From: an uncultured Eubacteriales bacterium
GTDB taxonomy: Bacteria; Bacillota; Clostridia; Christensenellales; CAG-138
Direction of reading: 5' to 3'
Assembly: GCA_902761365.1 (NCBI GenBank)
Contig: CACWJZ010000019.1
Location: 1-58,002, forward strand
DNA: 58,002 bases
Shown here: piece by piece, positions 1 to 58,002 of the stretch
How positions within the stretch are numbered: the first letter of the stretch is position 1
How the letters are laid out: each line of letters starts with the position of its first letter
The notes under the pieces: model-generated
Seen by the model: only the letters and a program-made list of their open reading frames with translations
Told to the model about the DNA's origin: nothing
The model's database searches: none
Position numbers and translations under genes: made by a program

Positions 1-1
1 G

Positions 2-523
2 CCCGGCCAGAAGCTGGCGGGGCTCATGGCGGCGGGCATCCTCTCCGACACCATCCTCTTCCAGTCCCCCACCTGCACGGAGCGGGACCGGGTCATGGCC
101 GAGCGCATGGCACGCCTGGCCGGCCTGTCCCTGACGGAGCTGGGCAACGACATCTTCTCCTCCACCCTGCCCCCCACGGCGGACGTGCGGGATCTGCTGT
201 TCACCGACTTCAAGCAGTTCCAGATCGCGGGCCACTCGTTGGGCATCGGCCAGTTCACCAGCACCAACTCGGAGCAGCTGATCCCCCGCCACGAGGAGGT
301 CGTCGCCATCATGGAGGAGGAGCGGGCCAAGCACAACTACGACATGCTCCTGTTCATGCTCACCGACGTGCTCAAGAAGAGCACCCGGCTCCTGGCCGTG
401 GGCGACCTCGACGAGCTGGGGCAGGTGTTCAACGTGAAGTTCAAGGACAACGCGGCCCTGCTCCCCGGGGTCATGAGTCGCAAGAAGCAGATCGTGCCCA
501 CACTATCGCTAATTTGGGGCTAA
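2..523 (+). CDS. ppaC: DHH-family manganese-dependent inorganic pyrophosphatase, C-terminal part
   Basis: The gene enters from the left edge, so only about the last 173 residues are present and no start is visible. The fragment matches the DHHA2 domain of family II pyrophosphatases: an ADVRDLLFTDFKQF stretch, a GIGQFTS-like segment and, near the end, SRKKQIVP, the basic motif that binds the phosphate product. The enzyme hydrolyses PPi to phosphate in the cytoplasm using Mn2+. Whether the missing N-terminus carries CBS/DRTGG domains cannot be seen. The stop is followed within 15 bases by a 20-base palindrome that may end the transcript. Confidence 0.85.
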   Translation, partial: PGQKLAGLMAAGILSDTILFQSPTCTERDRVMAERMARLAGLSLTELGNDIFSSTLPPTADVRDLLFTDFKQFQIAGHSLGIGQFTSTNSEQLIPRHEEVVAIMEEERAKHNYDMLLFMLTDVLKKSTRLLAVGDLDELGQVFNVKFKDNAALLPGVMSRKKQIVPTLSLIWG

Positions 524-536
524 ACGACGCTCCTGC

Positions 537-556
537 GGGAGGGGCAAGCCCCTCCC
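537..556. repeat. 9-2-9 palindrome, GC-rich hairpin (family B)
   Basis: Perfect inverted repeat GGGAGGGGC-aa-GCCCCTCCC followed by CTAC, between the pyrophosphatase and the nucleoside kinase. It has the same 9-base stem and 2-base loop as three palindromes at 30520-30638. It could fold in RNA, but no U-run follows, so it is not a classical terminator. Confidence 0.7.
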
Positions 557-590
557 CTACCAAACAAAAGCAAGCAACAGGGAGGTTCCC

Positions 591-2324
591 ATGCAGATAT
601 TCATCGACAACGTACCCGTGGAAGCTCAGACCGGCGAAAGCCTGCTCACCATCGTGCGGCGGCTGGGCCTGGACACGGTCGATCTTCGGCAGCGGCCCCT
701 GGCCGCGGACCTGGGCGGCGAGGTGTTCACCCTGAACTACGTCCCCTGCCGGGAGCAGGACAAGCTCCCCGCGGCTGTGGGCTACCGGGAGCGGCGGGGC
801 ATCCGCCGCAGCAAGGGCCGGATCAGCCTCATCCGCTACGGGGAGAACCGGGGCCAGCGGGTCTATGAAAGGACCCTGCTCTTCGTGTTCCTGCTGGCCG
901 TGCGGGAGCTGTTCCCGGAGGCCCACGTGCGGGTCAACTACGCCATCGGCGCGGGCCTGTACATCACCCTCGCCAAGGAGACGCCCCTGGTGCGCGCCGA
1001 GGTGGACGCCCTGCGCCGCAAGTGTCGGGAGATCGTGGCTGCGGACTACGTGCTGGAGCGCAAGCGGGTAGACATCGACGAAGCCATCGCCTTCTTCGAG
1101 AAGGACGGGCAGCGGGACAAGGTGCGGCTGCTTAACTACCGGCAGTTCACCTTCTTCGACATCTACCGCCACGAGGACTACGTGGACTACTTCTACGGCG
1201 AGATGTGCCCCTCCACAGGCTACGCCAGCGTCATGAACCTGCAGTATGAGGCGCCGGGCCTGTTCCTGCTGCGGCCGTCCTCCAAGGACATCAACAAGCC
1301 CTCCACCTACGTGAAGTCCCCCCGGTTCGCCGCCGTGTTCGCTGAGAGCGACCGGTGGGCCCGGCTCATGCACTGCGCCTCCGTGGCGGACCTCAACGAC
1401 ATGGTCACGAGCGGCTCCGTTCGGGAGCTCATCCGGGTCAACGAGGCCCTGCACGAAAAGCGGTTCGCCGAGATCGCCGGGGAGATCGTCGCCCGAGGCG
1501 CCCGGGCCATCCTGATCGCGGGCCCCTCCTCCTCCGGCAAGACCACCAGCGCCAACCGGCTCTGCACCCAGCTGCGCGTTCTGGGCAAGACGCCCCTGCT
1601 CTTCTCCCTGGACGACTACTATAAGGATCGGAGCCTGGTGGAGCCAGAACCCGACGGCACCTTCGATTACGAGCATATCAAGATGATCGACGTGGCCCAA
1701 TTCAACCAGGACCTGTCCGCCCTGCTGCGGGGCGAGGCCGTGACGCCGCCCACCTTCGACTTCTCCACGGGCCGGAGCCTGCTCGGGGACCGGACCATCC
1801 GGCTCACGGAGGACACGCCCATGGTCATCGAGGGCCTCCACGCTCTGAACCCCCAGCTCCTCACCCCTGAGATCGACCCCAAGGATGTGTTCCGGCTGTA
1901 CGTGTCCGCCCTGACCACCCTGAATCTGGACGACCACAACCGGATCCCCACCTCGGACGTGCGGCTCCTTCGGCGGCTGGTGCGGGACTACCTCACCCGG
2001 GGCGCCACCGTGGAGCGGACCCTCAACATGTGGGACAGCGTCCAGCGGGGCGAGCATCGGTGGATCTTCCCCTATCAGGAGGGGGCCGACGCCATCTTCA
2101 ACACGGCCCTGGTCTATGAGCTGGCCGTGCTCAAGCGCCACATCTTCCCCCTGCTCCAGTCCGTGGACCCCACGAGCCCCTGCTACGACCAGGTCCGCAA
2201 CATCATCAAGTTTTTGAACTACGTCCAGGACGCCACCGTGGAGGACGAGATCCCGCCCACCAGCATCCTTCGGGAGTTCATCGGCGGCAACACCTTCTAC
2301 CTTCGGGGCGGCAAGGAGGACTGA
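591..2324 (+). CDS. nucleoside (uridine kinase-like) kinase with N-terminal TGS/ThrRS-like region
   Basis: A 577-residue protein. Residues 1-60 resemble a TGS/ubiquitin-like fold and about 60-240 resemble the editing-domain region of threonyl-tRNA synthetase. The C-terminal half is a uridine kinase/phosphoribulokinase P-loop domain with GPSSSGKTT at residues 311-319 and a following SLDDYYKD lid/substrate motif. Clostridia commonly carry this fusion annotated as nucleoside kinase; the substrate is not settled by sequence. The start is supported by GGGAGG eight bases upstream. It heads a co-directional run of genes with 3-base or overlapping junctions up to 5783. Confidence 0.85.
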   Translation: MQIFIDNVPVEAQTGESLLTIVRRLGLDTVDLRQRPLAADLGGEVFTLNYVPCREQDKLPAAVGYRERRGIRRSKGRISLIRYGENRGQRVYERTLLFVFLLAVRELFPEAHVRVNYAIGAGLYITLAKETPLVRAEVDALRRKCREIVAADYVLERKRVDIDEAIAFFEKDGQRDKVRLLNYRQFTFFDIYRHEDYVDYFYGEMCPSTGYASVMNLQYEAPGLFLLRPSSKDINKPSTYVKSPRFAAVFAESDRWARLMHCASVADLNDMVTSGSVRELIRVNEALHEKRFAEIAGEIVARGARAILIAGPSSSGKTTSANRLCTQLRVLGKTPLLFSLDDYYKDRSLVEPEPDGTFDYEHIKMIDVAQFNQDLSALLRGEAVTPPTFDFSTGRSLLGDRTIRLTEDTPMVIEGLHALNPQLLTPEIDPKDVFRLYVSALTTLNLDDHNRIPTSDVRLLRRLVRDYLTRGATVERTLNMWDSVQRGEHRWIFPYQEGADAIFNTALVYELAVLKRHIFPLLQSVDPTSPCYDQVRNIIKFLNYVQDATVEDEIPPTSILREFIGGNTFYLRGGKED

Positions 2325-2327
2325 TCC

Positions 2328-3338
2328 ATGCGCAAAACCTTAGCGACCACCTTCCTGGCCCTGGGCCTCTTCTTGTTCCTCCTGTGTGCTGCCTTCACCG
2401 TGGTCCAGCTCACCGCCTCCGAGACCGCCTGGTTCGAGGAGGAGTTCACCAAGCTCTCCCTGGCCGACACCATGGGCATGACGTTGGGCGATCTGGGGGC
2501 GTCCATCCGGACGCTGGTGGACTACCTGAACGGGAAGGAGGACACCATCGACGTGCTGGTCACCGTGGGCGGCCAGCAGGTCCGCATGTTCAACCTGGAC
2601 ATTGAGATCATCCACATGAAGGAGGTCCGGGACCTGTGGCAGTGGTTCATCGGCGCTCGGAACGTGGGTCTGCTCCTTGCCCTGGTCCTGTGCCTCGCAG
2701 GCGTGGTCCTGGAGGGGAAGGACGCCCTGCGCAACGCCTGCATGGGCTACTTCTGGGCCCTGGGCCTGTTCCTGGTGCTGGTGGCCTTCGCGGGCACCTG
2801 GGCCGCCATCAACTTCGACAGCTTCTGGACCGCTTTCCATCGGCTCATTTTCCCCAGCAGCGAAAACTGGCTTCTGCCCTCCAGCTCCCGCATGATCCAG
2901 ATGCTCCCCTCGGAGCTCTTCCATGATCTGGTGATGCGCATGGGTGGGCGGATGCTGATCCTATTCCTGCCCGTCGCCGTGCTGTGCGCGGTGCTTCTGA
3001 TGCTGCGGCAGCGGAAGCTCCGGGTGGTGGACCCCTGGGTGAACCAGGAGGACTGGCCCAAGACCCCCCAGGAGGAGCTGGCCGCCATCCAGGGGCCGGA
3101 CCTACTCACCGTCCACAAGAAGGTCAATATGACCGTGTCCGAGCGGCGCAAGCTCAACGCCGCTGAGGAGAAGGCGAAGCAGGCCATCGACGCTCCCGAC
3201 GAGGCCGTGGAGGCCGAGTTCCGGGACGCCGCCCTGGACGCTCCGCTGGAGAGCCGGAAGAAGATCGAGTTCGCCCCCGTGGACGGGGAGACCGCCGGGA
3301 AGGAGCCGGATGACGACGACTACGATGAGCTACTTTGA
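2328..3338 (+). CDS. DUF1461 (TIGR01906-type) integral membrane protein
   Basis: A 336-residue membrane protein. A first hydrophobic segment at residues 5-27 is followed by an extracytoplasmic stretch containing a LVDYLNG motif and an HMKEVRDL segment typical of TIGR01906/DUF1461. Three more membrane segments lie near 112-132, 140-160 and 205-228. The cytoplasmic tail from about 230 is charged and ends in a run of Asp. Function is unknown for the family. It starts three bases after the kinase stop and overlaps tsaD by 29 bases, so the genes are almost certainly co-transcribed. Confidence 0.8.
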   Translation: MRKTLATTFLALGLFLFLLCAAFTVVQLTASETAWFEEEFTKLSLADTMGMTLGDLGASIRTLVDYLNGKEDTIDVLVTVGGQQVRMFNLDIEIIHMKEVRDLWQWFIGARNVGLLLALVLCLAGVVLEGKDALRNACMGYFWALGLFLVLVAFAGTWAAINFDSFWTAFHRLIFPSSENWLLPSSSRMIQMLPSELFHDLVMRMGGRMLILFLPVAVLCAVLLMLRQRKLRVVDPWVNQEDWPKTPQEELAAIQGPDLLTVHKKVNMTVSERRKLNAAEEKAKQAIDAPDEAVEAEFRDAALDAPLESRKKIEFAPVDGETAGKEPDDDDYDELL

Positions 3339-4386
3339 CACCGCCCGGGAACGGCTCGCCGCCCTGCAGGAACGGGGCAAGGCCACCGTTCTTTCCATAG
3401 AGACCTCCTGCGACGAGACCGCCGCCGCCCTGGTGAAAAACGGGCGGCAGGTGCTCAGCAACGCCGTCTACACCCAGATCCCCATCCACCGGCGCTTCGG
3501 CGGCGTGGTGCCGGAGCTGGCCAGCCGCAACCATGTGGACCAGGTGGGGCCCGTGGTGGAGAGCGCCCTCACAGACGCGGGGCTGACCCTTGAGGACGTG
3601 GATGCCATCGCCGTCACCGGCGGGCCGGGTCTGGTGGGCGCCCTGCTGGTGGGCGTGAGCTACGCCAAGGGCTTGGCCTTCGCCACCGGCAAGCCCCTGG
3701 TCAATACCCACCACATCCTGGGCCATATCGCCGCCAACTACCTGACCTTCTCCGATCTGGTCCCCCCCTTCACCTGCCTTGTGGCCTCCGGGGGCCACAG
3801 CCACATCATCGAGGTGTCGGACTATGACCGGTGCCTGCTCCTGGGCCGGACCCGGGACGACGCCGCCGGCGAGGCCTACGACAAGGTGGCCCGGGTGCTG
3901 GAGCTCCCCTATCCCGGCGGGCCGGAGCTGGAGAAGCTGGCCCAGGGAGGGGACCCCCACGCCATCCGCTTCCACTCCGCCTTCAACGAGGGGGAAGGCT
4001 TCGACATGAGCTTTTCCGGCCTCAAGACCGCGGTCATCAACCACCTGAGCAATGCCCGTCAACGGGGCGAAACCGTTGACCGGGCCGACGTGGCTGCCAG
4101 CTTCCAGTACGCCGTGAACACGATCCTCAGCGACAAGGCCGTCCGGGCCGCCCAGCAGAACGGCCACGGCGTCCTGGCCCTGGCCGGGGGCGTGTCCGCC
4201 AACAAAAACCTGCGGCAGATGCTGGCCGAGAAGGCCGCCCGGCGGGGCATCCGCTTCTGTTGTCCCGATTTCAAGTACTGCACCGACAACGGCGCCATGA
4301 TCGGCTCCGCCGCCTTCTACCTGCTGATGAAGGGGCATATCGCGGATCTTTCCTTCAACGCCGTGCCGTATTTGCCCATTGCGTAA
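3310..4386 (+). CDS. tsaD: tRNA N6-adenosine threonylcarbamoyltransferase TsaD
   Basis: TsaD transfers the threonylcarbamoyl group to A37 of ANN-decoding tRNAs together with TsaB and TsaE, neither of which is in this window. The 358-residue protein has the ASKHA N-terminus (SIETSCDETAAA), the metal-binding H-x3-H pair at His135/His139 (HILGH), ASGGHSH, and GGVSANKNLR in the C-terminal lobe. AGGAG five bases before the ATG at 3310 supports this start, inside the end of the DUF1461 gene. ATG 3325 is an alternative and would trim five residues (MTTTT). Confidence 0.93.
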   Translation: MTTTTMSYFDTARERLAALQERGKATVLSIETSCDETAAALVKNGRQVLSNAVYTQIPIHRRFGGVVPELASRNHVDQVGPVVESALTDAGLTLEDVDAIAVTGGPGLVGALLVGVSYAKGLAFATGKPLVNTHHILGHIAANYLTFSDLVPPFTCLVASGGHSHIIEVSDYDRCLLLGRTRDDAAGEAYDKVARVLELPYPGGPELEKLAQGGDPHAIRFHSAFNEGEGFDMSFSGLKTAVINHLSNARQRGETVDRADVAASFQYAVNTILSDKAVRAAQQNGHGVLALAGGVSANKNLRQMLAEKAARRGIRFCCPDFKYCTDNGAMIGSAAFYLLMKGHIADLSFNAVPYLPIA

Positions 4387-4396
4387 GGAGTTTCCC

Positions 4397-4819
4397 ATGT
4401 TCGTCTACACCCGCAAAGCCCATTACCACGAAACCGACCAGATGGGCGTCGTCCACCACGCCAACTACCCCAAATGGATGGAGGAGGCCCGGGTGGCCTT
4501 TCTGGATGAACTGGGCGTCAGCTATGGCGCCATGGAGTCGGCCGGGGTATTTTCCCCCGTGGTACACCTCAGCATCGACTATAAGCGCCCCGCCCGCTTC
4601 GACGACGAGGTGGAGGTGCAGCTCGCCATCGCCAAGTACACCGGCGTGCGGTTGGAGGTCGGCTACACCTTCTTCAACCGGACCCGAAACGAGCTCTGCG
4701 CCACCGCCGCCTCCGCCCACTGCTTTGTGAAGGACGGCCGCGTGGTGAGCCTGCAGCGGGCCCTGCCCGCCGCCCACGAACGGCTGCTGGCCTGCCTAAG
4801 GGAGGAGAACGCTCTATGA
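4397..4819 (+). CDS. YbgC-type acyl-CoA thioesterase (4HBT hotdog fold)
   Basis: A 140-residue single hotdog domain. The N-terminal ETDQMGVVHHANY-x-W-x-EEAR pattern is the 4-hydroxybenzoyl-CoA thioesterase signature, with the catalytic Asp in DQMG. It probably hydrolyses short or aromatic acyl-CoAs; the substrate cannot be read from sequence. The start at 4397 is chosen because AAGGAG sits 7 bases upstream, whereas the earlier in-frame ATG at 4379 lies inside tsaD. The stop overlaps the next start (ATGA). Confidence 0.86.
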   Translation: MFVYTRKAHYHETDQMGVVHHANYPKWMEEARVAFLDELGVSYGAMESAGVFSPVVHLSIDYKRPARFDDEVEVQLAIAKYTGVRLEVGYTFFNRTRNELCATAASAHCFVKDGRVVSLQRALPAAHERLLACLREENAL

Positions 4820-5265
4820 TCGTATATCGCCAGATGACCGCGGATGACATCGACGCCTTTGCCCGCCTGCGCATCCGGCAGCTCGTGGAGGAGGGGGCCA
4901 CCGCGGACTGCGACCTGCTGCCCGCTCTGCTGGACTACTACGGGCGGCACCTCCATGACGGCACCTTCGTCTCCTGGCTGGCCCTGGACGGGGAGAAGGT
5001 CGTGGGCACCAGCGGCATCTCCATCGTGGAGAAGCCCGCCTGGTTCGGCTGCCCCACGGGCCGGATCGGCCTCATCTCCAGCATGTACACGGACAGCGCC
5101 TACCGGCGGCAGGGCATCGCCAGGCGCCTGTTGACCCTGGTGGTGGACGCCGCCAAAGAGCGGGGCTGCGGCGCGGTATGGATCACCGCCTCGGATATGG
5201 GCGTGCCCTTCTACTCGAGCTGCGGCTTCGTCCACAACGGGAACTTTATGCAATGCAAGCTATGA
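4816..5265 (+). CDS. GNAT-family N-acetyltransferase
   Basis: A 149-residue GNAT protein. The acetyl-CoA pyrophosphate loop is RRQGIAR at residues 96-102, preceded by the ISSMYTDSAY strand and followed by the GCGAVWITASD and YSSCGF C-terminal motifs. The acceptor substrate is unknown. It is translationally coupled: its ATG overlaps the thioesterase stop, and its own stop overlaps the NUDIX start. Confidence 0.87.
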   Translation: MIVYRQMTADDIDAFARLRIRQLVEEGATADCDLLPALLDYYGRHLHDGTFVSWLALDGEKVVGTSGISIVEKPAWFGCPTGRIGLISSMYTDSAYRRQGIARRLLTLVVDAAKERGCGAVWITASDMGVPFYSSCGFVHNGNFMQCKL

Positions 5266-5783
5266 AACACAAGGAATTGTATTTTGAATTGGAGGACCGG
5301 GAGTGGCCCTTCACCTACACAAGCCACGATCGGCAGATCGTTCGGGCCATCGTCTTCGACGACGACGGCTGGCTCTACTTCACCCGGGCCAGCCGGGACG
5401 ACCATTTCGGCAAGGCCACCCTCATCGAAACCTCCGGCGGCGGCGTGGAGCCGGAGGAGGACCTGCTCACGGCCATCCATCGGGAGCTGAAGGAGGAGTT
5501 GGGGGCTGAGGTGGAGGTGCTCTGCCCCATCGGCCTGGTCAGCGACTACTACAATCTCATCCACCGCCACAACCTGAACCACTACTACCTCTGCCGCGCC
5601 ACGTCCTTCGGGGAGAAGCACCTGATGCCCGACGAGGTGGAACAATTCCACCTCTCCACCCTGCGCCTCACCTACGACGAGGCTGTCCAGGAGTACCGGC
5701 GCCTATCCTGCACCCCCATCGGCCGGCTCATCGCCGCCCGGGAGCTGCCGGTGCTGGAGAGAGCGAAGGAGATTTTGAGATAG
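5262..5783 (+). CDS. NUDIX hydrolase
   Basis: A 173-residue protein with a complete NUDIX box: GGVEPEE, seven residues, then RELKEELG, matching G-x5-E-x7-REU-x-EE-x-GU. It should hydrolyse a nucleoside diphosphate linked to some moiety; the substrate is not predictable. The start at 5262 overlaps the GNAT stop (ATGA); a longer frame upstream is only the GNAT gene read out of frame. It is the last gene of the run that began at 591 and is followed at once by a double-hairpin repeat. Confidence 0.87.
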   Translation: MKHKELYFELEDREWPFTYTSHDRQIVRAIVFDDDGWLYFTRASRDDHFGKATLIETSGGGVEPEEDLLTAIHRELKEELGAEVEVLCPIGLVSDYYNLIHRHNLNHYYLCRATSFGEKHLMPDEVEQFHLSTLRLTYDEAVQEYRRLSCTPIGRLIAARELPVLERAKEILR

Positions 5784-5800
5784 TTTTTTCTTTCATTTTT

Positions 5801-5945
5801 TCTTTTGCCGCTTTTTCTCTTTCTACAAAGAGAAAAAGCGGTGGAAAAAGAGAAACTTAAGAAGCAGTATTACTACAGTGCCGAAATCTACTTATCTTCT
5901 TAAAAGTTCTTTTTGGTCCTTTTTCTTTCAAGAAAAAGGACCAAA
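5801..5945 (+). repeat. double-hairpin intergenic element, copy A1
   Basis: Two hairpins. The first spans 5808-5841 (CCGCTTTTTCTCTTT / AAAGAGAAAAAGCGG) and the second 5915-5942 (GGTCCTTTTTCTT / AAGAAAAAGGACC). Between them CTTAAGAAG (5856-5864) faces CTTCTTAA (5896-5903). The element fills the space between the NUDIX stop and the glycosyltransferase start. Other copies share the T/A core but have different, still complementary outer stem bases. Confidence 0.8.
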
Positions 5946-5984
5946 CTTTCAATAAACACCTCTAAAAAAGTCCATACTCCCATC

Positions 5985-7484
5985 ATGCAGGACTATGACC
6001 GCTTTGTGGCCCTGGCCACGCTGACGCCCCAGGCCGCCGCCGCACAAAGACGGGCGGTGTTTTTCGCTGCGCCCCGGTTCGCCGTGATCGCCACGAGCCG
6101 AGGGCGGGCGCTGGGGGCCTCTTTACGAGAGCAAACCTATACGAGATATGTCCTCTCCGACCTGTCCCGATGGGTCGAGGCGGACTACTACCTGTTTTTG
6201 CCGGGCGAAGGCCGGCTCCGTCCCGACGCCCTGTTCCGTTTGGCCATGGCCGCGGGCGGCGGGCGGGAGCTCCTGTACGCGGACGAGGACGCCCTGGTCC
6301 GGGGCCGCCGCTGTGACCCCCGATTCAAGCCCGCCTTCAGCCCCCACACCCTGCTGAGCTACGACTATCTGGGCCGAGGCGCCTGCGTCTCCCGAGCGCT
6401 CCTTCGGGCAGTGGGCGGCTGGCCGGGGCCGGACGCGGCCCGCCGGTACGCCTTCTGGCTCCGGGCCGTTCCCCTGGCGGAGCGGATAGAGCACCTGCCC
6501 TTCATGCTGTTCAGCCTGCCCCCGGAGAGGCCCTGCGCCGACCCGTCGCCCCTGAAGGCGGCCCTGGGCCGGGACGCGCTGGTCCTGCCCGGGCCCGTGT
6601 CGGGGACCTTCCTGCCCCGGTTCGGGGTGAAGGGGGAGCCCCTGGTCTCCGTCATCGCCACGGACGAAAACGGCTCCGACGCCCTGAAAAGCACCCTGCT
6701 CGCCGTAGAGCAGCGGATGCAGCTCCCCCGCTATGAGCTGGTGGTGGCCGCGGGGCGCCCCCTGACCCCCTTCCTTCGGGCCCTGCAGGGTAGCGGCGTC
6801 ACCGTCCTGTCCCGCCCCGACGCCAGCCCCGCCGCCCTGTGGAACGACGGTGCCCGGGCCGCCCGGGGCCGGTTTTTGCTGTTCCTGCACGGGGGCTGCG
6901 TGCCCCTGTCGCCGGACTTCGGCCAGCGGCTCACGGAGTGGGCGGACCTGCCGGATGTAGGCGCGGTAGGTCCCCTGATACTGGATAGCGAAGACCGCAT
7001 CCTGTCCCTGGGCACGGCGGTGGGCCTGTTCGGGGGCCTGGGCTCCCCTGGGTTTGGCCTGTCCCCTAGGGAACTGCACCAGGCCTGCCCCACCCTGCTC
7101 TGCCCCCGGGACGTGTCCGGTCTGCCCCCCTGGGCGCTGGCGATCCGCCGGGACCGGTTCCTGGCCGCCGGCGGCTTTGACCCCTCATTGGGCCACCTGG
7201 GCTACGCCGAGGAGCTGTGTTTGCGCCTCCGTCGCCGGGACCTGTTCTCCCTGTGCGCGCCCTCCGTCCGGTTCCGGCTCCTCGCCCTGACGCCCTCCGC
7301 CCCCGACGCCCTGAACCTCCGGCGCTGCCGGGACGCCTTCTACCCCCTGCTGCGCCAGGGAGACCCCTTCTACAACCCCAATCTCAGCATGACCAGCCCC
7401 CTGCCCCGGCCGGCCCTGCCGCCCCGACCAGCCCTGCTCCGTCACGCCCCGGACCGCTGGCCGCCATATTTTTCTGTACCTTGA
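5985..7484 (+). CDS. GT2-like glycosyltransferase with an incomplete first domain
   Basis: About 499 residues. The first 200 contain LLYADED, a CDPRFKP-FSP run and SYDYLGRGACVSRALL-x-VGGW, the pattern of rhamnosyl/glycosyl transferases of family GT2, but the usual N-terminal nucleotide-binding half is shortened. From about residue 220 a second GT2-like domain follows (PLVSVIATDENG, ARGRFLLFLHGG, GYAEELCLRLRR). The likely role is transfer of sugar to cell-surface polysaccharide. The start at 5985 is a choice: the open frame extends to 5913, but those codons lie inside the A1 hairpin. No good ribosome binding site is visible. Confidence 0.7.
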   Translation: MQDYDRFVALATLTPQAAAAQRRAVFFAAPRFAVIATSRGRALGASLREQTYTRYVLSDLSRWVEADYYLFLPGEGRLRPDALFRLAMAAGGGRELLYADEDALVRGRRCDPRFKPAFSPHTLLSYDYLGRGACVSRALLRAVGGWPGPDAARRYAFWLRAVPLAERIEHLPFMLFSLPPERPCADPSPLKAALGRDALVLPGPVSGTFLPRFGVKGEPLVSVIATDENGSDALKSTLLAVEQRMQLPRYELVVAAGRPLTPFLRALQGSGVTVLSRPDASPAALWNDGARAARGRFLLFLHGGCVPLSPDFGQRLTEWADLPDVGAVGPLILDSEDRILSLGTAVGLFGGLGSPGFGLSPRELHQACPTLLCPRDVSGLPPWALAIRRDRFLAAGGFDPSLGHLGYAEELCLRLRRRDLFSLCAPSVRFRLLALTPSAPDALNLRRCRDAFYPLLRQGDPFYNPNLSMTSPLPRPALPPRPALLRHAPDRWPPYFSVP

Positions 7485-7493
7485 AAAAAACTA

Positions 7494-7522
7494 TTGACAT
7501 CCCCCACTTTTTTCTGTATTAT
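7494..7522 (+). promoter_or_regulatory. promoter of the tRNA-Glu gene
   Basis: TTGACA (7494-7499), 17-base spacer, TATTAT (7517-7522), a near-consensus vegetative promoter. Its expected start lies 7-14 bases before the tRNA. It overlaps the end of the glycosyltransferase gene region by only ten bases. Confidence 0.8.
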
Positions 7523-7537
7523 ATTACCTGCAATCGC

Positions 7538-7610
7538 GCTCGGTTCGTCTAGTGGCCTAGGACACCGCCCTCTCACGGCGGTAACAGGGGTTCGACTCCC
7601 CTACCAACGC
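7538..7610 (+). tRNA. tRNA-Glu (anticodon CUC), acceptor stem disturbed
   Basis: The D arm (GTCTAGTGGCCTAGGAC), anticodon arm CCGCC-CTCTCAC-GGCGG with anticodon CTC, and T arm AGGGG-TTCGACT-CCCCT are all intact and typical of bacterial tRNA-Glu. The 7-base acceptor strands are GCTCGGT and ACCAACG: positions 1-72 (G/G), 2-71 (C/C) and 4-69 (C/A) do not pair, and no CCA is encoded. A T-run follows as terminator. It may be a damaged copy left by integration of an element, since an integrase remnant abuts it. Confidence 0.75.
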
Positions 7611-8028
7611 CCGTTTTTTTCCTGCTTCGACCTTCTTCAAAGCGTATTTTCTCTTCGAGTTCGGCTATTTGTTCCCTGTATTTTTTTATGCGGTCTTCCG
7701 GGGTATCATCCATTATTTCATCAATCCGATTCAAAGCCATAATCGCCCGATCGTCGTTACTCTTATCATAATATTTTCTGGTAATATTGATATTTGCGTG
7801 GCGCATAATGGTTTTGATTTCTTCTTCCGCAACGCCGGCTGATGCGAGTATCGTTGCACAGCTTGTTCTGCAGGCAGAAAGAACATGCCGCTTCATTTCC
7901 AGCATATCAAACAGGTTATCACATGCTCCACGCAAAGCTTCCATTGAATACTTGGCAAACTCGTTTTCAGAGGCCAAATACTTTTTAACCAGAGGTTTTA
8001 CGTTGTCTGAGAACTCATTGTTGCTCAT
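7573..8028 (-). pseudogene. tyrosine recombinase (phage/ICE integrase), C-terminal remnant
   Basis: About 151 residues remain. CRTSCATILASAGV and IMRHANINITRKYYDK are the Arg-box and the His...Tyr-nucleophile region of tyrosine integrases. The arm-binding and core-binding domains and the first catalytic Arg are missing, so it cannot be functional. Its 3' end reads antisense through the tRNA-Glu gene, as expected for an element inserted at a tRNA 3' end. The composition is visibly more AT-rich than the neighbours. The ATG at 8028 is the first plausible one; an in-frame ATG at 8070 also exists. Confidence 0.75.
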
Positions 8029-8070
8029 TGCTGCTCCTCTTATGCTATATGGGACACACGAAAAAGCCAA

Positions 8071-8336
8071 TCATATGGGGATTTTTTTAGACTTAGTCAA
8101 TCATTTGAAATGTGGTATTGCATCCCCTACCGGGTACAGCTTTATACACATCTTTGCCCTATCGTCTCCCTTTCCGTTCAGAGATACTTCCACTCGGTCG
8201 CTATGATGCTCAGCAAACCTGCTTTTTGACACATCGCTCCCTCGGTCAGGATGACAAACAGAACGACTCGATGCCCCTGCCGGGTACACTTCTTATACTG
8301 GAATTGCAATCGTGCTGATATGCCCCCTTCTCCCCC
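8071..8336. other. intergenic stretch left of the Na/Pi gene
   Basis: No convincing gene. Two related strings, CCCCTACCGGGTACA near 8125 and CCCCTGCCGGGTACA near 8273, form a short direct repeat about 148 bases apart. A CCCTCGGTCAGGATGACA-type string lies near 8240. This is probably the decayed remainder of the integrated element. Confidence 0.45.
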
Positions 8337-8366
8337 TTGACAACTGGACATGCACCATAGTATGGT
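8337..8366 (+). promoter_or_regulatory. possible promoter of the Na/Pi cotransporter gene
   Basis: TTGACA at 8337-8342 with TATGGT 18 bases further on, about 45 bases before the start codon. The -35 is perfect and the -10 is weak. Confidence 0.45.
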
Positions 8367-8411
8367 TATATTAGGAAAGTATCGGTATTGCGAACGATTT
8401 GGAAAGATTGT

Positions 8412-10319
8412 ATGGATATATTCAACGTGATCTCTCTGCTGGGCGGGCTGGCCATGTTCCTCTACGGCATGCGCCTTATGGGCGACGCCCTGAAGCAGAA
8501 CTCCTCCGGCACCCTGAAGGCCGCCATGGGCAAGGTGACGAACAACCCCCTGAAGGCCTTCATCCTGGGCGTGCTGGTCACCGCCCTGATCCAGAGCTCC
8601 ACGGCCACCATCGTCATCACGGCGGGCCTCGTGGGCGCGGGCATCCTGACGCTGCACCAGAGCCTGGGGATCATCATCGGCGCCAACGTGGGCACCACGG
8701 TCACGGGCCAGATCATCCGCCTGCTGGACATCGACGCCTCGGGCACCAGTGTCCTTCGCTTCTTCCAGCCCTCCACATTGGCCCCCATCGCCCTCATCAT
8801 CGGCATCGTGCTCATCATGGGGAGCTTCTTCAAGAACGCCAAGTCCATCGGCAACATCGCCATCGGCTTCGGCATCCTCTTCTCCGGCCTGCTGAACATG
8901 ACCGGCGCGGTCAACGACCTGGCCCAGTCGGGGCTCATTGAAAAGCTGTTCTCGGGCCTGGGGGAAAGCCCTGTTCTGGGCTACATCACCGGCGCGGGCG
9001 TCGCCTTCATGCTCCAAAGCTCCTCCGCCACCATCGGCATCCTGCAGGCCTTCTCCGCCACGGGCCTGCTGACCTTCAAGGCCATCTACGCCGTCATCGT
9101 GGGCATCTATCTGGGCGACTGCGTGACCACGGCCATCGTCATCTATATCGGTGCCAAAGCGGAGCCCAAGCGCGTGGCCATCACGAACATCCTCTACAAC
9201 CTGAGCAAATCCATCCTGGTGCTGGCGGGCGTGACCATCGTCCACAGGCTGGGCCTATTGGACAGTCTTTGGGAAAGGCCCGTCAACTCCAGCATCATCG
9301 CCAATGCCAACTCCATCTTCAACCTGGGCTGCGCCCTGGCCCTGCTGCCCCTGATCTCCACCTATGAAAAGCTGAGCCGGCGGCTGGTGAAGGACGAACC
9401 CGTGAAGGAAAGCCCCTACAAGGACAGGATCGAGGCTTTGAACCCCGTGTTCTTCAACACCCCGGCCCTGGCCCTGCAGAGCTGCTACAACCTTTTGCTC
9501 GCCATTCTGGGGGCCTCCCGGAGCAACATCGAAAAGGCCTTCCGGCTGCTGGAGAAGTATGACCCCGCCGTCCACATGCAGATCCAGGCGGAGGAGGACG
9601 AGATCGACCATATGACCGACAAGGTCAGCAAGTATATGGTGGAGTTCCTGCCTCAGCTCAAGCTCCCCTACCACGTCTCCATTCTGGACCAGTATTACAA
9701 GGTGACGGCAGAGTTTGAGCGGCTGGGGGATCACGCGGTGAACATCGCCAACCACGCCGCCGCCATGAAGCGGAACAACACCGCCTTCTCCCCCACGGCC
9801 CTTCACGAGCTGTCCGTGCTGGAGAGCGTCCTCATCAACATCCTCAACGAGACGGATCAAACCTTCCGCAAGCGGGACGCCAGCGCCGCCGAGCGCATGG
9901 AGCCCCTGGTTCAGGTCACCAGCGAGCTGATCGCCGTCCTCAAGCGGAACCACCTCAAGCGCATGAGCACGGGCGAGTGCAACGTCTACGCCGACGCCAT
10001 CTTCTCGGATCTCATGGTGGAGTTCCACCGGATCGGCGACGTGTGCTCCAACGTGGGCGTGGCCACCATGGTCCGGGTCCATCCGGAGCTGGCCGACCAT
10101 GAGCACCTCTACTTTGAGCGCCTCCACGCCGGCGGCGACAAGGCCTTCAACGACGCCTACGACCTGGCCCGGCAGAAGTACTTCTCCCTCCTGCAGCGGA
10201 AGACGGAGAACGCCCAGGCGGAGAGCGGCCCGACTCAGCCGCCGGCAGCCCCCGTCGCGCCGCCGACCAGGCCCGATGCCGGGGCCCCCTCCGGGGCTAA
10301 GCCCCCGGAGAAGGCATGA
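8412..10319 (+). CDS. Na+/phosphate cotransporter family protein with PhoU-like tail
   Basis: A 635-residue protein. The N-terminal half has the two repeated Na/Pi cotransporter II blocks: ALIQSSTATIVI near residue 57 and MLQSSSATIGIL near residue 200, each with the QSSSAT signature, within about eight membrane segments. From about residue 345 on it is a cytoplasmic PhoU-like helical domain (EFERLGDHAVNIANHA, VEFHRIGDVCSNVG). It probably imports phosphate with Na+. The start is at MDIFNVISLLGG; the open frame reaches 8388, but those eight residues look non-coding. The tail is Pro/Ala-rich. Confidence 0.88.
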   Translation: MDIFNVISLLGGLAMFLYGMRLMGDALKQNSSGTLKAAMGKVTNNPLKAFILGVLVTALIQSSTATIVITAGLVGAGILTLHQSLGIIIGANVGTTVTGQIIRLLDIDASGTSVLRFFQPSTLAPIALIIGIVLIMGSFFKNAKSIGNIAIGFGILFSGLLNMTGAVNDLAQSGLIEKLFSGLGESPVLGYITGAGVAFMLQSSSATIGILQAFSATGLLTFKAIYAVIVGIYLGDCVTTAIVIYIGAKAEPKRVAITNILYNLSKSILVLAGVTIVHRLGLLDSLWERPVNSSIIANANSIFNLGCALALLPLISTYEKLSRRLVKDEPVKESPYKDRIEALNPVFFNTPALALQSCYNLLLAILGASRSNIEKAFRLLEKYDPAVHMQIQAEEDEIDHMTDKVSKYMVEFLPQLKLPYHVSILDQYYKVTAEFERLGDHAVNIANHAAAMKRNNTAFSPTALHELSVLESVLINILNETDQTFRKRDASAAERMEPLVQVTSELIAVLKRNHLKRMSTGECNVYADAIFSDLMVEFHRIGDVCSNVGVATMVRVHPELADHEHLYFERLHAGGDKAFNDAYDLARQKYFSLLQRKTENAQAESGPTQPPAAPVAPPTRPDAGAPSGAKPPEKA

Positions 10320-10370
10320 GGGGACGGCATCCCGTTCCCCCGGCCAAAACAGCTTCGACCCGTTGCCTCC

Positions 10371-10400
10371 GCCTCCGGTGTGTCCCCCGGAGGCGTTTTG
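10371..10400 (+). terminator. intrinsic terminator after the Na/Pi gene
   Basis: GCCTCCGG and CCGGAGGC (10371-10394) pair around a short loop and are followed by GTTTTG. It separates the Na/Pi gene from the pepT promoter. Confidence 0.65.
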
Positions 10401-10421
10401 ATTTCCGGTTCCAAAGCGCCG

Positions 10422-10450
10422 TTGAAAGACGGCCTCGAGTCTGGTATACT
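10422..10450 (+). promoter_or_regulatory. pepT promoter
   Basis: TTGAAA (10422-10427), 17 bases, TATACT (10445-10450). The start codon follows 30 bases later behind a GCAGGAGGCC ribosome binding site. Confidence 0.75.
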
Positions 10451-10479
10451 GAGGGCAAAGCAAAACGCAGGAGGCCCCT

Positions 10480-11736
10480 ATGCGCAAGACGCCCTTCTAT
10501 GAGTCGGTCCGGGACCGGCTCCTCCGATACGCCCGGGTGGACACCCAGTCCACCCGGATCAGCGACACCGTGCCCACCACCCACAAGCAGTTCGATCTGG
10601 CGTACCTGCTGCGGGACGAGCTCATCGCCATGGGCGCGGCGGACGTGTGGCTGGACGAGGACCGATGCGTCCTCTACGGCAAGCTGCCCGCCACCGTGCC
10701 CCCGGGCCGGGGCGTCGCCTTCGGCCTCGTGACCCACATGGACACGGCCCCCGATGCTCCCGGCGCAAACTGCCGACCCTGGGTGCTGGAGGACTACGAC
10801 GGCGGGGACATCCTCTTACATCCCGAAAAGGGCATCGTCATGAGCCCCCGGGACTTCCCGAACCTTCTCCACTACGTGGGCCAGGACCTGGTGCTCACCG
10901 ACGGCACCACCCTCCTGGGGGGCGACGACAAGGCCGCCATCGCCGCGGTCATGACCATGGCGGAGCACCTGCTCCAACACCCGGAGCTGCCTCACGGGGA
11001 GATCTCCCTGGGGTTCACCCCCGACGAAGAGGTGGGGGGCCTGGCCAGGGATCTGGACCTCGCCCGCTTCGGGGCCAGGGTGGCCTATACCCTGGACGGG
11101 GACTATTTGGGCTACTACGAGGACGAGACCTTCAACGCCTCCCACGCCACCGTCACCTTCCTGGGCCGCAGCGTCCACACGGGCACGGCCAAGGGCATCC
11201 TTCTCAACGCGGCGGACATGGCGGCGGAGTTCGTCTCCCTCCTGCCGTCCCGGGAAAAGCCCCAGTTCACCGAGGGCCGGGAGGGGTTCTTCCACCTGGT
11301 GTCCCTTCAGGGGAACGTGGAGCAGGCCCAGGTGGACCTGATCGTCCGGGACCACGACGGGGACCGGTTCGCCCAGCGGGAGCAGCTCCTTGGGGACTTG
11401 GCGACCCGGCTGGCCGAGCAATACGGCGAAGAGCGGGTATCGCTCACTATCACCCCCACCTACCGGAACATGAAGGAGGTCATCGACCGCTATCCCTTCC
11501 TCATCGACAACCTGAAAACGGCCATTTCCCTGGCGGGGCTCGAGCCCCGGTCTATCGCCTTTCGAGGCGGCACGGACGGGTCCGCCCTGTCCCACCGGGG
11601 CCTCCCCTGCCCCAACCTGTCCGCAGGCTACGAGAACGCCCACGGCCGCTTCGAGTACGTGCCCATCCCCTCCATGGAGAAAAACGTGGAGATCCTGCTG
11701 CACTTGGCGAGGCTGTTCGGGGAGATGGAAGCGTAG
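10480..11736 (+). CDS. pepT: peptidase T (tripeptidase, M20B)
   Basis: A 418-residue cytoplasmic zinc aminopeptidase that releases N-terminal residues from tripeptides. The di-zinc ligand motifs are in place: THMDTAPD with His86 and Asp88, GGDDKAAIA with Asp149/Asp150, PDEEVGG, and HTGTAKG in the lid domain. A FRGGTDGSALS segment near the C-terminus carries another conserved family motif. The length is normal for PepT. It has its own promoter and is followed by two short genes with 1-base or overlapping junctions. Confidence 0.93.
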   Translation: MRKTPFYESVRDRLLRYARVDTQSTRISDTVPTTHKQFDLAYLLRDELIAMGAADVWLDEDRCVLYGKLPATVPPGRGVAFGLVTHMDTAPDAPGANCRPWVLEDYDGGDILLHPEKGIVMSPRDFPNLLHYVGQDLVLTDGTTLLGGDDKAAIAAVMTMAEHLLQHPELPHGEISLGFTPDEEVGGLARDLDLARFGARVAYTLDGDYLGYYEDETFNASHATVTFLGRSVHTGTAKGILLNAADMAAEFVSLLPSREKPQFTEGREGFFHLVSLQGNVEQAQVDLIVRDHDGDRFAQREQLLGDLATRLAEQYGEERVSLTITPTYRNMKEVIDRYPFLIDNLKTAISLAGLEPRSIAFRGGTDGSALSHRGLPCPNLSAGYENAHGRFEYVPIPSMEKNVEILLHLARLFGEMEA

Positions 11737-11737
11737 G

Positions 11738-12136
11738 ATGAAGGGGTTTTCTTCGGCGGAGCTGCTGTTTTTCCAGGGCCGCGAGGAGGCCCTGCCGCTG
11801 TATGGGGCGGTGCTGGAACGGATCTATGAGGCGTGCCCCGAGGTCAGGATCGAGGTGAAGAAGACGCAGATCTCCTTCTTCGCCCGGTATATGTTCGCAG
11901 CGGCGTCCTTTGCCCCCGTGGGCCGGGCCCAGGATCGGCCTCGGCCCTTCCTCACCTTGAGCCTCTGCCTGCCAGAGCGGCTCGAGGGGCCCCGGGTGGC
12001 CGCGGCGGTGGAAGCTTACCCGGGCCGGTGGACCATCCACATCCTGTTGGGCCGGCCCGAGGACGCGGACGGGGCGCTGACCGGCTGGCTCCAAAGGGCG
12101 GCGGCATTTGCTGCAGGAAAGGGGAAGCGGCTATGA
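11738..12136 (+). CDS. conserved small protein, DUF5655-like
   Basis: 132 residues, no signal peptide or membrane segment. The KKTQISFFARYMFA core and the RWTIHILL segment near the C-terminus resemble DUF5655 proteins, whose role is unknown. It begins one base after the pepT stop and overlaps the next start by four bases (ATGA), so it is in the pepT operon. The assignment is by remembered pattern and could be wrong at family level. Confidence 0.65.
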   Translation: MKGFSSAELLFFQGREEALPLYGAVLERIYEACPEVRIEVKKTQISFFARYMFAAASFAPVGRAQDRPRPFLTLSLCLPERLEGPRVAAAVEAYPGRWTIHILLGRPEDADGALTGWLQRAAAFAAGKGKRL

Positions 12137-12408
12137 GATTCGAATTCGACGCCGTGCTCCATGTGCTCCCGGAGGGCGGGGCCTACGTGGCCTTCCCCGG
12201 GGACATCCGCGCCATCTTCGGACGGGGCCGGGTGAAGGTGAACGCCACCTTCGACGGGGTGCCCTACCAGGGCAGCATCGTGAACATGGGCCTCAAGCAC
12301 CCGGACGGGTCCGTGTGCTACATCCTGGGCGTGCTCAAGGCCATCCGAAAGCAGCTGGGCAAGGGGGACGGAGACGTGCTGCATGTGCTCGTGGAGGAAC
12401 GGCCATAG
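12133..12408 (+). CDS. DUF1905 domain protein
   Basis: 91 residues. The string FEFDAVLHVLPEGGAYVAFP-x-DIRAIFGRGRVKVNATFDG and the closing GDGDVLHVLVEERP are characteristic of DUF1905, a small beta-barrel domain often found beside YdeI-like proteins. Function is unknown. It is translationally coupled to the preceding gene (ATGA) behind GAAAGGGG. Confidence 0.8.
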   Translation: MRFEFDAVLHVLPEGGAYVAFPGDIRAIFGRGRVKVNATFDGVPYQGSIVNMGLKHPDGSVCYILGVLKAIRKQLGKGDGDVLHVLVEERP

Positions 12409-12411
12409 CCC

Positions 12412-12440
12412 TTGACTTTTCTCGAGCGCAGGTATATATT
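12412..12440 (+). promoter_or_regulatory. promoter of the DUF975 gene
   Basis: TTGACT (12412-12417), 17 bases, TATATT (12435-12440), 36 bases ahead of the start codon. Confidence 0.75.
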
Positions 12441-12475
12441 TTTAACAATTCGGTAAAAACGGGAGGAAAGAGCGT

Positions 12476-13255
12476 ATGTGGAATAGAAAAGAGCTGAAGG
12501 CCCGGGCCAAGGTCGCCTTCAAAGCCAATTATTGGAAGTGCGTGCTGGTGGCGCTGATCCTGGCGCTGCTGACGGGCAGCGCGGCCAGCAGCGGCCTGCG
12601 CAGCAAACAGAATGACGAGTACACCGCCGAGGAGCAGCAGCAGATCCGGGCGCTGGCGGAAAGCAGCGACTCCGACCTGGGGCGGCTGTTCTTCAGCCTG
12701 GTGGATCAGGGCGCCAAGCGCGCCTCCACCCTGCAGAACAGCAAGGTCACCGTCGCTCTGGGCGGCCTCGGGCTGGTGGGCCTCGCCCTGTCCATCCTGG
12801 TGTTCAACCCGCTGATCGTGGGCGGGCAGCGGTTCTTCCTGCAGAACAGCCGGGGCGACGGGGATCTGAAGTACCTGGGCGCCGGCTTTAAGGACGACTG
12901 GGGGAATGTGGTGCTGGTCATGTTCCTCAAGAACCTGTTCCTGATCCTGTGGGGGCTGCTGTTCATCATCCCCGGCATCATCAAGGCCTATTCCTATCGG
13001 ATGGTGCCCTACATCCTGAAGGAGCACCCGGAGCTCTCCGGCACCCAGGCCATCACCCTGTCCCGGAAGATGATGAACGGCCACAAGTGGGACACCTTCG
13101 TGCTGGATCTGAGCTTTCTCGGCTGGATCCTCCTGTCCGTGCTGACCGTGGGCATCCTGACCGTCTTCTATGTGGGACCCTACATCAACGCCACCGACGC
13201 GGAGCTCTACGAGGCCATCTCCCGCAACTACGAGGCCCAGCCCCAGGTCCAGTAA
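12476..13255 (+). CDS. DUF975 family membrane protein
   Basis: 259 residues. The N-terminal MWNRKELKARAK-x-AFKANYWKCVLVALIL is the family hallmark. Membrane segments lie at about 22-42, 98-120, 145-170 and 208-232, with the conserved IPGIIKAYSYRMVPYIL motif between the last two. Family members are integral membrane proteins of unknown role. It has its own promoter, GGGAGGAAAG as ribosome binding site, and a strong GC hairpin after the stop. Confidence 0.87.
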   Translation: MWNRKELKARAKVAFKANYWKCVLVALILALLTGSAASSGLRSKQNDEYTAEEQQQIRALAESSDSDLGRLFFSLVDQGAKRASTLQNSKVTVALGGLGLVGLALSILVFNPLIVGGQRFFLQNSRGDGDLKYLGAGFKDDWGNVVLVMFLKNLFLILWGLLFIIPGIIKAYSYRMVPYILKEHPELSGTQAITLSRKMMNGHKWDTFVLDLSFLGWILLSVLTVGILTVFYVGPYINATDAELYEAISRNYEAQPQVQ

Positions 13256-13268
13256 CGCCTGATCGCTG

Positions 13269-13294
13269 ACCCGCGCCCGACCCCGGGCGCGGGT
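13269..13294 (+). terminator. strong GC hairpin after the DUF975 gene
   Basis: ACCCGCGCCCG (13269-13279) pairs with CGGGCGCGGGT (13284-13294), 11 base pairs around ACCC. No U-run follows, so termination efficiency is uncertain. Confidence 0.5.
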
Positions 13295-13334
13295 GTATAC
13301 CCTGATTGCCTATCCCCAGAGAAGAGGTACCCCT

Positions 13335-14228
13335 ATGTTCGGAAGACGACCCGACGGCCGCCGGATCGAGAAGATCGATCCCATCATGAAGATCACTCCC
13401 TACATCATGCCCGAGCGCAGCGACGCCCAGGTGTATTTGCGGCACCGGACGGACATGGAGCGCATGTCCGCCTACATCCGGGCCCAAGCCGAGAAGGGGC
13501 AGCGGGTCAGCCACATGCAGATCATCATGGCGGCCTACGTGCGGGCCGTGAGCAACAACCCCGCCGTGAACCGGTTCATCATGAACAAGCAGCTCTTCGC
13601 CCGGAACAACTGTTCGGCGGCCTTCACCATTTTGAAGGTGCCCCACCAGCCGGACCAGGGCGAGGCGGTGGTGAAGATCAAGTTCGACCTCACCGACACC
13701 CTCTACGACGTGCGGGACCGCATGGACGCCGCCGTCAGTATCGCCCGAGGCGAGCAGGAGCAGGGGCCCGGGTTCATCGATCGGCTCCTGTCCTTCGTGT
13801 TTGCGGTGCCGGGCCTCGCCACGGTGATCGTGGGACTGGTGAAGTTTATGGACCGGTACGGCATCTGCCCCCGGTTCCTCATCGAGGAGCTGCCCTTCCA
13901 CGTGGGCATGTACATCACCAACACCGCGTCCATCGGCCTCCATGAGGTGAACCACCACATCTACAACTTCGGCAACGTGGGCCTGTTCTTCGGCATGGGC
14001 ACCTCCGAGCGGGTGGCCGTGGAGGAGAACGGGACCATCCGCCTGAAGCGGTTCTTGCCCATCGGCATCACCGCGGACGAGCGGGTCTGCTCCGGCGCCC
14101 ACTACGCCCGGTTTTTCGCCGACATGCGCAAGTATCTGGACCACCCGGAGCTCTTAGAGCAGCCCCCGGCCGCGGTCCGCTTCGACGAGGGCATGGCGTA
14201 CCACGAGCCCAAGCCGAAAAAGGCATGA
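13335..14228 (+). CDS. stand-alone E2-like acyltransferase (CAT fold) lacking the catalytic His
   Basis: 297 residues resembling the catalytic domain of 2-oxoacid dehydrogenase E2 subunits or chloramphenicol acetyltransferase, without lipoyl or E1-binding domains. The C-terminal motif usually read as DHRxxDGA is here D248-E-R-V-C-S-G-A: the catalytic His is Glu249 and the Asp is Ser253. It is therefore probably not an ordinary acyltransferase. A paralogue lies at 34171. The start at 13335 follows AGAAGAGG; a GTG at 13293 in the same frame sits in the preceding hairpin and is rejected. Confidence 0.7.
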   Translation: MFGRRPDGRRIEKIDPIMKITPYIMPERSDAQVYLRHRTDMERMSAYIRAQAEKGQRVSHMQIIMAAYVRAVSNNPAVNRFIMNKQLFARNNCSAAFTILKVPHQPDQGEAVVKIKFDLTDTLYDVRDRMDAAVSIARGEQEQGPGFIDRLLSFVFAVPGLATVIVGLVKFMDRYGICPRFLIEELPFHVGMYITNTASIGLHEVNHHIYNFGNVGLFFGMGTSERVAVEENGTIRLKRFLPIGITADERVCSGAHYARFFADMRKYLDHPELLEQPPAAVRFDEGMAYHEPKPKKA

Positions 14229-14232
14229 CCTT

Positions 14233-14268
14233 CGCACCTTTTCCGTTTCGGTGAAAAGAAAAGATGCG
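14233..14268 (+). repeat. single family-A hairpin, degenerate copy A7
   Basis: CGCACCTTTTC and GAAAAGATGCG pair with one mismatch, followed by CGAAAAAGAAAAGCAC, the same tail seen after the first hairpin of copy A6. It lies between the E2-like gene and the metal-resistance promoter. Confidence 0.6.
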
Positions 14269-14348
14269 CGAAAAAGAAAAGCACAGGATGATACGGGAAA
14301 CCGATGCGGGAAGCCAGGATGCTTTCCGCATTTTTTTGTATGTTTGGA

Positions 14349-14377
14349 TTGACAAATCCTCCCGGCGGGTTTATACT
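14349..14377 (+). promoter_or_regulatory. promoter of the arsR-cadA unit
   Basis: TTGACA (14349-14354), 17 bases, TATACT (14372-14377), a near-perfect vegetative promoter directly upstream of the ArsR operator. Confidence 0.85.
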
Positions 14378-14383
14378 AACACT

Positions 14384-14397
14384 TGAACAGATGTTCA
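14384..14397 (+). promoter_or_regulatory. ArsR/SmtB-type operator
   Basis: Perfect inverted repeat TGAACA-ga-TGTTCA just after the -10 box, where bound repressor would block initiation. The half-site and spacing fit the operators of metal-sensing ArsR/SmtB repressors such as CzrA and CadC. It predicts autoregulation by the downstream gene. Confidence 0.8.
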
Positions 14398-14420
14398 TAT
14401 GTTTTCAGGAGGAGGACGGT

Positions 14421-14804
14421 ATGGCGAGAAGCAAGTACGCGGAGGTCTGCGAGGAGGTGTGCACGCACCCGGAGATACTGGGGCGGGTGGCGCCGGAGAT
14501 GCCCGACGAGGAGCGGCTGTACGATCTGGCGGAGCTCTTTAAGGTGTTCGGGGACACCACGCGCATACGCATTTTGTATGTGCTCTTCGAGTCGGAGATG
14601 TGCGTGTGCGACATCGCGGCGCTGCTGAACATGACCCAGTCCGCCATCTCCCACCAGCTGCGCATCCTGAAGCAGGCACGGCTGGTCCGGAGCCGCCGGG
14701 AGGGAAAGACCATCTTCTACGCCTTGGACGACGACCACGTCCGCACCGTCATCGGCCAGGGCATGGAGCATATCGAAGAAAAGCATGGGAGGAAAAGAGC
14801 ATGA
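14421..14804 (+). CDS. ArsR/SmtB family metal-responsive repressor
   Basis: 127 residues, winged helix. ESEMCVCDIAALL carries the CxC pair of the alpha-3 (ELCVCD) metal site, and ALLNMTQSAISHQLRILKQARLV is the recognition helix region. The N-terminal segment has two more Cys (VCEEVCTHPE), as in the alpha-3N site of CadC, which suggests Cd/Pb/Zn sensing. The start at 14421 follows AGGAGGACGGT; an upstream in-frame ATG at 14304 lies before the promoter. It is followed by the HMA stub and the P-type ATPase. Confidence 0.88.
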   Translation: MARSKYAEVCEEVCTHPEILGRVAPEMPDEERLYDLAELFKVFGDTTRIRILYVLFESEMCVCDIAALLNMTQSAISHQLRILKQARLVRSRREGKTIFYALDDDHVRTVIGQGMEHIEEKHGRKRA

Positions 14805-14965
14805 AAAAGACCTATAAGATCGCCGGCGTCCAGGACGCGGTGGTGAGCTTTATGACCCTGAAGATGAAGGTGACCTTCGAAGACGGTGCCGACGAGCAGG
14901 CCGTCATGGCCCAGGTGCTGGCGAACTGCAAGAAGGCCGAGCCGGACTGCGAGATATTCCTTTAA
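14801..14965 (+). CDS. truncated heavy-metal-associated (HMA) domain protein without its CxxC loop
   Basis: 54 residues. The start (MKKTYKI) and the remainder (VQDAVVSFMTLKMKVTFEDG, KKAEPDCEIFL) match the free-standing HMA domains that precede cadmium/zinc ATPases, but the segment between, which normally holds the C-x-x-C metal site and first helix, is absent. The frame is kept, so this looks like an in-frame loss of about 20 codons. GGGAGG lies upstream and the ATG overlaps the ArsR stop. It probably no longer binds metal in the usual way. Confidence 0.75.
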   Translation: MKKTYKIAGVQDAVVSFMTLKMKVTFEDGADEQAVMAQVLANCKKAEPDCEIFL

Positions 14966-14969
14966 GATT

Positions 14970-15121
14970 TCTTTTGCCGCTTTTTCTCTTCAGTGAAGAG
15001 GAAAAAGCGGCGGAAAAAGAGAAGCTTAAGAAGAGGTCTTAGATAAGGCCTCTATGACAGTATTCTTTTTGTGCTTTTCTTTTTGGGCGACTTTTGCTTT
15101 TCACTGAAAAGAAAAAGTCGC
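14970..15121 (+). repeat. double-hairpin intergenic element, copy A2
   Basis: The first hairpin spans 14976-15011 (GCCGCTTTTTCTCTTC / GAAGAGGAAAAAGCGGC) and the second 15087-15121 (GCGAC...GTCGC on the same T/A core). CTTAAGAAG follows the first hairpin at 15025. This copy sits inside the metal-resistance unit, and its second hairpin ends six bases before the ATPase start codon. Confidence 0.8.
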
Positions 15122-15126
15122 AGAAT

Positions 15127-17013
<1,887 letters not shown>

Positions 17014-17022
17014 TTTTTCTTT

Positions 17023-17171
17023 GTTCCTTTTCTCTTCAGGTGAAGAGGAAAAAAGGAACCGAAAAAAGAGAAGCCTATTGGCATAAAAAAATGAAGCGCG
17101 GAAAAGTTTTATCCTTCCTGCGCTTCTCTTTTTGGGCGGCTTTTCTCTTCTGCCTGAAGAGAAAAAGCCGC
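17023..17171 (+). repeat. double-hairpin intergenic element, copy A3
   Basis: The hairpins are at 17023-17059 (GTTCC...GGAAC) and 17136-17171 (GCGGC...GCCGC), with a further GAAGCGC / GCGCTTC pair at about 17093-17127. It lies between the convergent ATPase and phosphodiesterase genes. It shares CTTTTTGGGCG before the second hairpin with copy A2. Confidence 0.8.
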
Positions 17172-17180
17172 AAAGAAAAG

Positions 17181-17723
17181 CTACGCCCTAAATTCCCTGT
17201 ACGTCTCCCCGTCCAGGGTCTTCCAGAGGAACAGGCCGTCCTCCAGGGTCATGTAGCCGTGGGGGGAGTCCGCCTTGGGGATGGCCAGGGAGCCGGGGTT
17301 CAGGTAGGTAATGCCGTCCCGTTCCTCGCAGGCGGGCACGTGGGTGTGGCCGTGGAGCAGGATGTCGCCCGGGTGCAGCGGCGGCAGATGCTCCAGGTTG
17401 AACAGGTGCCCGTGGGTGACGAAGATCAGCCTCTTCCCCTCGCCGAGCAGCGCATAATCCGCCCAGATGGGGAACTGGAGCACCACCTGGTCGATGTCCG
17501 CGTCGCAGTTGCCCCGGACGGCCAGGATGTCCCCCTGCCGCCCGTTCAAAAGCGCCGTCACCGCCTTGGGGTCGTACTCCCTGGGGAGGTCGTTCCGGGG
17601 CCCGTGGTAGAGCAGGTCTCCCAAGAGCAGCATCCGGTCCGCCCCCTCCCGGTCATAGGCCGCCAAAAGCTGTCTGCAGTAGTAAGCCGACCCGTGCAGG
17701 TCCGATGCGATGAGCCATTTCAT
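17181..17723 (-). CDS. yfcE: YfcE/MJ0936-type metallophosphodiesterase
   Basis: 180 residues, calcineurin-like fold. The metal ligands appear in order: SDLHGS near residue 7, LLGDLLYHG near 33, GNCD near 70, THGH near 100 and HGHTH near 120. YfcE proteins hydrolyse phosphodiesters in the cytoplasm; the physiological substrate is unclear. The start is at MKWLIASDLHGS behind a GGGGG run; the longer frame adds 20 residues without support. It is convergent with the ATPase gene. Confidence 0.88.
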   Translation of the reverse strand: MKWLIASDLHGSAYYCRQLLAAYDREGADRMLLLGDLLYHGPRNDLPREYDPKAVTALLNGRQGDILAVRGNCDADIDQVVLQFPIWADYALLGEGKRLIFVTHGHLFNLEHLPPLHPGDILLHGHTHVPACEERDGITYLNPGSLAIPKADSPHGYMTLEDGLFLWKTLDGETYREFRA

Positions 17724-17776
17724 ATGTTTTTCCCCCTTTTGCTCCGATGGTATGAGTATACCAGACGCCGACCCGC

Positions 17777-17805
17777 TTGACAATTCCGGCCCGCAACTTT
17801 ATTCT
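17777..17805 (+). promoter_or_regulatory. promoter of the PNPOx-like gene
   Basis: TTGACA (17777-17782), 17 bases, TATTCT (17800-17805), 32 bases before the start codon. Confidence 0.75.
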
Positions 17806-17837
17806 GAAGGGGAGAACAAACCAAGGAGGACAAACGG

Positions 17838-18239
17838 ATGAACGCAGCGGAAAAAGTGTGCGCATTTTTAGACGAAGCCCAGGTGTACTACCTGGCGACC
17901 GTGGAGGGGGACCAGCCCCGGGTGCGGCCCTTCGGCACGGCCCTGGTCTACGAGGGGAAGCTCTATATCCAGACCGGGAAGGTGAAGCCCGTGTCCCATC
18001 AGCTGGCGGAGAACCCCAAGGCGGAGATCTGCGCCTTCCATAACGGCCAGTGGGTCCGTGTTTCGGGAAAGCTCCTGAACGACGACCGCCGGGAGGTGAA
18101 GGTGGCCATGTTGGACAAGTACCCCAACCTGAAGCGGATGTACGACCCCGACGACGGCAACACCCAGGTCCTGTACTTTGAGGGTGCCACAGCCACCTTC
18201 TCATCGTTTATGGCCGCACCGGAGACGGTGGAGCTGTAA
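17838..18239 (+). CDS. pyridoxamine 5'-phosphate oxidase-like flavin-binding protein
   Basis: 133 residues, split-barrel fold. Motifs VYYLATVEGDQPRVRPFGTAL, LYIQTGKVKPVSHQLAENPKAEICAF and GQWVRVSGKL are standard for small PNPOx-like proteins that bind FMN or a related flavin. The reaction is unknown. A clear AAGGAGGAC ribosome binding site precedes the ATG, and the gene has its own promoter. It is followed by repeat copy A4. Confidence 0.87.
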   Translation: MNAAEKVCAFLDEAQVYYLATVEGDQPRVRPFGTALVYEGKLYIQTGKVKPVSHQLAENPKAEICAFHNGQWVRVSGKLLNDDRREVKVAMLDKYPNLKRMYDPDDGNTQVLYFEGATATFSSFMAAPETVEL

Positions 18240-18252
18240 ACTCTTCTTCTGT

Positions 18253-18386
18253 GCTCCTTTTTCTCTTCGGTGAAGAGAAAAAGGAGCCGAAAAAAGAGAA
18301 GCTTAAGAAACTATTCTTGTTTCTCCCTTATACTGACTTATCTTCTTAAGTTCTTTTCGCGAGCCTTTTCCTTCAAGAAAAGGCTC
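18253..18386 (+). repeat. double-hairpin intergenic element, copy A4
   Basis: The hairpins are at 18253-18287 (GCTCC...GGAGC) and 18361-18386 (GAGCC...GGCTC). CTTAAGAA (18302) faces CTTCTTAAG (18342-18350). The second hairpin ends 20 bases before the next start codon, just ahead of its AAAGGAG. Confidence 0.85.
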
Positions 18387-18406
18387 AAAAAGAAAGGAGT
18401 TTTCCC

Positions 18407-20428
18407 ATGAAAAAAGCAAGGACAAGGTGGATCGTGCTGCTGGCGGCGCTGCTCGTCGCCGCCTTCGGGGCGCTGACGCTGGCCAACAGCATCCAGACCG
18501 ATCACGGCAGCATCGTCGTCACCGAGGGCGTCATCGACGCCAACCGGGGCGAGGGCGGCAAGGAACATCTGGGCCGGATGACCTACAAGCTCTACACGCC
18601 CAAGACCGCCACAGCGGAGCACAAGGCCCCCGGCGTGCTGCTGCTCCACGGGTACCAGAACGATCGGGAGACCAACGCCGCCTACGCCATCGAGCTCGCC
18701 CGCCGGGGTGTGGTGGCCCTGTCCCTGGACGAGTACGGCCACGGCTTCACCGAGCCCGGGCTCAAGGAGCGGGGGTACGTGAACCACACCGTGAAGGTGA
18801 ACTACGGGGAGGACAGCATCGAGGCGGGCACCTTCAAGAAGGTGGGCGGCACGGTCCGCTATCGCCTGCTCATGAACTTCTCCAACCTCAGCTTCTTCAA
18901 CGATCACTATTCCAAGGACGACGCTGGCAATTCCATCGTGGACTCCTCCTGCGGCGGTGCGGCGGCCTACGCGGTCCTGGCCACCATGGACAACGTGGAC
19001 AGCACCCGCCTGGGCATCAGCGGCCACTCCATGGGCACCTGGGCCGGCTGGTCCGTGGCGGCGGCCTTCGCGGGCACGGACATCGAGCCCCGGGCCACGG
19101 TCCTCCAGTGCGGGGAGCTGTTCCGTGATTCCGTCTACGACACCGGCAAGATACACTTCAATAACGTGCTCCTGCTCCAGGCCAAGTGGGACGAGTTCAG
19201 CTACTTTAGGGACTATCAGCGGGTAGTGGACGACGACCTGCTCACCTCCGACCTTCGCTGCGAGTTCTTGGGCGTCACCCCCGAGATGGCGACCTGGAAC
19301 AGGACCTACGGGACCTTCAACGACGGCAGCGCCCGCCGGATGGAGCTCCTCTACACCAACCACCGGCTCACCACCCACCACAGCCACGGGCTGGCCGTGG
19401 CCCTCGATTGGTTCCGGGACGCCTTCGGGCCGGAGAGCATGAACGACCTCCCTGCCACGGACCAAAAGGCCATGGGCAAGGAGTGGCTGGTGCTGCTCAG
19501 TATGCTCCTGACGCTCCTCGCCATGGTGCCCCTCGCGAAGCTGCTGCTGACGGTGCCCTTCTTCGCCGCCATCCCCCAGCCCCTGCCCCCCAGGGCGAAC
19601 GTGAAGCCCCGGGGCAAGTGGTGGAAGGGAGCCATCATTACCCTGCTCATCGCGGGCTTCACCTATCCGTTCATGACGCAGCTGGGTCACGCGCTGCTGC
19701 CGCTCCCGGAGGGGGTGTTCCGCATGACCGTGGGCAACGGGTTCATCGGCTGGTATCTGCTGCTGATCCTGGTCATGGTGGTGACCGCCTGGACCGGCTG
19801 GCGCAAGGTCAAAAAGTCTGACACCTTCGACGGCTGGTATGGCATGGGCCTGGGCGCTGAGAAGGCGCCCATGAAGATCAGCGGGAGGCTTCTGGGCCGG
19901 TCCGCCCTGCTGGTGCTGTGTTTGCTGCTGATGGTCTACGCCATGGTGGCCCTGGCCGGGGTGTATCTGCTGGACCTGCGGTTCATCTGGCCCTTCTTCA
20001 AGACCTTCACCCTGGCCCGCTTCGGCCAGTTCTGCGTCTACCTGCCCCTGTTCGCCCTGTTCTTCCTGCTGAACAACTCGAAGATCATGGCGTCCATGCG
20101 CACGGAAGCCACCTATCAGCCGGGGACCAAGGGGTTTCTGGGGACTTGGTGGCGCTGCGCCCTGATGATGGTGGGTGGGGTGCTGCTGATCGTGCTCATC
20201 GAGTACGTGCCCTTCTTCCTGAACATCGGCCCCGGGGCGGACGTGTTCTTTGGGTCCACCTTCGGGGGCCCGTTCATGTCGCTGCTGATCCTGTTCGTGC
20301 CCCAGGTGCTGGTGTTCAGCCTCCTGGGCGCCTGGTTCTACCGCCGCACGGGCAGCGTGTACTCCGGTGCGCTGCTGATCGCTTCTTTAGCGGCCTGGAT
20401 CGTCACCGGCGGCTCGGCCATGCTATAA
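18407..20428 (+). CDS. alpha/beta hydrolase fused to a multi-pass membrane region
   Basis: 673 residues. An N-terminal membrane anchor (8-28) is followed by a serine hydrolase domain outside the membrane: LLLHGYQNDRE as oxyanion region, nucleophile Ser208 in GHSMG (206-210), likely acid in AKWDEF and His in HHSHGLA near 327. From about residue 365 there are six or more membrane segments with no recognised motif. The substrate is unknown. AAAGGAG precedes the ATG. It is followed by a lone family-A hairpin and then an esterase and a glucosidase. Confidence 0.75.
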   Translation: MKKARTRWIVLLAALLVAAFGALTLANSIQTDHGSIVVTEGVIDANRGEGGKEHLGRMTYKLYTPKTATAEHKAPGVLLLHGYQNDRETNAAYAIELARRGVVALSLDEYGHGFTEPGLKERGYVNHTVKVNYGEDSIEAGTFKKVGGTVRYRLLMNFSNLSFFNDHYSKDDAGNSIVDSSCGGAAAYAVLATMDNVDSTRLGISGHSMGTWAGWSVAAAFAGTDIEPRATVLQCGELFRDSVYDTGKIHFNNVLLLQAKWDEFSYFRDYQRVVDDDLLTSDLRCEFLGVTPEMATWNRTYGTFNDGSARRMELLYTNHRLTTHHSHGLAVALDWFRDAFGPESMNDLPATDQKAMGKEWLVLLSMLLTLLAMVPLAKLLLTVPFFAAIPQPLPPRANVKPRGKWWKGAIITLLIAGFTYPFMTQLGHALLPLPEGVFRMTVGNGFIGWYLLLILVMVVTAWTGWRKVKKSDTFDGWYGMGLGAEKAPMKISGRLLGRSALLVLCLLLMVYAMVALAGVYLLDLRFIWPFFKTFTLARFGQFCVYLPLFALFFLLNNSKIMASMRTEATYQPGTKGFLGTWWRCALMMVGGVLLIVLIEYVPFFLNIGPGADVFFGSTFGGPFMSLLILFVPQVLVFSLLGAWFYRRTGSVYSGALLIASLAAWIVTGGSAML

Positions 20429-20450
20429 TTTAAGGAACCTATTGAAAGCT

Positions 20451-20478
20451 TGCACCTTTTCTTGCAAGAAAAGGTGCA
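20451..20478 (+). repeat. single perfect family-A hairpin, copy A5
   Basis: A 28-base perfect palindrome with the family core CTTTTCTTG/CAAGAAAAG and outer TGCAC/GTGCA. Only the second-hairpin half of the element is present. It lies between two co-directional hydrolase genes. Confidence 0.8.
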
Positions 20479-20512
20479 GCCAAAAGAACTGTCAGAAGGG
20501 ATCGAAGGATTC

Positions 20513-21847
20513 ATGGAATGCAGGGAAACGGTATGTGAGACGCCCTTGGGCAGAATACGGGGCCTGGACAATGGCCGGTGTCTGGCGTTTCTGGGGGTGC
20601 CCTTCGGGAAGGCGGAGCGGTTCGAGTACGCCCAGGCTGTGGACCGCTGGGACGGGGTGCTGGACGCCACCCGCTTCGGCCCCGGCTGCCCCCAGAACCG
20701 GGCCGTTCACGAGCACCTGGAAGACCCGGTGCGGCTCTTCTACAAGCGAGAGTACCGGGAGGGCCTGGACTTCACCTATTCCGAGGACTGCCTGAACCTG
20801 AATATTTACGCCCCCTACGGGGCCAAGGCTGCCCCGGTGATCCTGTTCTTCTACGGCGGCGGCTTCGACTCCGGCCTCAACTGGGAGAGCCCCTTCGATG
20901 GCAGCGCCCTGGCCCAGCGGGGGGCCGTGACGGTCTTCGCCAACTACCGGGTGGGGCCTCTGGGGTATCTCACCCATGAAGAGATACAAACCAAGTACGG
21001 CCGGGACGGGAACTTTGGCCTGGACGACCAGCTCGCCGCCCTTCGCTGGGTGAAAGCCCATATCGGCGCCTTTGGCGGGGACCCGGACAACATCACCATC
21101 ATGGGCCAGAGCGCCGGGGCCATCTCCGTCCAGTACCTGTGTTTGAACCGCCAGCACGCCGGCCTCTTCCGGCGGGCGGCCATGCTGTCCGGCGGGGGCC
21201 TGTTCCCCAGGTTCGCCCTGCCCCGGCCCGCGGAGAGCACCCATGCCTACTGGCGCCAGTTCATGGAGCTGGCCGGGTGCAGGAGCTTCGAGGCGCTCAA
21301 AGCCGCGCCTCTTGCGGACATCTTCGAGGCGGTGGAAAAGATCAAGGCCCTGCGGAAGGACACGATCTATCACACCATGCCCGTGGTGGACGGAGCCCTG
21401 CTCCCCGGGCCCGTGGACCAGCTCATCAAGACGCCGCTCCCCGTGGACTATCTCATCGGCTTCACCAATAACGACATGTACGCCCCCGTCATGGCCTTCA
21501 TCGGCCAGAAGTTCGGCCGCCGGAACGGGGCTTATCTCTACTATTTCGACCTGGACGCCCCCGGCGACGACAACCGGGCCTTCCACTCCAGCGACCTGCG
21601 GTACATCTTCGGCACGCTGGACCGGAGCTGGCGGCCCTACGGGAAGCGGGATAGGGAGGCATCCGGGCAGATGATGGACTATCTCGTGAACTTCGTCCGC
21701 ACCGGCGACCCCAACGGCCCCGGCCTGCCCCCCTGGCGGCCCGGCCATGGCGTGCTGCGCATCGGGCCCCAGGGCACCGGGATGGGCCACATCAACTACG
21801 GGAAGCTCATCCGCAATATGCTCACCAAGGGGGACCCCAAGGCATGA
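20513..21847 (+). CDS. type-B carboxylesterase / para-nitrobenzyl esterase
   Basis: 444 residues. CLNLNIYAP and VILFFYGGGFDSG form the oxyanion region, Ser200 is the nucleophile in GQSAGA, and FHSSDLRYIFG carries the likely catalytic His. The family hydrolyses carboxylic esters; the natural substrate is unknown. It is about 40-60 residues shorter than typical family members. The start at 20513 follows GAAGGA; the open frame reaches 20450, but those codons are the A5 palindrome. The stop overlaps the GH31 start, so the two are coupled. Confidence 0.86.
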   Translation: MECRETVCETPLGRIRGLDNGRCLAFLGVPFGKAERFEYAQAVDRWDGVLDATRFGPGCPQNRAVHEHLEDPVRLFYKREYREGLDFTYSEDCLNLNIYAPYGAKAAPVILFFYGGGFDSGLNWESPFDGSALAQRGAVTVFANYRVGPLGYLTHEEIQTKYGRDGNFGLDDQLAALRWVKAHIGAFGGDPDNITIMGQSAGAISVQYLCLNRQHAGLFRRAAMLSGGGLFPRFALPRPAESTHAYWRQFMELAGCRSFEALKAAPLADIFEAVEKIKALRKDTIYHTMPVVDGALLPGPVDQLIKTPLPVDYLIGFTNNDMYAPVMAFIGQKFGRRNGAYLYYFDLDAPGDDNRAFHSSDLRYIFGTLDRSWRPYGKRDREASGQMMDYLVNFVRTGDPNGPGLPPWRPGHGVLRIGPQGTGMGHINYGKLIRNMLTKGDPKA

Positions 21848-23856
21848 AATTCGATCATCGATTTGTGCTGCAGTCGTCGAGCCCCGACCACCGAGTCTAC
21901 GGGGCGGACGGGGTCACCATGCGTCTCGACTTTCTCCCGCATATGCTGCGGGTGGCCCTGATCCACGAGGGCGTGCCCCTGGTGCCCACCTGGAGCGTGT
22001 GCCCCCAGGGGGCGGACGTGCCTCGCAGCGGTCGGGACAAGCTGTCCCGGGAGGGCTTCGAGCCCGCGGCGCCTGCCATCACGGAGGCGGACGGGGTGCT
22101 GCGCTTTGTGCTGGACGGGGTCTCCTTCTCCGTGGAGCTCAAAAACTTCCGCATCAGCGCCCGGACGGAACGGGGCCTGCTGTACCGGGACCGGAGCGGC
22201 CTTGCGTATAACTTCGCCGGGGAGCTGGGCCGCGGGTCTGCGCACTATGTGGACCGGTTCGAGGGGGAGGAGATCTTCGGCCTCGGCGACAAGTGCGGCC
22301 ACGTGAACAAGGCCGGACAGCGGTTTTTGCTGCACACCGGGGACGCCATGGGCTTTCGGGCCGAGAGCAGCGACCCCCTCTACAAGCACCTGCCCTTCTG
22401 CATCTGCCGCCACGGGGCCGGCAGCTACGGCCTCTTCTATGACACCCTGTCCAGCGGCACCATGGATTTGGGCCGGGAGCACGACAACTATTTCGAGCCC
22501 TTCCGCAGCGCCCGCTTCGAGGAGGAGAACCTGGTGTTCTACCTCATTTTGGGCACGCCTTGGGAGATCGTCCGGCGCTTTTCCGCCCTCACCGGCACCG
22601 CCGCCCCCGTGCCCCGGTGGGCCTTCTCCTACTGCGGCAGCACCATGGCCTACACCGATGCGGACGACGCGGACGCTCAATTGCGCGGCTTCGTGCAGCA
22701 ATGCGAGGAAAACGGCATCCCCTGCCGGGGGTTCTACCTGTCCAGCGGGTACACCCAGATCGGGGATAGGCGCTGCGTGTTCCACTGGAACCGGGACAAG
22801 ATTCCCTCCCCCGAGGGGCTGTCCGCCTATTTCAAGGCCCACGGCATGGCCCTCATCCCCAACGTGAAGCCCGCCTTTTTGACGGATCACCCCCTCTATG
22901 AGACCATCGCCCAAAACGGCTGGTTTTTGCGCTATGCTGACGGCCGCCCGGCTCGGTTCCCCTTCTGGGGCGGCATGGCCAGCTATCTCGACTTCACGGA
23001 CCCCGGGGCCTATGATTTCTGGAAGCGGTGCGTGCGGACGGAGCTCATCGACAAGGGGTATGCGGACATCTGGAATGACAACAACGAATACGACGTGTGG
23101 GACGACGACGTGCTCTGCAGCGGCTTCGGCCATCCCCTGCCCGCCGCCCGGGTGCGGCCCCTGTTCGCCTACCTCATGGCCAGGGCCAGCCGGGAGGCCT
23201 GCATGGAGGCGGGCGTCGAGGCCCCCTTCACCGTGTCCCGGTGCGCCATGGCGGGGACACAGCGGGTGGCCACCACCTGGACCGGGGACAACCTGACGGA
23301 CTTTCGGGACCTCAGGTTCAACCACTACCAGGCCATGACCATGGCCCTTTCCGGGTTCCTGTTTTTCGGCCCGGACATCGGCGGCTTCGCGGGGCCCAAG
23401 CCCAGCCGGGAGCTGTTCCTCCGGTGGCTCCAGTACGGCGTGTTCCTGCCCCGGTTCGTCCTTCACTCCTGGAAGCCCGGGGAGGAACCCACCATGCCCT
23501 GGCTGTACCCGGACCTGCTGCCCGCCGTCCGGCGGCTCTTCGCCCTGCGGGAACGGCTGGTCCCCTACCTCTATGAACAGGCGGAGAAGGCGCGCCTCGG
23601 CCACGAGCCCCTGATCCGGCCCGTGTTCCTGCTGGACGACGAGTATCCCGTGGAGAGCGACTGGTTCCTCTGCGGCACCGATCTCTTAGTCTGCCCCGTC
23701 TTCGATAAGGGGGCGGCCAACGTGGCCCTGACCCTGCCCCGCTATGGCGATGGCTGGCAGCTCCGGGGCCAGGGCTCCCTCTACCCCCCCGGCGAGGAGC
23801 TCATCATCCCCTGCCTCCCCGAGGACGAGCCGGTGTGGTTCACGAAAGTCGGATAG
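21844..23856 (+). CDS. glycoside hydrolase family 31 (alpha-glucosidase/alpha-xylosidase type)
   Basis: 670 residues, no signal peptide, so probably cytoplasmic. The nucleophile is Asp412 in IWNDNNE and the acid/base is Asp482 in TWTGDN. FGLGDKCGHVNKAG in the N-terminal beta-sandwich and the GFLFFGPDIGGF segment complete the GH31 pattern. It hydrolyses alpha-linked glycosides; which linkage cannot be read. It is translationally coupled to the carboxylesterase (ATGA), suggesting joint use on an acylated sugar, but that is inference. Confidence 0.9.
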   Translation: MKFDHRFVLQSSSPDHRVYGADGVTMRLDFLPHMLRVALIHEGVPLVPTWSVCPQGADVPRSGRDKLSREGFEPAAPAITEADGVLRFVLDGVSFSVELKNFRISARTERGLLYRDRSGLAYNFAGELGRGSAHYVDRFEGEEIFGLGDKCGHVNKAGQRFLLHTGDAMGFRAESSDPLYKHLPFCICRHGAGSYGLFYDTLSSGTMDLGREHDNYFEPFRSARFEEENLVFYLILGTPWEIVRRFSALTGTAAPVPRWAFSYCGSTMAYTDADDADAQLRGFVQQCEENGIPCRGFYLSSGYTQIGDRRCVFHWNRDKIPSPEGLSAYFKAHGMALIPNVKPAFLTDHPLYETIAQNGWFLRYADGRPARFPFWGGMASYLDFTDPGAYDFWKRCVRTELIDKGYADIWNDNNEYDVWDDDVLCSGFGHPLPAARVRPLFAYLMARASREACMEAGVEAPFTVSRCAMAGTQRVATTWTGDNLTDFRDLRFNHYQAMTMALSGFLFFGPDIGGFAGPKPSRELFLRWLQYGVFLPRFVLHSWKPGEEPTMPWLYPDLLPAVRRLFALRERLVPYLYEQAEKARLGHEPLIRPVFLLDDEYPVESDWFLCGTDLLVCPVFDKGAANVALTLPRYGDGWQLRGQGSLYPPGEELIIPCLPEDEPVWFTKVG

Positions 23857-23864
23857 AACGCAAA

Positions 23865-23895
23865 AGAGACCGCCAAATCGCGGTCTCTATCGTTT
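23865..23895. terminator. bidirectional terminator between GH31 and lysA
   Basis: AGAGACCGC (23865-23873) pairs with GCGGTCTCT (23880-23888), flanked by A-rich and T-rich bases on both sides, between convergent genes. Confidence 0.75.
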
Positions 23896-23901
23896 ACCGA
23901 C

Positions 23902-25236
23902 TCACTGATCCAACCGAATCATATCGTCCAATGTCTCCCGCCCCACGGCCACATAGGATCGGCCCTCCTTCAGCATGACCACTGGCGGGCGCAGCATGCG
24001 ATTATAGCCGGAGGCCATGGAGAAGTTGTAGGCCCCCGTGGTACAGACAGCCACCACATCCCCCCGCTGGGTGGAGTTGGGTAAGAGGATGTCCGGCTGG
24101 ATTACGTCGCCGCTTTCGCAGCACCGTCCCACCAGATCGCAGCGCATTGCAGAAGGTTCGTCCATGCGGCTTGCATTAAAACAGGTATATTGAGAGCCAT
24201 AAAGGGCAAAGCGGGGGTTGTCGGACATGCCGCCGTCGATGGAGACGTAGCGCTTGTAGCCGGTGATCTCCTTGACAGAGCCCACGGTGTACAGGGTCAT
24301 GCCCGCGTCCGCCACGATGCTGCGGCCCGGCTCCATGAGCACCTTGGGCACGGGCAGGTCCAGCCGCTTTGCGATGGCGTACAGGGTTTCCGCCACAGAG
24401 ACGATCTTTCGGGGGATATGGATCTCTGGGTCGCTCTCCACATACCGCACGCCGTAGCCGCCGCCCAGATCCAGCTCCTCCGGTAAATAGCCGCAACGGT
24501 CGCGAACGGTGCGGATGAACGCCATCATCACCATGACCGAGCGTTCAAACACATCCTCCCAGAAAACCTGGGAGCCCACATGGCAGTGGAACCCGGCCAC
24601 GTTGAGATGAGGTTGAGCGAGGGCCAGGAGCACGAAGGGCTCCGCCTGACCGGTCTCAATGGACACGCCGAACTTGGAATCCACCTTTCCGGTGCTGACG
24701 GCGTCATAAGTGTGCGGATCGATGCCGGGGGTGATCCGAAGCAGGACCTTCTGTCGCGTATCCCGGCGGCACGCCTCCGCCTCCAGGGCCAGCAGCTCCT
24801 CCTCCCCGTCCACCACGAAGCAGCCCACACCCGCGTCCATGGCGAAGGTGATGTCCTCGTCCGTTTTGTTGTTCCCGTGATAATAGACCCGCTCCATGGG
24901 AAAGCCGGCGGTCATGGCCGTATAGATCTCCCCGGAGGAGACCACGTCCAGCCCCAGGCCCTCCTGCTGCACGATCCGGCACATCTGCCGGAAGGAGGCG
25001 GCCTTGCTGGCGTACAGGACCTGGGACCCTGCCGGGAAGCACCGGGCAAAGGTTTCCGTGTACAGGCGGCAGTTGTGCCGGATCCGGTCCTCGTCCATGA
25101 GATACAGGGGCGTGCCGTAGGCTTCAGCCAAAGCCAGGGTGTCCTGGTCGGCGAAGTGCAGCCGCCCGTCCCGCCGGGTCATGTTCGGGCAAAGGGCGGT
25201 TTCGGGAAACGGTGGGTTGGATGACAACGGGGGCAT
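23902..25236 (-). CDS. lysA: diaminopimelate decarboxylase
   Basis: 444 residues, fold-type III PLP enzyme catalysing the last step of lysine synthesis. The PLP lysine is K78 in LYASKAASF; HCHVGSQV and ELDLGGGYGVRY bind phosphate and substrate; CESGDVI is the substrate-binding loop of LysA and marks it against arginine decarboxylases. The start at 25236 follows AAGGGAG; the earlier in-frame ATG lies in the riboswitch expression region. Regulation by lysine is predicted from the leader. It is a single-gene transcript ending in the shared terminator. Confidence 0.93.
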   Translation of the reverse strand: MPPLSSNPPFPETALCPNMTRRDGRLHFADQDTLALAEAYGTPLYLMDEDRIRHNCRLYTETFARCFPAGSQVLYASKAASFRQMCRIVQQEGLGLDVVSSGEIYTAMTAGFPMERVYYHGNNKTDEDITFAMDAGVGCFVVDGEEELLALEAEACRRDTRQKVLLRITPGIDPHTYDAVSTGKVDSKFGVSIETGQAEPFVLLALAQPHLNVAGFHCHVGSQVFWEDVFERSVMVMMAFIRTVRDRCGYLPEELDLGGGYGVRYVESDPEIHIPRKIVSVAETLYAIAKRLDLPVPKVLMEPGRSIVADAGMTLYTVGSVKEITGYKRYVSIDGGMSDNPRFALYGSQYTCFNASRMDEPSAMRCDLVGRCCESGDVIQPDILLPNSTQRGDVVAVCTTGAYNFSMASGYNRMLRPPVVMLKEGRSYVAVGRETLDDMIRLDQ

Positions 25237-25270
25237 GCTGGTCTGTTTCTCCCTTCCATGGCGCAAATAA

Positions 25271-25291
25271 GGCCGATGCGCTGCATCGGCC
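25271..25291 (-). terminator. attenuator hairpin in the lysA leader
   Basis: GGCCGATGC and GCATCGGCC pair perfectly around a 3-base loop and on the minus strand are followed by TTATTTG. It lies between the lysine aptamer and the ribosome binding site, the expected place for a lysine-dependent terminator. Confidence 0.6.
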
Positions 25292-25346
25292 AAACATGAT
25301 CCAGGCTGCACCCAATGAGATCCACAGGGCGAAGCTTGCAATCAAA

Positions 25347-25512
25347 ACATAGCTCTCCGCAAACGCGACAGTCATCCGGATCTTCTCCGGATGCCCAGAC
25401 CGGACGCGGCAACCGCCCGATCTTCGGCAGCGGCCCCTTTCGCTGCGGGCAACGGTTTTGCCTGACCTTGTGTGCCCGCGCTACTGTTGACAGCTGCGCC
25501 TCTATCCTTTCA
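25347..25512 (-). promoter_or_regulatory. lysine riboswitch (L box)
   Basis: Reading the minus strand, the conserved L-box landmarks appear in order: GATAGAGGCGC, AGTA, GAAAGGGG, GCCGAAG, and a closing GAGAGCTAT whose CTAT pairs with the opening ATAG (P1). The spacing between landmarks fits the lysine aptamer, and the downstream gene is lysA. Lysine binding should shut off expression, by the attenuator hairpin or by hiding the ribosome binding site. Confidence 0.88.
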
Positions 25513-25531
25513 TTGCTGTGAAATTTTGCTT

Positions 25532-25560
25532 ACTGTACCACATCGCCGTTTTTTCGTCAA
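25532..25560 (-). promoter_or_regulatory. promoter of the riboswitch-lysA transcript
   Basis: On the minus strand: TTGACG (25555-25560), 17 bases, TACAGT (25532-25537), about 20 bases before the aptamer. Confidence 0.7.
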
Positions 25561-25712
25561 GGATAATATACGTTTTTTGAGAAGAACGACGCCCGACGGC
25601 CAGATTGCAAGTAAAAAAAGGGCCGCTGTACGCGACCCTTGCAATTTAGTCAAAAAGGCTTCCAAAGCGATCCGGTCTGTTGAAACCTATGGTTTCAACG
25701 GACTGAAAGGCT
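25561..25712. other. intergenic region with hairpins downstream of the sugar ABC genes
   Basis: No gene is seen. AAGGG and CCCTT around 25617-25640 form a hairpin. GTTGAAACC-tat-GGTTTCAAC at 25679-25699 is a perfect palindrome just after the minus-strand stop; a close relative lies at 50481-50513 after sigE. A T-run on the minus strand near 25651 could end the ABC transcript. Confidence 0.55.
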
Positions 25713-26570
25713 TTATCCCTTTACCGCGCCGGCGGCAACGCCCTTGATGATGTGCTTCTGGCACAGGAGGTAGAAGATCACCACAGGGACGATGCCCAGG
25801 AAGATCAGGGCCATGGTGGCGCCCCAGTCCACCTGGCCGTAGCTGCCCTGCAGGTACTGGATGTGGATGGGGATGGTCCGATAGAGGTTGCGATCCAGGA
25901 CCAGGTACGGCAGCAGATAGTCGTTCCAGACCCACATGATCTCCAGGATGCCCACGGAGATCATGGTGGGCTTGAGCATGGGGAAGACCACCAGGAAGTA
26001 GGTTTTGAGGGGCCCGCAGCCGTCGATGACCGCCGCCTCCTCGATCTCCAGGGGGATGCTCTTGACGAAGCCCACGAACATGAATATGGCGAGGCCCGCC
26101 CCGAAGCCCAGATAGACCACGGGGATGGTCCAGGGAGTGTTCAGCTTCAGGGTGTCCGCGGTCTTGGAGAGAGTGAACATGACCATCTGGAAGGGCACCA
26201 CCATGGAGAACACGCACAGGTAGTAGATGATCCGGCAGACCTTGGAATCCACCCGGGCGATGAACCAGGCGGCCATGGACGTGAACAGCAGGATCATGGC
26301 CGTGCTCAGGATGGTGATGGTGAAGCTGTAGAGCACAGCCTTCCAGAAGTCGTAGTTGCCGAAGGTCATGCCCTTCACATAGTTGTCCACGCCCACGAAG
26401 GACCGGCTGTTGGGCAGGGCGAAGGTTTCGGACTTCACGTAGGTGCTCCCCTTGAAGGTGTTGATGATGAGGGTGGCCACGGGCAGCATGTAGAGGATGC
26501 AGATCACCGCGAGGATGATGGACAGCACCGTCTTAAAGGTCTTTTCCTTGGCGAGACTCTGTTGGCTCAT
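25713..26570 (-). CDS. carbohydrate ABC transporter permease (MalG-like)
   Basis: 285 residues with six predicted membrane segments. The cytoplasmic EAA loop IEEAAVIDGCGPLKTYFLVVFPMLKPT, which contacts the ATPase, is clear. It forms the inner-membrane channel with the upstream permease for an oligosaccharide or sugar. No ATPase subunit is encoded nearby, so a shared MsmK-type ATPase elsewhere is likely. Its start overlaps the preceding stop by one base. Confidence 0.9.
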   Translation of the reverse strand: MSQQSLAKEKTFKTVLSIILAVICILYMLPVATLIINTFKGSTYVKSETFALPNSRSFVGVDNYVKGMTFGNYDFWKAVLYSFTITILSTAMILLFTSMAAWFIARVDSKVCRIIYYLCVFSMVVPFQMVMFTLSKTADTLKLNTPWTIPVVYLGFGAGLAIFMFVGFVKSIPLEIEEAAVIDGCGPLKTYFLVVFPMLKPTMISVGILEIMWVWNDYLLPYLVLDRNLYRTIPIHIQYLQGSYGQVDWGATMALIFLGIVPVVIFYLLCQKHIIKGVAAGAVKG

Positions 26571-27496
26571 TACTGCTGCACCTCCTTTCTGCGGGTGGCG
26601 GAGAGCTGGATGAGCCCGAGACCGGCCACCAGGATAAAGAACAGGACGGCCTTCGCCTGGGCGGTGCCGCGGGAGGCGGTGTTGCCCACATAGAAGGTGT
26701 TATAGATGTTGAGGGCGATCATCTCCGTCTGGCCCACAGGCACCCCGTTGATGAAGGGTTTTGGCAGGCCGTTGGTCAAAGCCAGGTTCTGATCGAAGAG
26801 CTTGAACCCGTTGGTGAGGGAGAGGAAGGTGCAGATGGTGATGGAGGGCATCACGTTGGGGATGGTGACCCGCCACAGGGTCTGCCAGCTGTTGGCGCCG
26901 TCGATCTTGGCCGCCTCCAGCATGTCGCTGGGCACGGCCTGCAGGCCCGCGATATAGATGATCATCATATACCCGATCTGCTGCCAGGCCACCACCACCA
27001 CCAGGCCCCAGAAGCCCCAGACCGGCTCGGTCACCAGGGTCTTGCCGTAGATGTGGAGGATGCCGTCGAAGATCATGGACCAGATGTAGCCCAATACGAT
27101 GCCGCCGATCAGGTTCGGCATGAAGAACACGGTCCTGAACAGGTTGCTGCCCTTGAGCTCCTTGGTGAGGAAGTAGGCCACGGTGAAGGCCAGCACGTTG
27201 ATGATGATGAGGCTCACCACGGCAAACAGGGCCGAATACCAGAAGGCGCGAACGAAGGTGGGATCGTTGAAGGCCTTGATATAGTTGCTGAAGAACGCCT
27301 TGTTGTTCATCACCCCGTTCAGCTTGGCGTTGGACGTGGTGGTAAAGGTGCAGAAGGACAGATAGATGCCCTGGATGAAGGGCCAGACGAAGCCGATGGC
27401 GAAGGCCGCCATCATGGGCAGAAGGAAGATCCACCACTTGCTGCGGATGGGGCCCTTTCTCAGATCATAATGCTTTCTTCGTTTCAAATGGAACAC
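26570..27496 (-). CDS. carbohydrate ABC transporter permease (MalF-like)
   Basis: 308 residues with six predicted membrane segments. The EAA loop is LEAAKIDGANSWQTLWRVTIPNVMPSI. The N-terminus is basic (MFHLKRRKHYDLRKG), then the first membrane span at about 25-45. It lies between the binding protein and the second permease in one operon, the common order for family 1 sugar importers. Confidence 0.9.
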   Translation of the reverse strand: MFHLKRRKHYDLRKGPIRSKWWIFLLPMMAAFAIGFVWPFIQGIYLSFCTFTTTSNAKLNGVMNNKAFFSNYIKAFNDPTFVRAFWYSALFAVVSLIIINVLAFTVAYFLTKELKGSNLFRTVFFMPNLIGGIVLGYIWSMIFDGILHIYGKTLVTEPVWGFWGLVVVVAWQQIGYMMIIYIAGLQAVPSDMLEAAKIDGANSWQTLWRVTIPNVMPSITICTFLSLTNGFKLFDQNLALTNGLPKPFINGVPVGQTEMIALNIYNTFYVGNTASRGTAQAKAVLFFILVAGLGLIQLSATRRKEVQQ

Positions 27497-27572
27497 CCCT
27501 TGCTTTGCGGAAAGAGAAAAAAACGAGGGACGGGCGAAGCCGCCCGCCCCTCAGTGTCACACGGAGTATGGG

Positions 27573-28841
27573 TTAGCCGTTCTGCTGGGTGTACTGATAG
27601 GCCCAGCCATCCACGATGGCGGCGCGGACCTGCTCCCAGTTGGCGTCGGTCTGATCGGCGTTGTAGGCGTTCAGAGCGGACACGAAGGCAGCGCGGTAGG
27701 CGTCCACGTTGGGCTGATAGTTGGTGGCCCAATCCATGACGTAGCAGCCCTTGTTGGCATACTCGTTGGCGTTGGCCAGGAAGCCGTTGGTGGAAGCGAC
27801 AGCCTGCTTATAGGGCATGACGCCGAAGGAATCCACCAGTATCCGGGAAGCCTCGGCATCGGTCACGCACCAATAGAGGAAGTCCATGGTGGCGTCGATG
27901 TCGGCCTGCTTCGCCTTGGCGTTGATGGCCCAGCAGTTCTCGGTGCCGCAGTTGAGACCGGCCATCTCCTCGCCTTCTACACCGCAGTAGTAGGGGATCA
28001 TGGCCACGTTCTTGTTGGGGGACACGGCGGGATACTCCCAGGAGCCGTTCACGAAGAACACGGCCTTGTTGTCGATGAACTCACCCTCAGCGCTATGACC
28101 GCCGGCGGCGAAGGAAGCGGGATCGAACTCGCTGTTGTTGATGGCGAGGTCATACAGGTTCTTGAAGTTGGGAACGAACTCGCCGGTGATGGTGGCGGGG
28201 CACTCGGTCCAGGTCTGGCCAGCCTTCTTCTCCTCATAGAAGTAGTCCAGGTTGATCATGTGGCCGGTGAAGCGCCAGCTGGAGGAACCATCCATATCGG
28301 AGGAGGTGAAGGCGTCAAAGCCCAGCTCAGCGGCACGGGCGTGGATGTCCTCCACCACAGCCTTCAGGGTCTCGAAGTTCTTGATCTCGTCCAGCTTGTG
28401 GCCGGCCTTCTCCAGCAGGTCCACGTTGACGATGATGCCGTAGCACTCGTAGCAGTAGCCGATGGAGCAGAGCTTGCCGTCCGCATCATAGATGTTGTAG
28501 GCGTCGGTGTTCAGCTCATTGGCGATCTTGGTGCCAGCCAGGTCCAGGCAGTACTCGGACCAGGTGTTCGCACCGGCCTGGTTGCCCACGATGAACAGGG
28601 TGGGCGGGGTGGACTTGTCCATCTCAGCGGTCAGGGTCTGGCTGTAGGTGCCGGAGGCGGCGGTGACCACGTTCACGGGGACGCCGGTCTTCTCGGTGTA
28701 CAGCTTCGCGACCTTCTGCAGGTCTTCGTCGGACTCAGGCTTGAAATTGAGCCAATAGACGGAGCCGGTCTCCGCGCTCGTCATGGGAACGAGGGCGAAC
28801 ACCAGGCACAGAATGAGAGCCAATGCCAGGAACTTCTTCAT
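27573..28841 (-). CDS. extracellular sugar-binding protein of the ABC importer
   Basis: 422 residues. The N-terminal signal peptide (residues 1-23) ends in SPMTSA-type small residues and has no lipobox cysteine, so in a Gram-positive setting the anchoring is unclear. VYWLNFKPE, WSEYCLDLAG and FFVNGSWEYP match cluster-1 solute-binding proteins. It delivers sugar to the two permeases downstream. The substrate is unknown, though the nearby GPH transporter and GH31 enzyme suggest oligosaccharide use. AGAGGAGAAAG precedes the start. Confidence 0.86.
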   Translation of the reverse strand: MKKFLALALILCLVFALVPMTSAETGSVYWLNFKPESDEDLQKVAKLYTEKTGVPVNVVTAASGTYSQTLTAEMDKSTPPTLFIVGNQAGANTWSEYCLDLAGTKIANELNTDAYNIYDADGKLCSIGYCYECYGIIVNVDLLEKAGHKLDEIKNFETLKAVVEDIHARAAELGFDAFTSSDMDGSSSWRFTGHMINLDYFYEEKKAGQTWTECPATITGEFVPNFKNLYDLAINNSEFDPASFAAGGHSAEGEFIDNKAVFFVNGSWEYPAVSPNKNVAMIPYYCGVEGEEMAGLNCGTENCWAINAKAKQADIDATMDFLYWCVTDAEASRILVDSFGVMPYKQAVASTNGFLANANEYANKGCYVMDWATNYQPNVDAYRAAFVSALNAYNADQTDANWEQVRAAIVDGWAYQYTQQNG

Positions 28842-28881
28842 GATTGTTTGCTTTCTCCTCTTCTATTTTTTCAGGAAGCTA

Positions 28882-28929
28882 TACCACTTCCTATATCATA
28901 TACTTACCACTTCCCCCCGCTCCTGTCAA
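28882..28929 (-). promoter_or_regulatory. control region of the sugar ABC operon with a direct repeat
   Basis: On the minus strand a TTGACA (28924-28929) is followed by two exact copies of GGAAGTGGTA at 28905-28914 and 28882-28891, 23 bases apart. The first copy lies in the spacer between -35 and the A/T-rich -10 area. The arrangement suggests an activator or repressor site; the regulator is not identified. Confidence 0.5.
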
Positions 28930-28954
28930 GGGCGTTTTGGGGGAAAGATGGGAC

Positions 28955-30439
28955 CTATCCGATGCGGATGAGCTCCTGCTCGTAGGAGGCCTTCAGGGCC
29001 TGCTCCTTCTCCTGCTGGAGGGCCGCCACCCGCTGCCGGGAGAGGGGGTACCAGAGGAAGAGGATCAGGGCCATGAGGCCGAAGAGGACTGCGGGGATGA
29101 TGGTGGCGAGGTCGTACATGATCTTCAGGTTTTCCAGGGTCTGGACCGCGCCCTTTTCGTACCGGTAGTGCATGCCCAGCAACGCCCCGTTCACGCACAC
29201 GGCGGACAGGACCTGGCCCAGCTTTCGGAAGAAGTTGAACACGGAGTAGGCCGTGCCCGTGTCCCGGCTGCCCGTCTTCACCTCAAGATCGTCCAAGGCG
29301 TCCGTGACCATGGCCCAAAGCTGCATGACCAGGGTGGTGAGGCCGCAGCCCGAGACGAAGCAGAGGACGAGGAACACCCACATGAGCTTCTCCGGCGCCA
29401 TGCCGCGGAGGAGGAAGAGCACCAGGTTCGCCCCGGCGGCGGCTGCGCAGCCCACGGCTGTGACCTCCTTCTTGCCGATCTTCCGGGCCATCCTGGGCAG
29501 GATAAACATCATCACCAGCATGGGCGAATAGGTGCAGGCCTGGGTGGCCAGGTTCATCCAGTTGGCATGGAAGTAGTCGTCGAAAAGGTAGGTGTAGAAG
29601 CTCTGGGTGAACATCTGGCCCGAAAGGAGCAGCATGGACGCCAGGCTGATGGCCACGAAAGCCCGGTTCTGGAACAGCAGCTTCATGGCCTTCCGCGCGC
29701 CGCCCTTCACCTTGGGCTGGGGCTTGGCCTGCACCCGCTCCTTGTTCAGCAGAAACGCGATGAGCAGCAGGGCCAGGGAGGCCAGGGCCATGAGGAAGAC
29801 GCCCCGGAGCACGGGCGCGTACTGCATGTCGGTGATGGCCTTGCCGTTCTCGCCGATCACCGGGTCCCCGTTGGCGTCCAGGCGCTTCGAATAGGCGAAG
29901 CTGGCGATGAGCAGCACGGGGATGGACCCGAGGGCCGCGCCGATGGACCGGAAGACGGAGAGCTTGTTCCGTTCCCCGTCGTCGGTGGTGACCACGGAGG
30001 CCAACGACCCGTAGGGGATATGCAGCACCGTGTAGATCATGCCGAAGAGGATGTAGGTGCAGGTGGCGTAAATGGCGGTGCCCACTTCGTGGCCCTCCTC
30101 GCCCATGCCCGGCCATTTCAGGAACATGAGCACCCCCGAGAGGGCCAGGGGCGCCGCGGCGTACAGGAGCCAGGGGCGGTAGCGGCCGAAGCGGCCGGGC
30201 TTCGCCGTGTCCGCGATGCGGCCCATGATGGGGTCGTTGATGGCGTCCCACACCCGGGCGCCGATGAACATGAGCATGATGAACAGGGGCCCCAAATGCA
30301 GGATGTCCGTGTAGTACTTCTGCAGCAGGGTGGTGACCAGGCTGAAGATGAGGCAGCCCGCCGCGTCCACCAGGCCGTAGCCCACGTAGTCCTTGGTTTT
30401 GAGCCCGCTGGTCCGGGCGATGTAGTCCTTCCGTTCCAT
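28955..30439 (-). CDS. GPH-family (MFS) glycoside/cation symporter
   Basis: 494 residues with about 12 membrane segments. YGLVDAAGCLIFSLVTTLLQKYYTD and the NDPIMGRIADTAKPGRFGRYRPWLL loop are the galactoside-pentose-hexuronide family signatures. It imports a glycoside with H+ or Na+. The start at MERKDYIARTSGLK is chosen from AAGAAGGGG; the longer frame adds 25 non-homologous residues upstream. It lies upstream of the ABC operon on the same strand, 113 bases apart. Confidence 0.87.
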   Translation of the reverse strand: MERKDYIARTSGLKTKDYVGYGLVDAAGCLIFSLVTTLLQKYYTDILHLGPLFIMLMFIGARVWDAINDPIMGRIADTAKPGRFGRYRPWLLYAAAPLALSGVLMFLKWPGMGEEGHEVGTAIYATCTYILFGMIYTVLHIPYGSLASVVTTDDGERNKLSVFRSIGAALGSIPVLLIASFAYSKRLDANGDPVIGENGKAITDMQYAPVLRGVFLMALASLALLLIAFLLNKERVQAKPQPKVKGGARKAMKLLFQNRAFVAISLASMLLLSGQMFTQSFYTYLFDDYFHANWMNLATQACTYSPMLVMMFILPRMARKIGKKEVTAVGCAAAAGANLVLFLLRGMAPEKLMWVFLVLCFVSGCGLTTLVMQLWAMVTDALDDLEVKTGSRDTGTAYSVFNFFRKLGQVLSAVCVNGALLGMHYRYEKGAVQTLENLKIMYDLATIIPAVLFGLMALILFLWYPLSRQRVAALQQEKEQALKASYEQELIRIG

Positions 30440-30475
30440 TTTTCCCCTTCTTCCCTTGTTTTTTCGCTGCAGTAC

Positions 30476-30504
30476 AGTATACCACCCGCGCCTCAAAAGC
30501 GCAA
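30476..30504 (-). promoter_or_regulatory. promoter of the GPH transporter gene
   Basis: On the minus strand: TTGCGC (30499-30504), 17 bases, TATACT (30476-30481), about 35 bases before the start codon. Confidence 0.65.
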
Positions 30505-30519
30505 CCAGGCGCAAAAATC

Positions 30520-30638
30520 GGGCGGATCGTGATCCGCCCCTCCGGCATGGTATGCAACCGTTGCGATCGTTCCACAGGGGCGATTCATGAATCGCCCGCT
30601 CAAGTATCGTTCACACGCGGGATGGGCAAGCCCATCCC
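30520..30638. repeat. cluster of three 9-2-9 palindromes (family B)
   Basis: Three perfect palindromes: GGGCGGATC-gt-GATCCGCCC (30520-30539), GGGCGATTC-at-GAATCGCCC (30578-30597) and GGGATGGGC-aa-GCCCATCCC (30619-30638). All have the architecture of the palindrome at 537-556. The last one abuts the stop codon of the minus-strand XRE gene, whose TAG lies in the CTAC flank shared with 537-556. Confidence 0.8.
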
Positions 30639-31511
30639 CTACGCCCGGCAGATATACAGCTCGCTCTTCATGCCGTTGAGCTCGATGAGGGTCTCGGCGT
30701 CGGGGGTGGAGAAGTCCTCCGTCCGCTGGCCCGCCTGCTCGAAGAAGAGGGCGTTGCCGACGCCCCGCTTGCGGGCGGTGAAGATTAGGTCGCCGGGCAC
30801 CGTCACCCGGGACACGGCGGCCACCTGGTTGAGGGCCAGGCTCCCCGTGAGGGCGATGATCTCCGCCTTCACGTCCTGGTTGGTGTCCACCTCCATCTCC
30901 CCGGTGAAGCCGTCCACCGTCAGGGCCTGGACCTTGCCGTCGAACTCCAGCTCCTCGCAGCTGAGGGTGCCGATCGTCAGCTCGGTCACGTTGGCCGCCA
31001 GCTCCACGTGGTTGATGTACCTGTCGGGCAGATCCAGCTCCACGGTGAGCCCCTCCCGGGCCGCCGCCTCTGTGAAGCCGTTCAGCCGCACCAGGTCCAC
31101 GTCCAGGCGCCCCCGGTTGTCGTCGATCTTCACCTTGCAGTCCGCCTCTAAGGTGGAGAGGGTGTCCGAGAGGAGCCGCACCCGCAGCTTCTCCCCCTCG
31201 TAGCCCCGGACGGTGAGCCGCCGAGCGCCGCCCAGCTTCACGTCGTACCGCTTGGGGTCCATGACATCGTACTCCGTCACGCTTTCATATAAATAGCCCG
31301 CCGCAGACCGCCGGGCCTCCCGGCCCAGCAGCTCGTCCACGCTGACTCCGAAGAGGTCGCTGAGAGCCATCAGGTTGTCCATATCCGGGGCGCCCTTGTC
31401 CGTCTCCCACTTGGTGATGGCCTGGCGGCTCACGCCCACCTTCTCACTGAGCTTCTCCTGGGACATGCCCGCCCGGATCCTCATTTCCTTCAGCTTCTGT
31501 GCAAACGTCAT
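30639..31511 (-). CDS. XRE-family regulator with C-terminal DUF4097-like beta domain
   Basis: 290 residues. An N-terminal HTH_3 domain (FAQKLKEMRIRAGMSQEKLSEKVGVSRQAITKWE, residues 3-60) is joined to a beta-rich repeat region from about 85 to the end, resembling DUF4097/adhesin-like sheets. Such proteins may sense envelope stress or a small ligand, but this is not established. The start follows AAGGAGGAC at MTFAQKLKEM. A TATACT box with TTGTTT 17 bases away lies upstream. It is divergent from the AMP ligase gene. Confidence 0.82.
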   Translation of the reverse strand: MTFAQKLKEMRIRAGMSQEKLSEKVGVSRQAITKWETDKGAPDMDNLMALSDLFGVSVDELLGREARRSAAGYLYESVTEYDVMDPKRYDVKLGGARRLTVRGYEGEKLRVRLLSDTLSTLEADCKVKIDDNRGRLDVDLVRLNGFTEAAAREGLTVELDLPDRYINHVELAANVTELTIGTLSCEELEFDGKVQALTVDGFTGEMEVDTNQDVKAEIIALTGSLALNQVAAVSRVTVPGDLIFTARKRGVGNALFFEQAGQRTEDFSTPDAETLIELNGMKSELYICRA

Positions 31512-31643
31512 TTTCTTGTCCTCCTTGCTTTTGTTGCCCCCAGTATACGCAACGGAAGCTGTCAAAACAAGCGACAAAAGATGTCTTTTGGCATATTTCC
31601 CGCTACTTTCCGTTGCATCGGGCCCTTTTTCCAGAGAAATCTG

Positions 31644-31672
31644 TTGTGATTCACCCTCAGCTATGGTATACT
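31644..31672 (+). promoter_or_regulatory. promoter of the AMP-ligase gene
   Basis: TTGTGA (31644-31649), 17 bases, TATACT (31667-31672), 31 bases before the start. Confidence 0.65.
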
Positions 31673-31702
31673 GACCACATCAAATTTTTGAAGGACTTTG
31701 TG

Positions 31703-33388
31703 ATGGGACCCAACGACCGACCCTGCCAGCATCTCGACTATCCCGACGCCACCATGTACGAGCTGGTGGCGCAGGTGGCGCAGAAATACCCCGACGAGCC
31801 TGCCTACGAGTTTTATAATAAAAAGACCTCCTACGCCCGGTTCATCCGCCGCATCGAGCGGACGGCCCGGGCCCTGTGGGCCTTTGGCGTGCGCCCCGGG
31901 GACGCGGTGACCATCTGCCTCCCCAACATCCCCCAGGCCCTGGACTGCTTCTACGCCGTGAACCGCATGGGTGCCGTATGTAACATGGTCCACCCCCTGT
32001 CGGCCCAAAGCGAGATCACCTATTATTTGAACGTGGCAGAGAGCAAGGTCATCGTCACCGTGGACCTGTTCTATGAGAAGGTGGCCGCCGCCCTGCAGGC
32101 TGTGGACCACCCCGTGACCATCCTGACCTGCCGCATGCAGGACGAGCTCCCCCTGCACCTCTCCCTCCTCTACACGCTAAAGAAGGGCAAGGAGGTGTTG
32201 AAGTACCCCCAGCCGCCCCACCTGCTGTGGTCCGACTTCTTGAAGAAGGGCGACGGGGACGTGGCGCTGCCCGCGCCTGCCTTTGAAAAGGACCGCACCG
32301 CCGTCATCCTCTACAGCGGCGGCACCACCGGCGAGCCCAAGGGCATCTGCCTCACGGACCTCAACTTCAACGCCTGCGCCATGCAGGCCATGGAGTCCAT
32401 ACAGGAGACCTTCCGCACGGGCCTCAAGATGCTGAGCTGCATGCCCCTGTTCCACAGGTTCGGCCTGGGCATCAACATCCACACGGTCCTCATCCACGGG
32501 GCCTGCTGCATCCTCATGCCCACCTTCACCCCCAAGACCTACGCCCAGATGCTCAAGCGCAAGAAGCCCAACTTCATCGCGGGCGTGCCCACCATCTTCG
32601 AGGCGCTGCTGCACATCCCGGAGCTGGACGATCTCGACATGGGGTTCCTCCTGGGCATGTTCTGCGGGGGCGACTCTTTGTCCGTGGAGCTCAAGAAGAA
32701 GATCGACGCCTTTTTGCAGGCCCACCACGCCCACATCCAGGTCCGGGAGGGGTACGGGCTCACGGAGTGCGTCACGGCCAGCTGCCTCACCCCCAAGAAC
32801 GACTATCGGGTGGGGAGCATCGGCCTGCCCTTCCCCGACACGGTCTACGCCATCGTGAAGCCCGGCACGGCGGCATTCCTTCCGCCCATGACCGAGGGCG
32901 AGATCATCCTGAAGGGGCCCACCCTTATGACCGGGTATCTGAAGCACCCGGAGGAGACCGCCGAGACGCTGCGGGTGCTCCCGGACGGGGACACCTGGCT
33001 CTACACGGGGGACCTTGGGTACATGGACGAGGACGGGTACGTGTACTTCCGCCAGCGGCTCAAGCGCCTCATCATCACCAACGGCTACAACATCTACCCC
33101 GGTCAGCTGGAGAACATCATCGACAGCTGCCCCGAGGTGGCCTACAGCTGTGTCATCGGCGTAAAGGACCCCCGGCGCATGCAGAAGGTGAAGGCCTTCA
33201 TCGTGCCCCGGGAGGGGGAGACCCCTGGCGAAGCCCTGCGGGAGCGGATCATGGAGCAGCTGCGGCTCCACATCGCCAAGTACGCCCTGCCCCGGGAGAT
33301 CGAGTTTCGGTCCGAGCTCCCCAAGACCCTGGTGGGGAAGGTAGCTTACCGGCTGCTGGAGGAGGAAGAGGCGAGGAAGAGCGCATGA
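31703..33388 (+). CDS. AMP-dependent acyl-CoA synthetase/ligase
   Basis: 561 residues, class I adenylate-forming enzyme. The P-loop motif is YSGGTTGEPKG, followed by EGYGLTEC, YTGDLGYMDEDGY and the hinge plus catalytic region RLKRLIITNGYNIYPGQLEN; a C-terminal Lys is in LPKTLVGKVAYR. It activates a carboxylic acid, probably a fatty acid, to acyl-CoA. The start at 31703 follows AAGGA; the frame opens earlier at 31499 but runs antisense through the XRE promoter. The stop overlaps the next start (ATGA). Confidence 0.88.
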   Translation: MGPNDRPCQHLDYPDATMYELVAQVAQKYPDEPAYEFYNKKTSYARFIRRIERTARALWAFGVRPGDAVTICLPNIPQALDCFYAVNRMGAVCNMVHPLSAQSEITYYLNVAESKVIVTVDLFYEKVAAALQAVDHPVTILTCRMQDELPLHLSLLYTLKKGKEVLKYPQPPHLLWSDFLKKGDGDVALPAPAFEKDRTAVILYSGGTTGEPKGICLTDLNFNACAMQAMESIQETFRTGLKMLSCMPLFHRFGLGINIHTVLIHGACCILMPTFTPKTYAQMLKRKKPNFIAGVPTIFEALLHIPELDDLDMGFLLGMFCGGDSLSVELKKKIDAFLQAHHAHIQVREGYGLTECVTASCLTPKNDYRVGSIGLPFPDTVYAIVKPGTAAFLPPMTEGEIILKGPTLMTGYLKHPEETAETLRVLPDGDTWLYTGDLGYMDEDGYVYFRQRLKRLIITNGYNIYPGQLENIIDSCPEVAYSCVIGVKDPRRMQKVKAFIVPREGETPGEALRERIMEQLRLHIAKYALPREIEFRSELPKTLVGKVAYRLLEEEEARKSA

Positions 33389-34158
33389 AGCTGCAATGGT
33401 TCACCACCGCCGCCTTCACCCTGACCGAGGGGGACACGGCCATCGCCTTCGACCCTTTCCTGGGCCTGCCTTTGAAGGCGCGGTGGCCCGACCTTGACCG
33501 GGCGGCCTTTGGGGGCGCTTCCGCCGTGTTCGTGACCCACGGCCACTTCGACCACATCCTGGAGCTGCCCGCGCTGCTGGCGGGCTCGCCGGCGCCTATC
33601 TACGCCACGGCGACCCCCTGCAAAACCCTGCAGCGGCATGGCGTCAGCGCGGACCGGCTGCGGACGATCCGGCCCGGCGAGACCGTGACGGTGGGGCCGT
33701 TTTCCATAACCGCTTTTCCGGGGCGGCACTGTACCTTCGACAAGCCCCTGATCCGGCAGACGCTCCTAAGCCCCCGGCTCCGGGGGCACTTTCCCCGGGC
33801 TCTGCGGCTGCTGGGGTATTCGCTGGCGTACCCGGAGCGGGGCGAGACCCTGCTTTACGAGGTAAGGGCCGACGGCAAACGCATCCAGATCCTGGGGAGC
33901 CTGGGCCTCTGCCCGGCCGTGGCCTATCCCACGGGGGCGGACGCCCTGATCCTCCCCTACCAGGGCCGCAGCGATTTGGTGACCTACGGCTGGCCCCTGG
34001 TGGAGCGGTTGGCGCCCCGGGCCGTGTATCTCGACCACTATGACGACAGCTTCCCGCCGCTTACGGCGGCCATCGACACCACGCCTTTCTGCGACCTGCT
34101 GACGGCCCGCGGCATTCCCTGCCGGGCCCTCGTACCCCTTGAGACCATCGACCTGTAA
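33385..34158 (+). CDS. metallo-beta-lactamase fold hydrolase
   Basis: 257 residues. THGHFDHILE supplies the HxHxDH zinc-binding motif at about residues 53-58; FPGRHCTFDK and YLDHYDD give further likely ligands. It resembles UlaG/YcjZ-like MBL proteins; the substrate is unknown. It is translationally coupled to the ligase (ATGA overlap) and ends 12 bases before the E2-like gene, so the three probably share one transcript. Confidence 0.83.
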   Translation: MKLQWFTTAAFTLTEGDTAIAFDPFLGLPLKARWPDLDRAAFGGASAVFVTHGHFDHILELPALLAGSPAPIYATATPCKTLQRHGVSADRLRTIRPGETVTVGPFSITAFPGRHCTFDKPLIRQTLLSPRLRGHFPRALRLLGYSLAYPERGETLLYEVRADGKRIQILGSLGLCPAVAYPTGADALILPYQGRSDLVTYGWPLVERLAPRAVYLDHYDDSFPPLTAAIDTTPFCDLLTARGIPCRALVPLETIDL

Positions 34159-34170
34159 AGGAGAAAGCCA

Positions 34171-35061
34171 ATGAGCGACGAACCCAAAAGAAAGCGCAAG
34201 TGGGGGGACCGGCGGGACGGCCGCCGGGTGAAGGCCCCGGGCCTGCAGACCATCATGTGCTATCTGTGGCCCTACCGGACCGACTGCGAGGTGTACCTCT
34301 ACGACAACATCGACGCCACGGACCTGCTCCGGTATCTGGAAAAGCGCAACGCGGAGCACCCCGAGTACAAGACCACCCTCTTCCACGCCGCCGTCACCGG
34401 CATGGCGCGGATGATCAAAGAGCGGCCCCTCATGAACCGGTTCATCCAGGGCTACCGGCTCTACGAACGGGACGAGATCACCATCAGCTTCGTGGTGAAG
34501 CGCCGCTTTGCCGACGGGGCCGAGGAATCCCTGATGGTCCTCAAGCCCAGGGACGAGGACACCCTGGATTCCATCAGCCAGCGCATCGTGGGGAACGTGA
34601 AGGAGACTCGCAAGAGCGAGCACGCCACCGGCGGCGTGGACGAGCTGCTGGACAAGTTCGCCGCCCTGCCCCGGTTCGTGCTGATCCCCGTGGTGCGGAT
34701 CATCCGCTGGCTGGACTTCTGGGGCATCAACCCCAAGGGCCTCACCGAGGGGGACCCCAACTACACCACCATCCTCTGCAGCAACCTGGGCAGCATCCAA
34801 TGCCCCGCCGTCCACCACCACCTGAGCAACTACGGCACCAACAGCATCCTCATCACCATCGGCGCCCTCCACAAGCAGGAGGTGCTCATGCCCGACGGCA
34901 CCAAGCAGGTGCGGGATCTGGTGGACATCGGCGCCACCTTAGACGAGCGCATCGCCGACGGGTTCTACTTCGCCCGAAGCCTGAAGCTCATCAAGCATAT
35001 CTTCGCCCATCCGGAGATGTTGGAGAAGCCCATCGGCGAGGACAGCGGCTTCACCTACTGA
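34171..35061 (+). CDS. second stand-alone E2-like acyltransferase paralogue
   Basis: 296 residues, same family as the protein at 13335: a CAT/E2 catalytic fold without lipoyl domain. The N-terminus is very basic (RKRKWGDRRDGRR), a feature shared with the paralogue (GRRPDGRR). Its active-site motif is LDERIADGFYFARS, so the Asp-Gly is kept but the catalytic His is again Glu. It lies in an operon with an acyl-CoA ligase, which fits acyl-group chemistry, yet classical E2 catalysis is doubtful. AAAGGAGAAA precedes the start. Confidence 0.72.
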   Translation: MSDEPKRKRKWGDRRDGRRVKAPGLQTIMCYLWPYRTDCEVYLYDNIDATDLLRYLEKRNAEHPEYKTTLFHAAVTGMARMIKERPLMNRFIQGYRLYERDEITISFVVKRRFADGAEESLMVLKPRDEDTLDSISQRIVGNVKETRKSEHATGGVDELLDKFAALPRFVLIPVVRIIRWLDFWGINPKGLTEGDPNYTTILCSNLGSIQCPAVHHHLSNYGTNSILITIGALHKQEVLMPDGTKQVRDLVDIGATLDERIADGFYFARSLKLIKHIFAHPEMLEKPIGEDSGFTY

Positions 35062-35067
35062 GCGCCT

Positions 35068-35391
35068 ATGGAACGGTATCTGTTCCCCCTCATCGTGACC
35101 CCCCTGGCCGCCTTCTTCACGGGCCTCGGCATCTACGCCATGAGGCGGAAAAAGCCCATGTGGTTCTATTCCGGTTCCGAGGTGAAGCCCCGGCAGATCC
35201 GGGACATCCCCGCCTACAACCGCGCCAACGGCTGGATGTGGATCGTCTATTCCCTGGGCTTCTGGGCGTCGGCCATCCTGAGCCTCGTCCACGTCCCCGC
35301 CGCGGGCCTCGCCATGGCCATCTGGTGCCTGGGCGGCATCCCCGTCCTGGTCCTCGCGTACAGCCGCATATATAAAAAGTATAAGGTTTGA
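35068..35391 (+). CDS. small two-pass membrane protein
   Basis: 107 residues, not assigned to a family. Hydrophobic spans lie at about 6-24 and 55-98 (two helices), with a basic segment RRKKPMWFYSG between. KPRQIRDIPAYNRANGWMW is a distinctive central stretch I have seen in small Clostridia membrane proteins. It starts six bases after the E2-like gene and is the last gene before repeat copy A6. Confidence 0.65.
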   Translation: MERYLFPLIVTPLAAFFTGLGIYAMRRKKPMWFYSGSEVKPRQIRDIPAYNRANGWMWIVYSLGFWASAILSLVHVPAAGLAMAIWCLGGIPVLVLAYSRIYKKYKV

Positions 35392-35396
35392 TTTTT

Positions 35397-35532
35397 GCCG
35401 CTTTTTCTTTTCAGTGAAAAGAAAAAGCGGCGCAAAAAGAAAAGCACAAGAAGAAAACAGGAAAGTACGGCGCAAGCCATACTTCCCAAATAAAGTTCTT
35501 TCGGCTGCCCCCTTTCTTTCAAGAAAGGGGGC
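35397..35532 (+). repeat. double-hairpin intergenic element, copy A6
   Basis: The hairpins are at 35397-35431 (GCCGC...GCGGC) and 35507-35532 (GCCCCC...GGGGGC on the CTTTC core). Between them AAGTACGGC-gcaa-GCCATACTT forms a third stem. Here the CTTAAGAAG motif after hairpin 1 is replaced by GCACAAGAAG. It lies between convergent genes. Confidence 0.8.
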
Positions 35533-35550
35533 GTGCTTGTAATCATTCCT

Positions 35551-36183
35551 TTAACAAATCTGTCCCGGCAGCTTCAGCTTCACCTTGGACGGGAAGAGGG
35601 CGTCGAAGGCGGCGAAGGACTCGGGGTCTTGGTCGGCCGCGAAGTAGCCCTCCGGCGGGGCGTAGACGCCGGTGACGCCGGAAAGGTAGCCGGGGATCAG
35701 CTCCCGGCAGAGGAAGAAGGAATCGTCGGCTCCGGCGGGCAGGTCGTGGTAACGGATGCCGAAGTCCCGGGCGTAGGTGAAGCCGCTCTGGCCATAGAAG
35801 AGGATATTTCCCTCGAAGCACAGGGCCCCGCAGCCCAGAGCCGCCGCCTGCTCCAGGGAGTAGTCCAGCAAGAGCTTTCCGTACCCCTGGCGCTTCAAGT
35901 CATTGGCGATGCAGATGGGCCCCATGGTCATGATGGGCACCCGCCGCCCGTCGTCGGCCTGGATATGGGCCCGCATGAACATGTTTTGGCCGATGAGCCG
36001 CCCATCCTGCTCCATGACGAAGTCCAGCTCCTTGACGAAAGCCGGGTCCTCCCTCAGCCGGTGGATCACGAAATGCTCCTGGCATCCGGGCCGGTACACG
36101 TTCCAGAAGGACTCCCGGATCAGATTTTCCACGGCGAAATGGTCCACCTCCCTCTCCCGGCGGATGACGACGTTCTCCTTCAT
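35551..36183 (-). CDS. GNAT-family N-acetyltransferase
   Basis: 210 residues. NDLKRQGYGKLLLDYSLEQA is the acetyl-CoA binding loop and helix; IMTMGPICI is the preceding strand and FYGQSGFTYARDFGIRYHDLP the C-terminal part. This matches the COG3153-type GNAT group with a long C-terminal extension. The acceptor is unknown. Its start overlaps the TetR stop by four bases, so it is controlled from the TetR promoter and may be the regulated target. Confidence 0.85.
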   Translation of the reverse strand: MKENVVIRREREVDHFAVENLIRESFWNVYRPGCQEHFVIHRLREDPAFVKELDFVMEQDGRLIGQNMFMRAHIQADDGRRVPIMTMGPICIANDLKRQGYGKLLLDYSLEQAAALGCGALCFEGNILFYGQSGFTYARDFGIRYHDLPAGADDSFFLCRELIPGYLSGVTGVYAPPEGYFAADQDPESFAAFDALFPSKVKLKLPGQIC

Positions 36184-36782
36184 TTTTCCCCTCCCATTAT
36201 CTCTTTTTCGGCTTGGTCCAAATACTCGTCCAGCAGCGCCGTCACGGCGGCCTTGTCTTCCGCCCCATCATAAACGCTGTACAGGAGGAACATAGGCCCA
36301 TAAAACGCTGCCGCCCGACGCGCCGGGTCGCTGAGCCCCAGGCCCCGGAACAGGTCCGCCACGTACCCCATGGGCCCAGCGGACAGATACTGCTGGTAGA
36401 GCCCGCCCATCTCGTAACTATGGAACTGCTCCAGGGTCAGCATCCGGCGAAAGGGCGCCGCAAAGGGGTCCTCCGTCCAGTAGCGAAACATGGCCTTGCT
36501 GAAGGAAACGATGTCCGCCGGGGTTGTGGTCTCGTAGGCAGCGGCATTCTGCTGTACGATGCCCTCCGGAAGGCCATGACCCCGGGCTTGGTCCCCGTCC
36601 CGCTGTTCCATGCACTGCAGGATGGCTTCGAAAATGGCGCGCTTGCTGTCAAAGTGGCGGTACAAGGCGCCTTTGGTAACGCCCAGGGCACCGGCAATAT
36701 CGCTGACGGACACTGCCTCGTACCCCTTTTTCGCGAACAATTCCATACTCGTCCGCATAATCCGTTCCTTCGTGTCTCCCAT
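36180..36782 (-). CDS. TetR-family transcriptional regulator
   Basis: 200 residues. The N-terminal HTH is typical: KERIMRTSMELFAKKGYEAVSVSDIAGALGVTKGALYRHFDSKRAIFEAI. The C-terminal ligand domain is not assigned. The start at MGDTKERIM is chosen because the longer frame runs back through its operator. It has two palindromic operators overlapping its own promoter, so autoregulation is expected, and it is coupled to the GNAT gene. Confidence 0.88.
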   Translation of the reverse strand: MGDTKERIMRTSMELFAKKGYEAVSVSDIAGALGVTKGALYRHFDSKRAIFEAILQCMEQRDGDQARGHGLPEGIVQQNAAAYETTTPADIVSFSKAMFRYWTEDPFAAPFRRMLTLEQFHSYEMGGLYQQYLSAGPMGYVADLFRGLGLSDPARRAAAFYGPMFLLYSVYDGAEDKAAVTALLDEYLDQAEKEIMGGEK

Positions 36783-36802
36783 TGCCTTCCTCGTAGAATA
36801 TA

Positions 36803-36851
36803 GTAAACGATCGTTTACTTGCAGTATAGTAAACGATCGTTTGTTTGTCAA
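36803..36851 (-). promoter_or_regulatory. TetR promoter with two operator palindromes
   Basis: On the minus strand TTGACA (36846-36851), 17 bases, TATACT (36823-36828). GTAAACGATCGTTTAC at 36803-36818 is a perfect 16-base palindrome, and GTAAACGATCGTTT at 36829-36842 repeats it within the spacer, 26 bases apart. Bound repressor would cover both promoter boxes and the start site. Confidence 0.85.
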
Positions 36852-36860
36852 TCCTTTTGT

Positions 36861-37010
36861 TTAGATCCTTTTCTCGAACAGCCCGTGGCGGTTGCAGCAG
36901 GCGTACAACCGCCGGACACCGTCGATCTTGAACCGGACCTGGGCACATATCTGTCCATAGCTGGTTCCTCCTGCGGTCTCAGTGTAGCTCAGGCTGAGCT
37001 CAAAGACAAC
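36861..37010 (-). pseudogene. C-terminal remnant of an unidentified gene
   Basis: A 49-codon open stretch without a start, bounded upstream by an in-frame TAG. Its translation has protein-like composition, for example ICAQVRFKIDGVRRLYACC and the closing NRHGLFEKRI. A family cannot be named. It may be what is left of a gene lost between the TetR and XRE genes; coincidence is possible. Confidence 0.35.
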
Positions 37011-37088
37011 CTACGGAACGTAGAGAATGGGAGATTAGTTTTTACTTTTGCTTTTCAAGCTTAAACTTTCAAATTGATCTCTGAGAGA

Positions 37089-37292
37089 TCAGACATCCGG
37101 TAGGATTTCCACCACATCATCGATCGTGCAATTCAATATGCGGCACAGGTCCTGGATCGTGTTCAGGGTCACGCTTTTGTTTTTGCGCAACGCGTCCAGC
37201 GTGCCTGTGCTGACGCCATAGGTGTTGATCAGCTGGTACTGCGAGATTTTTTTCTTGTCTAAGGTTTTCCATAGCGGGGCAAAACTGATCAT
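37089..37292 (-). CDS. small XRE-family (Cro/CI-type) DNA-binding protein
   Basis: 67 residues, a single HTH_26-type domain: PLWKTLDKKKISQYQLINTYGVSTGTLDALRKNKSVTLNTIQDLCRILNC. It begins 105 bases from the divergent BIG2 gene, and the shared region holds a perfect 14-base palindrome, a candidate binding site. GGGAGG precedes the start. Composition is more AT-rich than the surrounding genes. Confidence 0.83.
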   Translation of the reverse strand: MISFAPLWKTLDKKKISQYQLINTYGVSTGTLDALRKNKSVTLNTIQDLCRILNCTIDDVVEILPDV

Positions 37293-37336
37293 ACCTTGGC
37301 GCCTCCCTATGAATCATTCTAAAAACCATTATCCCC

Positions 37337-37365
37337 TTGCGCATTGCCGAATATTCGGCTATACT
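37337..37365 (+). promoter_or_regulatory. BIG2-protein promoter with embedded palindrome
   Basis: TTGCGC (37337-37342), 17 bases, TATACT (37360-37365). The spacer contains GCCGAATATTCGGC (37346-37359), a perfect palindrome and a likely site for the divergent XRE protein. Confidence 0.7.
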
Positions 37366-37397
37366 GTTGACAGATAATGAGGGAGGGTAATAGCCAT

Positions 37398-39920
37398 ATG
37401 AAAAAAGCTTTTGTTCTGCTGCTCGCATTGTTGGCGCTGTGCACCATTGCGATGCATGAAACCATGGCCGTGACAGAAACGTATCTTTCGGATGCTCCAG
37501 CGCCTACGCAAACGTCAGGCGGGATCGTGCTGGAACCATGTGAGCCGATCCTTTTCATCGGGGAAACGATACAGCTGAAGGCATCCGGCGCGGAATCCAT
37601 CCTTTGGTCCTCCTCCGATCCCGCCGTAGCCACGGTGGATGAGAAGGGCGTCGTCACCGCCGTTGCCGCCGGTGAAGTGACCATCACCGCCTGCTCCGCC
37701 CAGGACAGCAACATACGGGCGGACGCCACGTTCATGGTGGGCGTCCATACGGAAGCTGTGAAGCTGGAAGAGACGGAGCTCGTTTTGGTGGCTGGCACCA
37801 GCGACAAAGCTGACTATGACCTGATCCCCCAGATCCTTCCGGAGGATGCGCTGGTAAAAGAGGTGACATACGCTTCCTCCAACGCAGCGATCCTGACCGT
37901 GGACGAAAATGGGCATCTCCACGCGGTCGCACCAGGGAATGTGACCGTGACCGTCACTTCTGCAGACAAGGGCTGCAAAGCCCCAGCCAAGCTGAAGGTC
38001 ACGGTGAAGCAGGCCGTCACCGGCATTGAGCTCAACAAAACGGAGGCGGAGCTGTACCTGAAGGAGAAGCTGAACCTGACCGCAAAGGTGCTCCCGCAGA
38101 ATGCAACCAACAAGAAGTGCGTCTGGTCTTCCTCCAATGAAGCTGTAGCTACAGTCAGTCCAAATGGCGCCGTCACCGCCACGGGCGAAGGCAAGGCTGT
38201 GATCCGCTGCGCCGCCGAGGATAACGGCGAAGTATTTGCTGAATGCACGGTGAACGTGACCATCCCCGTCCAAAAGATCGTTTTGGACCCTGCAAATGCG
38301 ACCCTGCTGCTGGGCGGTCCCCAGGCGCTCACTACGGCCCAGCTCAAGTACACGCTCACGCCGGAGAACGCCTCCTTCCAGAACGTCACTTGGACCTCCT
38401 CGGACGAGAAGATCGCCACCGTGGACGTCAACGGCCAGGTCCGCGGCATCTCCATCGGTAAAGCGACCATCACAGCCACCACCACGGACCCGCGCGCCGC
38501 CGGCAAAGTGAAAGCCGTCTGCACCATCACCGTGGGCAACGCTGTTACTGGTATCGAGTTGAGCAAGACGGAGGTGGAGTTGTATCTGACTGAAAAACTG
38601 AGCCTGACCGCCAAAGTGCTCCCGCAGAACGCCGTGAACAAGAAGTGCGTCTGGTCCTCCTCCAATGAGAAAGTGGCTACGGTCAGTCAAAATGGCGCCG
38701 TCACGCCCATGAGCAAGGGCGTCGCCGTCATACGCTGCACCGCCGAGGACGGCAGCAAAGTCTTTAGCGAGTGCAAAGTCAACGTGACCGTTGGCGCCCA
38801 AGCAATAACCCTGAACGCCACGAATGCGACCCTCCTGGTAGGCGGAGCAAAGGAGCTCAGCACAAAGCAGCTTCGCGCTACAGTCACCCCCAACGACACC
38901 TCCTTCAAGTCGGTCACATGGTCCTCCTCTGACCCGAAGGTTGCGACTGTAGACAATACCGGTTTAGTCCGCGGCATATCCGCCGGAAAGGCCACGATCA
39001 CCGCCACTACCACCGATGCACGGGCCGCCGGTCGAGTGAAGGCAACCTGCACCATCACTGTGGGCAACGCCGTCACCAAAATCATATTGGAGGGCGGCGA
39101 GTCCCGCATCCAGAAAGGGAAATCTGCTCGGTTCACGGCAAAGGTCAACCCGGATAAGCCCTTTAACGGGAAACTGACCTGGGCCTCCAGCAATGAAAAC
39201 ATCCTAAAGGTGGACGCCAACGGAAACGTCCGGGCTATCAATGTGGGGACGGCCACCATCACCGTTTCGGCCACGGACGGCAGCAAGGTCTCCGTCAGCA
39301 AACAGATCACGGTGTATCAGCCGGTCACCCAGATCAAACCATCCACCACAAAGAAAACCGCAGTCACTGAGGGTAAGACCGGTACGCTTTCCGTAACCGT
39401 TCTTCCCACGGATGCCACCGATAAGAAAATCAAGTGGAGCAGTTCCGACCCCTCCATAGCGACCGTGGACGACAAGGGAACGGTTACGGGCAAGAAGGCT
39501 GGCACCTGCGAAATCACAGCAGCGGCGGCGGATGGAAGCGGCAAAAGCGTCAAGATGACGGTCATTGTAGAGCCAAAAATCCCTCTGGATGCCACCACGT
39601 TCACCCGCTCTGGGTACTTTGGCATGTATTACGAATTTGCGGTCACCTTTAAGAACCTGACAAAGACCCGTACAATAAAGTATATCTCTTTTGACCTTAA
39701 ATACTCCTATCAAGGACAAACATATACTCAGAGTTTTTATACGGACAGCAAAACGTTAGGCCCTGGCGCCACAAAGAGGATCGGCTGGTGGGATCAGATC
39801 GGATATAAGCTGACCTATTGCAGCAATTTCCGAGTATATCTGAACAGTGTAAAATATTCTGATGGCACTTGGGAGTTCTTTAGCGGAGACGATTCTCTGC
39901 TCGGTTGGTTCGTCGGATAA
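37398..39920 (+). CDS. secreted protein with eight BIG2 (bacterial Ig-like) domains
   Basis: 840 residues. Signal peptide at 1-25 (KKAFVLLLALLALCTIA). About eight BIG2 domains follow, each with a WSSSDPxVATVD- or WSSSNE-type core. Domains 3+4 and 5+6 are near copies of each other (for example VLPQNATNKKCVWSSSNE and VLPQNAVNKKCVWSSSNE), a visible internal duplication. The last 115 residues form a separate Tyr/Phe-rich domain. No LPxTG motif or membrane anchor is seen. Probably a surface adhesion or scaffold protein. GGGAGGG precedes the start. It is less GC-rich than its neighbours. Confidence 0.85.
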   Translation: MKKAFVLLLALLALCTIAMHETMAVTETYLSDAPAPTQTSGGIVLEPCEPILFIGETIQLKASGAESILWSSSDPAVATVDEKGVVTAVAAGEVTITACSAQDSNIRADATFMVGVHTEAVKLEETELVLVAGTSDKADYDLIPQILPEDALVKEVTYASSNAAILTVDENGHLHAVAPGNVTVTVTSADKGCKAPAKLKVTVKQAVTGIELNKTEAELYLKEKLNLTAKVLPQNATNKKCVWSSSNEAVATVSPNGAVTATGEGKAVIRCAAEDNGEVFAECTVNVTIPVQKIVLDPANATLLLGGPQALTTAQLKYTLTPENASFQNVTWTSSDEKIATVDVNGQVRGISIGKATITATTTDPRAAGKVKAVCTITVGNAVTGIELSKTEVELYLTEKLSLTAKVLPQNAVNKKCVWSSSNEKVATVSQNGAVTPMSKGVAVIRCTAEDGSKVFSECKVNVTVGAQAITLNATNATLLVGGAKELSTKQLRATVTPNDTSFKSVTWSSSDPKVATVDNTGLVRGISAGKATITATTTDARAAGRVKATCTITVGNAVTKIILEGGESRIQKGKSARFTAKVNPDKPFNGKLTWASSNENILKVDANGNVRAINVGTATITVSATDGSKVSVSKQITVYQPVTQIKPSTTKKTAVTEGKTGTLSVTVLPTDATDKKIKWSSSDPSIATVDDKGTVTGKKAGTCEITAAAADGSGKSVKMTVIVEPKIPLDATTFTRSGYFGMYYEFAVTFKNLTKTRTIKYISFDLKYSYQGQTYTQSFYTDSKTLGPGATKRIGWWDQIGYKLTYCSNFRVYLNSVKYSDGTWEFFSGDDSLLGWFVG

Positions 39921-40032
39921 GTTGCAACATAATCATAGCCTGGCGTGAAACACGCCAGGCTATTTTGTTGAAAAACGGGATAAAACATACCATCTTTTCT
40001 GTCAAAAAGCGGCAAGAAAAGAGATAAGCTAA

Positions 40033-40988
40033 TCAATAGAACGTCGCCACGGGCTCCTCGGGCTCCTGCCAGGGCTCGATGGCCAGGGTGTTGAAGACGG
40101 GGCCCTTCTTGCCGTAGATGGCGGAGTAGCGGACCTCGATCTTGGCGGTCACCTTGTACCAGCCCTGGTTCTGGAGGCTGGCGGCGTTGTCGTACTTGAA
40201 GGCGAAGGCGGCGAACTGGATGTCCGCGGCGCAGCACTGCATGAGCTGCCGGCCGGCCACAAAGGTGTCCTTGGGCATGCGGTTGTTCCGGGCCACCAGG
40301 GCCGTGAACTCCACCACCTTGCCGTGGTACTTCTTGAAGTCCTCCACCAGGTCCTGGTAGAAGAGGGCGTAGTCCTTGTCCTCCACCTTCACGATGGGCG
40401 CATCCACGTCGAAGGGCAGGGGGTCCACGATCTCATCGTACTCCGTCTTGCCGCTGTCGTAGCTGTAGGCGATGTCCGCCTGCCGGGTGATGGCCCGGAC
40501 GATCTTGTGGAGGGCCATTTTGTCCGTCTGCTCCGTGACCCGGTTGAAGAGCACCAGCTCCGCGGTCCTCAGCTTGTCCACCACCAGCTGCCGCATGTTG
40601 GCGTTGTAGACGGCGAAGGTGGTGGAATCGAAGAACAGGGTCTCTCCCGCGATGGACCAGCTTTCGGGCAGGGCCTGGAAGAGCACGTTGTTGAGCCACA
40701 TGCCGTTATATTCCACGATGATCCGGGCGGGCTTGTACTGCTTGGTGAGCGCCAGCAGATGCCCCTCCGTAAGCCGGTCCTCGCCGTCGATGGTGACGAT
40801 ATTCACCTTCCCCTTCTGGGGGAACCGGTCGGGGGCGAGCTCCTCCTCGCCCTCCTCGCACTGGATCACCAGGGTCGGCTGGCCGTTGTTGAACTCCTTG
40901 TCCTCCAGCAGGCTCTCGATGAAGCTGGTCTTGCCCGCGTCCAGGAAGCCCGTGAACAGGAATACGGGGATGTCTTCCTGTCTTCCAT
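40033..40988 (-). CDS. G3E (COG0523-like) GTPase, frameshifted near its start
   Basis: About 318 residues of a G3E-like GTPase: DIPVFLFTGFLDAGKTSF (P-loop), CEEGEEEL, IIVEYNGMW, then a long C-terminal half. The natural start appears to be the ATG at 40988, three bases after the stop of the upstream G3E gene, but from that ATG the frame is one base short: MEDRK is followed by a shift before DIPVFLF. One extra base near 40970-40975 would restore it. In the main frame no ATG, GTG or TTG exists between the upstream stop and the P-loop. Probably metal-related GTPase activity; partner of the next gene. Confidence 0.72.
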
Positions 40989-40991
40989 AGC

Positions 40992-42212
40992 TTACACCCG
41001 GAACAGGGCCTTGAGGGCCTCTTCGTTGAGCTTGGACCCGATCACGCAGATGCGGCCCGTGAAGGCGGCGGGGCCCGTGCGCACCTCGTGCTCCTCGGGC
41101 ACGTAGTCGTAGTGGATCCACTGGCCGTCGGCGCCGGGGACGACGCCCTTGGCCCGCAGGATGGCTCCGTAGGCGGCCGCGTCGTCCAGCTTCACGAGGA
41201 TGCTCTCGATCTCGTCCCTGGAATACTTGTTGGCCGTCTCCACGCCCCAGCTGGTGAACACCTCGTCGGCGTCGTGGCCGTGGTGGTGATGGTGATGGTG
41301 CTCGTGCTCGTCCTCATCATCGTCATCATGATGATGGTGGTGGCACTCGGGATCGTCGCACTCCTCGTCATCGTCATGATGATGGTGGTGATGATGCTCG
41401 TGCTCCTCCTCATCGTCATCATCGTCGCGATGATGATGGTGATGATGCTCGTGCTCGTCCTCGTCGTCATCGTCGTCGTGGTGATGGTGGCATTCGCACT
41501 CGGGATCGTCGCACTCCTCGCCGTCCTCATGGTGATGATGGTGGTGATGGTGCTCGTGCTCCTCCTCTTCCTCCTTGCGGGCCATCTCGGAAAGCTCCCG
41601 CAGGGCCGCCTCCAGGGTGTCCTTGCGCTCCATGGCGGACAGGATGGTCTTGCCGGAGAGCTCGGTCCAGGGGGTGGTGATGATGACCGCGTTGGGGTTG
41701 TGCTCCCTGAGCAGGGCCAGGACCTCACTGAGCTTCGTTTCGTTCACGTCCTGGGTCCGGCTCAGGATGATGGCGTTGGCGCTCTCCACCTGGTTGTTGA
41801 AGAATTCGCCGAAGTTCTTCATGTATACCTTGGCCTTCTTGGCGTCCACCACGGTGGTGAAGGCGTTGAGCTGGATGTCATGGGAGTCGATGCGCTCCAC
41901 GGCGCCGATCACGTCGGAGAGCTTGCCCACGCCCGAGGGCTCGATGAGGATGCGGTCCGGGGCGTACTCGCTGAGGACCTTCTTCAGCGCCCGGCCGAAG
42001 TCGCCCACCAAAGAGCAGCAGATGCAGCCGGAGTTCATCTCGTTCACCTGGATGCCCGCGTCCTGCATGAAAGCGCCGTCGATGCCGATCTCGCCGAACT
42101 CGTTCTCGATCAGCACCAGCTTTTCATCCTGGTATGCCTCTGCGATCAGCTTCTTGATGAGGGTGGTTTTCCCCGCGCCCAAAAAGCCGGAGAAGATGTC
42201 TATTTTCGTCAT
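40992..42212 (-). CDS. COG0523 G3E GTPase metallochaperone with long His/Asp-rich insert
   Basis: 406 residues. P-loop GFLGAGKTT (9-17), ENEFGEIG, the metal-binding CxCC motif in GCICCS (62-67) and EPSG switch region give a clear COG0523 protein. Residues 213-315 are an insert of His runs separated by Asp/Glu runs, with two ECDDPEC motifs; about 45 of these residues are His. The C-terminal CobW domain (AAAYGAILRAKGVVPG) follows. It likely stores or delivers Zn2+ or another transition metal. GGAGG precedes the start. Confidence 0.88.
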   Translation of the reverse strand: MTKIDIFSGFLGAGKTTLIKKLIAEAYQDEKLVLIENEFGEIGIDGAFMQDAGIQVNEMNSGCICCSLVGDFGRALKKVLSEYAPDRILIEPSGVGKLSDVIGAVERIDSHDIQLNAFTTVVDAKKAKVYMKNFGEFFNNQVESANAIILSRTQDVNETKLSEVLALLREHNPNAVIITTPWTELSGKTILSAMERKDTLEAALRELSEMARKEEEEEHEHHHHHHHHEDGEECDDPECECHHHHDDDDDEDEHEHHHHHHRDDDDDEEEHEHHHHHHHDDDEECDDPECHHHHHDDDDEDEHEHHHHHHHGHDADEVFTSWGVETANKYSRDEIESILVKLDDAAAYGAILRAKGVVPGADGQWIHYDYVPEEHEVRTGPAAFTGRICVIGSKLNEEALKALFRV

Positions 42213-42242
42213 ATTCCATATGCCTCCATATTAAATCAGTTT

Positions 42243-42271
42243 ATTATAGCCCGGACGATTCGGCATTTCAA
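42243..42271 (-). promoter_or_regulatory. promoter of the G3E GTPase pair
   Basis: On the minus strand TTGAAA (42266-42271), 17 bases, TATAAT (42243-42248). No obvious Zur palindrome was seen around it. Confidence 0.78.
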
Positions 42272-42343
42272 GGGGCCAACGGCCCTTCTTCACCGTTTTG
42301 TTGAAATCGGCGGCTCAACTTCCTTTCTAAAAAAACATGCGTG

Positions 42344-42372
42344 TTGAAAATTGTCCGGGATGCTGGTATGAT
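42344..42372 (+). promoter_or_regulatory. promoter of the tldD-tldE operon
   Basis: TTGAAA (42344-42349), 17 bases, TATGAT (42367-42372), 28 bases before the chosen start. Confidence 0.72.
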
Positions 42373-42399
42373 GGTAAAAATGCTATGGGAGGTATGAGA

Positions 42400-43827
42400 A
42401 TGCAGGTCAAACGCAGCGCGTTTCTGCAGGGAGCTAAGCCCCTGCTGCAGGAGCTCATCGGGCGGCTGTCTCAGAGGTACGGCTATGTGTCCGTGCTGGC
42501 GGCGGACACCCGGGGCAAGTTTTTCAATGTGGCCAACACGGGCGTCAACGCCGGAGAGGAGGACCTCTTCACCCGCCGGGGCTTCGTGCTGAAGGTCTAC
42601 GACGGCCGATCCTACGGGGAATACTCCTTCACCCACATGGACGAAGCGGCCATCCCCGCCATCGTGGCGGCGGTGGAGGAGCGGCTCATGCCCCTGGAGG
42701 GGCTGCCGGAGGGCCTTTCCCTCAGCGAGTACGGCCAGATCCCCGACGAGCCCGCCACCTTGTTGAAGTGCAGCGAATACGCCATCGACCCGGACGGGAA
42801 GGGCGACGAAGCCATTCTATCCGCCCTCACCGCCATCCGGGAGGAGGGCAAGGCCCGGGACGAGCGGATCGTGGACTGCGCCGTGGGCTACACCTTCCAG
42901 GAGGTCCACAAGCTCTTCCTGTCCCCCCACCGGGACCTGGAGCAGAACTTCATGTGGAGCGACGGGTACATCGAGGCCATGTGCCCCAAGGAGGACGACA
43001 TCGTGTGCTACATGGTGGGCGCTTCCGACCTGGGCGGGGCTGAGGTTTTGGACCAGCTCCGCGGCAAGCTGGACGAGGCCGTGCGGGGCGCTTTGGAGCT
43101 CATTGACAGCGAGCCCATGGTGCCCGGCGAATACGAGTGCGTGTGCACCCCCGCCGTCACGGGCATGATCGTCCACGAGGCCTTCGGCCATGGGGTGGAG
43201 ATGGATATGTTCGTGAAGGATCGAGCCCAGGCAAAGCAGTTCATAGGTGAATACGTAGCTTCCCCCCTGATCACCATGCACGACGGCGCCGCCGTGCAGC
43301 TGGACACGGGCTCCTACTTCTTCGACGACGAGGGCGTCCTCGCCCACGACACGGTCATCATCGAGAAGGGCATTTTGAAGCGGGGCATCTCCGACGCCCA
43401 GAGCGCCATGCACCTGGGCACCGTCCCCACGGGCAACGGCCGCCGGGAGAGCTTCGAGCGCAAGGCCTACACCCGCATGACCAACACCTACTTCGAACCG
43501 GGCGCGGACACCTTTGAAGACATGATCGCTTCCGTGAAGGACGGCTTTTTGCTGGACAATCCCACCAGCGGCATGGAGGATCCCAAGAACTGGGGCATCC
43601 AGTGCATGGTGAACGTGGCCAGGGAGATCAAGGACGGCAAGCTCACGGGCCGGGTCTTCTCCCCCATCGTGCTCACGGGCTACGTGCCGGACCTCTTAAA
43701 GTCCATCACCATGGTCTCCAGGGACTTTGCCCTGGAAGGCGCCGGCATGTGCGGCAAGGGATGGAAGGAATGGGTGAAGGTCAGCGACGGCGGTCCCTGC
43801 ATCAAGGCCCGCATCCGCTTGGGATAA
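42400..43827 (+). CDS. tldD: TldD/PmbA-family metalloprotease subunit (TldD type)
   Basis: 475 residues. The zinc motif HEAFGH (His259, Glu260, His263) is intact, so this is the catalytic subunit of a TldD-TldE heterodimer, which degrades unfolded or leader peptides. MERKAYTRMTNTYFEPG-like and MEDPKNWGIQ segments are typical of the C-terminal half. The start at 42400 has GGGAGG seven bases upstream; the frame opens at 42337, inside the promoter. The partner follows after 12 bases. Confidence 0.9.
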   Translation: MQVKRSAFLQGAKPLLQELIGRLSQRYGYVSVLAADTRGKFFNVANTGVNAGEEDLFTRRGFVLKVYDGRSYGEYSFTHMDEAAIPAIVAAVEERLMPLEGLPEGLSLSEYGQIPDEPATLLKCSEYAIDPDGKGDEAILSALTAIREEGKARDERIVDCAVGYTFQEVHKLFLSPHRDLEQNFMWSDGYIEAMCPKEDDIVCYMVGASDLGGAEVLDQLRGKLDEAVRGALELIDSEPMVPGEYECVCTPAVTGMIVHEAFGHGVEMDMFVKDRAQAKQFIGEYVASPLITMHDGAAVQLDTGSYFFDDEGVLAHDTVIIEKGILKRGISDAQSAMHLGTVPTGNGRRESFERKAYTRMTNTYFEPGADTFEDMIASVKDGFLLDNPTSGMEDPKNWGIQCMVNVAREIKDGKLTGRVFSPIVLTGYVPDLLKSITMVSRDFALEGAGMCGKGWKEWVKVSDGGPCIKARIRLG

Positions 43828-43839
43828 GGAGGAAAGACT

Positions 43840-45108
43840 ATGCGTGACATGATTTTGAAGGCCCTGCGGGAGCTGGACATCCCCGTATACGATATTTCCC
43901 TAGAGGAGGAGCGCTCCGCGGAGCTGTTCTTCATCCGAAAGACGTTGGACATGCGCCGGATCAAGAGCGTCGTCCGCTGCTCTGTCACGGTCTATCGGGA
44001 CTTTGAGGCTGACGGCAAGAAATACCGGGGCCGGTCCGTGACCCAGATCTTCGAGGGCATGAGCCTAGACGAGATCAAGGCGCGCCTGAAGAGCGCTCTC
44101 TTCGCCGCCCAGTTCGTGAAGAACCCCTTCTATGAGCTGTACGAAGGAAAGAAGGAAGAACCCGTGGCTATGCCCTCCACCCTGGCGGACCGGCCCCTGG
44201 AGGACAACGCCATGGACATGGCCGAGGCCCTCTTCGCCGCGGACACGGAGGAAGACGCCTGGATCAACAGCGCGGAGGTCTTCGCCATCGAGAAGCAGGT
44301 GACCTTCCTCAACAGCTCGGGCACGGATGTTTCCTACCGCCAGTATCTGGTGAAGGGCGAATTCGTGACCCAGTGCAAAACGCCTCAGGACGTGGAGCAG
44401 TTCTTCCAGTTCGAGTACCCGGATCTGAACACCGAGGCCCTCACCGAGAAGGCAAGGAAGGCCATCGCCGCGGTCCGGGATCGGGCGGCGGCTCAGGAGA
44501 GCCCCCAGGCCGGGACCTATTCAGTGGTCCTGTCCGGCGAGGAGGTCAGGAGCCTGATGGAATACTACCTGGATCGGGCCAACGCAGCCCTGGTCTATGC
44601 CCAATACTCCGACTGGGCCGCCGGCAAACCCATCCAGGGCGAAGAAGTCCAGGGCGAGAAGCTGAATCTGACCCTGCTGCCCAAGGCCCCCTACTCCCTG
44701 GAGGGCATCCCCATGGCGGCCCGGCCCCTGGTGGAGAACGGGGAGCTCAAGACCCTCTACGGCGCCCTCCGCTTCTGCCAGTATCTGGGCATGGAGCCCA
44801 CGGGCAACTATGAGCGTGTGGGCCTTGAGAACGGCGCCGTGCCCCTGCAGGAGCTGCAGAAGGGGTGCCTGTGCCCCGTGTCCTTCTCCGGCTTCGAGAT
44901 GGATTCATTCACGGGCCACTTCGGCGGCGAGATCCGCCTCGCCTACCTTTACACCGACGAGGGCATGAAGATCCTCACCGGCGGCTCCATCAACGGGAAC
45001 CTGTCCGAGAAGCAGGGAAGGCTCCTCTTCTCCACGGAGCGCTATGACACCATGGACTACACCGGCCCCTTCGCCGTGAAGATCGAGGGCGTGGAGGTCG
45101 CGGGATAA
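43840..45108 (+). CDS. TldE/PmbA-type partner of TldD
   Basis: 422 residues. It has the family layout without HExxxH: VTFLNSSGTDVSYRQY, SVVLSGEEVRSLMEYYLDRANAALVYAQYSDWAAG, and a Gly-rich C-terminus with GGSINGN. It should form the inactive half of the protease dimer and shape the peptide-binding groove. AAGGAGGAAAG precedes the start. It is in one operon with tldD. Confidence 0.85.
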   Translation: MRDMILKALRELDIPVYDISLEEERSAELFFIRKTLDMRRIKSVVRCSVTVYRDFEADGKKYRGRSVTQIFEGMSLDEIKARLKSALFAAQFVKNPFYELYEGKKEEPVAMPSTLADRPLEDNAMDMAEALFAADTEEDAWINSAEVFAIEKQVTFLNSSGTDVSYRQYLVKGEFVTQCKTPQDVEQFFQFEYPDLNTEALTEKARKAIAAVRDRAAAQESPQAGTYSVVLSGEEVRSLMEYYLDRANAALVYAQYSDWAAGKPIQGEEVQGEKLNLTLLPKAPYSLEGIPMAARPLVENGELKTLYGALRFCQYLGMEPTGNYERVGLENGAVPLQELQKGCLCPVSFSGFEMDSFTGHFGGEIRLAYLYTDEGMKILTGGSINGNLSEKQGRLLFSTERYDTMDYTGPFAVKIEGVEVAG

Positions 45109-45128
45109 GGGCAGATATGTCTTATGGA

Positions 45129-45162
45129 GCGACTGTTTCTTTTCGATGAAAGAAGGAGTCGC
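45129..45162 (+). repeat. single family-A hairpin, divergent copy A8
   Basis: GCGACT and AGTCGC close a stem over TTTCTTT-cgat-GAAAGAA, then CCCAAAAGAC. It lies between tldE and the transporter gene. Farther on, GGGAGGG and CCCTCCC around 45200-45226 form another stem before the ribosome binding site. Confidence 0.6.
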
Positions 45163-45258
45163 CCAAAAGACAGGATTCTGCCATCGATCGACCGGGAGGG
45201 ACGGCCATAGCCTCCGCCCCTCCCTTTTCTTTTTGTCAGGAGGAAAGCGAAGCAATCA

Positions 45259-46401
45259 ATGATGAAAAGGATTCTGTCGTTTCTGAAAAAGGAGCCCATG
45301 CTCACCGTGTCGTTGCTGGCGGCGGCGGTGGCGCTGCTCATCACCCCGCCGACGAAGCGGCTGCTTTCGGACATCGACTGGCGGACGCTGGGGACGCTGC
45401 TCATGATGCTGTGCGTGCTGGAGGGGTTCAAGCGAGAGAACGTGCTGCGGCCCCTGGTGGCGCTGGCGTCCAATTTGAAGCGGATGACGGCCATGAGCCT
45501 GTTCCTCATCTTCGGCGTGTTCTTTTCCTCCATGTTCGTCACCAACGACGTGTCGCTGATCATCTTCGTGCCGGTGACCATCCTGCTGTTTCGGGAGGGC
45601 GGCAAGGAGCAGTACATCCTGCCCGTCATCACCATGGAAAACATCGCCGCCGTTCGAGGCTCCCTCCTGACCCCCTTCGGCAGCCCCCAAAACCTGTTTC
45701 TCTACGGCCAGTCCGGGGTCAGCACCGGCCGGTTCCTGCTGCACATGCTGCCCCTATGCGCCCTGTCTGCGGTGCTGTTGGTGGTTTTCGTTTTCGCTTT
45801 GTATCGGAAGGACCCCCGGGAGCGGATCGAGGCCGGGGCGAAGCTGGCCCCCTGGAAGCCGGAGGGCAGGATAAGGCGCGTCGTGTATCTCGTTTTGTTC
45901 CTGCTGATCATCGGGGTCATCGTGTCCCGGACCAGCCTTTGGCCCTTTGCCGTGCTGGTGGTGCTGGGCGGCATTTTGGCGGTGGATCGAAAGCTCCTTC
46001 TTGAGGTGGACTATGTGCTGATCTTCACCTTCCTTTGCTTCTTCGTGTTCTCCTCCTCCATCGCCGCCAACGAGGGCATCGCGGCCTTCCTCCAGCGGGC
46101 GGTGGCAAACCACGAATACTGGTGGGCCATCGGCTTAAGCCAGCTCATCTCCAACGTGCCGGCGTCCATCGTCCTGTACCCCTTCACGGAGAACTTCGCC
46201 GGCCTCATCTACGGGGCGGACACGGCGGGGCTCTGCTCCCTCATCGGCTCGTTGGCCTCCGTCATCAACTACCGCATCTATGTCCGGGAATGCCCCGGAA
46301 ACGGGGGCTGGTTCATCAAGACCTTCACCCTCATCAGCTGGGCCTTCTTCCTCCTGGTGGTGATCCCCGGGTATCTGCTGAGCTTCTGGCCCTTCTTCTA
46401 A
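45259..46401 (+). CDS. SLC13/ArsB-superfamily (citrate transporter-like) permease
   Basis: 380 residues with ten or so membrane segments. TNDVSLIIFVPVTI and LTPFGSPQNLFLY in the first repeat and LSQLISNVPASIVLYPFT in the second are the paired re-entrant loop motifs of the ion-transporter superfamily (NhaD, ArsB, DASS). The substrate is an anion, perhaps a carboxylate. At 380 residues it is a short version. GTCAGGAGG precedes the start. Confidence 0.82.
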   Translation: MMKRILSFLKKEPMLTVSLLAAAVALLITPPTKRLLSDIDWRTLGTLLMMLCVLEGFKRENVLRPLVALASNLKRMTAMSLFLIFGVFFSSMFVTNDVSLIIFVPVTILLFREGGKEQYILPVITMENIAAVRGSLLTPFGSPQNLFLYGQSGVSTGRFLLHMLPLCALSAVLLVVFVFALYRKDPRERIEAGAKLAPWKPEGRIRRVVYLVLFLLIIGVIVSRTSLWPFAVLVVLGGILAVDRKLLLEVDYVLIFTFLCFFVFSSSIAANEGIAAFLQRAVANHEYWWAIGLSQLISNVPASIVLYPFTENFAGLIYGADTAGLCSLIGSLASVINYRIYVRECPGNGGWFIKTFTLISWAFFLLVVIPGYLLSFWPFF

Positions 46402-46403
46402 GA

Positions 46404-46445
46404 CAGGCTGTCGAAAAAGGCGGCAGACCATTTGCGGCAAAACTG
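46404..46445 (+). repeat. 42-base dispersed repeat, copy C1
   Basis: The strand reads CAGGCTGTCGAAAAAGGCGG, then CAGACCATTTGCGGCAAAA and CTG. It matches 57775-57816 on the opposite strand at 37 of 42 bases. It follows the transporter stop by two bases. Confidence 0.75.
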
Positions 46446-46628
46446 AACAGGAGCATACTTGTAGGTAGAAATGGCGCAAACCGCCATTTCTTGTTATCTG
46501 ATGCCGCAAATTAACGGCGTTTTTGCCCTCTCGCGGTACCTTTGTACAGCTTCGGGGCGAAGAACGCCGTTTCTGCCATCCTTTGCTGCCAGCCTGCTCA
46601 GCTTGTCAAAAGGTTTTTTGACAAGCTA

Positions 46629-46655
46629 ATACCCCCTCCGGAACGGAGGGGGGTA
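46629..46655. terminator. bidirectional terminator
   Basis: ATACCCCCTCCG and CGGAGGGGGGTAT around GAA, between the convergent transporter and flavin reductase genes, with a T-rich tail. Confidence 0.65.
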
Positions 46656-46688
46656 TGTTTGTGATCAGAGCTATTGTCCCGAACGCGG

Positions 46689-47261
46689 TTACTTCTTCAT
46701 CAGCCCTGCGCCGGCGTGCCAGGCGCGGCCCACCTGCTCCCCGGACACATAGTAGCCGTTCTGGAACTGGTCGAAGATGAGGGCGTTGAGCTTGGCGGGG
46801 TCCACCTTGCCGTTTTCGGCAAGGACCTTCTCCTCGGCGGCCACGTTGACGATCTTACCCACGATGCAATAAAAGCTGTCATTGCTGACCACGTCGTTGA
46901 GCTCGCATTCCATGACCACCGGGAACTCCTCGATGACGGGGGCGTTCACAAACTCGCTCTTGACGGCGTGATAGCCCGTGCGCGCAAACTTGTCGGCCAT
47001 CTTGTTGCCGGTGGCGATGCCGAAGAAATCCGCCGCGTCCATGTGTTCCCGATCCGCGATGGACACGGTGAAAGCCTTGGTCTTGAGCAGATTCTGGGTG
47101 GTCTTGTGGTCCTCGTCGATAAACAGGGCAATCTTGTCCATGGCGCAGATCATGCCCCAGGCCGCATTCATCACATTCACCGTGCCGGCTTCGTCATAGG
47201 CCGCCACCATGAGCACGGGCATGGGGTACACCGCCGGGACGACGCCTAAATTCTTCTTCAT
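46689..47261 (-). CDS. flavin reductase family protein
   Basis: 190 residues, FMN-binding split barrel. PVLMVAAYDEAGTVNVMNAAWG and KTTQNLLKTKAFTVSIAD are typical of FMN reductase-like proteins of Firmicutes; HMDAADFFGIATGNKMADKFARTGYHAV is the characteristic central segment. It probably uses NAD(P)H with FMN. AAAGGAGAAAA precedes the start. It is divergent from an HxlR gene, the usual pairing for redox-responsive control. Confidence 0.87.
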   Translation of the reverse strand: MKKNLGVVPAVYPMPVLMVAAYDEAGTVNVMNAAWGMICAMDKIALFIDEDHKTTQNLLKTKAFTVSIADREHMDAADFFGIATGNKMADKFARTGYHAVKSEFVNAPVIEEFPVVMECELNDVVSNDSFYCIVGKIVNVAAEEKVLAENGKVDPAKLNALIFDQFQNGYYVSGEQVGRAWHAGAGLMKK

Positions 47262-47327
47262 AGCATTTTCTCCTTTTTATGTTGCTTTTTGGTACACGGA
47301 CATGGTATCATGTGCCGGAAGAAGAAT

Positions 47328-47356
47328 CAAGTACCCACTTTTAAGACAGGTACTTG
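47328..47356. promoter_or_regulatory. HxlR operator candidate
   Basis: Perfect inverted repeat CAAGTACC - 13 bases - GGTACTTG between the divergent flavin reductase and HxlR genes. A further GGTACA half-like site lies at 47291. Confidence 0.7.
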
Positions 47357-47370
47357 CCCGGAGGAAAGCT

Positions 47371-47703
47371 ATGGACCATCGTCCCATCGAAAGCGCCGAT
47401 TTTGACGATACCGGCTACAGCTACACCCTGTCCCTGATCGCGGGGAAGTATAAGCCGGTGATCCTCTATTGCCTCATGGAGTATGAGCCGGTGCGGTTCA
47501 ACGAGCTCCAGCGGTATCTGAAGAAGGTGGCGGACAAGACCCTGAGCCGGAACCTGAAGGAGCTGGAGGCGGACGACCTCATCCGCCGGGTGGTCTATCC
47601 CCAGATCCCGCCCCGGGTGGAATACTCCCTGACGGACAGGGGCCATTCCCTGGTCCAGGTGCTGGACAAGCTCTGCGACTGGGGGATCGAGAACAGACGG
47701 TAA
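47371..47703 (+). CDS. HxlR-family transcriptional regulator
   Basis: 110 residues. LSLIAGKYKPVILYCLMEYEPVRFNELQRYLKKVADKTLSRNLKELEADDLIRRVVYPQIPPRVEYSLTD is the complete HxlR winged helix. There is no cysteine near the N-terminus, so a thiol switch is not evident. GGAGGAAAG precedes the ATG at 47371; the longer frame starts within the neighbouring gene. It likely controls the divergent flavin reductase through the palindrome between them. Confidence 0.87.
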   Translation: MDHRPIESADFDDTGYSYTLSLIAGKYKPVILYCLMEYEPVRFNELQRYLKKVADKTLSRNLKELEADDLIRRVVYPQIPPRVEYSLTDRGHSLVQVLDKLCDWGIENRR

Positions 47704-47749
47704 ATAGTCCCTTTGCGGAGGCTTTTTGAAGCGAAGGAGGAATTGAAAT

Positions 47750-47923
47750 ATGGAGAAACGCAGCAATCAGACAATCATCCAAAAAACAGTCAACAACGGC
47801 ATCACCTTCGGCAGCGCGCTGGCCATGGTGATCAGCTACACCGCGTGGAAGTCCATCGGCTGGGCCATTATCCATGGGCTTTTGAGCTGGGCTTACGTGA
47901 TCTACTATATCATCCGGTACTGA
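47750..47923 (+). CDS. 57-residue membrane protein
   Basis: MEKRSNQTIIQKTVNN is followed by GITFGSALAMVISYTAWKS and a second hydrophobic stretch to the end (AIIHGLLSWAYVIYYIIRY). A strong GAAGGAGGAATTG ribosome binding site lies seven bases upstream. Short two-helix proteins of this kind are common in Clostridia; function is unknown. It is followed by a clear terminator. Confidence 0.75.
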   Translation: MEKRSNQTIIQKTVNNGITFGSALAMVISYTAWKSIGWAIIHGLLSWAYVIYYIIRY

Positions 47924-47968
47924 ATCGCTGGTACGCACGGCCGTTTTTCATGTGAGAGGGAAAAGATG

Positions 47969-48005
47969 AAACATACCGGTCTGCATTGGGCAGGCCGGTA
48001 TGTTT
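47969..48005. terminator. bidirectional terminator
   Basis: AAACATACCGG and CCGGTATGTTT pair across the region with CTG/CAG continuing the stem, between the small membrane protein and the convergent HAD gene. It is A-rich on one side and T-rich on the other. Confidence 0.75.
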
Positions 48006-48008
48006 TAT

Positions 48009-48692
48009 TTACAGTAGTTCCTGTATTTGCTGCAGATTCTGTATCTCATAATCGATGGCCATATCCGCGGGCCGGGGGAGGCGGTTTGGGTTGTACCAAC
48101 AGGTGGGGATGCCTGCGTCCAGGCCTCCCTTCATGTCGCTGGTCAGGGAATCCCCCACGATCAGCATATCCGACCTGGACATCCCCGGCAGGGCGGCGAA
48201 GACCTTTTCAAAGAACCGGGGGCTGGGCTTTTCGGCCCCCAGCTCCTCGGAGAGGAAGATGCCGTCCATCCATTCCCCCAGATGGGACCGCTGCAGCTTC
48301 TTGGTCTGGGCGACGATGGTGCCGTTGGAGACCACGTACTGCTTCACCCGGCCGTGGAGGGATTTGACGATGACCAGGCTGTCGTCCCGGTAGACCACCG
48401 TGTCCCCCAGGGCGTGCTGATACCGGGCGTTGAAGGCTTCGCTGAGATCGGGATCGATGCCCAGCTCCGTGAAAAACTCTCGGAACCGGCCGATCAGCAC
48501 CTCCCTCTTGGTGATCTCGCCCCGTTCGAGCCGCTTCCAGTACCCGTCGTTGATGGCGGCATACCGGGCCACCATATCGTCCGTGCACTCGCCCAGCCCA
48601 AACTCTATAAACAGCCTCTGGATGGCGGCCTTCTCCGCCGCGGCGAAATCCAGCAGCGTCCCGTCTACATCCCACAAGATAGCCCGTACCAT
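48009..48692 (-). CDS. HAD-family phosphatase (YjjG-like)
   Basis: 227 residues. Motif I DVDGTLLDF at 8-16, motif II SNGT, the conserved Lys in GAEKPSP and motif IV GDSLTSDMKGG are all present, with a large helical cap between. The closest pattern is YjjG, a house-cleaning pyrimidine 5'-nucleotidase. The start is at MVRAILWDVDGT behind AAGGGAGAGG; the longer frame adds ten residues that overlap the ribosome binding site. Confidence 0.87.
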   Translation of the reverse strand: MVRAILWDVDGTLLDFAAAEKAAIQRLFIEFGLGECTDDMVARYAAINDGYWKRLERGEITKREVLIGRFREFFTELGIDPDLSEAFNARYQHALGDTVVYRDDSLVIVKSLHGRVKQYVVSNGTIVAQTKKLQRSHLGEWMDGIFLSEELGAEKPSPRFFEKVFAALPGMSRSDMLIVGDSLTSDMKGGLDAGIPTCWYNPNRLPRPADMAIDYEIQNLQQIQELL

Positions 48693-48765
48693 GTCCTCTC
48701 TCCCTTCGCTTTTCTGTATCATACAACAGGAAAGGGAATACTGCCAGTCTTTCTTACGGTGTGCC

Positions 48766-48794
48766 TTTACATTTCGACCGGCCCGGCGTATACT
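48766..48794 (+). promoter_or_regulatory. promoter of the M18 aminopeptidase gene
   Basis: TTTACA (48766-48771), 17 bases, TATACT (48789-48794). The start site would fall near 48801, which supports the later ATG at 48824. Confidence 0.65.
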
Positions 48795-48823
48795 GGGGAG
48801 GAATGAAGTATAAGGAGGAAGCT

Positions 48824-50178
48824 ATGGAACGAGTCAACGCGTGGACCACGTACAAGAAGCGGGAAGAGAAGAAGGTCATGGACCTGGGCAAGGCCTATCG
48901 GGCCTTTTTGGATAGGGGCAAGACCGAGCGGGAATGCGTCCGGGAGACCATCCGCCTGGCGGAGAAGGCCGGGTATGCGGACCTGGACAAGGTCGAAGCC
49001 CTGCAGGCCGGGGACAGGGTGTACGTGAACACCATGAACAAGGCCATCCAGCTGTACATCATCGGCGCGGAGCCCCTGGAGAAGGGCTTCAACATCGTGG
49101 GCGCCCACATCGACAGCCCCCGCATGGACCTGAAGCAGAACCCCCTCTATGAGGATTCCGATATTGCGTATCTGGACACCCACTACTACGGCGGCATCAA
49201 GAAGTATCAGTGGGTGACGTTGCCGCTGGCCCTCCACGGCGTGGTGGCGAAGAAGGACGGCACCGTGGTGGACGTGGTCATCGGCGAGGACGAGGAGGAC
49301 CCGGTGGTGGGCATCTCCGACCTCCTGATCCACCTGTCCGCCACCCAGATGGACAAGAAGGCCAGCGTGGTCATCGAGGGCGAGGCGCTGGACGTGATCG
49401 TGGGCGGCAAGCCCCTGAAGGATGCGGAGAAGGAGCCCGTGAAGGCGGCCATCCTGGCCATCCTGAAGGAGAAGTACGGCATGGCGGAGGAGGACTTCCT
49501 CTCCGCCGAGATTGAGGTGGTCCCCGCGGGCAAAAGCCGGGACTTCGGTTTGGACCGCAGCATGATCCTGGGCTACGGCCACGACGACCGGGTCTGCGCC
49601 TACGCCCAGATCGACGCCATGCTAAAGATCACCGGCACGCCCCGGTACACCTGCTGCTGCATCCTGGCCGACAAGGAGGAGATCGGCAGCGTGGGCGCCA
49701 CGGGCATGCGGGCCCGGTACTTCGAGAACGCCGTGGCGGAGATGAGTACAGCGAGCTGAAGCTGCGCCGGGCCCTGACCCGCAGCCGCATGCTCTCCTGC
49801 GACGTGAGCGCGGGCTTCGACCCCTCCTACGCGGGCATGTTCGAGAAGAAGAACGCGGCCTACCTGGGCCGGGGCGTGTGCTTCAACAAGTACACTGGCT
49901 CCCGGGGCAAGGGCGGCAGCAACGACGCCAACGCCGAGTATCTGGGCAAGCTTAGGGCCATCATGGACGACAATAAGGTCTGCTTCCAGACGGCGGAACT
50001 GGGCAAGGTGGATCAGGGCGGCGGCGGCACCATCGCCTACATCTGCGCCCTCTACGGCATGGACGTGGTGGACAGCGGCGTGGCCGTCCTGTCCATGCAC
50101 GCCCCCTGGGAGATCATCTCCAAGGCGGACCTGTATGAGGCTGCCAAGGCCTACCATGCCTTCCTGCTGAACGCATAA
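48824..50178 (+). pseudogene. M18 family aminopeptidase, frame broken at about 49740
   Basis: Two frames together give a near-full-length M18 zinc aminopeptidase. The first (to 49759) has GAHIDSPRMDLK, DTHYYGGIKKYQW, GYGHDDRVCAYAQ and ILADKEEIGSVGATG and breaks after FENAVAE. The second resumes at about 49741 with EYSELKLRRALTRSRMLSCDVSAGFDP and continues to SMHAPWE and the stop at 50178. Several residues usual at the joint are also missing, so this is a small deletion rather than a one-base slip. AAGGAGG precedes 48824. Confidence 0.82.
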
Positions 50179-50205
50179 GACGGCCTGTTCCCTCACTCAG
50201 ACAAA

Positions 50206-50233
50206 GCAGACACCATGGGTGCCTGCTTTTTTT
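50206..50233 (+). terminator. terminator after the aminopeptidase
   Basis: GCAGACACC and GGTGCCTGC pair around ATG with one A-C mismatch, followed by seven T. Confidence 0.8.
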
Positions 50234-50519
50234 CTTGGACAAACTGGGGGAGCGCGCCGGCCTTCGCCCGCGCGCTCCCAAGCGCCTCCTTCCTGGTTTG
50301 ATACGCTTTGACAAAAACACCACCATTTACGGTGAATATATGCTCACTGAGAAAGCTTGAGCTGCTTTTGATCTGTGAGATTCAGCGACATGCGCGGTGA
50401 ATCTCACACCTTGCAGGTCCCGCTGCCCGGTACGCCGCAGGCGTATAAGCGGGACCTGGAAGCGAAGCGAAGGCGGAGCCCGATCTGTTGAAACCAATGG
50501 TTTCGACAGATCGAGTGCA
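50234..50519. other. hairpin-rich intergenic region downstream of sigE
   Basis: No gene. Strong stems are GGGAGCGCGC/GCGCGCTCCC near 50250-50279, GTGAGATTCA (50375) with TGAATCTCAC (50398-50407), CAGGTCCCGCT (50414) with AGCGGGACCTG (50448-50458), and CGATCTGTTGAAACC-aat-GGTTTCGACAGATCG (50481-50513). The last abuts the sigE stop and resembles 25679-25699. Confidence 0.6.
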
Positions 50520-51230
50520 TCAACCCTGCATCCGCAGGATCTCCCGCTTTAGATGGTCCATTATCCGCTTCTCCAGGCGGGAGATGTAGCTCTGGCTGAT
50601 GCCCATGGCGTCGGCCACCTGCTTCTGGGTCCGGGGCGGCTGCTCGCCCAGGCCGAACCGCAGCTCCACGATCCGCCGCTCCCGAGGGTTCAACCGGCCC
50701 AGGGCCGCCCACAGGAGCCGCCGGTCCACCTCGTCCTCCAGGTCCCGGCTCACCTCCTCCCCGTCCGTGCCCAGGATGTCCGAGAGCAGCAGCTCGTTCC
50801 CGTCCCAGTCCACGTTCAAAGGTTCGTCCAATGACACCTCCAGCTTCAGCTTGCAGCTCCGGCGAAGGTACATGAGGATCTCGTTCTCGATGCACCGGGA
50901 GGCATAGGTGGCCAGCTTGATCTTCTTCTCCGGGTCGAAGGTGTTCACGGCCTTGATGAGGCCGATTGTGCCGATGGAGATGAGATCCTCCGCCTGGACG
51001 CCGGTGTTCTCAAACTTCCGGGCGATGAACACCACCAGCCGCAGGTTGTGCTCGATGAGCCGGTTCCGGGCCGCTTCGCTCTCCCGGGCGGCTCGGACGC
51101 AGCTTTGCTCCTCCTCCGGCGACAGGGGCGGGGGCAGGCTCTCCCCCGTGCGGACCAGATAACAGCGATAGCGCCGGGTGAACAGCCGCGCATAGAGCCG
51201 ATAGAAGAACGCTTTTATCCTTTGGAACAT
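50520..51230 (-). CDS. sigE: sporulation sigma factor SigE
   Basis: 236 residues, the mother-cell sigma factor of early sporulation. The N-terminal 25-30 residues ([17 protein letters not shown]) form the membrane-associating pro-sequence removed by SpoIIGA. Region 2 has [57 protein letters not shown] and region 4 [24 protein letters not shown]. The start at MFQRIKAF follows AAGGGAGGAA; an earlier ATG is six residues upstream. It lies directly after spoIIGA. Confidence 0.95.
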
Positions 51231-51978
51231 GTTCCTTCCTCCCTTCATGGAGCGCCGCCGCAGGGAGCAGCGCCTGAAAATCCACCAGCGGCAGGGGCGA
51301 GCGCCCCACGTACACGGGCACGGGCGGCTGTCCCGGCCCCGCTTCCACCGTGGCGCGGACCACCTCCACGATCCCCTGCCCCGCCACGGACAGGGGCCGG
51401 CCCGGGGGCAGCTCCACCCCCTCCACCAGCACCACCGGCAGGCCCGAAAGGGGCTCCGTCAGCAGGTTGCCCGAGTCCACCAAGGCGGTAAGGGTGGATC
51501 GCGCCTGGCCCACCTGCAGGGTGATGGTCCGGGTGCAGCCGCCCTCGTACCCCCGCTGGACCAGATACCGGACGGCCCGGATGAGGGGCGGAAGCAGGCA
51601 CAGGCCGTAAATGGCCGCCCGCAGGGGCACGGTGCCAAGGAGCACCCCGCCGGTCCAGGGCCCGGCCCGGCCCAGGGTCAAGAGCAGCAGCCCGCCGCCC
51701 AGGAGCAGGGACGAGGCGAACAGGGACAGCAGGGCCCGAAAATACTCCTTTCGGCTCACCAGCAGGGCCGTGACCAGCAGGCAGGCGACCCGTCCAAGGG
51801 GGCTCAGGAGCCGGGGCCATTTCCCCAGAGCCAACAGGTCCCAGAGGGCCCCCAGCAGGGACGTGAGGGCCGTCCGGCCCGGGCGTATGGCCATCCCGCC
51901 CAGGGCCCCAGACAGCCGCAGCAGCAGCCAATTCACGGCGAAGTTGTCCAACAAAAACCACTCCAGGGAGACCCTCAT
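51010..51978 (-). CDS. spoIIGA: sigma-E processing peptidase SpoIIGA, frame runs on into sigE
   Basis: A membrane aspartic protease that cleaves pro-SigE. There are about five membrane segments in residues 1-135, then the protease domain with the catalytic LVDSGN at Asp168. The recognisable protein ends near VDFQALLP (residue 239), just before the sigE ribosome binding site. In this frame there is no stop there, and the frame continues about 80 codons antisense-like through sigE. A stop (TGA) lies at that point in the adjacent frame, so a one-base indel near 51255-51290 is likely. The start overlaps spoIIE (ATGA). Confidence 0.82.
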
Positions 51979-54215
51979 GCCACCTCGACGACCATGACGG
52001 TCATGTCATCCCGCTGGCCCCTGTCCCGGGCTGCGGCCATGAGCTCCTCCGCCATGCGGTCGAGGGGGGCCGCGGCGCCGCGCTTGAGCGCCTCCTCCAT
52101 GTCCTTGCCCAGCAGGTCGTAGACCCCGTCGGTGCAGAACACCAGCCGATCCCGCTGCCGGAGCCGGATGCGGCGGATATAGGGCCGCGCCTCGTCCACG
52201 ATGCCGCAGGGCAGGGCCTCCCCGGAGAGGGTGCGCACGTTCCCGCCCCGAATGAGGCAGGTGGGCGGGGCGCCGAACTTCACCATCTCCGCCTCCCCGG
52301 TGACCAGGTCGATGCTGGCCGCGTCCAAGGTGGCGTAGACCTCCTTCTCCCCCCGGGCGATCAAAAGCCGGTTCACATTCTCATAGATCAGCTCCCGCTC
52401 CACCCCCAGCCTGAACTGGTCGAACAGCAAATTGATGGCCGCCCGGCTCTCCCGGTTGGCCTCCTCGCCGCTGCCCATGCCGTCGGACACGGCGTAGACC
52501 ACCTTCCCGCTGGGCATCCGAAGCTCCCCGGTCTCGTCCCCGCAGACGCTCTCCTCGTCCTCCGGCAGGGAGATGCGGGCCATGCGGGCCGTGAGCCCCT
52601 TCAGGGCCTCCATCTCAAAGACGGTCCCCTCGTCCTCCCGCCGCTGGTTGATGAGGCGCATGGTCCGGTGGAGCTTCTTCCCCACGGCGGCGGCCAAAGC
52701 CGCCCCGCTCTCGCTCCCCTGGGGGCCCACCCGGATGGACAGGCACAGCCGCCCGCCGGGATAGAAGGCGTCCACGGACAGGGGCGCGAACCCCCGGCGG
52801 ATGAGATAGGGGATCAACGCCCCCTCCACCCGCTCGTCCCCCCAGCGGTCCTCCCGGAGCCGGGCGGCCAGGACGCTGAGCAGCGCGGACACCCCGCAGA
52901 GCTGCCGGTTCATATAGGCGTACTGCTCCGCCGCCCGCCGAAGGCCCGCCTCGTGGACGAAGGCCTGATTGTAGGACTGGTAGGCGGAGGCCATGATCTC
53001 CCGAAAAAACTTGCAATGGCTGTCCATGGGCGACAGGGGCCGCACGGGCTCCCCCCGGTCGTAAGCGGAGAGCAGATGCAGCACCGCCTTGTCGAAATCC
53101 GCTTCCTCCCGCTGGCACAGGACCCGCCCTTCGCAGCCCACACACACCCGCCGGGCCGCGCCCAGGGGCCAGTCCACCACGAACCGCTCCCCCTCCCGCT
53201 CCCCGTCGAAGAGGCCGGAGAGAGCCCCGCACAAGTGGGCGCATTCCTCCACCTCCGCAGCCAGGCGCCGCTTCAGCCGCTCCATGGCCTCCGCGCCGTT
53301 GCGCTCGCCGTACAGGCGGGGGTTCAGCATCAGCTCCAGCCGGGCCATCCACTCCCGGGGCAGGACCAGCGCCCCAAGGCAGGCGATGAGGGTGCAGCCC
53401 ACCCGCCAGGTGCTCCCCTCCGCCCCCAGGAACACGGCAAGGACCGTGGCCGTCAGCAGGAAGGCCCCGGCGGCGTACGCCCGGCCATAGGGGGAGAGAA
53501 GGGCGGCCATGAGCGCGCACAGGGCCGTGACGCCCAGGAGCAGGGCTCCTTCCTCCACGGCGAAGGTCAGCAGCGCCGCAGCCAGGATGGCGTCCCCCAG
53601 GCCCTCCGGGCCCTTGGTCAGGGTCACCAGAAGGACGAACAGGTCCAGCAGGATCACCGGCAGGGAGATGCCTCCCACGGCAAAGTCGCCCATGCCCAAA
53701 AGCAGCAAGCCCAGGAATGCGGACAGGAGCAGCTGCTCCCCCTCCTGCAGCACCGACAGCCGCCGCAGGCAACGCACCAGCCCCCAGCACCGATTTAGGA
53801 GCACCACGGCCACCGCCGACAAAGCGAGGGACAGCAGGGCGTAGGCGGAGGAGCGCCAGGTCAGCACCATCTGGAAGGGCAGCACCGCCATCTCGCACAG
53901 CAGGAACACCAACATCCGGGCGCTGGCGGACACGGGGCCCACCAGGACCTTCATGAGCCGGATGAGCAGCACGAAGGACGCCGCGGCGATCATGACCCCC
54001 CACAGGGGCTCCCCGCTCAAGAAGGCGCCCACCACCACCCCGGCCCCGGCGAAGAGGGGGTCGATGCCCGCCATCTCCCCCGCCGCCATGGAGGCGAGGC
54101 CGAAGGGGGCGCAGCTTTCGCCCACCCGCACCCGGCAAAGGAGCAGGCCCGCGGCGAAGGCGGCCATCTCCAATAGATGCTTCGTTGTGTTGGTTCCCTG
54201 TTTCTTTCGATCCAT
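51975..54215 (-). CDS. spoIIE: stage II sporulation protein E (membrane PP2C phosphatase)
   Basis: 746 residues. About ten membrane segments occupy residues 20-300, followed by a linker with a CVGCEGRVLC cysteine motif and the C-terminal PP2C domain: VSDGMGSGEEA, LDAASIDLVTGEAEMVKFGAPP, FCTDGVYD and RDDMTVMVV supply the metal-binding aspartates. SpoIIE dephosphorylates SpoIIAA to activate sigma-F in the forespore. The length is a little below the Bacillus protein. The ATG at 54215 has only a weak ribosome binding site. It is followed by spoIIGA with a four-base overlap. Confidence 0.94.
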   Translation of the reverse strand: MDRKKQGTNTTKHLLEMAAFAAGLLLCRVRVGESCAPFGLASMAAGEMAGIDPLFAGAGVVVGAFLSGEPLWGVMIAAASFVLLIRLMKVLVGPVSASARMLVFLLCEMAVLPFQMVLTWRSSAYALLSLALSAVAVVLLNRCWGLVRCLRRLSVLQEGEQLLLSAFLGLLLLGMGDFAVGGISLPVILLDLFVLLVTLTKGPEGLGDAILAAALLTFAVEEGALLLGVTALCALMAALLSPYGRAYAAGAFLLTATVLAVFLGAEGSTWRVGCTLIACLGALVLPREWMARLELMLNPRLYGERNGAEAMERLKRRLAAEVEECAHLCGALSGLFDGEREGERFVVDWPLGAARRVCVGCEGRVLCQREEADFDKAVLHLLSAYDRGEPVRPLSPMDSHCKFFREIMASAYQSYNQAFVHEAGLRRAAEQYAYMNRQLCGVSALLSVLAARLREDRWGDERVEGALIPYLIRRGFAPLSVDAFYPGGRLCLSIRVGPQGSESGAALAAAVGKKLHRTMRLINQRREDEGTVFEMEALKGLTARMARISLPEDEESVCGDETGELRMPSGKVVYAVSDGMGSGEEANRESRAAINLLFDQFRLGVERELIYENVNRLLIARGEKEVYATLDAASIDLVTGEAEMVKFGAPPTCLIRGGNVRTLSGEALPCGIVDEARPYIRRIRLRQRDRLVFCTDGVYDLLGKDMEEALKRGAAAPLDRMAEELMAAARDRGQRDDMTVMVVEVA

Positions 54216-54361
54216 GGCCCCATTGTAGACGATGGCAGGGGTGCATTTTTGGCGAATCCGGTTCGGTTTCGGGCAATTCTTCCCGACAGGATAGGGCGCG
54301 CCTCGGCCTCTTCTGCCCCCTTCCTCCCCTCCCGGCGTCCCGCCGCCCTGAAAACCCTGTC
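54216..54361. other. intergenic region between divergent spoIIE and tmk
   Basis: It contains CCCGACA at 54292-54298, and TTCGACA lies further on at 54405-54411. Both resemble Spo0A boxes (TTCGACA / TGTCGAA). Given the spoIIE gene, Spo0A control is plausible but unproven. Confidence 0.4.
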
Positions 54362-54390
54362 TTGCCCCGGCGGGCGGAATATGCTATACT
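54362..54390 (+). promoter_or_regulatory. tmk promoter
   Basis: TTGCCC (54362-54367), 17 bases, TATACT (54385-54390), 34 bases before the start. Confidence 0.65.
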
Positions 54391-54424
54391 TGCTTCAAAT
54401 AGGATTCGACAGGAAACAGCAAGC

Positions 54425-55096
54425 ATGAACCAAACGAAGATCATCGCCTTTGAGGGCATCGACGGCACGGGCAAGAGCGTCCAGATGGAGGCCCTGCGCG
54501 GGAAATTGGAGCAGCGGGGTTGGAAGGTGGGCGTCCTGTCCTTCCCGGACTACGGCAGCTTCTTCGGCGGCTGCGTGGGCCGGTATCTCACCAAGAAGGA
54601 TGGGGTCTCGGCCAGCGACGTGGACCAGCGGAGCATGGCCCTCTGGTTCGCCATGGACCGGTGGGCAGCCTTCCGGGACTTCGACTACCGTCCATACGAC
54701 GTGCTGCTCATCAACCGCTACGTGCTGAGCAACGCGGTCTATCAGAGCATCCGGGACCGGGACGTGGACCAGCCCGACATCTTGGACTTCGTGCTGGAAC
54801 TGGAGCATGAGCAGCTGAAGCTCCCCCGGCCGGACCTGTACCTCATTTTGGACGTGGACCTGTCCGCCGCCCAGAACAACGTCACCAAGAAGGGCTACCG
54901 GGACTACGTGGGCGACGAAAAGGACGAATACGAGAAGCAGGACGCCATCCAGCTCCGGGCTCGGGAAAAGTACCTGTCCTTCGGGGAGCGGCTGGAGAAC
55001 GTGCGGGTGATCCCCTGCATGGCGGACGGCGCGCTGCTGCCCATCGAAACCATCGCCCAGCGGGTGTACGCCGCCGTGGAAGCGATGCTGGGATAG
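54425..55096 (+). CDS. tmk: thymidylate kinase (dTMP kinase)
   Basis: 223 residues. P-loop FEGIDGTGKS at 9-18, dTMP site MALWFAMDRW, and INRYVLSNAVYQS, where the usual DRY is NRY. LILDVD and an EKQDAIQLRAREKYLSF lid follow. The enzyme phosphorylates dTMP to dTDP for DNA synthesis. The closest pattern is the longer Clostridia TMP kinases; another nucleoside monophosphate kinase is a small possibility. The start is confirmed by an AGGAAA-type site and the promoter. Confidence 0.85.
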   Translation: MNQTKIIAFEGIDGTGKSVQMEALRGKLEQRGWKVGVLSFPDYGSFFGGCVGRYLTKKDGVSASDVDQRSMALWFAMDRWAAFRDFDYRPYDVLLINRYVLSNAVYQSIRDRDVDQPDILDFVLELEHEQLKLPRPDLYLILDVDLSAAQNNVTKKGYRDYVGDEKDEYEKQDAIQLRAREKYLSFGERLENVRVIPCMADGALLPIETIAQRVYAAVEAMLG

Positions 55097-55111
55097 TTGG
55101 AGATGAAAGCA

Positions 55112-56158
55112 ATGATCCGAAAAGCCATCCTGTTGCTCCTCTGTGCGCTGCTCGTGCTGTATCCCCTGGCCCCCGCCCTGGCCGAAACGCCGACCCCGGT
55201 CCCCCCGACCCCCTCGGCTGAACCCACGCCCGAGCCTACCCCGGAACCCACGCCGGATCCCGCCTTGGCGCCCATCATCACCCTGACGGGCGGCGACTCC
55301 CTGACGGTGGACGCGGCCTTCACCTTTGTTGACCCCGGCGCCACGGCCCGAGACTATCTGGGCGCGGACCTAACGGATCGCATCACGGTGGAGGGCGCGG
55401 TGGTCCCCTATTTGGTGGGGGAATACACCCTCACCTACGCCGTGGCGGACGATCACGGCCATTCGGCCCAGGTCCAGCGCACCGTCACCGTGGTGCCCGT
55501 GCAGCTTCCCGAGGTGGTCCAGCCTCCGGAGAAGACCGTCTACCTGACCTTCGACGACGGGCCCGGCCTCCACACGGCCACTCTGTTGGACATACTGAAA
55601 AAGTACGACGTGAAGGCCACCTTCTTCATCATCGGCGAACGAAACCGGAAGGACCTGATCCGGCGAGCCTTCGAGGAGGGCCACAGCATCGGCGTCCACA
55701 CCTATACCCATAACTACAAGAAGATCTACGCCAGCGAGGAGGCCTTCTTTGCCGACTTCCTGGCCACGGAGGAGGTCATCAAGGCCCAGACGGGCCAATA
55801 CACCACCATCTTTCGCTTCCCCGGCGGCAGCGGCAACGGCGTCAGCTATCACAATCGCGGCATCATGACCCGGCTCGCCAAGATCATGGAGGACATGGGC
55901 TATCGCTACTTCGACTGGACCGCCAGCGCCAGTGACGCCAAGGAAGGCCACAAGGATTGGAAGGCCTCCCGATACAACGGTGTCATCATGGGCAAGCTCA
56001 AAAAGGACGGCAGCCCCACCGTGGTCCTGCAGCACGATCTGAACGTGGAGAGCATCCGCGCCCTGGAGTATTTCATCCCCTGGGCCCTGGAGAACGGCTA
56101 CACCTTCCTGCCCCTCGACATGACCAGCCCCGTCATCCACTCCGAGATCAAGAACTGA
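55112..56158 (+). CDS. secreted polysaccharide deacetylase with Ig-like domain
   Basis: 348 residues. Signal peptide 1-22, then a Pro/Thr/Glu-rich linker (PTPEPTPEPTP), a DUF5011-type Ig-like domain at about 50-125 (ITLTGGDSLTVDAAFTFVDPGATARD), and a NodB domain with TFDDGPG, the metal ligands HTYTH and RFPGGSGN. It removes acetyl groups from peptidoglycan or another glycan outside the cell. The start at 55112 has GGAG nine bases upstream; TTG 55097 and ATG 55103 are less likely. It begins 15 bases after tmk. Confidence 0.88.
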   Translation: MIRKAILLLLCALLVLYPLAPALAETPTPVPPTPSAEPTPEPTPEPTPDPALAPIITLTGGDSLTVDAAFTFVDPGATARDYLGADLTDRITVEGAVVPYLVGEYTLTYAVADDHGHSAQVQRTVTVVPVQLPEVVQPPEKTVYLTFDDGPGLHTATLLDILKKYDVKATFFIIGERNRKDLIRRAFEEGHSIGVHTYTHNYKKIYASEEAFFADFLATEEVIKAQTGQYTTIFRFPGGSGNGVSYHNRGIMTRLAKIMEDMGYRYFDWTASASDAKEGHKDWKASRYNGVIMGKLKKDGSPTVVLQHDLNVESIRALEYFIPWALENGYTFLPLDMTSPVIHSEIKN

Positions 56159-56173
56159 ATCACGCCCTGTTTT

Positions 56174-56200
56174 GCCTCCACAAGGAGGCTTTTTATTTTT
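56174..56200 (+). terminator. terminator after the deacetylase
   Basis: GCCTCC-acaa-GGAGGC followed by TTTTTATTTTT, a textbook intrinsic terminator. Confidence 0.85.
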
Positions 56201-56307
56201 TACAAATCCGAAACCTGCTTTTACAACTCCATTACAACTCTGTGACGTTTTGGACGAATATAGGGTGTAGGATGGTGTCAGAAAACAGCAAAGGAGCGTG
56301 AAACGAA

Positions 56308-57729
56308 ATGAAACGGGCTTTGATTCTTATTCTGGCGGCGCTGGTGCTGCTGGGGAGCGTGGGTTGCCAACCTACGCCCACGGAGGAGTTTGTGGTGAAC
56401 AAGCGGGACAGCGGCGCGGAGACGAAGCTGCAGGCGGGCAACGCGGCCAACGCGGAGGCCCGGGGCGCTCAGAAGGTGCCGGAGCGGTGGGACGAGGTCT
56501 ATGAGGGGGACCTCATGACATTGACCTTCAACGCCCCCATCGTCCAGAAGGAGGACGGCCTCTACCCCGTGTACCGGACCCGGAGCAACCCGCTGACCGA
56601 GGCGGAGATGGTGAACTATCTCAACGTGCTCTTCCCCGACCCCGTGGCCGTGCGGCGGAACCTGCCCACCAAGGCGGACATCCAGAAGGAGATGGAATGG
56701 TATCTGAAGGAAGCTCAGGCGAAGCTGGACTGGCAGGATGCGGGCCGGCCCGACGACGGGGTGGACCGGGACGAGACGCCCCTATCCCGGGAGGAGGTCA
56801 ACGCGGAGCTGGCCAACTACCAGGCGCTGATCCAGAAAGCCCCGGAGACCAACGAGGAGAGCCCGGCCACGGCCTACCATATCCCCACCGGCCAGGAGGG
56901 GATCCTGGTCTATCGGACGAAGGCCGGGGATTCCCTGATCGTGAACCCTTCCTGGGAGGGGAGCCTATACGCGGGCCTGGGCAGCAATCACACCCACATC
57001 TACCAGCGGTACGAGTATGAGGAGATGAAGCGATTTGACGACGAGGACACCCTCCCCTACACCCCCGTGACCGCGGACAAAACGAAGTGCGAACAGGTGA
57101 CCAAGGACGCCCTTATGAAACTGGGCATCGAGGGCATGGTCCTGGTGGCCACGGAGGAGGCGAACCTGATGGACGGCCGGGTGTGCCTCTCTGGCGGGTA
57201 CGAGTGCCTGTTCGTCCGGGACTTCGGGGGCTACCCCTATCTCGGCAGCAACTTCGAGCCCGCCCAGGGTCTGACCTACGGGAGCGACGATAGCTTCATA
57301 ACCAACAAGCACATCCGCGCCGAGGAGCTGCGGCTCTTTGCCGACGAGGAGGGCGTGAAGCTCATCAGCTTCGACGCCCCCAAGATGATCGCGGGGATCG
57401 AAAGCAAGAACGTGGAGCTGCTGCCCTTTGCCAAGGCTCAGGAGCGCATCCGCCAGGGGCTCATCTACGGCCTCACCCAATGGGCTCAGGAACTGAAGCA
57501 GAACGAGCCCGACCTGAAGCTGAACGTGGAGATCTACAAAATCGGCCTCACCAGCTACACCCTCCATGTGCCGAACAGCGAGGATTACTACGAGATGCCC
57601 TGCTACGTGGTGTACTACGACCCCTGGCAGCGGCCAGACAGCAGCCGGAACGACAAGACCACGATGCAGGAGACGCTGCTCATCAACGCCGTGGACGGGT
57701 CCATCGTCCACACGGACTACGGGTATTGA
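56308..57729 (+). CDS. DUF6034-like lipoprotein
   Basis: 473 residues. The signal peptide ends in a lipobox (LLGSVGC, Cys20), so the protein is lipid-anchored outside the cell. CQPTPTEEFVVNKRD, EDLMTLTFNAPI-like and a C-terminal AVDGSIVHTDYGY match proteins annotated DUF6034 in gut Clostridia; function is unknown. No enzymatic motif is recognised. It is preceded by AAAGGAGCG and followed by two terminators. Confidence 0.78.
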   Translation: MKRALILILAALVLLGSVGCQPTPTEEFVVNKRDSGAETKLQAGNAANAEARGAQKVPERWDEVYEGDLMTLTFNAPIVQKEDGLYPVYRTRSNPLTEAEMVNYLNVLFPDPVAVRRNLPTKADIQKEMEWYLKEAQAKLDWQDAGRPDDGVDRDETPLSREEVNAELANYQALIQKAPETNEESPATAYHIPTGQEGILVYRTKAGDSLIVNPSWEGSLYAGLGSNHTHIYQRYEYEEMKRFDDEDTLPYTPVTADKTKCEQVTKDALMKLGIEGMVLVATEEANLMDGRVCLSGGYECLFVRDFGGYPYLGSNFEPAQGLTYGSDDSFITNKHIRAEELRLFADEEGVKLISFDAPKMIAGIESKNVELLPFAKAQERIRQGLIYGLTQWAQELKQNEPDLKLNVEIYKIGLTSYTLHVPNSEDYYEMPCYVVYYDPWQRPDSSRNDKTTMQETLLINAVDGSIVHTDYGY

Positions 57730-57736
57730 TCTCCCC

Positions 57737-57760
57737 AAAGGACGGCCAACGCCGTCCTTT
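57737..57760 (+). terminator. terminator after the lipoprotein gene
   Basis: AAAGGACGGC-caac-GCCGTCCTTT, a perfect 10-bp stem. Confidence 0.75.
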
Positions 57761-57774
57761 CCGCAAAGGTATGG

Positions 57775-57816
57775 CAAGTTTGCTGCAAATGGTCTGCCAC
57801 CTTTTTCGACAGACTG
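57775..57816 (-). repeat. 42-base dispersed repeat, copy C2
   Basis: On the minus strand CAGTCTGTCGAAAAAGGTGG, then CAGACCATTTGCAGCAAACT and TG; it is the inverted relative of 46404-46445. Confidence 0.75.
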
Positions 57817-57821
57817 AATTG

Positions 57822-57850
57822 AAAAAGGACGGCCAATGACCGTCCTTTTT
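57822..57850. terminator. bidirectional terminator for lipoprotein and SRP RNA
   Basis: AAAAAGGACGG and CCGTCCTTTTT with loop CCAATGA, usable on both strands; it lies about 20 bases past the SRP RNA 3' end. Confidence 0.8.
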
Positions 57851-57861
57851 CAAATGCGTGC

Positions 57862-58002
57862 ACCCCGTTCTCGACAGGTCGCTACCGTCTTACCGATTGC
57901 CGATGGCTCCTCGCAGGAGACCTCGCGGCACACGGAAGGGTCCGCTTAGTGCTGCTTCCGTCAGGATCTGACACGGTTCACAGGCTTCCGTTGCACGAGT
58001 CC
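57862..58002 (-). ncRNA. ffs: signal recognition particle RNA (long type), 5' part beyond the window
   Basis: Reading the minus strand, GCAACGGAAGCCTGTGAACC, GTCAGATCC-TGAC-GGAAGCAGC and TAAGCGGACCC, then TTCCGTGTGCCGCGAGG, match helices 5 and 8 of bacterial SRP RNA, where Ffh binds. The length and the CGCAACGGAAGCC arm point to the long Bacillus/Clostridium form with an Alu-like domain at the ends. The apical tetraloop is UGAC instead of GGAA. The 3' end is placed approximately; the 5' end is outside. Confidence 0.88.

What the first reader, a model, noticed from the sequence alone, without database searches (positions are those of the whole stretch)
5801..5945. Covarying double-hairpin intergenic element, seen in at least eight places
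Seen directly: hairpins at 5808, 5915, 14233, 14976, 15087, 17023, 17136, 18253, 18361, 20451, 35397, 35507 and 45129 all share a T/C-rich 5' arm and A/G-rich 3' arm (CTTTTTC...GAAAAAG), while the outer 4-6 stem bases differ and remain complementary: CCGC/GCGG, GGTCC/GGACC, GCGAC/GTCGC, GTTCC/GGAAC, GCTCC/GGAGC, GAGCC/GGCTC, TGCAC/GTGCA, GCCCCC/GGGGGC. Compensatory change at the base with a constant core argues for selection on a folded structure, not recent copying. Full copies pair two hairpins around CTTAAGAAG/CTTCTTAAG; hairpin 1 follows a stop codon and hairpin 2 precedes the next start. They could be a transcription processing or attenuation element, or a non-autonomous mobile repeat whose ends are held by pairing. 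I do not recognise it as a named family.
Basis: partly seen in the sequence, partly recalled or inferred. Interest (0 to 1): 0.78.

Follow-up and report, generated by a model that had tools for sequence, protein, structure and literature searches.

The report
Triplex-forming hairpin pairs at gene ends
A repeated non-coding element found just after stop codons in one genus of gut bacteria carries hairpins whose neighbouring strand changes in step with the stem as a three-stranded helix would require, which points to a triple helix being kept by evolution.

Summary
In detail: all 13 hairpins are there and the variable outer stems pair (327 of 360 cells; dealt anew mean 209, max 242). Beside the hairpin, on the side facing its partner, lies a flank of about 11 nt that mirrors the pyrimidine arm, i.e. 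fits as third strand of a pyrimidine-motif intrastrand triplex. Flank and own arm co-vary in word (120 of 125 distinct units; shuffled mean 42.6, max 61) and in run length (132 of 147). The flank does not follow the partner's flank. The elements measure 122-164 bp hairpin to hairpin, mostly one type-1 plus one type-2 unit (66 of 84). They lie within 24 nt of a stop codon in 41 of 46 non-divergent cases, and 0 of 49 lie inside genes. They occur in 12 of 12 genomes of this genus and, weakly, in 1 of 29 others sampled. Other sequences in Candidatus Gastranaerophilales show the same architecture, there with loop pairing as in an H-type pseudoknot. Nearest kinds: BoxC/PIT triplex repeats and REP dimers, but without their consensus, tags or a RAYT. 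Best reading: a new A/T-rich, three-strand-covarying gene-end element. Triplex and function are inferred, not shown.

The parts
5808..5841 (.). Element A, type-1 hairpin, 24 nt after the stop of the NUDIX gene
5845..5855 (+). Element A, purine flank of hairpin 1 (its complement TTTCTCTTTTT fits as third strand on arm AAAGAGAAAAA)
   Evidence: 12/12 with the next base
5856..5906 (.). Element A, centre with CTTAAGAAG/CTTCTTAA pairing
5907..5914 (+). Element A, pyrimidine flank of hairpin 2 (TTCTTTTT, facing arm AAGAAAAA)
   Evidence: by reading; the scripted search did not find it (6/10 elsewhere) because it demanded a spacer
5914..5943 (.). Element A, type-2 hairpin, followed by the next + gene
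14234..14284 (.). Single imperfect type-1 hairpin and flank after the stop of the 13293-14228 ORF, followed by a terminator-like hairpin with T-run at 14303-14338; flank and arm do not fully match
14976..15121 (.). Element B: type-1 hairpin 14976-15011, flank 15014-15024, centre, flank 15074-15086, type-1 hairpin 15087-15121; between two + genes, upstream of a P-type ATPase
17023..17171 (.). Element C: type-1 hairpins 17023-17059 and 17136-17171 with flanks 17062-17073 and 17123-17135; between convergent genes (ATPase and metallophosphatase)
18252..18386 (.). Element D: type-1 hairpin 18252-18288, flank 18290-18301, type-2 flank 18351-18358, type-2 hairpin 18361-18386
20452..20491 (.). Single type-2 hairpin with flank (4 A in arm, 4 T in flank on the reverse strand)
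   Evidence: by reading
35397..35532 (.). Element E: type-1 hairpin 35397-35431, flank 35434-35444, centre with a terminator-like stem on the - strand (35460-35487), type-2 flank 35496-35502 (3 T), type-2 hairpin 35507-35532 (3 A); between convergent genes
45129..45162 (.). Single degenerate hairpin of the family; flank poorly matched
   Evidence: model E-value 0.8

Best explanation
Each unit is a hairpin with a pyrimidine 5' arm and purine 3' arm, a 4-6 bp clamp at its base, a short spacer and a flank of about 11 nt that can lie in the major groove as a third strand (T.A-T and C+.G-C, parallel to the purine arm; on the other strand the purine motif). Shown: the three segments co-vary, two such units face each other around a central stretch that often folds, and the elements sit within 24 nt of stop codons. 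Inferred: the triple helix forms, and selection keeps it. Inferred and less sure: it works in DNA, or in a strand-symmetric way, at the end of transcription units, as a boundary that stalls or ends polymerases coming from either side, in company with the central hairpin. The family spreads and is exchanged within the genome by an unknown route. DNA is preferred over RNA because the mRNA of the gene whose stop a hairpin adjoins carries the purine flank, which PMC4666352 says cannot make a triplex in RNA, and because the order of the two hairpin types relative to transcription shows no bias (6 against 4). The confidence is for the structural reading as a whole; the explanations here are not mutually exclusive.
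For: Word covariation 120/125 against 42.6 shuffled (max 61 of 10,000); run-length equality 31/38, 33/38, 47/49 and 21/22, each at the limit of 10,000 shuffles. 109 of 125 match in both word and run length, in 9 word-by-length classes, plus 3 classes of type 2. Mutual information arm~own flank 1.28 bits (P 2e-4) against flank~partner flank 0.20 (P 0.16; 0.03, P 0.92 in type 1+2 elements); in register 0.988 of triplets, at most 0.60 when slid, exact 116/125 against 0 (the three-word selection raises the in-register value). Other arm words in another order of bacteria, not set by the search pattern: 10 of 31 hairpin strands exact, swapped mean 2.7, max 7 of 500. In six hairpins that differ between species at orthologous sites the flank fits the new arm (by eye). 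Hairpin spacing 61-77 nt in 29 pairs. Placement: 0 of 49 inside genes, 41 of 46 within 24 nt of a stop, convergent enriched P 0.002, divergent depleted P 0.004. A lone hairpin in a tandem gap lies nearer the stop in 13 of 17.
Against: No structure was measured. Copies are related, so unit counts are not independent events; copying of whole units would keep arm and flank together, and only the number of different matching classes argues for repeated co-change. PMC4666352 found no triplex in vivo for the E. coli motif and cites earlier work without promoter or terminator activity. C+.G-C needs protonation. A first crude test gave a smaller excess (8.55 of 11 own, 7.93 swapped, max 8.16; 7.84 antiparallel). 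A wide parse found exact flanks in only 70 of 671 hairpin strands (168 within one), a denominator inflated by both strands and overlapping hits; its 13 exact words include truncations of one another. The word test kept 172 of 236 type-1 units whose flank was one of three words, so decayed flanks are under-counted. Units at two orthologous sites (300282 and 55601) no longer match. Terminator-like matches in the window are no more than in shuffles (12 against 12.2).
Confidence: 0.55

Rival explanations
1. A non-autonomous mobile repeat (REPIN or MITE-like) with no host function. The mirror flank is a fixed part of each module and is inherited when a module is copied; arms stay complementary by hairpin-templated repair.
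For: High copy number in one genus only; asymmetric family with type-1 and type-2 ends; wholly different elements at one orthologous site between genomes with 94/85% identical flanks (G004 37947, G009 101213); presence/absence between species; REPs sit at the same distance from stops (PMC3733652 section 15).
Against: Hairpin-templated repair cannot copy an arm into a parallel-complementary flank. Twelve word-by-length classes all have matching members. No associated transposase in the one family searched (PF01797), no target duplication seen and no autonomous copy noticed in the stretches held.
Confidence: 0.25
2. An RNA device: when the strand with the 5' pyrimidine flank is transcribed, it folds as a major-groove triple helix (an H-type pseudoknot where the loop is long enough), acting on read-through or antisense transcripts.
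For: In Gastranaerophilales the bases just 5' of the flank pair with the hairpin loop: longest run mean 3.74 against 2.94 with those bases shuffled (max 3.15) and 3.41 with loops swapped (P 0.001); GCG:CGC in 47 of 61 distinct units, with compensated TTACG:CGTAA, AGTG:CACT, GCCG:CGGC and GCC:GGC in others. A clamp of 4-6 bp crossed by about 2 nt fits deep-groove crossing in A-form helices (recalled rule).
Against: Loops in the window's genus are mostly 3-5 nt, so there is no room for such pairing. For the adjoining gene the RNA carries the purine flank, also in the lone hairpins by stops (13 of 17 tandem cases). Of the 14 of 61 Gastranaerophilales units without GCG:CGC, 11 have a longest run of only 2-3 pairs, which is chance level. 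The 61 include related copies.
Confidence: 0.25
3. Ordinary bidirectional terminators: the flanks are only the A- and T-tracts of a central terminator and the outer hairpins are decoration.
For: The centre folds better than shuffles (79 of 84 parsed, some with part of the flank; mean z -2.2, 59 below -1). The centre of E is a terminator-like stem on the - strand, one lone hairpin is followed by a T-tailed stem (14303-14338) and a weak 5-pair match lies at 17121-17138 in C. Sister species have plain GC-rich hairpins at some of the same sites.
Against: A T-tract needs no letter-by-letter match to the neighbouring hairpin arm. The scan calls nothing at the centres of A, B and D, and its totals do not exceed shuffles (12 against 12.2; 1 against 0.8). 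The outer hairpins themselves have no T-run behind them.
Confidence: 0.15

Closest known systems
BoxC / PIT / TM_ECO intrastrand-triplex repeats of E. coli (Holder et al. 2015, PMC4666352; abstract, sections 3 part 1, 15, 16, 18 and 20 part 1 read)
   Same: Pyrimidine arm, purine arm and mirrored third tract on one strand (their class II; on the other strand the third tract is 5', their class IV order); intergenic; inverted pairs that combine a type A with a type B unit.
   Different: There G/C-rich and one conserved consensus, 23 copies in MG1655, more often upstream of ORFs, no distance trend. Here A/T-rich, words vary and co-vary in three strands, a clamp stem lies between third strand and arm, and placement is just after stop codons. 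The stems 'covari' and 'compensatory' do not occur in that paper's main text.
REP sequences and REP dimers/REPINs (Di Nocera et al. 2013, PMC3733652; abstract and section 15 read)
   Same: Short palindromes, often inverted dimers, mostly under 20 bp from the 3' ends of convergent genes and close to the upstream gene's 3' end in tandem pairs.
   Different: No GTAG tag (0 of 226 units) and CGTC in 3 of 226, in the 14 nt before the arm; no RAYT found; third-strand flank.
[quoted passage not shown] telomerase RNA, recalled)
   Same: Strand in the major groove of a stem, tethered by loop pairing (Gastranaerophilales units).
   Different: No ligand or protein known; high-copy repeats; both DNA strands symmetric; loops too short in the window's genus.

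Membership tests
Intrastrand-triplex (IST) motif repeats | Three tracts on one strand, arm, arm and third tract, in triplex register | tested here: met
Intrastrand-triplex (IST) motif repeats | Triplex forms in isolated single strands (CD, NMR) | not testable with these tools
   needs oligonucleotides
BoxC / TM_ECO | Consensus CCCTCNCCC..GGGNGAGGG..GGGNGAGGG | tested here: not met
   arm words are A-rich
BoxC / TM_ECO | Inverted pairs of type A with type B | tested here: met
   66 of 84 double elements are type 1 + type 2; likeness of layout only
REP / REPIN | Palindromes near gene 3' ends, inverted dimers | tested here: met
REP / REPIN | Unpaired GTAG or CGTC tag | tested here: not met
   0 and 3 of 226 units, 14 nt on the flank side only
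REP / REPIN | RAYT (Y1 transposase) associated with the repeats | tested here: not met
   0 in own genome (69% complete), 2 of 12 in the genus, none of these hairpins in the sequence held around them; several genomes are incomplete
Intrinsic terminator | GC-rich hairpin followed at once by a T-run | tested here: inconclusive
   not the triplex hairpins nor the centres of A, B, D; the centre of E and the stem at 14303-14338 do match; totals no more than shuffles
Rfam families | Match at gathering score | tested here: not met
   only SRP RNA, lysine riboswitch and tRNA in the window; none in six further loci; 34 sub-threshold hits, mostly miRNA models, in 5700-6000
H-type pseudoknot with major-groove triplex | Bases 5' of the groove strand pair with the hairpin loop | tested here: inconclusive
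   supported in Gastranaerophilales; short loops in the window's genus leave no room

The most novel reading that the evidence does not exclude
Bacteria of at least two phyla keep triple helices at many sites. A class of gene-end elements uses hairpins whose third strand is held by selection, letter for letter and length for length, in different sequences in each lineage, in one of them locked by loop pairing as a pseudoknot. The triplex therefore forms in the cell and does a job at the ends of transcription units.
Probability: 0.4. Interest if true: 0.9.

Novelty: new variant of a known kind. Interest (0 to 1): 0.74.

Why it matters
Whether triplexes form and matter in bacterial cells is open: the E. 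coli motif folds in vitro but in vivo footprinting showed no triplex signal (PMC4666352). A family with dozens of copies per genome, twelve matched word-by-length classes and three-strand covariation gives comparative evidence that the paper does not offer, and supplies natural matched and mismatched units for direct tests. It also gives a search rule (mirror flank plus clamp) that found the same design in another phylum.

Tried and rejected
Flank-to-partner-flank Watson-Crick pairing as the cause of the mirror: not supported. RAYT/TnpA-REP mobilisation: no support. Known Rfam RNA: none at threshold. Phage or plasmid carriage: no match for element A in plasmids or element B in phages (one query each); none of 7 viral-contig pattern hits had the 5' arm (best 7 of 12). 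Target-site duplication: none visible in the outer flanks. Antiparallel third strand: lower score. The model R1 was built on a MAFFT alignment whose pairs are partly out of register, so it served as a finder; covariation was counted directly. Papers: no hit for Gastranaerophilales with repeats and transposable elements; one, Holder et al., for boxC with triplex; one, a riboswitch paper, for triple helix with covariation and third strand; searches showed no description of this family in titles or abstract starts. Hoyne and Maher's papers were not seen, only as cited in PMC4666352.

Full report
WHAT IS THERE. The 13 hairpins exist at the named places. Eight loci carry them, five as pairs. The window is one contig of a 2.32 Mb MAG in 116 contigs, 69% complete. 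A single-hairpin covariance model (R1) gives 150 strand hits at E<=1 in that MAG with 150 of 813 candidates scored, and 122 at E<=1e-4; many hairpins count on both strands.

THE THIRD STRAND. On the inner side of the hairpin the sequence repeats the arm in mirror order. Read with that flank 5': flank CTTCTCTTTTT, a short spacer, clamp such as GCGGC, arm TTTTTCTCTTC, loop, arm GAAGAGAAAAAG, clamp. The flank is thus the parallel complement of the purine arm, the register of a pyrimidine-motif triplex. In a first listing of 85 hairpins from this MAG, 41 flanks match exactly over up to 12 positions and 20 more miss by one; the side was chosen as the better of the two. An earlier cruder scoring gave 8.55 of 11 own against 7.93 swapped.

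COVARIATION TEST. From the loci held at that point I took pyrimidine-arm hairpins by base pairing alone: 534 hairpin-strands, 276 with a readable 5' flank, 236 of type 1. Of these, 172 had one of three flank words and 125 were distinct; 64 with other flanks were dropped, mostly, I believe, the outer side of hairpins read on the other strand, which I did not check one by one. In 120 of 125 the arm word predicts the flank word (GAAGAG/CTTCTC, AAAGAG/TTTCTC, GAAAAG/CTTTTC); shuffled mean 42.6, max 61. Within each word class the A-run of the arm equals the T-run of the flank in 31/38, 33/38 and 47/49, and in 21/22 of type 2, which has its own word. Word and run both match in 109 of 125, in nine classes. 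The flank does not track the partner hairpin's flank, which speaks against a long stem between the flanks as the cause (77 of 84 elements parsed). Rare variants fit too, for example GAAGAGAAGAAAG with CTTCTCTTCTTTC and AAAGAGAAAAGG with TTTCTCTTTTCC. Outer clamps co-vary as ordinary pairs.

THE ELEMENT. Two hairpins 61-77 nt apart in 29 pairs, 122-164 bp in all. Of 84 distinct double elements 66 join type 1 to type 2, 15 are 1+1 and 3 are 2+2. The centre often folds by itself (mean z -2.2, 59 of 79 below -1). In an unselected 400 kb of G005, 38 of 65 hairpins of this stem strength have a pyrimidine 5' arm and 7 a purine one; the first lies at 139.9 kb.

WHERE IT SITS. In 806 kb from four genomes with home-made gene calls there are 49 elements: 0 inside genes, 17 convergent, 29 tandem, 3 divergent, against 44, 176 and 67 of all intergenic gaps of at least 100 bp. 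In 41 of the 46 convergent or tandem cases the element starts within 24 nt of a stop codon; in 8 of 10 double elements between convergent genes both hairpins do; a lone hairpin in a tandem gap is nearer the stop in 13 of 17; the order of types along transcription is 6 against 4, plus 2 with type 1 twice. This is the REP pattern (PMC3733652).

EVOLUTION. 12 of 12 genomes of the genus have hits, 1 of 13 from other genera of the family (four weak hits; the two loci held have a mirror-like flank) and 0 of 16 from other families of the order. Contig lengths equal those of rumen MAGs labelled uncultured Clostridiales (RUG14713 for G005, RUG13181 for G009), an inference. At orthologous sites some species have the element and others a plain hairpin or nothing. 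Before the P-type ATPase the six species compared have a unit, in three word/clamp classes, each with its own matching flank; at another site two species hold wholly different elements. Units at two further sites have decayed and no longer match. So units are exchanged or rebuilt as wholes, by an unknown route.

ANOTHER PHYLUM. A pattern scan of genome contigs brought in 54 loci labelled Candidatus Gastranaerophilales (phylum Candidatus Melainabacteria), many with other hairpins of the same design. The pattern imposed the mirror for one arm word, so I tested only other words: of 31 hairpin-strands (a hairpin counts on both strands and only one can match) 10 match exactly, swapped mean 2.7, max 7. 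There the bases just before the flank pair with the loop more than expected (mean longest run 3.74; shuffled 2.94; swapped loops 3.41, P 0.001), with some compensated variants. That is what a groove-bound strand reaching the loop would allow. Whether these units are homologous to the window's is unknown.

WHAT IT IS. By layout it is an intrastrand-triplex repeat and by placement a REP dimer; it lacks the BoxC consensus, the REP tags and a RAYT. The triple helix is inferred from covariation, the function from placement. Unit counts are not independent events, and copying of whole units would keep arm and flank together; the argument for maintenance rests on the number of different matching classes and on two phyla.

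Noticed in passing
L158:4850-5270, L163, L174, L166, L126, L162, L194: Candidatus Gastranaerophilales element of roughly 350-550 bp: two triplex-type hairpins around a very palindromic interior; three copies read (L158, L163, L174) are bounded by inverted ACATAATATATGTTAT or near it, which holds ATAA-N6-TTAT as in dif-like sites (likeness recalled).
   Followed up: partly
L098, L110 (G019, another genus of the family): Two hairpins with longer arms and a mirror-like flank; in L098 it lies 6 nt after a TGA (frame not checked) and a T-tailed hairpin follows.
   Followed up: partly
G005:C2:1-139000 (L290-L296): No element in 139 kb of a contig that has 38 such hairpins in the next 261 kb; possibly an island or a replication-related bias.
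   Followed up: no
L267 (G003), about 3500-3690: At the site of element C one hairpin is interrupted by an insert of roughly 100 nt.
   Followed up: no
window 46404-46441 and 57779-57816: 38-nt inverted copies, 92% complementary, of another repeat (CAGGCTGTCGAAAAAGGCGGCAGACC...).
   Followed up: no
window 41263-41568: Tandem-like GATGATGGTGATG region (7 overlapping related 153-nt copies); may encode a His-rich stretch on the - strand (not translated).
   Followed up: no
window 25342-25512 (-), 57856-58002 (-), 7542-7605 (+): Lysine riboswitch, large SRP RNA cut by the contig end, tRNA (Rfam).
   Followed up: no
G005:C5:39319, G002:C48:8047 (L350, L351): Y1 transposase (IS200-like by its length and match) in 2 of 12 genomes of the genus, without the hairpins of this family in the sequence held around it.
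   Followed up: yes
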